Source: Plumapathes pennacea
Taxonomy: Eukaryota > Cnidaria > Anthozoa > Antipatharia > Myriopathidae
Reading direction: 5' to 3'
DNA: 64,000 nucleotides
Assembly (NCBI GenBank): GCA_964036295.1
Contig: OZ038462.1
Coordinates: 40,529,680-40,593,679 of the forward strand
Shown: positions 1 through 64,000 of the stretch, in pieces
Layout: each line of letters opens with the position of its first letter
How positions within the stretch are numbered: the stretch's first letter is position 1
Notes under the pieces: generated by a model
Told to the model about the DNA's origin: nothing
The model's database searches: none
The model's input: the letters and a program-made list of their open reading frames with translations, nothing else
Position numbers and translations under genes: made by a program

Positions 1-965
1 AGGGCGTGGTGCACATGCGAGTTGGTATACGGCGATCCAGTTGAATTGAGGAACATTGCATCTGTCTTGACAGTACCATTTTGTGCCAAGAGTGGGCGAA
101 AATGATGGATGTACTTGCCTATCATCAGCTTAAGGTCGTTGGAGAAGTTGAGAATTAGTCCTCCTCTGGTTCTGGTTGTCTTCTGGTTAGAGATGTGGAC
201 GGTCCACTTGTCATCCACCATCCGGCCATTCTCGAAGGTGCTTAGGGTAATCTCGGCCACTGGGCCAGCCCTACTGGCATTCTCCATGTTGATGTTGTAG
301 ATTAAGAGGTTACGGACTGCAACCGCGTCCTCTGTGGTCAGCTTGTAGCGTCGTGGGTGCATGAGCATCTGTCTCATTTTCTGCACATGCTCTGAGGACT
401 GGATGTTTTTCATTTCCTCTTTCGCTGGAAGATTTTTCTCGGCCTCCCATTCCACCTCAGCTCGTTGCTGTGCTATCGTTTTCCCCCACGCTTCTCTCCA
501 GTTACTCTGGGCGTCTCTGAGATCTTCTAAAGCTTCCCTCTTCTCTGAGGACAGTGATTGGCGCATAGATTTCACGGCAAAGGACAGAAAACGCTGTAAG
601 CTCGTAGAGTAGCAAGAGAGCGTTTTGCTGCAGTACCCCTGTGATCGGTCTTGTTTTCGCAGCTCTAGCTGGCGCTTGAAGAACTGCTTATAAACAAGGT
701 CCTTGTTGAGGAATACATCCAGGTCTCGCGCGTCGGGGTCTACAGCCTTGGCGATGGTCGCCACATGATGGCACATTTGGCGAATCATGGCTGGTGTTTT
801 TTGGTGCCATCTGGGGTGGCAAGGTGTAAATTCCACCCTCTTAGCAATACCTGAAAAGCAGACGTCGCTGTGCATGTGCCTTGGCTTCTGGCGCTTGTTC
901 TTGTCCTGCTGTGGCTGTATGGGGGCGCACCTCTGCAGCCTCCCGGTCAGCTGATCGTTCTGCTG
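1..965 (-). CDS. Crypton-like tyrosine-recombinase-type protein, partial (runs off left edge)
   Basis: An open frame on the minus strand runs without a stop from 965 to the window edge (about 320 codons, no obvious start). It is rich in Lys/Arg/Glu in its first half. Its last 100 codons, including SRAGPVAEITLSTFENGRMV, then HISNQKTTRTRGG, then FLNSTGSPYT, follow the order of the catalytic half of Crypton-like tyrosine recombinases: an R after a hydrophobic helix, then an H..K..T block, then an F(L)....G.P strand. Such proteins are multi-copy in cnidarians and fish. The final catalytic Arg/Tyr would lie beyond the edge. Possible splice acceptor at about 850 (cttttcag). It could be a transposon gene or a domesticated copy; the family call rests on pattern memory only. 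Confidence 0.45.
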
Positions 966-1290
966 TTAGTGGAGCAGCAATCTCTTTCCTGGTTGCTGTA
1001 AGGGGACGTTCTGGTTGTACCGAATTGTCACTGTCCTGTTCCTTTTCCTGGTCTTGTTCTTCATCTTCTGGTCCAACAACTTGTAGAAGTTTATTTGCAT
1101 ACTGGCGCAAAAGAGACCTGGCGGAGCGCTCGTCATTCATACCCTTTGGTAGAAATGCCAAGTGTTTGCCAACACGGCAAAAGTGGTGGCTCTGGAGGGT
1201 TGACGTCAAGAAGGCAGCTCGCTGAGACAAATGTGGTTGCTTATCATCAGTGAGAACTTGCTCTATCAGCAACTCAATTGCTTGAGCCAA
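841..1290 (-). CDS. Possible N-terminal exon or frame of the same recombinase-like gene
   Basis: An ATG-started frame of 149 codons begins MAQAIELLIEQVLTDDKQ and becomes low-complexity and charged (EDEEQDQEKEQDSDN) before stopping at 841. It lies upstream of the 965-1 frame on the same strand but in another phase. The two overlap from 965 to 841, so they must be joined by an intron or separated by a frameshift. A pyrimidine-rich acceptor-like sequence (tgcttttcag) ends at about 851. No homologue is recognised for this part; it may be a shadow. Confidence 0.3.
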   Translation of the reverse strand: MAQAIELLIEQVLTDDKQPHLSQRAAFLTSTLQSHHFCRVGKHLAFLPKGMNDERSARSLLRQYANKLLQVVGPEDEEQDQEKEQDSDNSVQPERPLTATRKEIAAPLTAERSADREAAEVRPHTATAGQEQAPEAKAHAQRRLLFRYC

Positions 1291-1299
1291 CCATTAAAC

Positions 1300-2010
1300 T
1301 TTTTGTGCCGCTAGAAAAATATGCACGTAAAATTTGCACGCGAAACTAATAAGTATTTTTTTATTTTTCACTTCTTTTTGGCTGACTTTTACTCTTTCTG
1401 ATATAAATCAAGGAACTACAAAAAGTCTGGTTCACATTCGATAGGCAGTTTTTGCGTTTCTAGCGGACAAATAAACAAACACACTCCAGATATTTATTGA
1501 TTACACTTGGCAGCCTGTGCTATAGTCCACCCATTTGTGCAGAAAATGCGCACTTTTGACCAAACCTCAGATCCTCTAAATCTTTCAGCAAACCTTACTG
1601 GGAGTATAGCGAAGGTGACAATGTAACATTTGACCATATAAATGAAGCCGCCCTTGAGAGATTAGCACAAATCAACGGTTAACAGATCAAAGTTTTCAAA
1701 CAAAGGCCATACGATAGCTCGTTTCTGTGCTATATCTTTGTAACTTATTTAGCAAAATAGGGCAAATGTGTTGCAAAACGTCCCATTTTAGTCCCAAGAA
1801 GCTCGCCTGACAGTTTCAAGGGATTCTAAAATTTGAGAAAAATGCCAGTGCTATACTGAGTCCACGGCATTTCTGAAGAAAATGTACACTTTTTGCCAAA
1901 CTTCAAAATGCTTTGAAACTCTCAAGACATTTCTCAATGAATAGAACAGGTTGTATTCCTACGTTTGACCATAATAATGCGTGGGTTCTCAAGAAATACA
2001 AAATCTAGTC
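1300..2010. other. Non-coding stretch with a diverged direct repeat
   Basis: No gene is seen. The segments at about 1512-1665 and 1842-1997 look like two diverged copies of one unit of about 155 bp. Both run: ctat followed by agtccac, then gaaaatg, cacttttgaccaaac or its variant, a ctctaaat/ctttgaaac stretch, and then a tttgacca block. They are imperfect, and the unit is not recognised. Confidence 0.4.
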
Positions 2011-2172
2011 ATGACCGGTCATGTTCCCATCATGACCGGTCACGTTCCCACCATGACCGGTCACGTTCCCAAATGACCGGTCACGTTCCCATCATGACCG
2101 GTCACGTTCCCAAATGACCGGTCACGTTCCCAAATGACCGGTCAAGTTCCCAAATGACCGGTCAAGTTCCCA
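2011..2172. repeat. Minisatellite, 8 copies of a 20-21 bp palindrome-containing unit
   Basis: Units start at 2011, 2032, 2053, 2073, 2094, 2114, 2134 and 2154. Each is atgaccggtcacgttccca with a 1-2 base spacer. Every unit contains tgaccggtca, a perfect 10-bp palindrome except in one position. The last two units share an a-for-c change (gtcaagttccc), so the array has been growing by local duplication. Confidence 0.95.
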
Positions 2173-2184
2173 CAATAACCATGC

Positions 2185-2395
<211 letters not shown>

Positions 2396-2398
<3 letters not shown>

Positions 2399-2502
2399 AC
2401 TACTTCCTACAACCTCTTTGCTACATATATTATACCTCCACCACCACCATTACCACTGCTCAGTCTTCTTGTTTTAACGATCTGTAAAAGCTTGCCATTC
2501 AG
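2396..2502. repeat. Segment shared with two CCDC138 introns
   Basis: Right of the microsatellite, the stretch with cctctttgctacatatat and tacctccaccaccaccat also flanks the (CTA)n tract at 35035-35090. The 37 bases at 2466-2502 (ttcttgttttaacgatctgt onward) recur exactly at 33508-33544. The order of the two pieces is swapped relative to the 33-35 kb region. Confidence 0.8.
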
Positions 2503-3328
2503 ATTCTCTGAAATGATCCGTGAAACTCAGAATAAAGCACCTGCCCTCAATCGCTGGTGAACTCTCATTTCTTCTTCATTGAATTGAAAACCGCTGACCA
2601 TTTTCTCTGAGATTAAACTCGTTCCCAGGTCCCACGAAACTAAGAACTCGGAACCGCTCGCACTGCGTCTGGCGTCTGCGACGCCGCACTGCAAAAGGGC
2701 GGGAAAATTGAAGTGAAGTAAAGTATCCCGTTCACATGATTCCACAGAGTTGCCCCGTGGTAAGAAAAATGTTTCTTTATTGCTTCAGTATTAGGTTGTT
2801 GTATATGGCAAATTTCTTAGGTCGCGTGCTTGTATTTGGGAAGTCGAGCAAACGTGTTTAGTGTGTGTGAGATTATTCATGGACCTGTACATTATAATGG
2901 CTAGCTGTTTCTTCCTTCGTTTTTCGAGATAACGTCCATTTTTGTAACATATCGACAGACCTGGTTGTATGCAAGTTTAGTGATAATTCGTGCCGCTCGA
3001 ATTTGTAGTTTATGTGAGGTCATTGCTCACAATCCCCTTTGTTTCAACCCAAAACCACAAAATACAAATAGCAAAATAAATATACTAGTGTTTCAAAACA
3101 CTGTGTAACGCCGTCTCAGCAACTTACAGTAATTGCAGTTCAATTTTTGTCGTCGAGGAAAGCTAGGGAGAAATCGTGATTGGCGCCCTATAAATTCAAG
3201 GCGTCAAAACGGCGGCGTTGCGAGACAAGTTGCTTAGAGATTTGCACAATGTAACAGGGCCTTTATTCTACACTTAATAATAATACTTTCACTGTCATAC
3301 AATTCCACTGTACTCAACAAATAGAATA
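2503..3328. other. Non-coding stretch
   Basis: No convincing gene. A 72-codon minus-strand frame (2527-2745) has no recognised homologue and no clear splice sites. The rest is AT-rich sequence without visible internal repeats. Confidence 0.4.
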
Positions 3329-3458
3329 GCTTCAAGCGTGCTACATTCAGAAATAAAGCCGACTTGAGTCACTTGTGACGAGAGCACGAAAGAAGGGGCA
3401 GCAAGAAAACGATACTTGCTATTAAGTGCTTTATTTCTGAACAGAGCATGCTTGAAGC
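3329..3458. repeat. Foldback element (MITE-like), copy 1
   Basis: Inverted arms: 3329-3360 (gcttcaagcgtgctacattc...) pairs with 3428-3458 (...gagcatgcttgaagc). The loop contains gagtcacttgtgacgagagc. A second copy lies at 3785-3920. Confidence 0.75.
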
Positions 3459-3517
3459 TCTTGCACTTGTTTTATAACATAGAACTTTTCCAGTTTTACA
3501 AAAAAAGCTGCCTTTAG

Positions 3518-3773
3518 TGTATATGACAGATTTTTAAAGTATAAACTGGTTGCACAGTCAAAAAAATTTGAATTGTGGCTGCTGTGAGATACAAATTGTA
3601 ATGTTCACAGCAATCTTAGCAAACTAAAGCAAAAAGCACCGAGATAAGATAAAAGTATATTCGTACTTTGCTCCACAGCAATACCGCAAAAAAAATGTTC
3701 TCACAGATCTCTCACGCAAACGCGTATCAAAAGATTGAATACTCTACGAGCGTCTGCCTGGAGGTACCTCCAG
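3518..3773 (+). repeat. Dispersed repeat ending in a 16-bp palindrome
   Basis: This stretch (tatatgacagatttttaaag ... gtctgcctggaggtacctcc) recurs at 6586-6850, and its last 120 bases recur at 8595-8722 and 9540-9667. Three of these copies end with the perfect palindrome ctggaggtacctccag (3758-3773, 8703-8718, 9648-9663). Confidence 0.8.
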
Positions 3774-3784
3774 AACAGCTTCAT

Positions 3785-3920
3785 TTCAAGCGTGCTCCGT
3801 TCAGAAAAAATGCACGCAGCAAGTGACGAGAGCACGAAAGAAGTGTAGGGAGAAACGCGAGCCGACAAGGCTCTCGTCACTTGCTATTAAGTGCTTAATT
3901 TCTGAACGGAGCACGCTTAA
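3785..3920. repeat. Foldback element (MITE-like), copy 2
   Basis: Arms ttcaagcgtgctccgttcag (from 3785) and ctgaacggagcacgctta (to about 3919) are inverted copies. The interior carries agtgacgagagcacgaaaga and its partner ctctcgtcacttgctattaa. Same family as 3329-3458. Confidence 0.75.
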
Positions 3921-4489
3921 AGCTCTTGTACTTGTTTCATAACATAGAACTTGTTCAGTTTTACAAAAAGCTGCCTTTAGTTTATCGAAATGTTGGCATG
4001 AATGCTCACAGCGATCAGAAAACAGATTCTCTCAAAATACGCCAAACTTACGCCATTACTCAATAAATAAACTTTGATTGATTGAAAAATACAAATATGT
4101 CGGAACTAATTGCAGTGGCATATTTTCGTAAAATCCTCAATGCCATTTCCGTTCGAGCAAAGTATAAACAAAAGAACGGCAGCGCGTTGCATGGTGGGAA
4201 GAGTCCGCTGGCTTCCTTTCATTCCTGGCACTAATGAGTATGTTTAAGCAATCACACGAACGTCCCTGCATTCTGTGTTTTCTTTTGTGTCCTTGGCTGC
4301 AGACTTTGAGACATTTTGTCAACTTGATCACTGGAAAGCTGACGGAGAACCTGTTTTTTGTTTTGTTTTGTTTTATTTTGTTTTCTTTTTCTTTTTTCTC
4401 CCACTTCCCCGGCTCGTCATTGATCTTTCATTGTTCTGCCGGCCTGTTGATCTTCAGAAAATAAACACCAAAAAGGTCTCATGCCCCCC

Positions 4490-4865
4490 AACTAAACGTG
4501 TACTTTGAAACATTACAGCACTTATTTCCCTGGCTATCCTTGCAACTGCTTAAAAGGTTGCTTCATATTTGCGAGGGTCACTCCCCATTAATGCTGATGT
4601 TGTGTACAGAGCTTCTAGTGTGGATATGATGTACCTGTAACAGTCTGTTTTGGCCCTCTGGTCTGAAAAGTCCCCATATCCAAATTTGTCAAATGTTCAG
4701 TTTAAATGGTTCAAGCAAGAGAGATGAGTAAACTGTCATTTTTTAGTAAACTAACGAACTCGTCGCCGGGAGGGAAAGATCAACGCCTCAATTTAGCGTC
4801 TCAAGTTGAAAGCCGAATAAACTGCTGAATCGTCCGAGCAAGCCAGAGAAACGGTCTAGCTGAAA
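4490..4865 (+). repeat. Dispersed repeat, inverted partner of 21960-22335
   Basis: Blocks such as gagggtcactcc, agagatgagtaaactg, cgccgggagggaaag and aaactgctgaatc recur in reverse complement at 21960-22335. The identity is patchy, so this is an old element of about 370 bp; its class is not recognised. Confidence 0.7.
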
Positions 4866-4869
4866 TCTA

Positions 4870-6580
4870 GGCTCCATCGATCAACAGTAAACTTGAATAA
4901 TAGATTCTTGTGGCGCACCACAGGCACAGTTTCAAACAAAAAGATGGGCATTTGACCCTTGCGGCGCGCCAGCCAAGTTTCGTTCTTTCAGAAACGATGA
5001 CGTATTTGTTGCTATAGTCACGCTTGCTGTAAATCAAATATTTGAGGTAAGACGCGTTTCGCCACGAGCGAACAAATGGCAGATTTTTGTTACTCCTTTG
5101 TCTTTTCCTGTCGCTATATTATCTTATTTCGCCTTCCAACTTCAGTAAATGCGTAGGAAAGATGCTTATCTGGGATGTATATGCAGCTTTCTTACGCTCG
5201 ATGAGAAATATTTTTAGCTTTTTTGAAGAATCGATCCAATTCAACACGCGCGCGAATAGGTCATATGTCGATATTTCGTACCAAATACGAATTGGTTGCG
5301 GCCGGAGACTCGATCTTTGAAAATTTTACCAGTATTTCTTATTTCCCTCCTGTAAAATATTTCTTTTCTTTTTTATTAGCTTTGATTGACTAAATTTTAT
5401 GTCATTTTAGGATCATATTTTTGTGCTGAATATATGTGAAGATCTTAGGTTTTGTTGTGCAACACAACACTTCACTGTGTATTTTGTTCCAAAGAATATT
5501 AAAATGTGTGTTTCTTTTTTGACTTAAGAGACTTGCAGAACAATAATAACCCTCCTGGTTCTTCAAATAATAAAATTTCTGAAATTTTTGTTGATCACGA
5601 AGTCAGTGACAGTACATGATTCAGGTGACCATGATGATCAACCAATCCAGAGGGGTCGAGCTTAGGGGTCCAGCCAGAGGAAGAGAACGTGGAAGGTGAA
5701 GAGCAAGACAAACATTTTACACTTGTTGACATTATCCATGTTGCTTTACATTACCAGACATGTAATTCCACTGTACCACATTTAGTTAAAGAGTAAGTTT
5801 TGGTCACAAAATAAATACGTTTCTACACAGCTTTTGCCGGTTTCCTCAGTCAACACGCTGCAATTTGATTTCCTGACTCCTTTGACTGCAATTTGTCGTC
5901 CGTAAACTCAGTTCCAACGTCTTTTTTCTTTCCGTATCATCTTCATCCCATACAGGTTTCGGCTAGCATGTTTGGCAACTGAAAGCGGAGAATAAATCCG
6001 AAGACACTGCGACAAAGTTCATGAATAAAACTCGTCTAGCTGCTCCCACTAGCTCGCGTCACTGTCAAAATTTGGCACTGGGGGAGCTAATATTGTGTTC
6101 TTGACTTCCGTTTCCGCTTTGTATCACCGCAACAAGTTTCTTACAGTGTCTGAATCAATTTTATAGTGCAGAATAAATATGTTAAAAATAAAATATGTTT
6201 AAAAGAAGAATTTGAATCGTAAACAAAGTTAAATCAGCCGCGTTACATGACGTAAGATACAGCAAATGCCCGTGGGCAGATATCGGAAAACACTGCACGG
6301 CCAGGGAGCCAATCAGATTGCAGAATTGGTAGGCGTACGGACCGGAAAAAAAACAATGTTTCAAAATCCCAACGAACGCAAAATGCAAGCTTTAAGTCAT
6401 TACCGAACCAGCAACCGACGTACCAGATTTTGACTTGCGCTATAATGCTAAAGACATGATAAACAGAAGGCAAAAACTTTGTGGAAGAAAGACGTCGGAA
6501 GAACAGCCTCTCACCACAACCACCATTCATTTTGACGCAGTTTATGACGGCAATCCATCGAAATGCATGCGATCATTTAT
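4870..6580. other. Non-coding stretch with a fragment of the 8-kb unit
   Basis: No gene recognised. Positions 5620-5695 (gtgaccatgatgatcaacca ... gaggaagagaacgtggaagg) match 8183-8265 of the tandem unit further right. Two overlapping minus-strand frames at 6182-6530 lack homologues, splice context or conserved motifs and are not annotated as genes. Confidence 0.5.
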
Positions 6581-6585
6581 TGCTT

Positions 6586-6850
6586 TATATGACAGATTTT
6601 AAAAGTACAACTAGTGGCATAGTCAAAAATATCTCATTGTGGCTGCTTTGAGATAAAGTTTCGCGGGTGAATTGGTAATGTTCACAGCAATCAGAGCTTA
6701 AAATAGAAAGCACCGACCCTACCCTCGAAATGACCGAAGTAAGATAAAAGTGTATCGTACTTTGTAAAAGAACTGGTTAAAAGAGTTTCACAGCAATACC
6801 GCAAGAAGAAACGTCTCACAGATCTTCAAGCGAACGTGTACCAGAACCCA
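6586..6850 (+). repeat. Dispersed repeat, second copy of the 3518-3773 family
   Basis: It aligns by eye with 3518-3773: atgacagatttt, ctcattgtggctgc, atgttcacagcaatc, aaagcaccga, acagcaataccgcaag, ctcacagatctt. It lacks the terminal 16-bp palindrome. Confidence 0.75.
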
Positions 6851-7001
6851 TTTCAAAACTCATTTTATGACCAATGACCAGTAGCTTGGCGCACTGGGCA
6901 ATTTTCTCCCATGCGCTTGTGGAATCTGTATACACCCGCCATATTCAAGTGGGGTCTTCCGCCCCAAAGTGGAACGCATTGGTATGCAGACTTCCTTATT
7001 A

Positions 7002-7184
7002 GAAATATATAACGCGTCACCGTTTATAGCCTCATCTATAAACACTTGGGAAGTTGGGAGAACCCGAGAGTAGCGTAAGGAAACCATGAGGCCGCCGAGT
7101 GGTTTCCGGCGCTACTCTCGTGTTCTCCCAACTTCTCAAGTGTTTAGATGAGGCTATATTACACGGGAACACGTTATATATTTC
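7002..7184. repeat. Foldback element with arms of about 80 bp
   Basis: The left arm (gaaatatataacgcgt ... tagcctcatctataaacact ... gttgggagaacccgagagta) pairs with the right arm (tactctcgtgttctcccaac ... gtgtttagatgaggctatat ... acgttatatatttc). The loop is about 30 bases (7080-7110). No coding capacity. Confidence 0.85.
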
Positions 7185-7189
7185 TTTTA

Positions 7190-8149
7190 TAAAATGATTA
7201 GCGAAGTAAAAAACATCGCGTATCGCGTCAGCGTGTACTATACTCTCATCTAACACGCCAATCAGGGCGCGCGTAGTATTATAGTTATTTTATAAACTAC
7301 TATATAAACCGTATCTTGGGAGTGACTCACTTATCCTCAATTGATATCAAATTCAAAACATATTATAGCTGATTATACCCATTTTTAAAAAATATGGCGG
7401 CGGGAATCCGGTGCATATTGTACAAACACATATTTTTTGCTGAGCAATTACATCTCGGAGAAAGGGTTTGCAGGACTAAGTCCTTCTTTTGTCTGAAAGC
7501 TCCACTTAGTTTTTCATATACCCAGATTTCTTTGGGTGGGTAAAAATCTGATCAAACTATTTGCTAAATGCTCTAATGTGTTCTGCGGACAAGAATCAAG
7601 TGGAGATGACGATATAGGTAGTTTATTAGACAAGACTATAAAAAGGATGTATATCTTAGAAAAACACGAGATCTCCAATTCTTTCAGTGAGTCTGTTCTT
7701 GTGTGTAAGACTGTCCGAAAAGTAAGCCCTGGCTAACCACGGTCCTGCAAGTCGACGTTTGCAACTTTTAACAGTCAGCGTCGGTTTGTTTAGTCACCAT
7801 TCGTTTGGCCACTCCTCGTCCAAGTCCGTTTGCAAGTTCTGCTTTTGTAAATGTACGTTGATATGTGTCAACGTGCGAGTTCGTTTGGCCAGGGCTTCAA
7901 GTTTGAAGTTTTAGTTCTGGTAACTAGAATGAGCAGTTCATCAACTCGCGATGTAAAAATATGGCTCCCGTTTCGCATACTTTTTCCTTTTAGCGTAATT
8001 TGGACTGAAAACTACGTGTGATAATTTCAATCAAAGGCAAAACGGTTGTTTTAAAATGTTTACAGGGCTTCAGTTTAGTGCAGTTTGAATTTCTTCCCAG
8101 TGTTCTTAGTAATGATTAGTTGTTCGGTCGCACCACAGAATTGACTGAC
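7190..8149. other. Non-coding stretch
   Basis: No gene supported. A 66-codon plus-strand frame at 7536-7736 has no recognised homologue or splice sites. No strong internal repeat is seen. Confidence 0.35.
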
Positions 8150-8722
8150 GACCAATGGAAAGCCTTTTACCGTGCCTGCAGGTGACCATGTTGACCAACC
8201 TATCAAGAGGGGTCGAGTTAGGGGTCCGATCAGAGGAAGAGGACGTGGAAGGTGAAGAGCATGACAAAGAAGGGGAATTAAGAGACAGGATAGAAAGCCT
8301 GGAAGAAATTCACAAAGCTATGATGACTCAAGCAGTGGCAAACTAGATTTCATACCAGCACGTGAACCAGGACTGCACTTATGACAAGTCGGGCCACTGA
8401 CCTTTTTTACTTTTCTTTTTTGGATCTCATCAAAGAGATTTACAACCACATAAATCGTTATGGGATATCATTTTCAACAAACCAATACTATGGAGACAAA
8501 CATGGCTGATGCATATAGGTTGAGAGGACACCGGAAGAAATCAGGAAGTTTAATTCTTGCTCTTATTTTGTATATTATTGGTTTTTAGTTGTGCAGTGTA
8601 TTCGTATGTGAAAGAGTTCTACTGCAATGCAACAAAGAAAAACGTCTCACAGATCTTCAAGCAAACACGTACCAAAGATTAAATACTCTGACGAGCGTCT
8701 GCCTGGAGGTACCTCCAGAACA
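8150..8722 (+). repeat. Tandem segmental duplication, left copy
   Basis: The copy runs from aatggaaagccttttaccgt to the palindrome ctggaggtacctccag. It shows the empty site (accaatactatggagacaaa, about 8480) for the MITE present in the right copy. One frame encodes a charged piece (EEEDVEGEEHDKEGELRDRI); another encodes an RGG-rich tail ending in a stop. This suggests the unit derives from the 3' end of a gene, but which gene is unknown. Confidence 0.85.
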
Positions 8723-8827
8723 CGAGCGGTCCAAGCAAAAAAAGCATTCGTCCTCTTCACATTACTACAACTCATTTTGACGCTTGCTTTAATGCAATTC
8801 ATCGAAATGCAAGGGATACTTTGAAAT

Positions 8828-9667
8828 GCAATGGATAGCCTTTTACCGTGCATGCAGGTGCCCATGATGCAGCAAGAGGACGTGGAAGGTGAAGAGCAAG
8901 ACAAAGAAGGGGAATTAAGAGACAGAATAGAAAGCCTGGAAGAAATTCACAAAGCTATGATAACCCAAGCAGTATACCAAACTAGATTTCATACCATCAC
9001 GTGAACCAGGACTGCACTTTATGACAAGTCGGCCACTGACCTTTTTTTGCTCTTGTTTTTTGGATCTCATCGAAGAGATTTACAACCACATAAATCGTTA
9101 TGGGATATTATTCTCAACAAACCAATACTATGGTATACCTGCCAACTCTCACGCCTGCGGTTCGAAAACTTAGATCTCACGCCAACTCACGCCTACGGAT
9201 CAATTTCTCATGCCTGGCTGGCTAATACAAAAAAACGATTTAAACCGCTTAAATTTGGCTAAAAACTACCACGAAAATAAAGGAACTGCCATTTCAGGGA
9301 GACTAAATTTCAAAACTTTCCCCGGACTCCCCTAGAAGCTCGTGCCTTTCAGGCTCTCGTACCAACCCCCCTCCCCCCACCCTCGCAATTCTGAAAAAAC
9401 CTCACGACTTGCAATCAAAAAATATTGGCAGGTATACTATGGAGACAAACATGGCCGATGCATATAGGTTGAGACGACACCGGAAGAAATCAGGAAGTTT
9501 AATTCTTGCTCTTATTTTGTATATTGGTTTTTAGTTGTGCAGTGTATTCGTATGTGAAAGAGTTCCACAGCAATACAGCAAGGAAAAACGTCTCACAGAT
9601 CTTCAAGCAATCGCGTACCAAAGATTGAATACTCTACGAGCGCCTGCCTGGAGGTACCTCCAGAACG
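8828..9667 (+). repeat. Tandem segmental duplication, right copy
   Basis: The same unit as 8150-8722, with a small deletion near 8860 (the stretch with gaccaacctatcaagagggg is missing) and a 309-bp insertion at 9125-9433. The ends match the left copy, including the terminal palindrome at 9648-9663. Confidence 0.85.
9133..9433. mobile_element. MITE with 12-bp inverted termini and 6-8 bp target duplication
   Basis: Against the empty site in the left copy, the insertion is bounded by direct repeats atactatg (9125-9132 and 9434-9441). Termini: tatacctgccaa at 9134 and its exact complement ttggcaggtata at 9425-9436. Depending on the boundary chosen, the target duplication is 6 or 8 bp; 8 bp would fit the hAT superfamily. 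The interior has no transposase. Internal text such as actctcacgcc and tcacgcctacgg is repetitive. Confidence 0.88.
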
Positions 9668-10282
9668 CAAGGATTATTTTCAACGCAGGAACCTATCATA
9701 TATTATGGGAGTGGAGGGGGCGGGGGGGTCACCATATTTATTAACAGTGTCTAAGAGGGACCTCTCATTGTTAAATCAGTGCCGCTTTTTTGTGGACTTT
9801 GGGAATTGAAAAGAGAACCATTCTCCCCCTTTTTAACTTGTGAATGCGAAGCAGTGAACGAGTTATTGTGAGTGGTGGGAAATTGCTCGCTCCATGGTGT
9901 AAACTTCCGGCGGAAGCGGGTTCTGCTGACCAGTACATAACACTGGCGCAGGCCTTGCAAACAAAATGGCGGCCAGTTTGCGATTGAAAGCACTCGGCGT
10001 TCGAAACAGAGGTTGAGAGTCACAAAAGCGATGAACTAATCTTTTAAATTTGGATTCCTTTATTCTCAAGGCACATGTTATTGAAAATTAAGATCGAACT
10101 GCGGACATTACCTGAATTCTACAGTTCGATAGATTGAAAGTTTTTTAGCACCTTTGAACCGTAGCGTTGGCTAAAACCACAGTACTTGTATGGCTTCAAT
10201 GCTATATTTTCCAATGCTATATACAGAGGTTAGATCTTTAGCGTTTCTCATTCACGAGTTGTCTCACAGGAGCCTTTGATTC
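9668..10282. other. Non-coding stretch
   Basis: No gene supported. It contains a G-rich patch (9713-9728) and two overlapping minus-strand frames (9751-10069) without homologues. Confidence 0.35.
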
Positions 10283-10287
10283 CATAT

Positions 10288-10320
10288 TGAAGAGACTACC
10301 GCTGACCACTAGGGTCAGAG
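10288..10320 (+). repeat. Remnant of 5' LTR (first 33 bp)
   Basis: It differs from 12769-12801 at one position (agagact versus agaaact). The rest of the 5' LTR, the primer-binding site and the leader are gone. Confidence 0.85.
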
Positions 10321-10860
10321 CCCGCCACCAGCCCCCACCGCAACCCCACCAGTCAAAAGAGGCGACGTGCCCAGACTGCAAACATACCTTCAAGATCTTC
10401 GCAGAGGGAGCTTGGGGGTGGAACACAAGATCCCATCAAGTCTGCATTGACTGCCACAGTACCCGCCGCTGGAGAAACCGCCAACAGCGCTCGCCCCAGG
10501 CCCCCCACCCAACGTCCAAGTCATAGAGCTAGACCCAATATCCCAGGTCGCAGCATTTCACACCAGTGGAGTCCATTCCCTCAAGACATGCTGCCACCAC
10601 AGACATGCCCCGGCAACACACAGCACCGTAAATAAATCCTCATTAACGAGCCTCAACCACCACATATTCTCTAAGGGCGAGTGGAGATGGGCGTGTCTAA
10701 TTGATCACCCCAGAGTGTCCATCACCATCTCGGTCGACCAGCCCAACCCAGCTACAAACAGTGACCCTACCCACATCCCGGACCATCAGGCGGAGGTATC
10801 TGCGGTTGCAGACACCAGAGCACAATCGGACCTGTGGTTGCTGACAGACTTCCTCTGACT
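10321..10860 (+). pseudogene. Gypsy gag/protease remnant
   Basis: The frame from 10287 to 10526 has a CPDC...CIDC Cys cluster (a possible zinc-binding gag or N-terminal region). At about 10810-10840 the translation ADTRAQSDLW corresponds to the aspartic protease active-site strand, where the usual D-T/S-G-A has become DTRA: the catalytic Gly is lost. Frames are broken between the two parts. Confidence 0.6.
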
Positions 10861-11297
10861 TCCTGTGGATTCTTATGTGATGACCTCCAACCCATACGCC
10901 TTAGCCTATCAGCCACTAACTGCTCCCCCATCTCCATCGAAGGAGTGTTTTTCGTAAAGCTTACACCGTAGCGGTGAAGTGGCGTCGTGCCGCTCCATGG
11001 TCTATATTAGCAGCTCTGTTCACGCCATGTACTTGTCCTATGAATCATTACTCAGCCTTGACCTATTAGCAAAGGACTTCCCATCCATCGACGACACACA
11101 CAGACACAGGGAGGGATACCACACCGGCAACCCCGAAATGAATCACGCCCCCATCAATCAATGCCACACAATCCATCAACGATGGCTGTAACGCACTAAA
11201 CACCTTCCACATCACCTGCTCATGCCCCCAGCGCGAAGCTGCACCACCACGCCCATCCGACCTGCCATTCCCCTGTACACCAGAGAATACCGAATGG

Positions 11298-12068
11298 ATG
11301 AAATCATGGTTACTCACCAGATATGCATCATCCACATTCAACACATGCCCCCATCGGGCGCTCCCCTGTATGGAGGGGCCATCAATCGAGATGCACGTTT
11401 ATCCAACCGCCACACCAAAGGTCTGTCACACCCCAGCGAATGTACCTCTACACTGGCAGCAGCGTGTACATGACGACCTCCTCCACTACGAAGCCCTTGG
11501 TGTCATCGAGTGAGTACCATACGGCGAACCCATGACGTGGTGCCACTGCATGGTGATAACAAGGAAGCATGATGGTTCCCCCCATTGCACTGTGGACCTC
11601 TCGTCACTGAACAAATATTGCAAACGGGAGACCTTTGCCATGGAATCACCCATTCACCTCACCCGATGGATCCCCAAGGACAGGTGGAAGACCATCACTG
11701 ATGCATGGAACGGTTACCACAGCGTCCCCCTGCATGAGTCTGACTGCCACCTCACCACGTTTGTTACATCGTTTGGCCACTGGCACTACGAGAGGGCGCC
11801 CCAAGGCTTCCTCTCATTGGGGGACGGCTACAATCGCCGCTTTGATGCCGTCCTGTCCGAGTTTGAGTACAAGGAATGCTGCGTGGATGACACAATCCAC
11901 TGTGACAGTGACCTTGAACAGCACTAGTGGAGGACCATTGACCTCCTCACCCATGTCGGTCGAGCGGGTATTGTCCTTAACCCTGACAAGTTTCAATTCA
12001 TGAGGAGAAGCGTGGACTTCGCCGGTTTCAGGGTATCAGATGGGACAATTGAGCCGCTGCCCACGTAG
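11298..12068 (+). pseudogene. Gypsy reverse transcriptase, broken
   Basis: One frame carries the reverse-transcriptase fingers and palm in order: WHWQQRV-type connection, WCHCMVITRKHDGSPHCTVD, LSSLNKYCKRETF, the DAWNGYHSVPL strand, the APQGFLSLGDGY strand and the active-site CVDDT (in place of YxDD), then GRAGIVLNPDKFQF. In-frame stops at 11511 (TGA), 11925 (TAG) and 12066 (TAG) interrupt it. After the last stop the RNase H and the integrase catalytic core are absent. Confidence 0.85.
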
Positions 12069-12588
12069 CTCTAGTAACATCTGCCCCCTCTGGCATCAGG
12101 CGTGGGCAGCAAGGGAAGAAGCCCTATGGACATGGATCACTCAAACCACCAAATTGCTGAAAATCCACTCGCACCCCCTTTGCCCATGGAGCATTGGTGA
12201 GAGGGTGTTCCTGCAAAACCGGCAAGGTGCTCACCCAACCAAGTGGGACAGGTCAGGAATAGTAGTAGATTCACTAGGCCAGGACCAATATCGGATAAAG
12301 GTGGATGGATGCGGACACCTTACACTGCGCAACCGTCGCTTTCTCTGTGCATATACACAAGCCACTCCATCTACCCAACAGTCACCAGCAGCAGCACCTC
12401 TCCCTACCAGCAGTGCTGAACGGCAATGCTCACCGTCCCACCTGTGTCCTGCGATACCACCACTACACCCCAGGGAGACCTTAGAACACACAGAGGCCGC
12501 ACCTCGGGACATGCCTATCAATGCACCCCCACCAACCGACAAGCAGGCCCAATACCGACCAACTGCAACTCCGACCAGAGGCCCTTGA
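12040..12588 (+). pseudogene. Gypsy integrase C-terminal domain remnant
   Basis: In a different frame from the reverse transcriptase, GERVFLQNRQGAHPTKWDRS and DSLGQDQYRIKVDGCG match the SH3-like C-terminal region of Gypsy integrases, followed by a Pro/Ser/Thr-rich tail. The abrupt switch near 12066-12090 marks an internal deletion of roughly the RNase H plus integrase core. Confidence 0.8.
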
Positions 12589-12768
12589 GCGTTCCCACAC
12601 CTGCCAGCCCAGACATGTCCCTAGCTCAAGCGTCGGTGCAGCCATCAATTCACCCTACACGCCCAAGCCGTGAACATCATCCGCCAAGACACTATGAACC
12701 GGAGTCAGGCACATGGGTAGAACATTAAGTCCAGCTCCCTATGTATCATAGGTCTCCGGACTGGGGGA

Positions 12769-13056
12769 TGAAGAAACTACCGCTGACCACTAGGGTCAGA
12801 GGACTTATTATGTGGACCGGTGACCAGTTGTTGAGAGCGGCTATGTTTGTTTAGGTAGTAGTTTCATCGCGGATCAACTTTGGCTCCCACTAGCAATCTA
12901 CTTCGTTATTGTAAATTATCGTTTTACATTTATAGTCGTTGCATGCACTCTAGTCATATATTTAGTCCTAGGCACTGATACTATTATTATAATTGTCCTA
13001 GGACTCCTTCATCATTTATGTCAATAAAGTCTTAAATCGAGAAGGTCATTTCTTCA
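12769..13056 (+). repeat. 3' LTR of the Gypsy element
   Basis: 288 bp, starting TG and ending CA, preceded by a polypurine tract, with AATAAA near 13023 and the CATAT target duplication right after it. Confidence 0.85.
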
Positions 13057-13061
13057 CATAT

Positions 13062-14378
13062 ATTGCAGGCAGCACTCCTGTACATAGATGCAATGGTTGC
13101 AATAAGACATGTAAAGAACATTATAATCGTAAGGACGGTCTATTGAAAGCCACTTTTCATTCTCTAGAAGACAGGACTCGCCCTCAGCACTTGCAAATTT
13201 CTCATTATTTCTGTGGAATTTCAATCATTAGTCTACTAGCATTGGCAGCATGCAGAGACTCGCGACATTAGCACTGAATACGATTGAACAAAGATGATCC
13301 ACTGCATTGAAAAGTTCCGTATTCTTTAGTTTAAATCTGCCAAGTTTCATCCTCCTTCATTGAAGCCTTTGAAGGATGTTTGGTCTGAGGAATGTCAGAT
13401 TTCATCCAGTTTTTGCTTATCTCACGGAAAATGGTCGAAAAGTTGCAAAATTATATTATCCTTTTTATCGATGTTCACTCTTTCCGCCTTGTTGGATTTG
13501 TCTATGACGTAAGTCTCAGCAAAGAAGCGTGCCGAAGAAACGGCTCCGCAAAGGGAACAGCGCTTGAAAGCAAATCGGGAGCTTCAGACGCCGTTTTGTG
13601 TTAAACTCAGATACTCATTTAGAAAGGACAAGCAACAAAAGTTAGTCAGTGGAAATCGAACAATCACCGTGACAAATATATTCTATACCGTATAGCTTGT
13701 ATAAACTCGATCATTTCAAGAATGTATTAAAATCTGTATGCTGATCATTTTCCCTTGAAGTACTGTTTTACTACGCTTCTGTCGCCCGTTTCGGCCACCG
13801 TATTCGCTCAGAGCAATATCGGAACTTGTAGTCTTGAATGATTTAGTCAGATGTCTTATTTTTCTGTAATCTGACACGAGGTGATTGCAGTGAGAATCGT
13901 TCACAAGCCCTTAAAAGTATCACTGGGTCTGAAGCCCGTGTATAATTTGAAGTAAACTGTTCAAGTTTTGCTTTGATTCTGGGAGAAATCATGCTGTTTT
14001 GAGTGGGTTAACATACAAAACAATTCGAGCTCATTAAATATGCATGCCTGAGTCAGGTGCATGCAGTCTGGAGTAAAAACAAATCGCACAGGAAGCCTAT
14101 TTAATTGTACTGCCTATGAATTCAAAATTGGAAAATCAGTGTTCCTTTTTTCCCGTACTACGACGGCTGACCAACTTCAAACTTTGAGTATTAAATTTTG
14201 AGAACGTGCTTGGCAGACTGTGGCTGTGTTTTCACGATGCAGTTTTTCTGGCTTAACATTCCTCACGCCGATTTGTCTACCAACCTGAGTAAGCAACTTA
14301 ACTAATTTGGGTGTTTTTACGAGCGGACGTGTGATATTTGATCCAAGTAATTTATGCATCCGAACTGAAAACACATCA
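13062..14378. other. Non-coding stretch with one dispersed repeat
   Basis: No gene supported. Positions 13420-13520 (cggaaaatggtcgaaaagtt ... tctttccgccttgttggatt ... gacgtaagtctcagc) match 20737-20838 in the same orientation, so this is an interspersed repeat of at least 100 bp. Confidence 0.6.
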
Positions 14379-14810
14379 ATGATGGCGGACAACGGAGAAG
14401 CTTACAAGTATTATTGCTCTTGTGTTCATTGCTGTTTTATCGCGCTTATTTTTATTCGACGGAGGAAGAGGTTTCAGCGAAGGCTTAGGTTGCTAGCAAT
14501 TACCAGGAGAAGAAGAATTGAGGCTTCTGTCTTAGAACGACTTCAGTCGAAAAGGAGGGCAGTGATCGGTCGAAAGAGAAAAACAGCGTGGGTTCTTGAA
14601 AGGCCGCAATTTTGGTTTGAGCACATGGTACTAAACCAGTACGAAAATAACATATGGCGTAAACATTTTCGGATTTCAAGACAAACCTTTCGCGTTCTCT
14701 GCAATCTAGTTGCGCCGCATTTGGTGCATCAGGATACAAACATGCGGCAAGCGATTCCAGTCGAAAAACGAGTAGCTGTTGCTCGAAGAAACCGCAAATT
14801 TCCGATTTGA
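14379..14810 (+). pseudogene. Harbinger/PIF-type transposase (HARBI1-like), N-terminal part only
   Basis: Starting at ATG 14379 (MMADNGEAYKYY), the frame is Arg-rich and then reaches WVLERPQFWFEHMVLNQYEN, HFRISRQTFRVLCNLVAPHL and DTNMRQAIPVEKRVAVA. This order is characteristic of the N-terminal half of HARBI1/PIF transposases, just before the DDE domain. It then runs into RRNRKFPI and a stop at 14808, so the whole DDE nuclease is missing. In autonomous elements this protein cuts at TIRs with a 3-bp target. This copy cannot be active. Confidence 0.8.
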
Positions 14811-16110
14811 CAGCTCCCGTCAAAAGTTTTAGTTCAATGGACTCTCATTGGTGGAAGTTAATTCCCGACAAACTTAAGCGACCTCGTTTGGTGGCTTAAA
14901 TATTTTGGCTTTTTACGTCAAACCTCTACCCTCTTAACTTTAAGCGAGTTGGAGAGGCAGCTGTTTTCATGAGATTTCCGGAGATCACTCGCTAAGCGAC
15001 TAAAAAAAACCCTCGTGAAAACACGGCCTGTATGAATTAATTTGACGTGCCGACCGTGGGAAATTGACGTACTTCGTCACGCAATCGATTCTTTTTTCAA
15101 CGCAAAAGTATAACACACACATTCTTTTTCTCCTTCCTTTGCGTGTAGCACTTGAGTTCGAAGAAAAGATTGAATCAACATTTCGGCAAAACAAAGGCTA
15201 CTCTTGTTGGGAGTTACCAAAGTAAAAGACCCATCAATGACTCAGTGAGGGGGTATCTGCGATTATCGTATTTCTAGTATGGTATTTCAACAATCGCCGT
15301 ATATTTTGTCGTTTGATGCCCCGAGAACTGTGATGAAGACCAAGTAGGATTATATTGTGATCTTTTCGTTAGTTTTTAAAGCTATTTCAGAGTGCCTTCG
15401 TGCAAGATTGTGTCATCCGATTTCTGACATGTTTGCATATTATTTCACCGACAGTCTGACATATGGAAATGCTGTAAAGTTTTCTCACCGGGTTTGTTGG
15501 CACACTGTATTTAAGGATGAAATGTAACTAGCCGGGTTGAAGTGCTCTTGCTTTTTGAAGGCTATTAAAGTGAAAAATACCCGGCCAGGGGCCACTGCCT
15601 TCCAAATTAAACAATTACAGTCTATATGTATATTATTGTCTATTGTGGCCGAATTTGCTCGCTCAACGCCACAATCAGACCTCGTACTATTTAATGACCG
15701 GGTTGGCTCGCTCAGTACAATCGGAGCTTGTGTTATTTAGTGATTTAATTTCTTTTTTCTGTCAAAGATTTTAAATTCGTCAAACGCGGTTTGAAAAGTT
15801 GTTGTGTTCAAGATTGAATCCTTGCCAAAATTCGGGCAGGTACAAAACCTGGACCCCCCTTTTAGACCCCCATTTGGACCCCCATTTTTTTATAAAAATA
15901 TAAATATATATATTAATAATTAATGATGAAAATATTAATGTAATCGTAACACAATTTCTCATATATAAAAAATGCACTGAAAAGTCACTTTAAAAAAATT
16001 AAAAAAATAGAAAAAAGTATGTCTTTTTGTGTTTTATTCGCTTTATTTTTACTTTATTTATATATTTATTTTTTTGCTAGTACGAGCAGGCACGCGCAAA
16101 CGCAAATGCA
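14811..16110. other. Non-coding stretch
   Basis: No gene. At 15648-15741 a unit of about 45 bp (tttgctcgctca...ctatttaatg / ttggctcgctca...gttatttagtg) is tandemly duplicated. At 15855-15888 a G/C patch repeats gacccccattt. AT-rich runs occur around 15890-16080. Confidence 0.5.
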
Positions 16111-16116
16111 AGCGAC

Positions 16117-16204
16117 TGGTTCACATGGTGAAATTGGTGAAGCAAGCCCAAAAGAATGGAAAAGTTTCCATTCTCTTGCGCTTGCTTACCGTGTGAACCA
16201 GCCT
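16117..16204. repeat. Small foldback element
   Basis: ctggttcacatggtgaa ... agaatggaaa pairs with tttccattct ... accgtgtgaaccag. Nearly continuous inverted repeat of about 88 bp with no coding capacity. Confidence 0.8.
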
Positions 16205-16504
16205 TAAAGCCACATGTGTCAATAATAGAACACAAGTCTCCCGTGTGCCAGGGCCGGAAAGATCTGATCTCCAGTCGTGCAGCGGTCCTGATTGATGCTT
16301 TCAAAGATGCCTGAATATCTGTGTCAACGACTTTTTTATGGACAGCATTTTTTCTAACACCAATAGAAACAAAAATTAAAGGCTACTGTGAAGCGGCGTT
16401 GAAACTGACTCATGCAGTACATTATTTCATACGGAATTGAGACACACCGGGTGTGGTCCTAGTCTGGCTATTGTCTTTCCTGGTCATTGTTCTGGTTGTA
16501 ACAT

Positions 16505-17480
16505 AATCAGTGGCAATTTCCGGCAATTCTACTTTTTTGTTGAAACTCGAATTTGGAATCACGAAAATAAAGGAAAAACCAATTCTTAGCGCTATTCTTT
16601 CTTGGGAAAGTTGAAATACCCCAATTATTTTCTACGTCGTTGTATTCGGTCTGCAACGTAAATATTCTCGACCTTTCTGAATAAAAATCTCGATCTTTTC
16701 TGAGATTTGTTCCGGCCAGTAGTTTGGGGAAATGTCAGACATTTTCTCACGTTTGTCTGTCGGTTCGTGTCTCGGAACAAGCCTTTCTCATGCTGTTCCC
16801 ACGTGACTTTTCGTATAAAACAACTTCGCGCCACTTGCTCGCCGGGTTTTGGCGCGACGACACGTGCACGGCAAGATGTCTTTTGTAAAAGATAAACGAA
16901 AGGGCAAACTGGTGAAGGTAAAAATATCAGACTTAACAGTTAAAAGCATTTCAATGATCTTTAAGTTGAATGCGATGAAAGGAGTTTACCTGGAAGATGA
17001 AATCGAAGGAGCGGTGATACTTAAAGATCATTGAAATGCTTTTAACTGTTAAGTCTGATATTTTTACCTTCACCAGTTTGCCCTTTCGTTTATCTTTTAC
17101 AAAAGACATCTTGCCGTGCACGTGTCGTCGCGCCAAAACCCGGCGAGCAAGTGGCGCGAAGTTGTTTTATACGAAAAGTCACGTGGGAACAGCATGAGAA
17201 AGGCTTGTTCCGAGACACGAACCGACAGACAAACGTGAGAAAATGTCTGACATTTCCCCAAACTACTGGCCGGAACAAATCTCAGAAAAGATCGAGATTT
17301 TTATTCAGAAAGGTCGAGAATATTTACGTTGCAGACCGAATACAACGACGTAGAAAATAATTGGGGTATTTCAACTTTCCCAAGAAAGAATAGCGCTAAG
17401 AATTGGTTTTTCCTTTATTTTCGTGATTCCAAATTCGAGTTTCAACAAAAAAGTAGAATTGCCGGAAATTGCCACTGATT
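16505..17480. mobile_element. Perfect long palindrome (2 x 462 bp, 52-nt spacer) with 6-bp flanking repeat
   Basis: Arm 16505-16966 is the reverse complement of 17019-17480; reading across both I find no mismatch. The spacer is 16967-17018. The element is flanked on both sides by TAACAT (16499-16504 and 17481-17486), as expected for a target-site duplication. Each arm carries an ATG frame starting MSFVKDKRKGKLVKV (16876 in the left arm) with a possible donor (aag/gtaaaa), behind a CG-richer region. In the left arm it reads on into the spacer (LNAMKGVYLEDEIEG). This may be a captured promoter and first exon. It looks like a recent foldback-type insertion; an inverted assembly join is less likely because of the flanking repeat. 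Confidence 0.85.
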
Positions 17481-17546
17481 TAACATGCAGGCAGTTACCT
17501 CGTTTATATGCGCGATTTCTTCATTATTGCAACACAGACGAAACTT

Positions 17547-17902
17547 GTTTTTACCACAACACACTAGTTTCTCGCTCTCTGATTGGTCGATTTACCGTGG
17601 TAAATAAGAGTCCAGACAACGATGCTGACGCCAGCTGACGCCAGCATGTCACGTTTTGAAGCGAAGTACAACAAATGTTTCCTGTATATTTCTAAATGTT
17701 GTGGTAAAAAACAAATTTCCACTGGTTAGCCGTGGTGTGGACTCTTATTTACCACGATTTACGTCATCACATGGTCAAAATTAGTTGCGGACTCACTCGG
17801 CGAAGCGCCTCGTGAGTCCAGAACATTTTGACCATGTGATGACGTAAATCGTGGTAAATAAGAGTCCACACCACGGCAAACCAGTGGAAATTTATTAAAT
17901 AG
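17547..17902 (+). mobile_element. MITE with internal inverted repeats, copy 1
   Basis: About 355 bp, from ttaccacaacacactagttt to ccagtggaaatttattaaat. A nearly full copy lies at 28646-28994. The inner half is palindromic: ggtgtggactcttatttacc pairs with ggtaaataagagtccacacc, around cgaagcgcctcgtgag. Confidence 0.85.
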
Positions 17903-17927
17903 TTACGCGAGAGATCTTAGATTGAAC

Positions 17928-18056
17928 ATGGATTCATTTTTAAAGCCAGGCACCAGTTATGCGCAGGCTGTTGCTCCCTCTAGCCCTACTCTGAGGAAGT
18001 TTCAACGACAGGACGAGGACGAGGCAATGGAGATGGCTCTTGCCATGTCACTGAAG
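17928..18056 (+). CDS. Orphan first exon with ubiquitin-interacting-type motif
   Basis: ATG 17928 opens MDSFLKPGTSYAQAVAP and ends in DEDEAMEMALAMSLK at a good donor (aag/gtgagg at 18057). The acidic run followed by M.MALAMSL matches the UIM consensus (acidic patch, phi-x-x-Ala-x-x-x-Ser). UIM helices bind ubiquitin. No downstream exon could be assigned on this strand before the repeats at 18.5 kb, so the gene is incomplete, broken or has a long intron. The MITE ending at 17902 sits just upstream of the start codon. Confidence 0.5.
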
Positions 18057-18474
18057 GTGAGGGTTGTCCACTGCCCAGTGTACATCATCTTTGGTGGCCA
18101 TTGTTTATTAACATCGACGTTTATTTGGTTGGTGTTATAGGTTGCGGAATATTCATTGCTGTTTTGTTATGTTATTTTCTTTGACTTTGTTATAGAATGT
18201 AATCAATAAAAGCACAATCTCCCACATCTATTGTTTACATTCTCTTGTTAAAGTTACTGTATAATGAATGATTCGAAAACGCCGGCATAGTTGTCGTAAC
18301 AAAATATATTACAAGGCTTTCTATTTACTTTCTAATCGTTTTTTTATACCTGCACGGCCAAAAATTTTTCCTGTGAAAATCTGAATAGTTTTACGTTAAA
18401 TTTTATGGAGCTGAGAAAAAGTGAGAAATGTATTATTACAAATAAAGATATTATTGATAATATGATTTAATAAT
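18057..18474. other. AT-rich non-coding stretch
   Basis: No gene or clear repeat visible. Confidence 0.4.
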
Positions 18475-20212
18475 AACAAGACTGGTATTGCCAGTGAGCT
18501 CGTGGCGTGAGTTGGGTCGAGACGAGAATAAACTAACATTAAAAGTAGGGACAAGAGCGAGACTCCCAGGAGGGGGGGGAGGGGGGTACTCATCATAATT
18601 TTGGGTGGGTGTGCTGCCCAGTCCTGAAAACGCTTAGCTTATTTCAGACCAAGATATCTGATTTTCTATAACCTAACTTTAAAAATGTATACGGCACATA
18701 CCTAATGTGGCTGATATAGTGGAGTACCCCATCGGGTTTCAGTCTCACCAGAAAAATATTATACAGCATAGAGAACTTGGTTTTTGAGACCTTGCTCAAA
18801 GGAAACCTGATAAAATTATAAATTTTCATAGAACACTCATACATTTGCTTCAAGTTTAAGAGATGCATTTTGAGCTTAGGGGTGATAGGTCAGCCAGCAA
18901 GAGAAGAGTGACTTGCGACACTTACTGTATTTATGCACAGCTGATTTTGACAGTTTGACTTCGAGCACTTATTTCTAATCAGAGGCCACGATTAATCCAG
19001 CCTTTGCTCCAATAATAATCTGTTTTCTTTTTACTGACTGAGTTTCTTTTATTAGGCTTTCGAGTATTCGTGCTTTGTAACAAAAATAAAATTGAAGGTG
19101 AGGAATGTAAGAAGTGAACTCTGCCTCATGCAAGAGTTTCTGCATGGAAATGATAGAACCAGAGGTGTGCAAGCACAGTACAGTCTGTATTTATTCATCA
19201 GACACTCTATCAAGAAACAATAAATTATACACATGTTATTTTGTCAGCTGGCAACAGAAAGCCAGTATTATTCCTATTGTTTTGTGTAATAAGTTCATGA
19301 AGATTCTGCTTGCTTAAACTTTTGTCCTTAGACAGAACCCCTTGTCTTTTAGCAGTAAAGACAACATTAACATCAGTGCCTGCACATATCTCTAGTTTAT
19401 TTGGTAAATCACTTATCACAAGGTGTTTGTCAACATTCATTTTCCTGTAAAATGTGTTACCTTTTTCAATTACAGCACTTAATGTATCAGAATTCCAATA
19501 GCTGCAAGATTTAATTACAGAGAAACAAATGCTATAGGAAGAAATTGCACAGCACTGCTTACATTTGCAAATAATTGCATGCTTTACTTCTTTGCTGAAC
19601 AGTTGTAGGTTCTTCACATCTGTGCCTGTTGTGTCTGTCTTCTGTTAGACAAATGTTTACTCCTTTAATTTCAAATGTAATGGCAGGCAAGTGTACATAT
19701 AAAGTCTGGAAATATTCCAATAAATTGCCAACTGAACGAAGTTCAATTAATACACATTTTCCTTCAGGATGTTCCATGCCAAAACTATCTCTGCTATGAG
19801 AATCAAATACTTTGAACCTGCCACCTGACAAACAAAATACAGCTACAGTACTACAGCCTATTGTCAGAATAAAGCAGCTGAAATCCTGTCTGAGCAATAA
19901 ATTAAAAGCCCCAGTCAGTGTTGTACAGTAAGCAAAGATGGGGTACTCCGCTATATCAGCCACATTAGGTATGTGCCGTATACATTTTTAAAGTTAGGTT
20001 ATAGAAAATCAGATATCTTGGTCTGAAATAGGCTAAGCGTTTTCAGGACTGGGCAGCACACCCACCCAAAATTATGATGAGTACCCCCCTCCCACCCCCC
20101 CCCCCCCCCCCCCCCTCCTGGGAGTCTCGCTGTTGTCCCTACTTTTAATGTTAGTTTATTCTCGTCTCAACCCAACTCACGCCACGAGCTCACTGGCAAT
20201 TCCAGTCTTGTT
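18475..20212. mobile_element. DNA-transposon-like element with TIRs of about 260 bp and a protease-like gene
   Basis: Left arm 18475-18732 (aacaagactggtattgccag ... gatatagtggagtaccccat) is the inverted copy of 19938-20212. The arms differ by point changes and by the length of a G/C homopolymer (18570-18587 versus 20090-20115). The interior (18733-19937) has no recognisable transposase but carries two minus-strand frames described separately. No convincing target duplication is visible. Confidence 0.85.
19225..19963 (-). pseudogene. Protease-like protein inside the TIR element, frameshifted
   Basis: Two overlapping frames read as one broken protein. The first (19963-19559) starts within the right TIR (MADIAEYPIFAYC). 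It contains FKVFDSHSRDSFGMEHPEGK followed by VLIELRSVGNLLEYFQTL. The second (19617-19225) has a Cys cluster and SDLPNKLEIC. The F-D-S/P-H-S-R core with a following G....G and a hydrophobic strand is the signature of a cysteine-peptidase-like domain seen in many transposon- or virus-derived proteins of fish and cnidarians (tegument-peptidase/OTU-like); Asp and His would be catalytic. This assignment comes from pattern memory. Confidence 0.5.
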
Positions 20213-20440
20213 GAAATAAATATATACTTTACTTGAGCCTAGTTGTGCTTGTCGTAATACTGATTTGATTTGGTCGTGACGGCTGTGAAGTAAAATGTTT
20301 ACAAAAACCGTCAATGGCGACTGAATAGGCATATTTCCTAGCAATGGTTACTGCATCCTCAAGCAACTTAATCTCCGGGAACCTACATTTCTCCAGTAGT
20401 CCAGTAGATCCGAGTTTTGATCTGTGAAATGCCTTCAATG
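20213..20440 (-). repeat. Dispersed repeat shared with 27000-27215
   Basis: Reverse complement of this segment (ggaaatatgcctattcagtc, gacggtttttgtaaacattt, aggctcaagtaaagtatata) aligns with 27055-27215. It abuts the outer edge of the TIR element at 20212. Confidence 0.75.
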
Positions 20441-21420
20441 TCTGGGTATCCTTCTCTCTGTTCCTGTATTAATTGTATGCGTTTTCCCAATTCTTAAATT
20501 TTCCCAGTTTTCCAGAAAAGAATTGTTTCTTGTAGAACAGTTTTAGCGTAAACACAGATGCGACGCGACATTTTGGCAGCGGGCCAGCTGATTCAAGCTA
20601 ACGGAAATACGTCACAAATCATCTTGTGGTGCAAGAGGGGTGCCTGTGGCAAATGCAATTTCTTCATGCAAAAAAATAGAAGAAAAAGTGCAATAGACAC
20701 ATGCACTTCACAGGTGCCTATTTTTTATCTCGCTGACGGAAAACGGTCGAAAAATTGCAAAATTGTATTATCCGCTCAGTATCGATGTTCACTCTTTCCG
20801 CCTTGTTAGATTTGTGTATGACGTAACTCTCAGCGCATTAGACTGGGAGCTACAGCCCCCCAAAAAGGAAAAACAGTCCATATTGAAAGCTCTATTATTC
20901 CCGCGAAACAAATCACATAAAGACAGATATGAACAATAATTACGCCACGTCATGCCCCGGGAATGTCGACAGATCCGGCCATTGTTGTAAGAGTTACGAG
21001 GCCTTAGGCCTTGGGCCTGAAAGCTTGGCAAATACTGCACAATTATGAAGATGCTCGTCGATTTTCAATGTAAAACGAAGCTGATGTTTGGTACGAATCA
21101 GAGAAAGATTTGTTCTGACGTGGAAGAACCTTCTATCAAATAATTATACAATTATACAGTTATATATGATAAAATTGCTGTAAACAGGCTCTCCTCGAAA
21201 AGTTCAACAGGTTTCCTGAGAGCTCCTGCTCCTATCTAGCAACTGTAATAATAACACTGCTGTAAAAATACGTCCATTGGGACAAATATATAAAATTGAA
21301 AATTGAATTGAAAAATTGTGGAAATACATTTTAGCGAAGAGCGAAGGGCAACGGCCATTGCTTCGAGCGGGCCGCGGAGAAATAATCCACCCTAGGTTAC
21401 AAAAATGTTCTTTTAAAGGT
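20441..21420. other. Non-coding stretch
   Basis: No gene supported. It contains the second copy of the repeat at 13420-13520 (here 20737-20838). Confidence 0.5.
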
Positions 21421-21421
21421 G

Positions 21422-21622
21422 GTGTTACACTGGTCGATTTGCAACGATACGATGTTGCGCTAAAAATTGTTCAGGTGTAACACCCCATTGCGAACGATTT
21501 TTCGCGATGTTTGCAGTGCTGCAACGCGTTGCAAGTTTTTGAAAGCGATTTATAAACTTGCAACACCGTTGCGCGAATTTGGAGCAAATCGTCGTTGCAA
21601 ATCGACCAGTGTAACACCAGTT
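21422..21622. mobile_element. MITE, ggtgttacactggtcg family, copy 1
   Basis: Inverted termini ggtgttacactggtcgattt and aaatcgaccagtgtaacacc. The interior is rich in gttgcaa / ttgcaac motifs. Both flanks contain ttaa(a)ag, which could be a TTAA-type target duplication. Other copies: 25332-25530 (nested) and a decayed one at 35575-35715. Confidence 0.85.
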
Positions 21623-21959
21623 TAACTTAAAGAGTCGTAAAAAGTGCATATACGTGCCATATTTCATGTTTCTCAAGCAACACTAAATTATTTTTGACCA
21701 GGAGTGTAATTGAAGACTTGAAATACAGTAGTTCAGGCAGAAGGTGCTAAAGCTGTCAAAATTCATGGCAGCGGGACCGCGCAACGGTGAAACCACAACC
21801 TCCAGGGAGCTGTTATTTTCCTCGTTTTTGCCGCGAAACCTGTTAGTGTATTTCCAACATGGCAGCGCATGGACATAAAACATGGCACACAAGCTCCTCA
21901 TTGTAAGAATGTTTCGAAGGTGTAATTACTATATAAATCCGAGAGGGTCACTTTGTTTG

Positions 21960-22335
21960 TATTGCTCGATGCCAGACTTCAGCCAGACTGTTCCTCTTGC
22001 TCACACGGATTCAGCAGCTTATTATTTTAGCTTTAAGCCAAATTCAGGGCGTTAAAATTCCTTTCCCTCCCGGCGGCGAGTTTGTTTGCTAAACAATGGC
22101 AGTTTACTCATCTCTCTTGTTTGGAATCATTTCAAAATGTGATACATTTGGCCGATATGGGGACATTTCAGACCAGAGGGACAAAACCGACTGTTACAGA
22201 ACTAGAGTCACTCTCAGAACTCTGTACATAACACAGTTTACATAACATGACCCTCGCAGTTATGAAGCAACTAAAGAAGTTAGAAGGATAGCCCGGAAAA
22301 AGTGCTTTCGGTAGTGTTTCAAACTAGTACATGTT
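21960..22335 (-). repeat. Dispersed repeat, inverted partner of 4490-4865
   Basis: Shares ctttccctcccggcg, cagtttactcatctctcttg, ggggacatttcagaccagag and the acgagggtcactc-type block in reverse complement. Confidence 0.7.
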
Positions 22336-22378
22336 TATTTTGGCGCCGATAAGACCTTTATGGTGTCTATTTTCTTAC

Positions 22379-22599
22379 CTGAACACCTTGGCAGTCTTTC
22401 CACTATGTTTCACGGAGGGCATCTCTCCTGAGTCTCCTGTCCGCTCCACATCTCGACAACCAACAAAAGTACGTTGCTTTTCTTCTACTTTAAACTTCGA
22501 AGTCCATGATCGGAGGTGTGAGGGCTCAGCCGCTGTTGTGATGTTCGACTGCTGTCCGTTTTTAGACGCTGGTGAGATCTTCGTTGTGTGTTGAAACAA
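22379..22599 (-). CDS. Candidate first exon of an unknown minus-strand gene
   Basis: From ATG at 22599, 73 codons (MFQHTTKISPASKNGQQSNI ... TAKVF) end in a strong donor (ttcag/gtaaga; the intron starts at 22378). The upstream sequence (22600-22750) is comparatively CG-rich, as for a promoter. The protein is Ser/Thr/Lys-rich with no recognised domain, and no second exon could be identified to the left. Confidence 0.4.
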
Positions 22600-22694
22600 T
22601 CAGGCGTCATGTGCATTATGATGAACTTAAATCAGGTTTGAGCCGTTTTGCACTTTGAACGCGTCGTGGTTTTGGCAAGGACTTCCGTGTCACG

Positions 22695-22903
22695 GAAGAA
22701 TATGGTGGTAACATTTAGGAGCGAGGCCACTCCGATAAATCGGAAAAGTTACGTGTTTTGTCCTTTTTCAGCGTGCTCGTTGCAAAGTCCGACTTATACA
22801 TAAGGAAGAATATGATAGCAAAGCTTAGCAGCGAGGCCACAACAACAAACCGGAAAAGTTGCGTTTCTTGTCCTTTTCATCGTGCTCTTGCAAAGTCCGA
22901 CTG
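22695..22903 (+). repeat. Tandem duplication, 2 x about 105 bp
   Basis: 22695-22795 and 22803-22903 share ggaagaatatg, agcgaggccac, cggaaaagtt, ttgtcctttt, cgtgctc and tgcaaagtccgact in the same order. Confidence 0.85.
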
Positions 22904-23582
22904 CATCACGACGTCGAACATTTTGATTTGCTGGCTTGTAGTGAAAACGTCAAATTTGGTTGTCAGCGACATCAGACCGAGCCATATGAAGAAAATTCTA
23001 CCATTTGATTCAGACGCACTTATTCGGCCCTTAGAGGCAGGTGTTGATAGCTTCGGTTGGGCAGTTCTGACAGTATGAATGGCGCGTGCCCTTGGGCTTT
23101 GCTTATTGGATAGTTTGAAAAATTAAAAAGTATAAATACGGTGGTTCCTTGTATGGGATTTCGAGAGCACAATATAATTACCCTCAGGGACAGGAAACGA
23201 AAAATGTTATCTATTCGCGTGCTCCTTGTCATGTAAAGATTCCAAAGAACTGAATAGCCATGTGGGAAATATAACTTCAGTTTTTCCTGGACGAAATGTT
23301 GCTTGCTAGCTCACAATCGGTGCATATTCCCACAACGTATTGCAGGCAGGTTCTGCAAGCAGCCAAACCGATCATCGACGAAGGGATGCTTTTGATTTAA
23401 CAAATATGAAACTGCATTGAAGCAGCGGTAAGCTCGCTGATTTATGTTCAATTAAGGTCTTTAGTCCTAGATCAGTACGGTATGCACCCGCAAATGGCGA
23501 GTTTCGTTTCCACGTCTCACGGCGTACTTCCATATATAAGTCATATAGGTTTGTGTCGTCCCAAAAGGGTATCATTTTCAGC
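22904..23582. other. Non-coding stretch
   Basis: No gene or strong repeat recognised; a plus-strand frame ending at 23078 overlaps the tandem duplication and is probably not coding. Confidence 0.35.
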
Positions 23583-23800
23583 ATTTTAGTTTGAAATAGG
23601 GTATCGATTTTGAGCCTTTGGTCCGGAATAGGGTAGGAGATTTTGATATTTGGTCTGAAATAGGGTCGAAAATCGCAAATTTTGGTCTGAAATAGGGTAA
23701 GGGTTTTCAGTCTTGGGCAGCACACTCCCACCCAACATTTTGAGGAGTACCCCCCTCCAACCCCCCCTCCCCTCCCTCTCCCCCACTCCACCCGGGAGAG
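23583..23800. repeat. Degenerate tandem repeat plus a segment of the 18.5-kb TIR family
   Basis: Four units of about 31-33 bp centred on ttggtctgaaatagggta (23585-23705) are followed by ttttcagtcttgggcagcac and a gagtacccccctcc run. The latter matches the TIR of the 18475-20212 element (tttcaggactgggcagcaca, gagtacccccctccc), so this is a related, tail-expanded fragment. Confidence 0.8.
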
Positions 23801-23830
23801 ACAGACAGACAAACACTATTTATTCATACA

Positions 23831-23836
23831 TTTTAT
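23831..23836 (-). terminator. Polyadenylation signal of the LDH gene
   Basis: Reverse complement reads AATAAA about 115 bp past the LDH stop codon. Confidence 0.5.
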
Positions 23837-23950
23837 TGCAGTTGAAGTTAGCCGACTAGCAGAGCACGGCAAACATTACTTTAATTAGTAGGGTCCTTAA
23901 TGATGCCAACTTGGTTCCAGTTTATTTTAACCTGTTTCACAGGAGCTAGC

Positions 23951-24115
23951 TTACAATGCCAACGACTGCTGGACATCCAGCATGGTGCGGGCGCACTTTT
24001 TTAGTTTCTCTCTCTCTGCGTCAGTCAAGGTCTGTTTGATGACAGAACAGACTCCTTGATTTCCAAGAACACAAGGCAGGCTGAGGAACACGTCGTCTTC
24101 TATACCGTGATATCC
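23951..24115 (-). CDS. LDH: LDH last exon
   Basis: Acceptor gtggttcag; encodes GYHGIEDDVFLSLPCVLGNQ ... KCARTMLDVQQSLAL and stops at 23951. Matches the LDH C-terminal helix in length. Confidence 0.92.
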   Translation of the reverse strand, partial: GYHGIEDDVFLSLPCVLGNQGVCSVIKQTLTDAEREKLKKCARTMLDVQQSLAL

Positions 24116-24682
24116 CTGAACCACAGAGCACAAACACGAGAAATCAGTACTACTTTTATTACGTAAGAAAGAAGGGCTAAAACCCGTGAAAAATTCCACG
24201 ATTTTTTGAGACGCCACTACATCAAGTTTAAATTCACGCTTCTAATTCGTCCTTCTAAAGATTTTGACTGAATATTCTATGAATACGACAACGACTTTGT
24301 TACAAAGCCATCTTATAGACAAGAATCTAGAATTCACCTTAAAGTTTGAAGTTCGAGTGCGATCCATCTAGCAATACGATTGAACCCCAAGAGTATAACA
24401 TATTAACTCTTGCTTGATCGTACGGCTAAGAGTTGTATTCGCACAGATTATTTTATTTCGACCATCTTCAGACTGGAGTGAAAATTCGTCGTCAGATGAC
24501 GGTATTTGTTTGTCGTTGTGATTGTTCGGTTTGAGCGCGTGTTGTGGTTTGTCGTCAAGCTTCCAGTGCCATAGTGATTGGTCCGTTGTTGTTCACTTTG
24601 CCATGTTTATTGTTTAGACTGTGAATACAGCTGCTTCACTCAAAAGCTGCCCGACGTTAGGCAGCCGTATTTGCAGGATATT

Positions 24683-25053
24683 AGGGAGCTTAAAGCAAAC
24701 TAGGACGGCGACGGCAACGCGAGGAACCAGGAAAAGAGTGTCTCTGTAATCCTTATGTCTTTGTAACTTTGCCTATTTTTAGTTTGCTCAAATTTGTTCG
24801 GTTTTTGCCGAAGTTTTATTGCTTTCATCGTCTCCTACTAAGAAGAACGATTGTCGCAATTTCTCAAAATGTCGTCCACGTCCTGACAACAGCCTAAAAA
24901 AGAAGCATTTGAAGTCGCACGCGAGAGCACGACAACCCGAGATCATGTCAATTTCACATATTCACGTGCGCCTTTTGTCTTCTGCAATAAGTTTTATTGT
25001 TTCACCGACGTTGCCGTCGTCTTCTCCCGTCCTGGTGCTTAAGCTCTCTATTA
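24683..25053 (+). mobile_element. MITE-like element with TIRs of about 45 bp in an LDH intron
   Basis: Left end gagcttaaagcaaactagga ... cggcgacggcaacg and right end cgttgccgtcgtcttctcccgtcctggtgcttaagctc are inverted copies. Interior motifs (tttgccgaagttttattgc, cgtctcctactaagaagaac, cacgcgagagcacgac) recur at 25140-25690 and, inverted, at 44490-44840. Confidence 0.8.
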
Positions 25054-25139
25054 GGAAGCTTAAACACGAAGGCGCTATAAAAGGCCGTTGGCCCCGCCTC
25101 TTTCGACAGGAGCTGTTGTCTCGGTCGTTGTTGATTGAC
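25054..25139 (+). repeat. Dispersed segment shared with 40010-40490
   Basis: aaacacgaaggcgctataaa, ggccgttggccccgcctctt, tcgacaggagctgttgtctc, ggtcgttgttgattgacaag. At 40 kb the same text is split by a 359-bp insertion. Confidence 0.8.
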
Positions 25140-25690
25140 AAGTGGCAACGTAGGAATTAGGAAAAAGTGTCTCCGTATTTCGCAAGTCTTTCTAACTTCG
25201 TCTATGCTTAAGTTGCCTAAATTTGTTCCGTTTTTGCCGAAGTTCTATTGCGTTCATCGTCTCCTACTAAGAAGAATGACTGTCGTAATTTCTCAAAATG
25301 TCGTCCACGTTCTGACAACAGCCTAAAAGCTGGTGTTACACTGGTCGATTTGCAACGACGATTTGCTCCAAATCCACGTAACGGTGTTGCAAGTTTTTGA
25401 ATCGCTTGCAAAAACTTTCAACGCGTTGCAGCACTGCAAACATCGCGAAAAATCGTTTGCAATGGGGTGTTACACCTCAACGATTTTTAGCGCAACATCA
25501 CATCGTTGCAAATCGACCAGTGTAACACCACCTTAAAAGGATTTGGAGTCGCACGCGAGAGCACGACGACCCCGAGATCATGTCAATTTCACAGAATCAC
25601 GTGCGCCTTTTGTCTTCTGCAATGAGTTTTATTGTTTCACCGACGTTGTCGTCGTCCTCTTCCGTCCTGGTGCTTAAACTATCTATTTAT
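25140..25690 (+). mobile_element. Second copy of the 24.7-kb MITE family, interrupted
   Basis: Same interior as 24683-25053 (tttgccgaagttctattgcg, cgtctcctactaagaagaat, gagtcgcacgcgagagcacg). It is interrupted at 25332-25530 by the gtgttacactggtcg MITE. Confidence 0.8.
25332..25530. mobile_element. MITE, ggtgttacactggtcg family, nested copy
   Basis: Termini ctggtgttacactggtcgat and atcgaccagtgtaacaccac; flanks ctaaaag and ttaaaag fit a TTAA-centred target duplication. It lies inside another MITE, itself in an LDH intron. Confidence 0.88.
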
Positions 25691-25800
25691 TGTTTGTCAG
25701 TTTCGTTCGAGGTAATGGTGCATTAGTCATTTATAAGGGGCAAGTAGTGACACGAAGGGGTGTGTCACACATCAATTCTTGTCGTTTCTCTGAGTCCTAC

Positions 25801-25924
25801 CTTCACAAGGGTTGACACAGCTCGGATACTTCTCTCGTTTCTCAAGATTGATTGAGTCAGAGCAGCCACACTCAGTCCGATAGCCCAGGACGTGTACCCT
25901 TTCAACTTGATCACCTCGTACGCA
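25801..25924 (-). CDS. LDH: LDH penultimate exon
   Basis: Acceptor ccactcag; encodes [20 protein letters not shown] followed by [20 protein letters not shown]; donor gaag/gtagga, phase 0. Confidence 0.92.
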
Positions 25925-26646
25925 CTGAGTGGATAACAGAAAACCTCGTAAAGGCTCAGGTGTCAGTGCAGTGAACCTCCATGCGCTATTAGAACTGACT
26001 GCACTTGGAAATTTACACACATCTCGTTTTTCGGCCTCTATTTACTCAAAACGTTTTAGTAAAATTTAGGCCCCCCTCAATCCCTCCCTCCCCTCTGCCC
26101 TTGGCTCTTGTTCGCAGTGTCCGATCAAATAAATGTAGTACGGCTTCAATGCGAAGGTGACAGTAAAGGAGACTGATAGAGTGATCTTTACCATAACTAT
26201 TGCCATACATCAATATCTTACAGCATAGCACAGCACACGGCAAGAAAACACAATGTAACAGCATAAGATAAATAGTTCTACACGATTTGTCTGTCTGGGG
26301 GAGGGGGATTCCGCACAGCCACCGGACAGTTTTGTTTTAACCCCTAAGAGGTACTAAAAGTGAGAGCCAATTTTGACCTTAAAAGAAACATCAAAAGCAT
26401 ATTTTAAACAGGGTAATGACGCCATCAAAATCACTACAGTGACAGTAAAGGGGACTGGTAGAGCGATACTATAGATAAATTATATGATACAGTGATATGA
26501 CACGATTGAATAAGATATGATGCATTGCAGCAGCAACTATACAATAAAATGCGATTCAATAAGTGATAAAATAGGATAGAATAAAAAACCTAACCAACCA
26601 TAAATATCATAATAATCAAAATAGCTCAATAAGCAAGAAACTTTAC
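25925..26646. other. LDH intron
   Basis: Intron sequence between two LDH exons. AT-rich; no exon or strong repeat seen apart from gacagtaaagg/agactgatagag, which occurs twice (26159-26182 and 26441-26464). Confidence 0.5.
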
Positions 26647-26764
26647 CTGTTAACAACATCCTTGTGGATTTGTGCCCAGTCCTCTGGGTCGTCAGTCGTG
26701 CCAAGAGCAGGATTCAGATTGTGAAGAGGCACTCCGCTGACATTTACGCCGCTCCACACGGGCA
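26647..26764 (-). CDS. LDH: LDH exon after the catalytic region
   Basis: Acceptor ttgtgcccag; starts in phase 1; encodes [20 protein letters not shown] and [14 protein letters not shown]; donor acag/gtaaag, phase 2. Confidence 0.9.
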
Positions 26765-28010
26765 CTGGGCACAAGGAAAGAAAGAATCTATAGTATCATG
26801 CCCTCGTGGCTTGTAGAATAAAAAGGTAAAGGTAAAGTGATCTAATTTAACGTCGGTAGTTCCGTCCTTCTGAGAACTGTTATCAATGGAGGCTGACGGT
26901 TCGCCCTACACGAAGCTGTATGGGCCAGGGCTTACAACCAGGATTCTACGGTACCAAGGGTCGAAGTGGTGACCCTTCATATACCTCTAGTAAAAATCCA
27001 CATCCTCATCATGCCTAAGGAAAACGTGCAGAAAAACCGTACGCAACTCGCTTTTGGAGAAAGAGAACTACTGGAGAAATATAGGTTGGATGCAGTAGCC
27101 ATTGATAGGAAATATGACTATTCAGTTGCCATTGGCGGTTTTTGTAAACATTTCACCCTACAGCCGTCCAAATTAAATTAGTAAAGACAAGCAGAATTAG
27201 GCTCAAGTAAAATATATTTATTTTAACTCGTACGCGAATGACCAAATGGAAGATTCATAGGTGCTTCACATTTCACTGTCTCTGCCGACTGAAACATTGA
27301 CACAAAATAATAACAGGTCGATTTATGTACCGTTGCAACGTGTTGTCATACTGTACACAGTTCATCAGGAAAATTGGGCGATGCATAGTACTGGCCAGAA
27401 CCTTTCATTCGAGCGTTTTTGGCACACATATCTTCAAAAATTGTGATTTGAGACAAAATTAAGAAGGGGCTTTAGTTTCCCCAAAAGGGGCTCAATGTTG
27501 TTTTGCGTATCCACGTCAAGCATCTGCAGCTTTCCCTCGGCAAGGCAACTCGTCGCTTTAACTCCGTATCGGTTCAGTTGACGCCAAGTTCATTGATTCA
27601 CAACACTGAAGTAACCTTTCGTTTGACCAGTTTGATACATATTTCAAAAGCTGTGGCAAGTTATCCTGGTAAGCTTGAAGCAATTCATCATGAAACATTC
27701 ACTAACCCGATTGCCTCGCTGAAAACGCTGTGACCTCATGGGTTTCTCGTGATCACAAGCTTGTCACAAACCAGACTTTGCCGCCCTATCATTGTTTCCT
27801 CGACCAATGGTAAAGTTCGTGTGCATTCAGCAATCTGGTGTGGTTCGCTTTCATTGGTCCCAAATGATCGATTGTTACTTCACATTACATAACATTACAC
27901 ATTCGATGGCATAGTGTCTATGGCGCTAGTGCGCAGTGGACACAAAAACTCTACAAATATTGCTCACAAATAGAGTTGATTTTAAAGACAATATTTAGAG
28001 TGAATGTCAC
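26765..28010. other. LDH intron in which the middle exons should lie
   Basis: Read on the minus strand, no LDH codons are found here. It holds a dispersed repeat (27000-27215, shared with 20213-20440). It also has a minus-strand frame of about 55 codons around 27420-27590 with no recognised homologue. Confidence 0.6.
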
Positions 28011-28148
28011 CTGTTGCATAATGCTGTACGCACATGCCATGCCAACCTGCCCAGCACCAACAACAGTAACCTTTCTTGGTGGAAGTTTTGGCTGTGAATC
28101 AGGAACTGAGCATGCTTCCATCAAGGCTTCCTTTATGTTTGTAGCCAT
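28011..28148 (-). CDS. LDH: LDH exon 1: start and NAD-binding motif
   Basis: MATNIKEALMEAC opens at 28148. KVTVVGAGQVGMACAYSIMQ carries the Rossmann glycine motif. Donor aacag/gtgaca; ends in phase 0. Confidence 0.88.
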
Positions 28149-28645
28149 TCTTTTTCTTGACCTGATATTAACATAACTGGGTATCAGCTTGATTCTTTAT
28201 TTTGATAATTATTATTACTAAATATTATTATAAATATATTATTGGTATTACTATTCTATTATTACTATTCTATTATCATCATCATTATTATTATATTATG
28301 ACTTATCAGATTATAATGATTATCTTATCACTCTCAACTGGGCATGAGTGGTTGATGTCATAATCGAAGATGCAAGGTGGTTCACAGGAAATTCAAATCA
28401 ATTTGCCTATTTTGCCTTTGCTTTTCTTTTGTGCTTCTGTAGTCTAACAGTGCTCAGGGGTTTTGTGTTCAAACCTTTCTTGTCTATGTGTCACCATTCA
28501 TTATATATTTTTATTATAAGAAATCACCAGTATTCTAGTTATGCGGTCTGTACTAGCTTGATTGTGAAAGTCGTTTAAGAAACATATGTTGTGTTTACAC
28601 TAGACACAGCTACTGTGGTATAACATTAACCACTCTAAATATGCA
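28149..28645. other. LDH 5' flank
   Basis: AT-rich with tatta/attat runs at 28200-28330. It should include the LDH promoter, but no specific site is recognised. Confidence 0.4.
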
Positions 28646-28994
28646 TTTTTACCACAACACACTAGTTTCTCATTCTCTGATTGGTCAATTTACTGGGGCA
28701 ATTAAGAGTCCAGACAACAATGCTGACACCAGCATGTCACGCTTTGCAGTGAAATACAATGAAACTTTCCTGTATATTTCTAAATATTGTGGTAAAAACC
28801 GAATTTCCACTGGTTTGCCATGGTGTGGACTCTTATTTACCACAATTTAAGTCATCACATGGTCAAAATTAGTTGTGGACTCACTCGACGAAGCGCCTCA
28901 TGAGTCCACAACAGTTTGACCATGTGCATGATGATGTAAATCATGGTAAATAAGAGTCCACACCACGGCAAACCAGTGGAAATTTATCAAATAG
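28646..28994 (+). mobile_element. MITE with internal inverted repeats, copy 2
   Basis: Same element as 17547-17902, same orientation, with about 10% visible differences (e.g. cgacgaagcgcctcatgagt versus cggcgaagcgcctcgtgagt) and the same right end. Confidence 0.85.
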
Positions 28995-30177
28995 ACCATG
29001 ATGCTAAGCTCATATTTATCCTTTTACATGGATTGTGTGGTTGATTCACTGCAGTAAATCAAATGCTTTTACCACCGTAAACGTGTTTTGTGTAAACACG
29101 GCATTGTTGGTAAAAATGTTTTAAAATTTTCTAAACGAAAAAAAAAAAAAAAAACGAAAATGAGTTCACCTAACCATTGCAAGCTTATGACGTCATGAGA
29201 ATCGATCCAACATACAAAACCGCCTGATCGCTGCAGATCAGACAACGAGCAGTTCTACATTCCTAAATCGCTGAGCAAGAAGACATGGTTATCGTGGTTT
29301 TCACGCTGTGGTATCAATAAATTATTTGCATGGGAGCATATACGTTTTATAAATAAACCAACAAAATCTATTTACCCAAACCAAGAAGAAGTCGTCCGTT
29401 CCTCTTTGGAAATGCACTGATTGGGCAGTTTAGAAAATGACAGTATTGCTAAAGCTCCAAAATTAGATATTCCACAAGGATTTCACGTTCGCTTTGAAGT
29501 ATTGCAGTTGCGTGCACTGCAGCATGAACATCTTGGCTGTGGAAAGACATTATGTATGCTACATATAACGCCGAAAGCTCCACTCTCACCAGGCCTTCTC
29601 AGAGGGTTGTGACTAAACTGGATACTCCAAAATCAGGTTTCCGAGAGGAAACTGGGACCGAATCATAAATTAAATTTTCGTCAGCTCGGACCGTGTTCCG
29701 AAAACCGTACGACAGTGACATTGATGTTTTGAAAGTTTGTTTGGCGCGCATTGCAAGTCCGTCTGTGGGAGCCGGTTAATCGTACCTGACGTATTTCCGT
29801 TGGTTCGAATCGGCTGGCCGCGTCGCGCCGCCTGTGTTCCTTTTTACACGGACGTGGAGGTCAACTACAAATAAAACTAAAACAGCTCAAGACATAGTCG
29901 AAACTGTAACCAACCGAAATTTTACAAATAAACAGTAATATTGTCCTTTTCACGTTCACGACAACAATGCTCGGGTCAGCCGGCCATTTGCTCGAGAACA
30001 CAGTGGATTTGGATGAAAATAACTTATCTAAATGCAGTCTATAACTGTTGGCTTCTGTGGGATTATTATTCCTATTTACTTATTATTCCTGTGGTGATTT
30101 TTGACAGTTCACACCTTCGCTCGGAATGCTTAAATATTAATTGCATGTCTTATCTTGAATGCGTTCGTCTTCTGGAT
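28995..30177. other. Non-coding stretch with an inverted gene fragment
   Basis: It holds an A run (29140-29154). Positions 29599-29660 (gagggttgtgactaaactgg, atactccaaaatcaggtttc) are an inverted copy of 30481-30543 from the neighbouring minus-strand frame and read RVVTKLDTPKSGFREETGT in the plus direction. No full gene is supported. Confidence 0.5.
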
Positions 30178-30620
30178 TTAAGACTGATCAAGAAACACAG
30201 GATCGTACACAAGCCGTTTCAATCGCTCTCCTGAATAGTTCACGCGGTGGGACTTTTTCATCTTGGTGTCAATATTCATCTGTGCCAGATCAGCCAGAAC
30301 AAGCCTTTCTTCTTTACTATTTTCTCCCCGAGCTAATGTTTTCCTTCTAAAACCTTTCCAGTGCCGAATTTTATTTGACTGTCTTCCGGTGTCAGATGCT
30401 TTAGACAAACCGAGGTCGTTTTTTTGTCAACAATGCTCGTAAACGGCTCCGGACGACTTCGCCGATAACTCGTTGTTTTGGTCCCAGTCTTCTCTCGGAA
30501 ACCTGATTTTGGAGTATCCAGTTTAGTCACGACCCTTCTCAGAGCTTTCTTAGACCTGGCGTGGTCACCAAGTTCTGATCTTTGAATTTTTGCCGCCATT
30601 GTGGGATGTTTACTGTCCAT
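30178..30620 (-). pseudogene. Unknown protein, frameshifted single-exon gene or exon
   Basis: From ATG 30620 (MDSKHPTMAAKIQRSELGDH) a basic, Ser/Thr/Lys-rich frame runs to a stop at 30333. A second frame from about 30408 to a stop at 30178 continues with KEERLVLADLAQMNIDTKMK and YSGERLKRLVYDPVFL. The two look like one protein of about 145 residues broken by a one-base shift between about 30330 and 30410. No domain is recognised. It is head-to-head with CCDC138 (777 bp between start codons), so a shared promoter region is possible. Confidence 0.4.
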
Positions 30621-31167
30621 TTCTGTTGTTTTCCAACTGACTTACCCCGTATATAAAGTACATCCATCGACATATACATTAGGGAAGAAATCACCATTAT
30701 TCTTTATCTTCGTTTCCGGCTGGTCTCGGGGCAAGGATTGTCATAAGGTATAAAACTATTTGTTGCTATTTTGATTTGAATTGATTGTTCGATCGTCCGA
30801 CCGTTTGTTCCTTTGTTTGTTTGTTTGTTTGTTTGTCAAGGTTTCTCCCATGTTGCTCACGCTCAGATGGTGAAGGCCTGTTTTCATTAACCCATACAAA
30901 TAAACATAAACATGAGAGAACGGCAGTGCGACATAAGCGTATAAGGAATCGAACACGTCCGTTCCTTGTGCTTATGCGCTAGAAATTGTGTGTTTGAGGG
31001 AGTCACCACATACGCCAACCTGCGCCATTTTAGACAAATCCGCGAATCTGTAAAAGAAAAGGATCAGGCCAGATCAATATTGTATTTTGTGAATGCTGAT
31101 AATATATCTAGTTGGATAGTTAATACAACATCAAATATTGCATACCTGTAGGCAGTGTTAATGATTT

Positions 31168-31389
31168 GGGGGATGAAGAGGAATAATGGAATGTTCATTC
31201 TTCCATTATTCTGGAATAATGAAGTGGCATTATTCCATTATTCCACCTCAAAAATTTCCATTATTCCATTATTCCGATCCAGAAAACCTCCTTATTCCGT
31301 TATTCCAGAAAAACCAAGGCCATTATTACATTATTCCGCTGCAAAAATTCCTGTTATAATTCTTATTCCATCATTCCTCTTCATCCCCC
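31168..31389. mobile_element. MITE ending 7 bp before the CCDC138 start codon
   Basis: Terminal inverted repeats of about 24 bp: gggggatgaagaggaataat on the left and its complement (attcctcttcatccccc, one mismatch) on the right. Most of the inside is made of attattcc / ggaataat repeats. The ATG of CCDC138 is at 31397. The 3' edge (pyrimidine-rich ... gataag) could also act as a splice acceptor. Confidence 0.85.
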
Positions 31390-31396
31390 GATAAGG

Positions 31397-45710
<14,314 letters not shown>

Positions 45711-46576
45711 ATCCAAGTGACTTGTGGGTACCCAGCATAAAAATGCTTACGATCCTTGCGCCTGCACTCGTACAGCGGTCCTTCGTTGCGTCGTATTTCC
45801 TCAAAATAATTAACAAGAAGAATAGACATTTTCCTTTCGAGTCAACTTTTTGGAATGTTTTTTTGCATTGAATCGAGTAATGATAAAAAATAACAAAGTC
45901 CATAGTATTCATGAAACTTTTATAAACAAGAAATGCGTTACGAAAAAATATATTGTTTCGTAAATTCCATTATCACATGACCAGTTTGGACTCGCCCACG
46001 TCATCCTATGTAATTTTGCCTGAGAGCTAACGAGAGCCGCAAAGAGTCGGGTTGAGAGCCGTAAAGAGCCATCCATTCACAATACATGCCGCTTAGTTAC
46101 ATACGAAGCCGTCATACTGTCGCTGTCGTCTAGCTGTAGTCTTTCATGCGAATATGAGCAAGGGTTTGTACGGAACTGCATCACCAAAGACGGAGTAATG
46201 ACAGTGCTTTTTCCTGATAAGCACTAACGGTGTATTGTAGGCGGATATTTGTGTACATGTTTGCCTTATTAGCATAAATCAAATTTCAAGCATGCAACCA
46301 GTAACTTTGATTTGTGGCCCATCAAATATTTCCTTCCGCGCGTGATTGGTGGAATCGTGACACGTGACCGAATAACCCCCGCCTGGCGAACTATCGCTGT
46401 TTTGACAATATCCGAACACAGTTTTAATCACAAAAAACCATTAGGAGATGACTACCGAGGAGGACATCATTTTATTTTTGTCGAAAAAGTAGTTCCAGAA
46501 AGCACTAAAGAGCTTCACAGTTCTTGCGCCTTTATTTGCGCTGCGAGAGGAAATAGTTGAAGGATAATAAAGACAA
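45711..46576. other. Intergenic stretch
   Basis: 3' flank of CCDC138; gagagccg(c/t)aaagag occurs twice (46033-46070). A plus-strand frame at 46312-46560 has no recognised homologue. Confidence 0.4.
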
Positions 46577-46748
46577 TAAACTACTTTTGGCTTCGGAAAT
46601 ATGAACGGATAATGTCCTTGGACATTATCTGTTCCTCGAAGCTCACAGTTGCCCTCGAGCTTCGCTCGCGGGCAACTGTTCGCTTCTCGGAACAGATAAT
46701 ATCCTCGGACAAATATCAGTTCATATTTCCTCGCCAAAAGTAGTTTAC
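46577..46748. repeat. Foldback element
   Basis: aaactacttttggcttcgga...atgaac, cagataat and gggcaactgt blocks occur as an inverted repeat around a short loop tcgagcttcgctcgc (46664-46678). Arms about 75-80 bp. Confidence 0.85.
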
Positions 46749-46839
46749 TGTTTATAGCACAATGGCGAGGGACCAAAACTTCGAAGTCGATCGCTTCCAG
46801 TCGTTCAATCATAAAAGTACCTTTCAAATCTTATCATGA

Positions 46840-46929
46840 ATGGGACGGGTGATTTTAAAGACACAAGTGTTTGATGTTTGGCTGGAGCATCCAGATGTCA
46901 TATCACTCTCAACATGCGTCTTAGAACAG
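46840..46929 (+). CDS. Small gene exon 1
   Basis: 30 codons from ATG to the GC donor cag/gcaagt. Confidence 0.45.
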
Positions 46930-48120
46930 GCAAGTGAAATATTTCTTGTATAACTATGTAAAGATCTCATTGTAATTTACGGGTCAAATTTCTTTTCAGT
47001 TGCACTTTAAAGCTAAGTGTCCAAGCTTTTGAGTTGCAGCTGTATGTCACCCAAGAGGCACAGCAATTAAAATTACTCATTGTTGAGAAGGACAGGAGCC
47101 AGAAGTCTGAGGCATCGAGACGCATATGCCAGACAAACCGACATTTGGCTTGGTCTCCGAGAGCTCTCTCATGGAAGACTGTTTCGCGGCAACTGCACGA
47201 GTTCAAGGTAAGAAACTTCACGACGCTGCAAGCATGCACTGATGCCAATGTACTCATTGAGAGTTTTCATTTGAGCGGTCACACCTTCAGCTTTCATTTA
47301 TCAGTTTAGGAGTTGGGATTAGAATGTACTCATTGAGAGCTTTCATTTGAGTGTTACACCTTTATTTTTCATGTCACAGCCGTTCAGGAGTTGGAATTGA
47401 ACACCGTTAGAACTATGTACTCATTGAGAGCTTTCATTTGAATGGTCACACCTAATTTCTATATTTGGCATTTCACTGGAGTTGGAATTGAACACTGCTA
47501 TTAGAATGTACTCGTTGAGAGCTTTCATTTGAGTGGTCATATATTTTTCGTTTCAAAGTTCAGGATTTAGAATTGAACGCTGCAATTAGAATGTAGTCCG
47601 CGTTAAGAGCTTTCATCTGAATGGTCACACCTCTATTTTTATTTGACATTTCACTGGAGTTGGAATTCAACACTGCTATTAGAATGTACTCATTGAGGGG
47701 TTCCACCTTTGTTTTCATTTGACTTGTCATACATTCGAGTTTTATTTCACGATGGCAAAAAACTATCAAAAACGTAATGAAAACGAAAATTATCAATTTA
47801 AAATGAAATACTCATTCCCTGAGATACGAGAAGCTGCCCTTTTGAGCGTCAAGTAAACCAATAAATTACTTATCGGAAGGACCTGAACCACTTTCTCCCA
47901 CAATCATGATTCATGGCTACATAGATACAAGGATACTTATGCTTTAGGTATCAATATTTTTGTGCTATGCTATGTATATTCATAGCTTTTTAGCCTGCTC
48001 GGATGACTGGCGACTATAATTCTTGTGGTTCTGTCGGTCTTTTACTGTCAGCACGGATTGAAGGAGTTTGCAGGTGAGACGTGGACAAACTATGAAGGAT
48101 GTCACAAAGATCGGCAATAA
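46840..48120 (+). CDS. Candidate small gene, three exons, 108 residues, function unknown
   Basis: Exons 46840-46929, 47040-47207 and 48052-48120, all joined in phase 0. It starts MGRVILKTQVFDVWLEHPDV; the second exon has EAQQLKLLIVEKDRSQKSEA and HLAWSPRALSWKTVSRQLHE; the last reads HGLKEFAGETWTNYEGCHKD and stops at 48118, overlapping an AATAAA. The first intron (110 bp) uses a GC donor (cag/gcaagt) and the second is a normal GT-AG intron. Codon use looks protein-like and the Trp/His-rich text is not repetitive, but I recognise no family. The ATG was chosen because a stop precedes it in frame. The minisatellite at 47250 fills the second intron. Confidence 0.5.
47040..47207 (+). CDS. Small gene exon 2
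   Basis: 56 codons; acceptor gagttgcag, donor aag/gtaaga. Confidence 0.55.
47250..47715. repeat. Minisatellite, six units of about 90 bp
   Basis: Units begin with gtactcattgagagctttc at 47250, 47326, 47417, 47508, 47593 and 47686 (spacing 76, 91, 91, 85, 93). Each continues with atttgagtggtcacacct and ends with ggagttggaattgaacac. It starts 43 bp after an exon. Confidence 0.93.
48052..48120 (+). CDS. Small gene exon 3
   Basis: 22 codons plus stop; acceptor tttactgtcag. Confidence 0.45.
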   Translation, partial: HGLKEFAGETWTNYEGCHKDRQ

Positions 48121-49013
48121 AGCTAGCTGGAGAATCGGAAAGTCTAGTTCATTTGATATTACTCTTCAGATTATTTTTGGCGTGTAATTGTTTATTTCCA
48201 GCACACAAAGTAAAATTACTGATAATTGACTGTTGCTCTGCAGGTAGAACGAGCCGGAGAAACCGTAAAAGGTTTCAGTGGAAGGTAAGACTGAAACAAC
48301 GATATTCTTCGATTTCTACTCAGCCCGTGGTCTCCAGATTTTGTCGTTCCTTTTCAGCTTGCCAAAATTGTGATGAGCATTTCTCTGCCGTTGAGCTTAT
48401 CCTGCGGTTTGAATAGTGGGATTCATCACTAAAACTAAAGAAGCATAGTCAAAGGTTCGTCGAATTATATCCTTTTGTGATATATCATTGTCCCGGCTAT
48501 AAGATGAAATCACTGAAGTGTGAGACCGATTTAAGGACAAAAAAGTAGTAAAGGTTCCCCGGAGTAGATGACGTAGCATCTATTATTGCTATTTTTATCG
48601 TGATAAACATACTGTAGTGTTTTTATATCAAATTTACTCTATCGAACTTAATACAATTTGAAAGTGTTCTTTTATTTTGTTCATTTTGCACTGGATTTGT
48701 CCTATTTCTCACATGTCATGATCCTTCCATTTCTCCAGTTGACGCGCGGTTTTCTCAAAGTTCTTTCGCTTGTTGATATTGTTGTCATAACATTTAAAAA
48801 ATTCGTACCTTTGGCCTCTATCGTGGATTTTTCTCTGGATACCAGCCAGCGCGCTTTTTTTGTTTTTTTGTTTTTCCTTATGGTAATTTGTCCATGTTGC
48901 GTGAGTTCGGCCTGCGAGGCGAGGAGCCTAGAAAGCAAACCACTTAAACATATCATTTAATTTCCTGAAACAGAATCTTATCTGCAGTCATCCGCTGAGT
49001 TCTCAGACCTTGT

Positions 49014-49045
<32 letters not shown>

Positions 49046-50534
49046 GAATATTGAAAATCTCACCCCCAAACAAAGATGACAACCAAGGTTTTTTTCCCCT
49101 TCACTGGCTGAAGGAAGCCGCGTGGTCCAACCAACCGCAACGTAATACTGCAGCCAAATTACAACTAGCGCCAACTAGTCCCGTTTTTCTGTTTGATTTT
49201 GACGTTTGTTGATCTTAGCCCACCGTTTTCCATCGCGAGAGACCATTAAATTGTTGATTGTTTTGTGTGGCCGACAGAAATTAGCTTAACAAAACAGCAT
49301 GCCTGTTATCATGCAGATGAAGCGAAACCACGATAATAAACAGTTGTTGAGTGAATGAAAAACTGGGAATATCGGATTTCGGCCATGCGATTCTGACAAA
49401 TTCTCGCAGGCTAAAATGTTTGAACAGAAATGTAATTAATTCGCATCGCGTGCTATGCTGTTGACAGAGGGCGAACTTACTCTGTCTCAAATCAGCGTTT
49501 TGAGTGCTTGAAACTCACTTTTGTCAAAATTGCATCCTTTTGCGTGGTTTTCGGTATCATTCAAGGGCCGTGAAACTGTAGTCTGGCACGTATCAAATAC
49601 TTGGCTTAATTGAAATTCTGTCATATTGTAGTGTTCTTTGTGAAGTAATTTACAATACGTTTTATTTTTCTGCGTATTAAACCACCGACAGAGAAAAGAA
49701 AGAAATTAACTATCCTATGTAAACTGTATCTTTATCCCTTCAAACATAGCCCGACGTTTATCTCCATCTAAATTTCCTGACACTCGCAAGATAATACATT
49801 TTTCGTTTCATGTAGCAAAGCGGGGTATTTTTCAAGTCCTTTCGATTTTTTTTAATCTGGATAATGTCCAATTGGCATCCTTGCCTTTGTCAGTTCACAT
49901 CACACGCGGTGACAAAGGCATCCGTAAATATTGCCGAAAGTGAAGCCATCGAACCAAGTTTCTTAACTATATTCTATTTATAAACGCGAAAGCCAGTAAT
50001 ATTGATCGAATAGCTAGCGCTGTGGACAAGATAAGTTAAAGTTAAGTGCAGCATGTTGCATGAATTTTGCCGTTCCATGTATGACAAAGACTAGCTGTTC
50101 ATTTCTGACGTTTCCGGGCAGTGTATTTGTCGTTAGACTTATTTTCATTGATGTGTGATAATGAAGGAGCAATTTAAGTTAGTGTTGGAATGCAATCTAA
50201 GTAGAAGGTTCACGAAAACAGCATTTTCCTTATGACTCTGACGCGAAGACGTGCGATGGGACTGTTGGAGTTTACCTTCGCGAAATTTCAGTTTCGTACA
50301 TACACTTTATTTACAAGGAAAGAAAGACATATTACAAAACTCACAATTTTGATTGACTGAGAAGTAATTAACTGGACCAATCACCTTTCTTTGCGTTGTG
50401 ACAGCAGGCGTGGTCAAGCACTTACTGAGCACGCTCAGATACGTTTTTGACTCAACCACGTGGTTTACGCACTGTCAAATTTAACAAGGTTGTTGATTTT
50501 CTGCAGTTTTGCTGCGTCGCTCGCGTCTTGCAGA
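48121..50534. other. Intergenic stretch, presumed dachshund 5' region
   Basis: No gene supported. A T run lies at 49011-49043. A possible acceptor (gtcgctcgcgtcttgcag) ends at 50533, just before the DACH start codon, so a 5' non-coding exon may lie further left. No specific regulatory site is recognised. Confidence 0.4.
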
Positions 50535-50914
50535 ATGGACCATATCATCTACTCCCCCAAAGTCGAAGGCCAGTTCGATCTCGCTGACGCGGAGTCCCCG
50601 GTGATTCCACATGGCAAGGAGTACAAGTTAAAGATGGTCAACATGAATGGGGTGGACATTGCGGCGTTTAATGTCGACGGAGAGGACCTGTTGTGCTTCC
50701 CGCAAGTCTATGAGTATTTTCTTAAGGATATGGTGTCCGGGATGCACACGGTGTACACGAAGCTGAAGCGCATGAATATTACAGGCAAGAACTGCAATGT
50801 CGAGCAAGTGCGGATGATGCGAAGTGTGGGGGCGATCGGCCAAGTGGTAAACCGATGCAAGTTAATTTCTCACGATGAATTCAACAGACTCTATGAAGAT
50901 TGTTTACTCTACAG
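50535..50914 (+). CDS. DACH: DACH exon 1: Ski/Sno/Dac domain
   Basis: Residues 1-126. Contains HTVYTKLKRMNITGKNCNVE; donor acag/gtaaga, phase 2. Confidence 0.94.
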
Positions 50915-53900
50915 GTAAGATGGAACGTCGGATTTACAATTAGCATTTTCTCTCCTGGTGATCTCATCAACGTTTTAGTCGTCTGGGCTTTGCCACAGCT
51001 TCTAGTAAAGCTAGCTTTAGGGGTTTTATAACTTTACGTGGCTTACAGCCAAATCCCTGCCTTGACCCTGAAACCCCCAAAATGAATGTGTAATTATGCT
51101 CTTTGAATAAACCATTGTTCATAATTTAAATGATTTCTATTCTACCCTATATTGCATTCAGTACCACAAGATGAAATATATACTTGTCAGGGTAGTTTTG
51201 CGAAAACCTTTTTCGGTTTTTCGGGTTTCTTGTCCAGTCGCGGGTGCTTTGCCGAAATCCTGACACCAAAGGAACTCCAGCCAGTTGTTTACATTTCGCA
51301 ATGAAAAAGCTAAAGTAGAAAGCAAAACCTTTATGTAAATCTGGCCTAGTTTCAAATGCTTCATTAGCTACTTAACAGATGGCCATCAAATTAAGAAAAC
51401 AAGGCACCATTAATTCATGCGCCTCAACGAAGCTAATGACCGGGAACCATAAAGATTTATGACCGATGTATTGAATTTTTGAGAATGCTATCACTCACAA
51501 CACAAAAAGCAGGCTTCATTTCCGATTTCTGCCACGTTCGTACAAAGGCTTGCCTTGGCAATTTCTCTCGTGAAAACCTCCAGGTAACGATACAGCAGCT
51601 TGGTTTAATATGAAGAAACCACAACCGGGTTGCAAGTGAAATCTAAATTACATAGTTCTTAGATTACATGAGTGCGTTCGGTCAGTTGTTTACAAGATTC
51701 AGACTCTGCTACATGTGATCTTACGAACAAAGCTGGCATTATAGTGTTGAGTTTTGAGTAGCACGCTAGCGAGTTCATAAACAGCAAGGTCTCCGAGTTG
51801 GCCATGCGGGAGCTCCAACGGTGCGGGAATTGTTGCATTTGACCATTTCCGCACTAGAAACTTGGTAATTTCCGACATAGTGTTTAATTCTGTCACGGAA
51901 TGTGTCTTGTTGTTAGAACTTCATCACCAGTTATAGTCTTGCAATTCAGGCACCCAATCTGGTGAATCAGTTGGCTCTGGAATTTCTATCTTGCACTGTT
52001 TTGTCGGGATTGTCCTCTTGAGGTGAAAAGCGATACTTGCGTGTAATGAAACGATTTGAAACAGCGAGAGCGCTTGATATTTTCGTGAACCAAATATTAT
52101 GGGTTTGCGGATAGTGACTTTCAGTCATTTTATCAAAACAGGCGACTTGCACGACATGAACAGACTAGAGGTCATCTAGAATCAATTGACTCGAAATTCT
52201 ATTAATTTAACAACTTATATCGAATAACGTGCTAAATCGGATATGCTTTTTGTTTTGACTAAATCCTTATGCGGTGGTAGTTTATTATGCCATGGACGAA
52301 CCCTTAAATCTGTCGTGGTAATCTTCCAGAAGAAGGACATGTCTTGTTTTCCTTTCTCAATTATTTATTTGTCGATTCCCAGCTCGCTTGTTTCTTCTTA
52401 ATTTCTCTGCAAAGGACATTTTTTTTGGCTCGACCTAGAAAGCTTCCAGACTAAAGGTGACCACTCAACTGAAAGCTGTCGATGAGTACATTCTGTACTC
52501 ACGTTTATATTGTCAAGCAGTTACGTTTTTATCTTATATTAATGTATCTAATTTTTGTTTTATGTGGGCAGAGGAAAGCAGGAGAGCTTTTCTTTTTTTA
52601 CAAAATATTATACCTACTGATCGAATAATGAGCTTTTTGGAAGGCAGAAACTTTGCGGAATATCTAAGCATTGCAATCGACAGACTTCTTGAACAAGTCT
52701 ACACGTTGTCTGAACGCTCTGGGCAGGATGCCGCAACAGCTGACAGAATTGAAGAGCAACTCATCTAAACCAGGAATATTGCCTTTGGGTAAAAAAATCG
52801 AGACAAGTACCGAAGATCTTCAAAGATACGACACGTCTTTGGAAATTAAGCAGAACGTTATCCCGAAATCAACTAAGAGCGTACCGAATTGTTAGAGAGG
52901 AAGGCGATATCCCAGGGCGACGAACCCTTCAACTGACCCATCTCGAAATAGTTAGAGAGCCTGCTAATTACCGTTACGCTGCCATTCCCAAAACTTACAA
53001 TTTGATGACTTGGCTTCAGTCTTCCTCTTACGGGCCCCCATTTTAATTGTTTATTTATTTCTTGGTGTCCAGAAACATTTTAATCGTGTTCTGTGATTTA
53101 GAGATTATGATTATGTGCGTGTTTCAGCTAAAGTCTAAAGTATTTAAGCCACTGGCAGACTAACTGATTAATGTAGCGTATGAGATAGCTGTTCTAATCC
53201 AAACCATTTATTAATACTTCGGCTTTCTTTGCCTGTCAAATCAGCATATGCCCTAAACTGTTGCCATCTGTGCTTCCGTTCTCGATTCGACATCATACAC
53301 CTTGTCGGGTACTGTGAACGGCCGTCATTGTGGCGATTTTTTTGTTGTTGTTGTTTCATCGAAACATCAGACATTGAACAGTCCGCACGAGGCACGAGAT
53401 TCCGATATGAGACTGAGTTCTCTGAAGATGGCGCTTACCGAGATAGTCGCACCATCTTGTGCTTTCAAACTCTTGAGTATGGGGCCAAGTGCTTGAATCG
53501 ATAAAGTTCATGATATGCTTTCATTTCGCAGCCCTGGTACTGTACCTATTGGTAATTGGCTACTTTACGCGGCACAATTTTATCAGCTATTGCAGAGCAC
53601 GATTACAAAAGCTTTTCCTTCAAAAATGTCCAATAGTATTCAAGAGTTAAAGAGAACTGCTTACGAGACAAAAGCTTGACTGCGATTTCATTGTTAAAGA
53701 ATTGCATACCTCTGAGTGGCTTTCCTTGTTGCAAACACGTCATAAATCTATTAATAATATTCTTATCCAACAAATACTATATTCGTTTTCCCAAATCTTT
53801 TCAGCAGTTTTCAGATATAGATTTAGATTTTCCCATAAAAAAAATAAGGGATTTATGTCTTCAATCCAAAAAAATGATCGCTTATTTCACTGCACAATTT

Positions 53901-56900
53901 CTTGCTGGAGCTGGATGAGGACCAGTATGAACCTATTTAATACAAGAATCGAATATTCTTCTCTTGGGGCACATTCTGCTTACTAAAGAGAATTTCGTTT
54001 CTAACATCGGTACGAAAGCAATCCTTTTAGAACGACATATTTCATCTTTAGACCTGGCGGGTTGGTAAATCACGAATATATACAAACAACTATTCAACTA
54101 CATAGTTTAACGGCACTAATTCTAAATTGTCATTAATTAACACGACAAATGTACAAGTAAAATGTACAAGTAAGGTAATTAAAGTGAAGCACAAGTTTAG
54201 CTCCGTGCAACCTTTTGGGGGCTCATATTGCCCGGCTTAAATTTCTTCCCATCCCCCGCATTCAGTCATGCCTCGTGTACAAGTGTATAGGCAGAACAAG
54301 GCTCAATTACCCAATGTGGGAGGGGAGGGGGGGGGGGGGGATTTGTAATGTAAACCGCGAGTCGAAAATTCTACCTTTTGCTTGAGGTGTCTTGAACTTC
54401 AGATATTACGCAGTGCCACTATGATAACTCCTGGAAGATAAGGTAGAGTACCATACTAATACTGTACGTTTTCGCCACTTGAACATTACAGAGGCCCTGG
54501 GAGACGCAAAAAGAACCCAGACTTTCCACCAGAGTTGCTGAACAATCCGTTCAAGCACTTCAAGTTTCAGCGAACACCTAACGGGGACGCAGGCGTGAAT
54601 GATGAAGCAAAGTCGAAGCCTCTTGTTACCGCAGCCAAAACCAGAGCATCACGTGACGCCAACAACAATGATGCCAGCGCTGACGTCATCTTCAAGACTC
54701 CAATTTCCCAGCATGCCGAACGAGTGTCTCACCACGGCCAACCACCTGTTATCAGCCCACAGTATTCCTCGCCACACGTGATTTCTGATCCTTCCCGCCT
54801 TTTGTCGCCCTCGCCAAGTGCCACCAGCGTCCTGAATCAAACCGGCAATTTCGCTTTTCCGCCTCGGTCTCATGTACCTGCAAGCCCGCAAGGCACGCCG
54901 GTAGGCCTGCGCACATCCGCGACTCCACCAGGGACTGTGGTCGTAATCCCGTCTGCACACAGTCCCGACAGAGTGAGCTCTGCAGATCCCCACGTGAGCA
55001 GTACTGGCAATGCCGAGCACGTGGAGTATAGAGGGATGTCCAATGATACGGGCTCTGAAGTGTCAGGCTCATCCCCACGCATCCCGTCCCGAGAAGTAGA
55101 GTCTTATACGACGTATCTTATGCAAGAAATTGTTTACTGACGTATTCACTATACGCACTTACATGCTATGCTGATTTTTACCAGTTTGCTTGCTTTTTAT
55201 CTTAGTTGAATGTTTTTGCAAATTGTATACTAATTGGCTCACTTACATTGCTAGTTTGTACTGTGTTTATTTGTCTATTTGTGTTTGCTAACTAATTTGC
55301 TTGCTACCGTACTTGTCTGCTTACTAATAACATCTACTAAAGTTGTGTGTTTTCGCCTGGCCAATTAGTAAAAAAAGTGCGTCTCCCTTGCTCGCTAACT
55401 CTCTTACAACTTTGTTATTTACTTATCACGTACTTCCTTTCTTCCTTATTTACTAACCTGATTAGTTTCTTAGTTGCTTAATTCCATAATAATTATGATT
55501 TTTTTTTTCTTTCCATTTGAATTTTTACAATCGTAGGTTGAATATCGCGACGCAAGTTCAACCGGTTAGTATAATAATGATAAAACTTTCTGTAACTAGG
55601 AGAAACATTAGGCTGTTGTGGCAGTGTTCATCGTGGTCATCTTCTTTTCTTCCTTCCTCCCCTTCCTTTTCCTCCTCCTCTTTCCTTCCTTTTTTGACTT
55701 CTTCTTCTTCGTCTTCTTCTTTTCCTCCTTCCTCGTCATCATTAATTCTTCTTCTCCTCCTCTTCCACTGCTATCTTATGAAAATCTGTTCAAGAAACTG
55801 AATGAACGTCCACGACTTTTTGTTTTACCTTGGCCACCAAGTGACAATTGCTTGCTTTGTTTTTTGTTTTTGTTTTGTTGTTGTTGTTGTTGTTTTTTTT
55901 TAGAGACGCTGCTCCTCAACATTCAAGGTCTGCTTAACGTGGCAGCAGAAAGCTGTCGGCAGAAGGAGAGACAGGCGTTTTATGAGAAAGGTACAAAAGA
56001 CAAATGATGGGGGATTGTATTTTTGTGCTAGCACCCACCCCGGGTTCGTGTAAACAGGGCCTTAGAGCCCACTCACACAATTCGTACTAGCCCGCGTTCA
56101 CACCCGGCCTGTCGAAAAGTAGGTTAGATCAGTCTAAAAGACAAAAGAAACAAATGCTGATGCCAAGGGCTGGTTTAAAGGGGCCCTCTATAGCCCCTCG
56201 TTACATTATTAAGTGCCTTGGTTTTAACATTTTGTTGTTCTTCTTCAGAGGAACTCAGACGACAACTCCAGCGAGAGCGAGATGGGCGAGAGAAAGCTGA
56301 AAGACAATGCGCTGCTCTGCAGAGAGGCAAAGGTGGGCTGGTCTGGAAAATATCTCGTGCATTAAGGTTTTCAGGGTGTGGGTTGAAGGGGGGGGGGGGG
56401 GGGGGGGGGGATGAGAAAAGAAGATGGTTTTATGCAGTGATTTTTACAGCGTGATAGGGCCGGGGCCATACCGGTAAATGTCAGGTCGAACATGCAATAT
56501 TTTTTGGAAGGGCCGTAGGTTGATTGGATGATTTTGGTCCAGCTTGTATATGCATGCTGTCGTATACATAAATGTAAACTTTAAACATTGATGCAAACTA
56601 TAGACATTGATGCAAATTTTAGACATTGATGCAAACTATAGATATTGATACAAACTTTAGACATTGGTGCAAGCTTAAAATATTGATGCATACTTCAGAC
56701 ATTGGCGGGCTGATGAATGCTTTGTCCGTTTGTAGATTCAAACGCGTTTAACCTGAATATTACATATACCAAGACAGTTGTTTTAGTTGGTGATTGCGAA
56801 CAGTACGACGAGTATGGCTTTTTGACGTACATGTACGCCTTGCTCATGCAAGATAAATTTTAAAACTTAATTGCATCTTGCAGCATTTCTGCAGAAAAAA

Positions 56901-58743
56901 TTCAAACGGGAAAAGAAAGCAAAGCGAAAGCTCAGCGAAAGACTGGATGGTAAGTTGATGTTATCAGCTCTTTTGATATAAAACCCTCTCATGGTTTGTA
57001 CTCCGACGACTCCTGGAGCGTCTTTAAAACCTCCAGTATGCTCCAACAGACAACTCCAAGATGCCTTTGACATGCCTTGGTTTCCCATTTCAACTCTTCT
57101 AATATGCTAAGCCAACTTCAAAGACCTCTAAAAAGTTTAGAAAAAGTGCTATTGCGCTATTTCGTTAGACGTTTGATGAAAGCACTTAGGTCAATCTGCT
57201 ACCGCACAGTTGCTCCAACACTTGCTCCAACAAAGGGCTAACGCTCGAAACCTCAAGCTTAGACTTTTTTCAAGGGCGTTTGCTTTCCCACTTGGACTTA
57301 TCATACTACATAATTGGTCAGATCAATGACCTGTGATCACGCCACGCATCCGCTTCTCCCATCATGCATCGCGTTACAGGATTCTGCTTTGCTTATATTG
57401 TAGAAGACGAGCAGCGTATGGCCTTTCTAGAGCAGCAGTTGAAAGATAATTCACACGACGGTCTCAAACAACTGAATGGTAAGAGAGAAAAAGCCAGTGC
57501 ACATGCACAAACATCTACACGAGAGAAAGGTTAGAACACAACATACAATTAGTATACAACATAGAAACAGCCTTTCTTACTGGCTCCTTTTAGAAACAGG
57601 CAAAACGGACAAAAATAACATGTGCTAAAAAAAGAATGCAGGCTCGCTTCTAAACGGACGCCTAAGGCTCCGGTGGCACTCGCAACTTTAAAAACATTAG
57701 CATCATTTGAAGTGCAAACAGCGCTTATCACCAGAAATATATGTCGGCAAGTTGCTACTAAACATTGAAGAAGCCGTCGTATTGCTCTCGATGAATAATT
57801 ATTATATACTAAACTTCCCAGTGCGACCGGGCCCTAAGAATCGTCACGCGTTCTTTGAACAGCAGTAAAACTAACAGGAAAGTATCTTCGTCCTTCTAGA
57901 GTCGCTGATGCAGGAGCTAGAAAAAGAGCGAATTGGAAAAGACGACGCAGAGAGAAAATTGAAAGGCAAGTAATTTGTCGCTTTGTCCGTCGTTCTTGGC
58001 CAAGACATGAAATACGAAACGTGCTTTTTCAGATCTCGAAAAGTCTTACATTATGGTGTAACTGACCAACTGGGGAGGCTTATGTGAAGTTTCTGTGAGA
58101 AGCCGTACTTTCCCTGTAGAAATATTCCTTTTACCTCTGACTATCGCGTTCAGCCACTGAAAAAGTCATTAGAATATTTGTCGTGAAGCTGGTCTGGATA
58201 TTTTTCTTTAGTTATTTTTCGTGAAACCATCTCTTTATTTCGTTGCTGCTGCTGCTGTAGTTGTTGTCGTCTCTGCTTCTTCTGTGTTTCGTTTCTTTAT
58301 TGTATATCTTTATTAGACTTCAAAAAAGCCCCTTCTTTGCGCTTGGACAATCGGGCAAGCACAAAGCGAACGGGCGTTGTCTGAGGAGAACGAGCGTCAC
58401 GCGAGGAGAATTAGTCAGAGTCGAGCCGGTCGCGTGACGCTCGCTCTCCCCAAACCGCGCGCGTTTTTATGACATTTGGTTATCCTAGTGCAACAATATA
58501 TTCTTTCTTGAATTTGTAGTTCTCCGAGTCTTGACCCCACTCAACCCACATTTACTGTTCACGTTTATCATTTCAGAAGCACGAGGTGAGATTCAGAACT
58601 TTGTTCACAATTTCCTGGACAACCCAAGTCATGAAGGACACAATCAAACAGGGCACATTCATGGCCGACACACGCCACACGAGCAGTGCGACAGCCAAGA
58701 TCGCTCTATCAAAGAAGAGCAAAGCAGTACGGCTTCCAGTTAA
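50535..58743 (+). CDS. DACH: Dachshund homologue, nine exons, 518 residues
   Basis: Dachshund proteins are nuclear transcriptional co-regulators acting with Six/Eya-type factors. Joined exons: 50535-50914, 54492-55095, 55537-55564, 55904-55990, 56249-56332, 56884-56949, 57404-57478, 57900-57965, 58577-58743; all join in phase. Residues about 30-125 are the Ski/Sno/Dac domain: VNMNGVDIAAFNVDGEDLLC, FPQVYEYFLKDMVSGMHTVY, TKLKRMNIT, NCNVEQVRMMR, VNRCKLISHDEF. Residues 127-335 are a Ser/Pro-rich linker. Residues 338-463 are the C-terminal coiled coil (TETLLLNIQGLLNVAAES, FKREKKAKRKLSER). Human DACH1 is longer mainly because of low-complexity linkers. The intron after exon 8 uses a GC donor. Start chosen at the ATG nearest the domain, behind an acceptor-like site. 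Confidence 0.92.
50915..54491. other. DACH intron 1
   Basis: 3.6-kb intron. Short frames at 52457-52895 and 53229-53986 have no recognised homologues. A G run lies at 54320-54340. No coding exon needed here, because exons 1 and 2 join in phase. Confidence 0.6.
54492..55095 (+). CDS. DACH: DACH exon 2: linker
   Basis: RGPGRRKKNPDFPPELLNNP, a basic GRRKK patch following the domain as in other DACH proteins, then Ser/Pro/His-rich text. Donor gaa/gtagag at 55096 is chosen because it is the one that keeps phase with exon 3; the frame itself stays open to 55140. Confidence 0.85.
55537..55564 (+). CDS. DACH: DACH exon 3 (28-nt microexon)
   Basis: Encodes VEYRDASST and the first base of the Glu of SSTETLL, a junction seen in DACH proteins; acceptor atcgtag, donor accg/gttagt. 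Confidence 0.72.
55640..55760. repeat. Polypyrimidine microsatellite
   Basis: Irregular ttc/tcc repeats in intron 3. Confidence 0.85.
55904..55990 (+). CDS. DACH: DACH exon 4: start of C-terminal coiled coil
   Basis: TLLLNIQGLLNVAAESCRQK; acceptor tttttttag, donor aaag/gtacaa. Confidence 0.93.
56249..56332 (+). CDS. DACH: DACH exon 5
   Basis: EELRRQLQRERDGREKAERQ coiled coil; phase 1 at both ends; donor aaag/gtgggc. Confidence 0.92.
56384..56412. repeat. G homopolymer
   Basis: About 26 G in a row just past exon 5. Confidence 0.9.
56585..56705. repeat. Minisatellite, 19-bp unit
   Basis: About six copies of acattgatgcaaactatag with decay towards the right; spacing 19 bp for the first three copies. 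Confidence 0.9.
56884..56949 (+). CDS. DACH: DACH exon 6
   Basis: FLQKKFKREKKAKRKLSERL, the basic stretch of the coiled coil; phase 1 at both ends. Confidence 0.94.
57404..57478 (+). CDS. DACH: DACH exon 7
   Basis: EDEQRMAFLEQQLKDNSHDG; acceptor atattgtag, donor aatg/gtaaga. Confidence 0.9.
57900..57965 (+). CDS. DACH: DACH exon 8 with GC donor
   Basis: SLMQELEKERIGKDDAERKL; acceptor ccttctag, donor aaag/gcaagt (GC-AG intron). Confidence 0.9.
58577..58743 (+). CDS. DACH: DACH exon 9, terminal
   Basis: EARGEIQNFVHNFLDNPSHE followed by a His/Ser-rich tail, stop TAA at 58741; acceptor atcatttcag. Confidence 0.85.
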
Positions 58744-59440
58744 TAGCACGCTGTACAAGTACATGTGCACGTAGGTTATCAACGTAATTTTCACGGTTAA
58801 GTCGTCCTGGCCACTTCCGGTGGTCAGCGTTCGTCGCCATGGTTATCTAACTTTTCTACATTCGACGTAAAATTTCACCTCGTGTACAAGCCTTGTTTTT
58901 CTTGTGCACAACTCATGTTATAGAAAATGCATTGAACTAACTTATAGTTGAACATTGAGTCGAGTTTCTTGGCTAGGTCTTGAGTTCTTAAGAGCGTTAT
59001 ACTGCACTTAAATCCGCAGTTATGTGCAACGACTGCTGACTCAAAATTAAGGTGACACGCACGGCCGAAAAACGTATTTCGTCGGCGTTGCGTTTGTCCA
59101 CCCATTTGGAGTTTACGTAAAGGAAACACGGTGAGAACTGATTATTCCATATGCCTATCAAATGCCAAATTCTCCTTGCTGTAAAATAAGACTTGATTGA
59201 GAAAGTCGAATTGAACACTAAAACGAGTTATATTTCATACCTTCCAATACATTCGCTATTTAAAAGCATTGTCAGGTTTGCTTTAAAGCAATGTAAAAAG
59301 TTTACGTGAAGCACATCGTTCTTTCGTAAAGTTGCACAAGAGGTCAATATTTTTCTATTTCGTAGGGGCATATAGTTTTGTATTTTAATAACAATTAAAG
59401 GTGTTCTTCAGAACAGTTTTGCCTACTGGATTTGAATAAA
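58744..59440. other. DACH 3' flank
   Basis: No gene seen. Minus-strand frames at 58875-59218 lack homologues. Confidence 0.4.
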
Positions 59441-59451
59441 TGTATTTGTAT

Positions 59452-59773
59452 TCGAAAGAAAACGTGCACAATTTAGGCTGCAGTGTGAAACCAACACTTT
59501 CCCATATGGTAAAACATAAATACAATGGTCATAAACTGGCACTCCGAGTTGATTTTCATTGTCGCGCTTTAAATTTTTTTTGTTCTAAACTCCAAGAGCC
59601 GAAGGGCGGTCAAACTCTCGGCTCGACACTTTTTCTATTTTTGAGGTTAGTACTCAAAGATGCTGTGAAAGATTCGAAAGAAAACGTGCGCAATTTAGGC
59701 TGCAGTGTGAAACCAACACTTTCATATATGGTAAAAATGTAAATACAACGGTCACAAACTGGCACTCCGAGCT
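59452..59773 (+). repeat. Direct repeat, 2 x about 105 bp
   Basis: 59452-59556 and 59673-59773 share tcgaaagaaaacgtgc, aatttaggctgcagtgtgaa, accaacactttc and aaactggcactccgag, separated by 116 bp. Confidence 0.92.
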
Positions 59774-60261
59774 TTATTCAAATCATTTGTGTTAAAATAT
59801 GCACACATTGCCGGACCATTTGTCTTCGAGACATAAAATCTCGTAATTTTGGCACGATGCCAGAAAGAAACGAGAACGCCTCCACCGTGCTGACTGCGAG
59901 AATGAGGTCGTGAAACTTGCTCCACTCAGAATTAGAACACGTTCCAGAATAACTTTCGATATTCTAAAGTGTCGGAAATGGCTAAAATATCATTTTGACT
60001 CCAATTTCTTGCAAAAATTATGCCAATATTTATTTAACACCTCCGAAATTTGCAAAGATAACCTTGAATTCGACAAAGTATAATGATATTCAATGAAATC
60101 CACCAGAATAACTAAATAATGCGCATTGCATAGTTTTCTTCTTCGCCGAGGAAATCTGGCCATGTCATTTATTTCTGCCAAAAGCGCTGTTTTATTCTAG
60201 AAATTAACTATAAATTATTGCAAGATTAACAAGAGTGCCGATGAAAGTTAACCAGTACATA

Positions 60262-60460
60262 GGTCTGCAATCGCAGAGCCAGTTTTCGTTTCAAATACTG
60301 CCGAGTCAAGTTCCCTGAATGGATCTGCGATTGCAGAGCCAAGATTTTTCGAATACCACCGGCCAAGTCAATTTACCTGAATGGATCTGCGATCGCAGAG
60401 CCAAGATTTTTTCGAATACCGCTGACCAAGTCAATCTAATGGATCTGCGATCAGATGATA
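60262..60460 (+). repeat. Tandem repeat of about 60 bp with tctgcgatcgcaga palindrome
   Basis: Units marked by ggatctgcgattgcagagcc at 60262, 60321, 60383 and 60441 (last one truncated). An inverted, two-unit counterpart lies at 63339-63415. Confidence 0.9.
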
Positions 60461-60461
60461 G

Positions 60462-60575
60462 CTGATTAAACTATTGATTCTCACTACACTATTCATACAA
60501 GTTCCTCTTAAAAGATTAGGGGAATATGCATTATGAACTTGGAAGTGAAACGGTTAATAAGGCCTAAAGTCTGTC
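60462..60575 (+). repeat. Dispersed repeat shared with 62903-63005
   Basis: gatgatagctgattaaact, ctcactaca, tcctcttaaaaga and atgaacttggaagtgaaacg match gatgacagcggattaaag ... tttgaacttgggagtgaagg. Confidence 0.75.
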
Positions 60576-61914
60576 AGAATTCCACACAGCGAGTTTTAGG
60601 AACAAGCTGTCCTCGCCGAGGCTGTGGAACTACGTAAAGGGACACATTGACTGATAGTACGTCGAAGGTGAGCTTGAGTAGGCTTGCGTCATTTCCAACC
60701 TACAAAACGATCACAACGAAACTAAATAACACATTGCAACCACTTTGTGTATTAGAGTAAACAGAGAACTTGTTTTCGAGAATTTGCTCGGTTTATACTC
60801 GCTCGAAAGTATTGTCAACATTTTCTTTTAGATTGCAAGGAGAATGCCAACTGAAATTACTGCATAAAGGATTGTGGAATCTAAACAACGATATTTTGCG
60901 AACTCGTGAGTGGCGGTGCTTGCCAACCTGATGATATTAATCGGTCAGTATAAAATGCAAACTGTCATGACAGCTTGACCTTTTAATTAACTTTCCGTTT
61001 GCCACTCCCCAGGTGACCTCCTTTCAATCAGTCCCAGATGTGCGCAACTTTAATTCCAGTTTGTTACTTTCTGTTCAGAATCTTCCGATTGTTATTTTGA
61101 CTATAGTATCGACTAAACCGCCTTTTACCAACCGCTTCTCGATCAGTAGTGATCAAAAGAGGCCTGTCGTGGAACGGCTGTCAAAAGTCGGAAACGCAAT
61201 CCAGAAGGTCTGGATTTCGCAAGGACCTTCAGCGCTTGTTTCAGTATTTGTATTTTTATTTACATAGTTTGCACATCCGCTTATTTGAGCTTTTTACGAG
61301 TTTTTATTCTCGGTCTGCATTTTATACCGAGTCTGGAGTCTGCATTTTATGCCCAGTCTGCGTTTTATACCGAGTCTGCAGTCCGCAGTCTAGCTTCGTT
61401 TTATACTGACCGTGATATTAATACAACAGTGCACTGAAATTTCGGCGAGTCGCGGTAGCTGAGCTTGCTTGTCTAGCTTGTGAGATACTGAAATGAAGAG
61501 AAAATAATAAAAGGGCAGCATACCTACACATTCCTTCTTCTCCACGTACGTCGAGTAGCAATTGACATGTTTCCCTTCGACTACGAATCCTTATCTCTGT
61601 CCTTGCTCATAAATGTGAGTTTAAAGAGGTGCGTTATGGATGTAAACGGTCACACAGATGCGCTGTAGTGCAGCTTTTCTTAGGCTACAATTACCCGGTA
61701 TCACGTTATAGCAGGCCAGTCGTAAACTGAATTTGAAAAAGGCAAGATGTTTACTTTGTGGATAATTGGTTTGTAATAACTGTCACAAGATCCGCGGTAT
61801 TGTTTTAAGTGCTAAACCTGCTGCGGCTTCTGGTGCTATTGTTTTTTTGTTGATCATTTTGTTATTCTTTTATTTATATATATATATAAATATATCTCTT
61901 CTCTTCTTCTCCAG
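60576..61914. other. Non-coding stretch
   Basis: No gene supported. At 61298-61390 a motif ttttataccgagtctg(g/c)agtctgc is repeated three to four times. Confidence 0.5.
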
Positions 61915-61967
61915 CACTGAGGCGAGAAATCAAAAATGATTTTGCTGCAGTGCAGAAATACTGCTGA
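61915..61967 (+). CDS. DACH: Possible alternative last exon of DACH
   Basis: A strong acceptor (ctcttcttctccag) is followed by 53 nt that, entered in phase 1, read ALRREIKNDFAAVQKYC and stop. All DACH exons 4-8 end in phase 1, so any could splice here; the product would be 480 residues if joined to exon 8. The text is helix-like but has no recognised counterpart. Confidence 0.35.
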
Positions 61968-63338
61968 AGACTTTTTCTTTTTATCCATACTATTTTGAAT
62001 TAGCATACGGCCTCAGCAAGGGGTCAAAAGTGCGAAGCGGCGTGGGGTTAACTTTTGCAAACAAATTAGTTCTAAGCGCTGTCTCTAAGAAGAGGAACTG
62101 AAAGAATATCAAAGGAGTGAAAAAAAGTGGGTCAAAGTGATCTTTACTGCTGCAAATTTCGGAGCGCGGGATGAAAATAAGACAATAGTAATAAAAATAA
62201 GAACAAAAGGGCCGGAAGCCGCTTACTTAAAAGAATACCGCAAGATCTTGTGACAGTTGATATCAACCAATTCACAAAGCAAACGCCTCCTCGTTTTCAA
62301 CTGAGTCGGAACTTTGCCACAACCAACGTGATGCCGGGTGATCGTATCCAAAGAAAGATTGCCTCACAGCATATATCTGTGGCTGTTATGTCCTGTAATG
62401 CACTTCTTTCGACCGACATAGGACAAATGGACAGAGAAAAGGATTTGGCAGTCGAACGGAAACATGTCAATTGCAACTCGACAGTACTTGGAGAAGAAGG
62501 AATGTAAAGTATATTTAGTTCTGATAGTTTGTTATGATCGTTTTGTAGGTTGGAAATGACGTTCAAGGTGTTATCAGTCAATGTATCCCTTCTGTTTCAT
62601 GTAGTTCCACTGTGGCATTGAGAACAGATTGTAACTAAAATATTGCTGTCTCTGTTATTGCTGGAAATTGCCGGGCCTTTGGTCTGTTTACATGATTTAG
62701 CACACTGGCTAGTATTTAAATGATTCGGTTGTAGAGTAATCTTTACACGACATTTTGATCTGCGGTCTCTGGATAATTTGGAAAACAGAGTTTGTTTTAA
62801 GCCTTTCACTCCCAGTAGTGATCCACTTCGATTTTCTCCTTCAGTTTTTCACCAGAAACATGATACAGTAGTGAGAACTTGGTATTTGATACCTTGCTAA
62901 GATGACAGCGGATTAAAGTATCAACTCTCACTACATTACTCGTACATTTTACTCTTAAGAGGTTGAGAGAATCTGCATTTTGAACTTGGGAGTGAAGGGT
63001 TAACATCTCAACTGAAGAAGTCCTCTAGAACTACAGTGTTAACTGACGTGTGCGGTTTATAGTAGAAATCTAGTTCTCAAACTAGTAAATCAAACGTGGT
63101 GTGGGGCCATTTTGGGGTATTATAGTTTTTCTACGTGTCAGTCTGCATCGTCAAGAGTTTCTTCCAGTCATTCTGAAACTATGACAATAAACGCTGATTG
63201 ACTGTCTTATTTCTGTTTCTTTTTTTTTTTAGTAACTGTACTGGTAACTTGCCTTAGCAGAGTATTCGAAACTATCGATCAAATCTGAAGCGGTCCCACA
63301 TTCCATCCAAGTAATTTGACTTGGCCAGCGGTATTTTG
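61968..63338. other. Non-coding stretch
   Basis: A plus-strand frame of 85 codons (62250-62507) has no recognised homologue. The region 62810-63005 is a dispersed repeat (see 60462-60575); part of it (accagaaacatgatacag, gagaacttgg) resembles 18741-18795. Confidence 0.45.
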
Positions 63339-63430
63339 GCTCTGCGATTGCAGATCCATTCAGTAACTTGACAAGGCAGTATTTGGAAAAAAAATGGCTC
63401 TGCGATTGCAGATCCATTCAGGTAACCTGA
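63339..63430 (-). repeat. Inverted copy of the tctgcgat repeat
   Basis: ggctctgcgattgcagatcc at 63339 and 63396, spacing 57 bp, opposite orientation to 60262-60460. Confidence 0.9.
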
Positions 63431-64000
63431 CTCGGCAGTGTTGGATAAATTTGCGATAAAAAATGTGCGCTGAATACATTTAGGACCCGGTTAAAAATCT
63501 GCACATCGATAAAGAAATGAACAGAAAGTTTGTCATTCAGCAATAAATCAAGTCGTGGTACTTGTTCTTAACCAAATTCTATCATTTTGGAATATCGACA
63601 GTTATTCTGGAACGTGTTTTAGGTAACAGACAAGCCTTCGTAGTAATAAACAGTCGAAGACAGTTTGAAAACCATCTACATTTCGAAACGAAAGAATATA
63701 ATCCGGGTTTGGCTGCGTAAACACGCAACACGCAAAGTATAAGATCTACGCGACGAGTGAACAAGCCTTCAAACCTCGTTCTTCCGGCGTCTGAAATGCC
63801 TTCGAGGCCAATCAGTTTATATCAGCACACCGAAGCTATGTAATTTTAACTACAGGAGGTGACTCAAGAAATATCGCCACATTATATAGTCGCCGTCCCC
63901 CACGAGTGAGCTGTTCTCGCTCGCTATACTGATGGAGCGCTTTTACTTTCTTCAACAACAGCGCGAGTGTAAATAAAACATCTTGGAAATAAGTGCCCGT
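63431..64000. other. Non-coding stretch at right edge
   Basis: No gene or clear repeat recognised. Confidence 0.35.

Follow-up and report, generated by a model that had tools for sequence, protein, structure and literature searches.

A perfect palindrome in Plumapathes pennacea as a probable gene-converted foldback derivative of a 5.7-kb integrase-type DNA transposon

The window, a stretch of 64,000 nucleotides of the Plumapathes pennacea genome (assembly GCA_964036295.1, contig OZ038462.1; C1:40529680-40593679), contains a 976-bp element that consists of a left arm (positions 16505-16966, + strand), a 52-nt spacer (16967-17018, + strand) and a right arm (17019-17480, - strand). Each arm is 462 nt long, and the two are complementary at 462 of 462 positions. 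The hexamer TAACAT stands at both borders, as a left (16499-16504) and a right (17481-17486) target-site duplication, and both the perfect palindrome with its 52-nt spacer and the border repeats, as described in an initial annotation made from the sequence, were confirmed by arm comparison and border reading. The GC content of the arm is 40% overall. Each arm carries a TATAAAA box (16814-16820, + strand; mirror box at 17165-17171, - strand) that faces inward, lies 62 bp before an ATG and presumably acts as a promoter. The ATG opens a 52-codon frame starting MSFVKDKRKGKLVKV (16876-17034, + strand), and a mirror 52-codon frame (16951-17109, - strand) starts in the right arm and crosses the spacer in the opposite direction. 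Scanning of positions 15500-18500 against Rfam gave no match at gathering scores, and comparison of the window arm with a phage collection gave no match. In the same interval, the next-longest inverted pair has 72-nt arms at 97% identity, and an inverted repeat of these dimensions, separate from the palindrome and with 43 nt between its arms, lies at 17710-17896. About 450 bp to the right of the palindrome, an ATG frame beginning MDSFLKPGTSYAQAVAPSS (17928-18056) ends near a GT and is possibly a gene start. Farther away, a frame at 50460-50918 matches the SKI/SNO/DAC Dachshund domain (E 1.1e-31), and a weak reverse transcriptase match at 11532-11927, below the cut-off (E 0.0015), is possibly a decayed retroelement.

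The initial annotation had taken the TAACAT repeats as an argument for insertion. A search of the same genome (290 Mb, 24 contigs) with the joined flanks of the palindrome, in which 40 of 1525 candidates were scored and 41 matches were listed, returned at least 13 places that aligned straight across the junction without the insert, at 91-96% identity. One of these (C11:15723014-15723465) aligned over all 440 nt at 95%; the other listed matches were the element's own two flanks, 25 places with similarity to the right part alone, and a single short fragment. Since the flanking sequence is itself repeated, the 13 insert-free matches are to be read as related empty sites and not as alleles. Together with the identical 6-bp flanks of 19 of 26 copies of the family described below, they uphold the insertion. 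A stretch to the right of the palindrome (17548-17706) was found in at least 25 other places, at 95-98%, among the 41 matches listed, and it therefore belongs to another repeat family.

As had been proposed, the genome was searched for further copies of the arm with 6-bp duplications. A query of arm plus spacer gave at least 98 matching stretches (40 of 128 candidates scored), and the spacer-arm junction GGTGATACTTAAAGATCATTGAA, allowing up to 2 mismatches, occurred 75 times in the genome, compared to 0 times for the reversed control. A second centre pattern, with 22 occurrences (control 0), each adjoining one of the 75 junction centres, marks a centre-deleted subtype, type B, in which one arm and 8 nt of the spacer are kept while the rest of the spacer and the inner part of the other arm are lost. 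This leaves 53 centres without the type B mark; the loci examined hold 42 distinct centres, and both arms were typed in 26 copies. The spacer sequence is nearly constant among the 42 centres, which points to a single origin of the palindrome family. The 6-bp flanks are not identical in the remaining 7 of the 26 two-armed copies. With long inverted arms, no transposase, multiple copies and target duplications, the family has the features by which foldback, or non-autonomous palindromic, transposons are recognized.

Several copies have been rearranged further. Nested palindromes occur in the arms of other copies at arm positions 290-295 (TGTTCC; L002 and L011) and 236-241 (CATTTT; L005 and L042/L057), the inner copies varying in type or orientation, and these two positions are possible hot spots of self-insertion. 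At another locus (L028, 343-2019; C1:4999790-5001466), CACCCC bounds two joined palindromes, adjoining the left end of the first and the right end of the second; this is the arrangement that would result had a nested pair moved with one end taken from each palindrome. A 635-bp derivative (type C; L067, 1501-2135) has the left terminal repeat (209 bp) joined to position 5163 of the parental transposon, the same breakpoint as in the palindrome, and the same junction occurs with further insertions in L034 and L039.

The parental transposon was read end to end in one copy (C3:8206238-8211927; L091:139-5828), where it measures 5690 bp between the outer ends of its terminal repeats (about 310 bp each, 95.8% identical) and is flanked on both sides by a 6-bp duplication, GAATCG. 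The window arm and spacer match the right end of this copy at 93.5% identity across 526 columns, and for the left end the match is confined to the first 296 bases. The 462-bp palindrome arms thus exceed the parental repeat of about 310 bp, and beyond about position 296 they match the parental right end only; judged by these alignments, the palindrome is the parent's right end in inverted duplication. On the + strand, the parent carries transposase exons which, when joined by hand in L091, match the PF24764 rva_4 integrase core (E 4e-14; 53.2 bits against a cut-off of 26). The joined transposase matched 63 proteins of 477 candidates, the best being from the coral Desmophyllum pertusum (74% over 73% of the query) and others from anemones, corals, sponges, fish and a hemichordate, which points to a probable anthozoan cnidarian host; the names of the matching proteins shown give no superfamily. 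On the - strand lies a second gene that begins MSFVKVKRKGKLVKV, the frame that is found in the palindrome. Its product (311 aa, the frames being joined by guess, which may cost hits) matched 0 of 1845 candidates at E ≤0.001, and a RING-like stretch scored below the cut-off (E 0.027). Two further such elements are indicated in C6: a parental pattern gave 3 exact hits (one extra hit had 3 mismatches; the control gave 2), and these three places also contain transposase exons at 92-98%. In each of the two C6 elements, some 2 kb of the right half was read, at 96-98% identity. Three indicated parent copies thus stand against 75 palindrome centres.

The origin of the two arms was followed in an alignment of 32 left and 32 right distinct arms of type A copies (from the 42 distinct centres), together with both parental ends. 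Left and right arms differ in 21 columns, which were merged to 14 diagnostic sites with a left-type (L) and a right-type (R) state, and most typed copies are mainly L on the left arm and R on the right arm. The window copy is R in both arms, with one L site (307) in both, and its arms show 0 differences, compared to 5-32 in the other 25 two-arm copies. It has two sister copies, L031 (C1:36152332-36153311) and L033 (C3:1535742-1536721). The window right arm shows 0 differences in 462 bp from that of L031 and 1 from that of L033, and one sister, located elsewhere in the genome, shares the window copy's right arm and spacer without any difference. The left arms of L031 and L033 are identical to each other; of their 11 sites up to position 325, 10 show the L state, and the final three sites are R. 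They are thus not pure L, sites 90, 369, 410 and 433 being R. The window left arm departs from that of L031 by 13 substitutions and 3 indels, all of them within arm positions 44 to 371, and these define the minimal converted tract (16548-16875, + strand). Given sister copies with the same right arm and a mainly L left arm, the window left arm was probably overwritten from the right arm over at least about 328 of its 462 bp. A short L-state tract at arm positions 307-312, present in both window arms and in the right arms of L031 and L033, indicates that the donor was a right arm of this subfamily; most simply, it would have been the window copy's own right arm. In an arm tree (32 sequences; first 300 arm positions; 16 of the 26 two-arm copies), a 100/99 branch separates 15 left arms from 16 right arms plus the window left arm. 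This tree left out the mosaic-armed L003, L005, L019, L041, L047, L048 and L083, as well as L018 and L045, in which an inner site is switched, and L051, whose flanks are the same as those of L013. The perfect arm identity of the window copy is not simply youth: youth alone was rejected by the arm haplotypes, the L/R sister copies and the tree. The initial annotation had offered great youth or gene conversion, and both seem to hold, youth for the right arm and spacer, which are identical to those of a sister, and conversion for the left arm, which bears the right-arm haplotype.

Exchange between arms is seen elsewhere in the family. Mosaic arms, defined by a run of at least 3 adjacent foreign diagnostic sites, were found in 10 of the 26 two-arm copies; three of the 10 (window, L031 and L033) share part of the foreign run by descent, and L013 and L051 seem to go back to a single insertion that lies in duplicated DNA. 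In L003 both arms are swapped at 13 sites (44 to 410) and the innermost site is unswapped, apparently the pattern that a centre-inverting crossover would give. In L017/L083 the outer right arm is L-type, and the symmetry runs past the element (C1:27767619-27768604 plus flanks), forming a palindrome at 360-2697 of L017 that reaches into a 166-bp tandem repeat on both sides; both copying past the element end and an assembly fault in the array could account for the extended symmetry. The parental right end itself carries mixed L and R states, and some of the mosaics may therefore be older than the palindrome or reflect exchange among copies.

Overall, these results support the hypothesis, to which we assign a probability of about 0.8, that the window element is a non-autonomous palindromic (foldback) derivative of the 5.7-kb integrase-type DNA transposon whose left arm has been converted from the right. 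From its anatomy, the palindrome would have arisen, probably once, when the parental right end became fused with its own inverted copy by a jump from parental position 5162 to 5218 at an ACTT microhomology. It would then have spread to the 75 centres, as their distribution with the same junction and typically 6-bp duplications indicates, presumably mobilised by the transposase of the few full-length copies. Gene conversion and, in what appear to be some cases, crossover would subsequently have exchanged sequence between the arms, and in the window copy one event would have replaced at least about 328 of the 462 bp of the left arm with right-arm sequence, yielding the perfect palindrome. Cruciform formation, break repair and replication template switching are candidate routes of this conversion.

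The source of the overwriting sequence could have been another copy of the element rather than the window copy's own right arm; the identical right arm of L031 and the nested copies, which bring elements together, fit such an ectopic event, but it needs a second locus when an identical donor lies 52 nt away, and the arm swap within one element in L003 is most simply an internal exchange, so we regard an ectopic source as unlikely. We consider it rather improbable that the true left arm is L-type and that assembly or polishing pulled its consensus to the right arm. Near-identical inverted arms are hard for a consensus and the analysis rests on the assembly; against this, the same assembly keeps the arms distinct in the other 25 two-arm copies, and the flanks, duplication and size of the window copy fit the family. 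If, instead, the window copy were a newly formed or ancestral perfect palindrome and the arm differences elsewhere were later mutations, its 462/462 identity and the identity of its right arm to that of a sister copy would be expected; but in most other typed copies it is the same 14 sites that distinguish the arms, left arms cluster together at 100/99 and one junction is common to all 75 centres. The L/R state is thus most simply older than the window copy, and we hold this alternative to be very improbable.

The initial annotation had suggested that a host promoter and first exon, with a donor-like end, may have been captured, a reading under which the element would make a regulatory hairpin. 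A TATA box and an ATG frame are indeed present. The arm and spacer, however, match the right end of the 5.7-kb transposon at 93.5%, where the same frame starts an element-internal gene, the second gene of the parent; host exon capture was rejected on this match, one search with the joined frames of that gene gave no single-copy host homologue, and the proposal is hardly credible. The frame does not end at the supposed donor but continues for 52 codons to a stop just past the spacer, and in the full-length element it is open well past this point, so a splice there is needless. The TATA box at 16814 faces the centre, and a transcript started from it would therefore pair over only about 120 bp; the 460-bp RNA hairpin that had been ascribed to the element's transcript is, as stated, unsupported for its own promoter, and the full 462-bp hairpin would need read-through transcription from outside. 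At the putative promoter position, the majority letters are CGTATAAAACAAC in L-type arms and ACAAAAAAACAAC in R-type arms. Of the 32 distinct left arms, 20 have TATAAAA, the L-haplotype state, compared to 6 of 32 distinct right arms. Five of the 26 two-arm copies, including the window copy, carry it on each side of the centre, and conversion thus seems to move the TATA box between arms.

Perfect palindromes tend to be taken for brand new or for artefacts, and the two options of the initial annotation came near to this; the sister copies help to tell such cases apart here. A specific event, in which one arm was overwritten by the other, would explain a perfect palindrome, and unconverted sisters are at hand for comparison. 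Within a single animal genome, the family supplies dozens of marked inverted repeats from which the frequency and extent of arm conversion could be measured, and it could also show whether arms extend into their flanks and whether palindromes restrain the parent transposon. A speculative and rather doubtful extension is that the family is a natural recorder of palindrome exchange and that copies with two facing promoters might give rise to double-stranded RNA directed at the second gene of the parent. If the family were such a recorder, it would offer near-identical inverted repeats of about 980 bp with 14 built-in markers, spanning conversion, apparent crossover (L003), possible flank extension (L017/L083) and complete homogenisation (window).

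In the literature, surveyed mostly as search listings, arm conversion was not seen to be reported for any palindromic element of this group. The element ends, AATCAGTGG...CCACTGATT, directly adjoin the duplications and read AA..TT. In the account of IS3EU and GingerRoot (PMC10045372), complete IS3EU families always have TA..TA ends, GingerRoot ends are mostly TA..TA and occasionally TG..CA, 6-bp duplications are the usual state in IS3EU and are also given for GingerRoot, and the DDD/E transposase is related to integrases. The present family shares with them an integrase-type DDE transposase in the autonomous partner and the 6-bp duplication, and differs in its AA..TT ends; given these ends, we use IS3EU/GingerRoot-like as a name only, for a likeness in integrase core and duplication that would not place the element within either group. 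In maize, Mu killer contains part of a transposase gene, and a hairpin RNA of about 4 kb has been proposed and silencing reported (PMC3440606). As in Mu killer, an end of the parent together with the start of a parental gene is inversely duplicated here, and the palindrome could in principle give a hairpin RNA against the parent; in contrast, what its arms contain is the beginning of a second gene, and there are about 75 short copies. Sex-chromosome palindromes, whose arms are kept alike by arm-to-arm gene conversion (PMC8981503; PMC5997626), are large, over 10 kb in mouse, compared to a multicopy mobile element of 976 bp. For Tetris, a foldback element of Drosophila virilis that is likewise non-autonomous, the authors mention possible homogenization of repeats inside copies (PMC4079207); Tetris differs in its 8-10 bp duplications, its suggested Mutator affiliation, its satellite-forming tandem units within the repeats and in that no autonomous partner was found. 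The Galileo 2RT ("two extended or recombinant TIR") copies of Drosophila mojavensis are non-autonomous copies whose repeats have grown by recruiting internal sequence to give TIR1-F1-F1-TIR2, and the authors propose recombination and conversion between the long repeats and report chimeric copies (PMC3573991). As in these copies, the palindrome arms exceed the parental terminal repeat and contain parental internal sequence. Galileo belongs to the P-element superfamily, with 7-bp flanks and internally repetitive repeats, and the integrase core and 6-bp duplication rule out membership in Galileo proper; the present family differs further in that a single junction recurs at 75 places and in that one copy, whose arms are fully identical, exists alongside L/R sisters.
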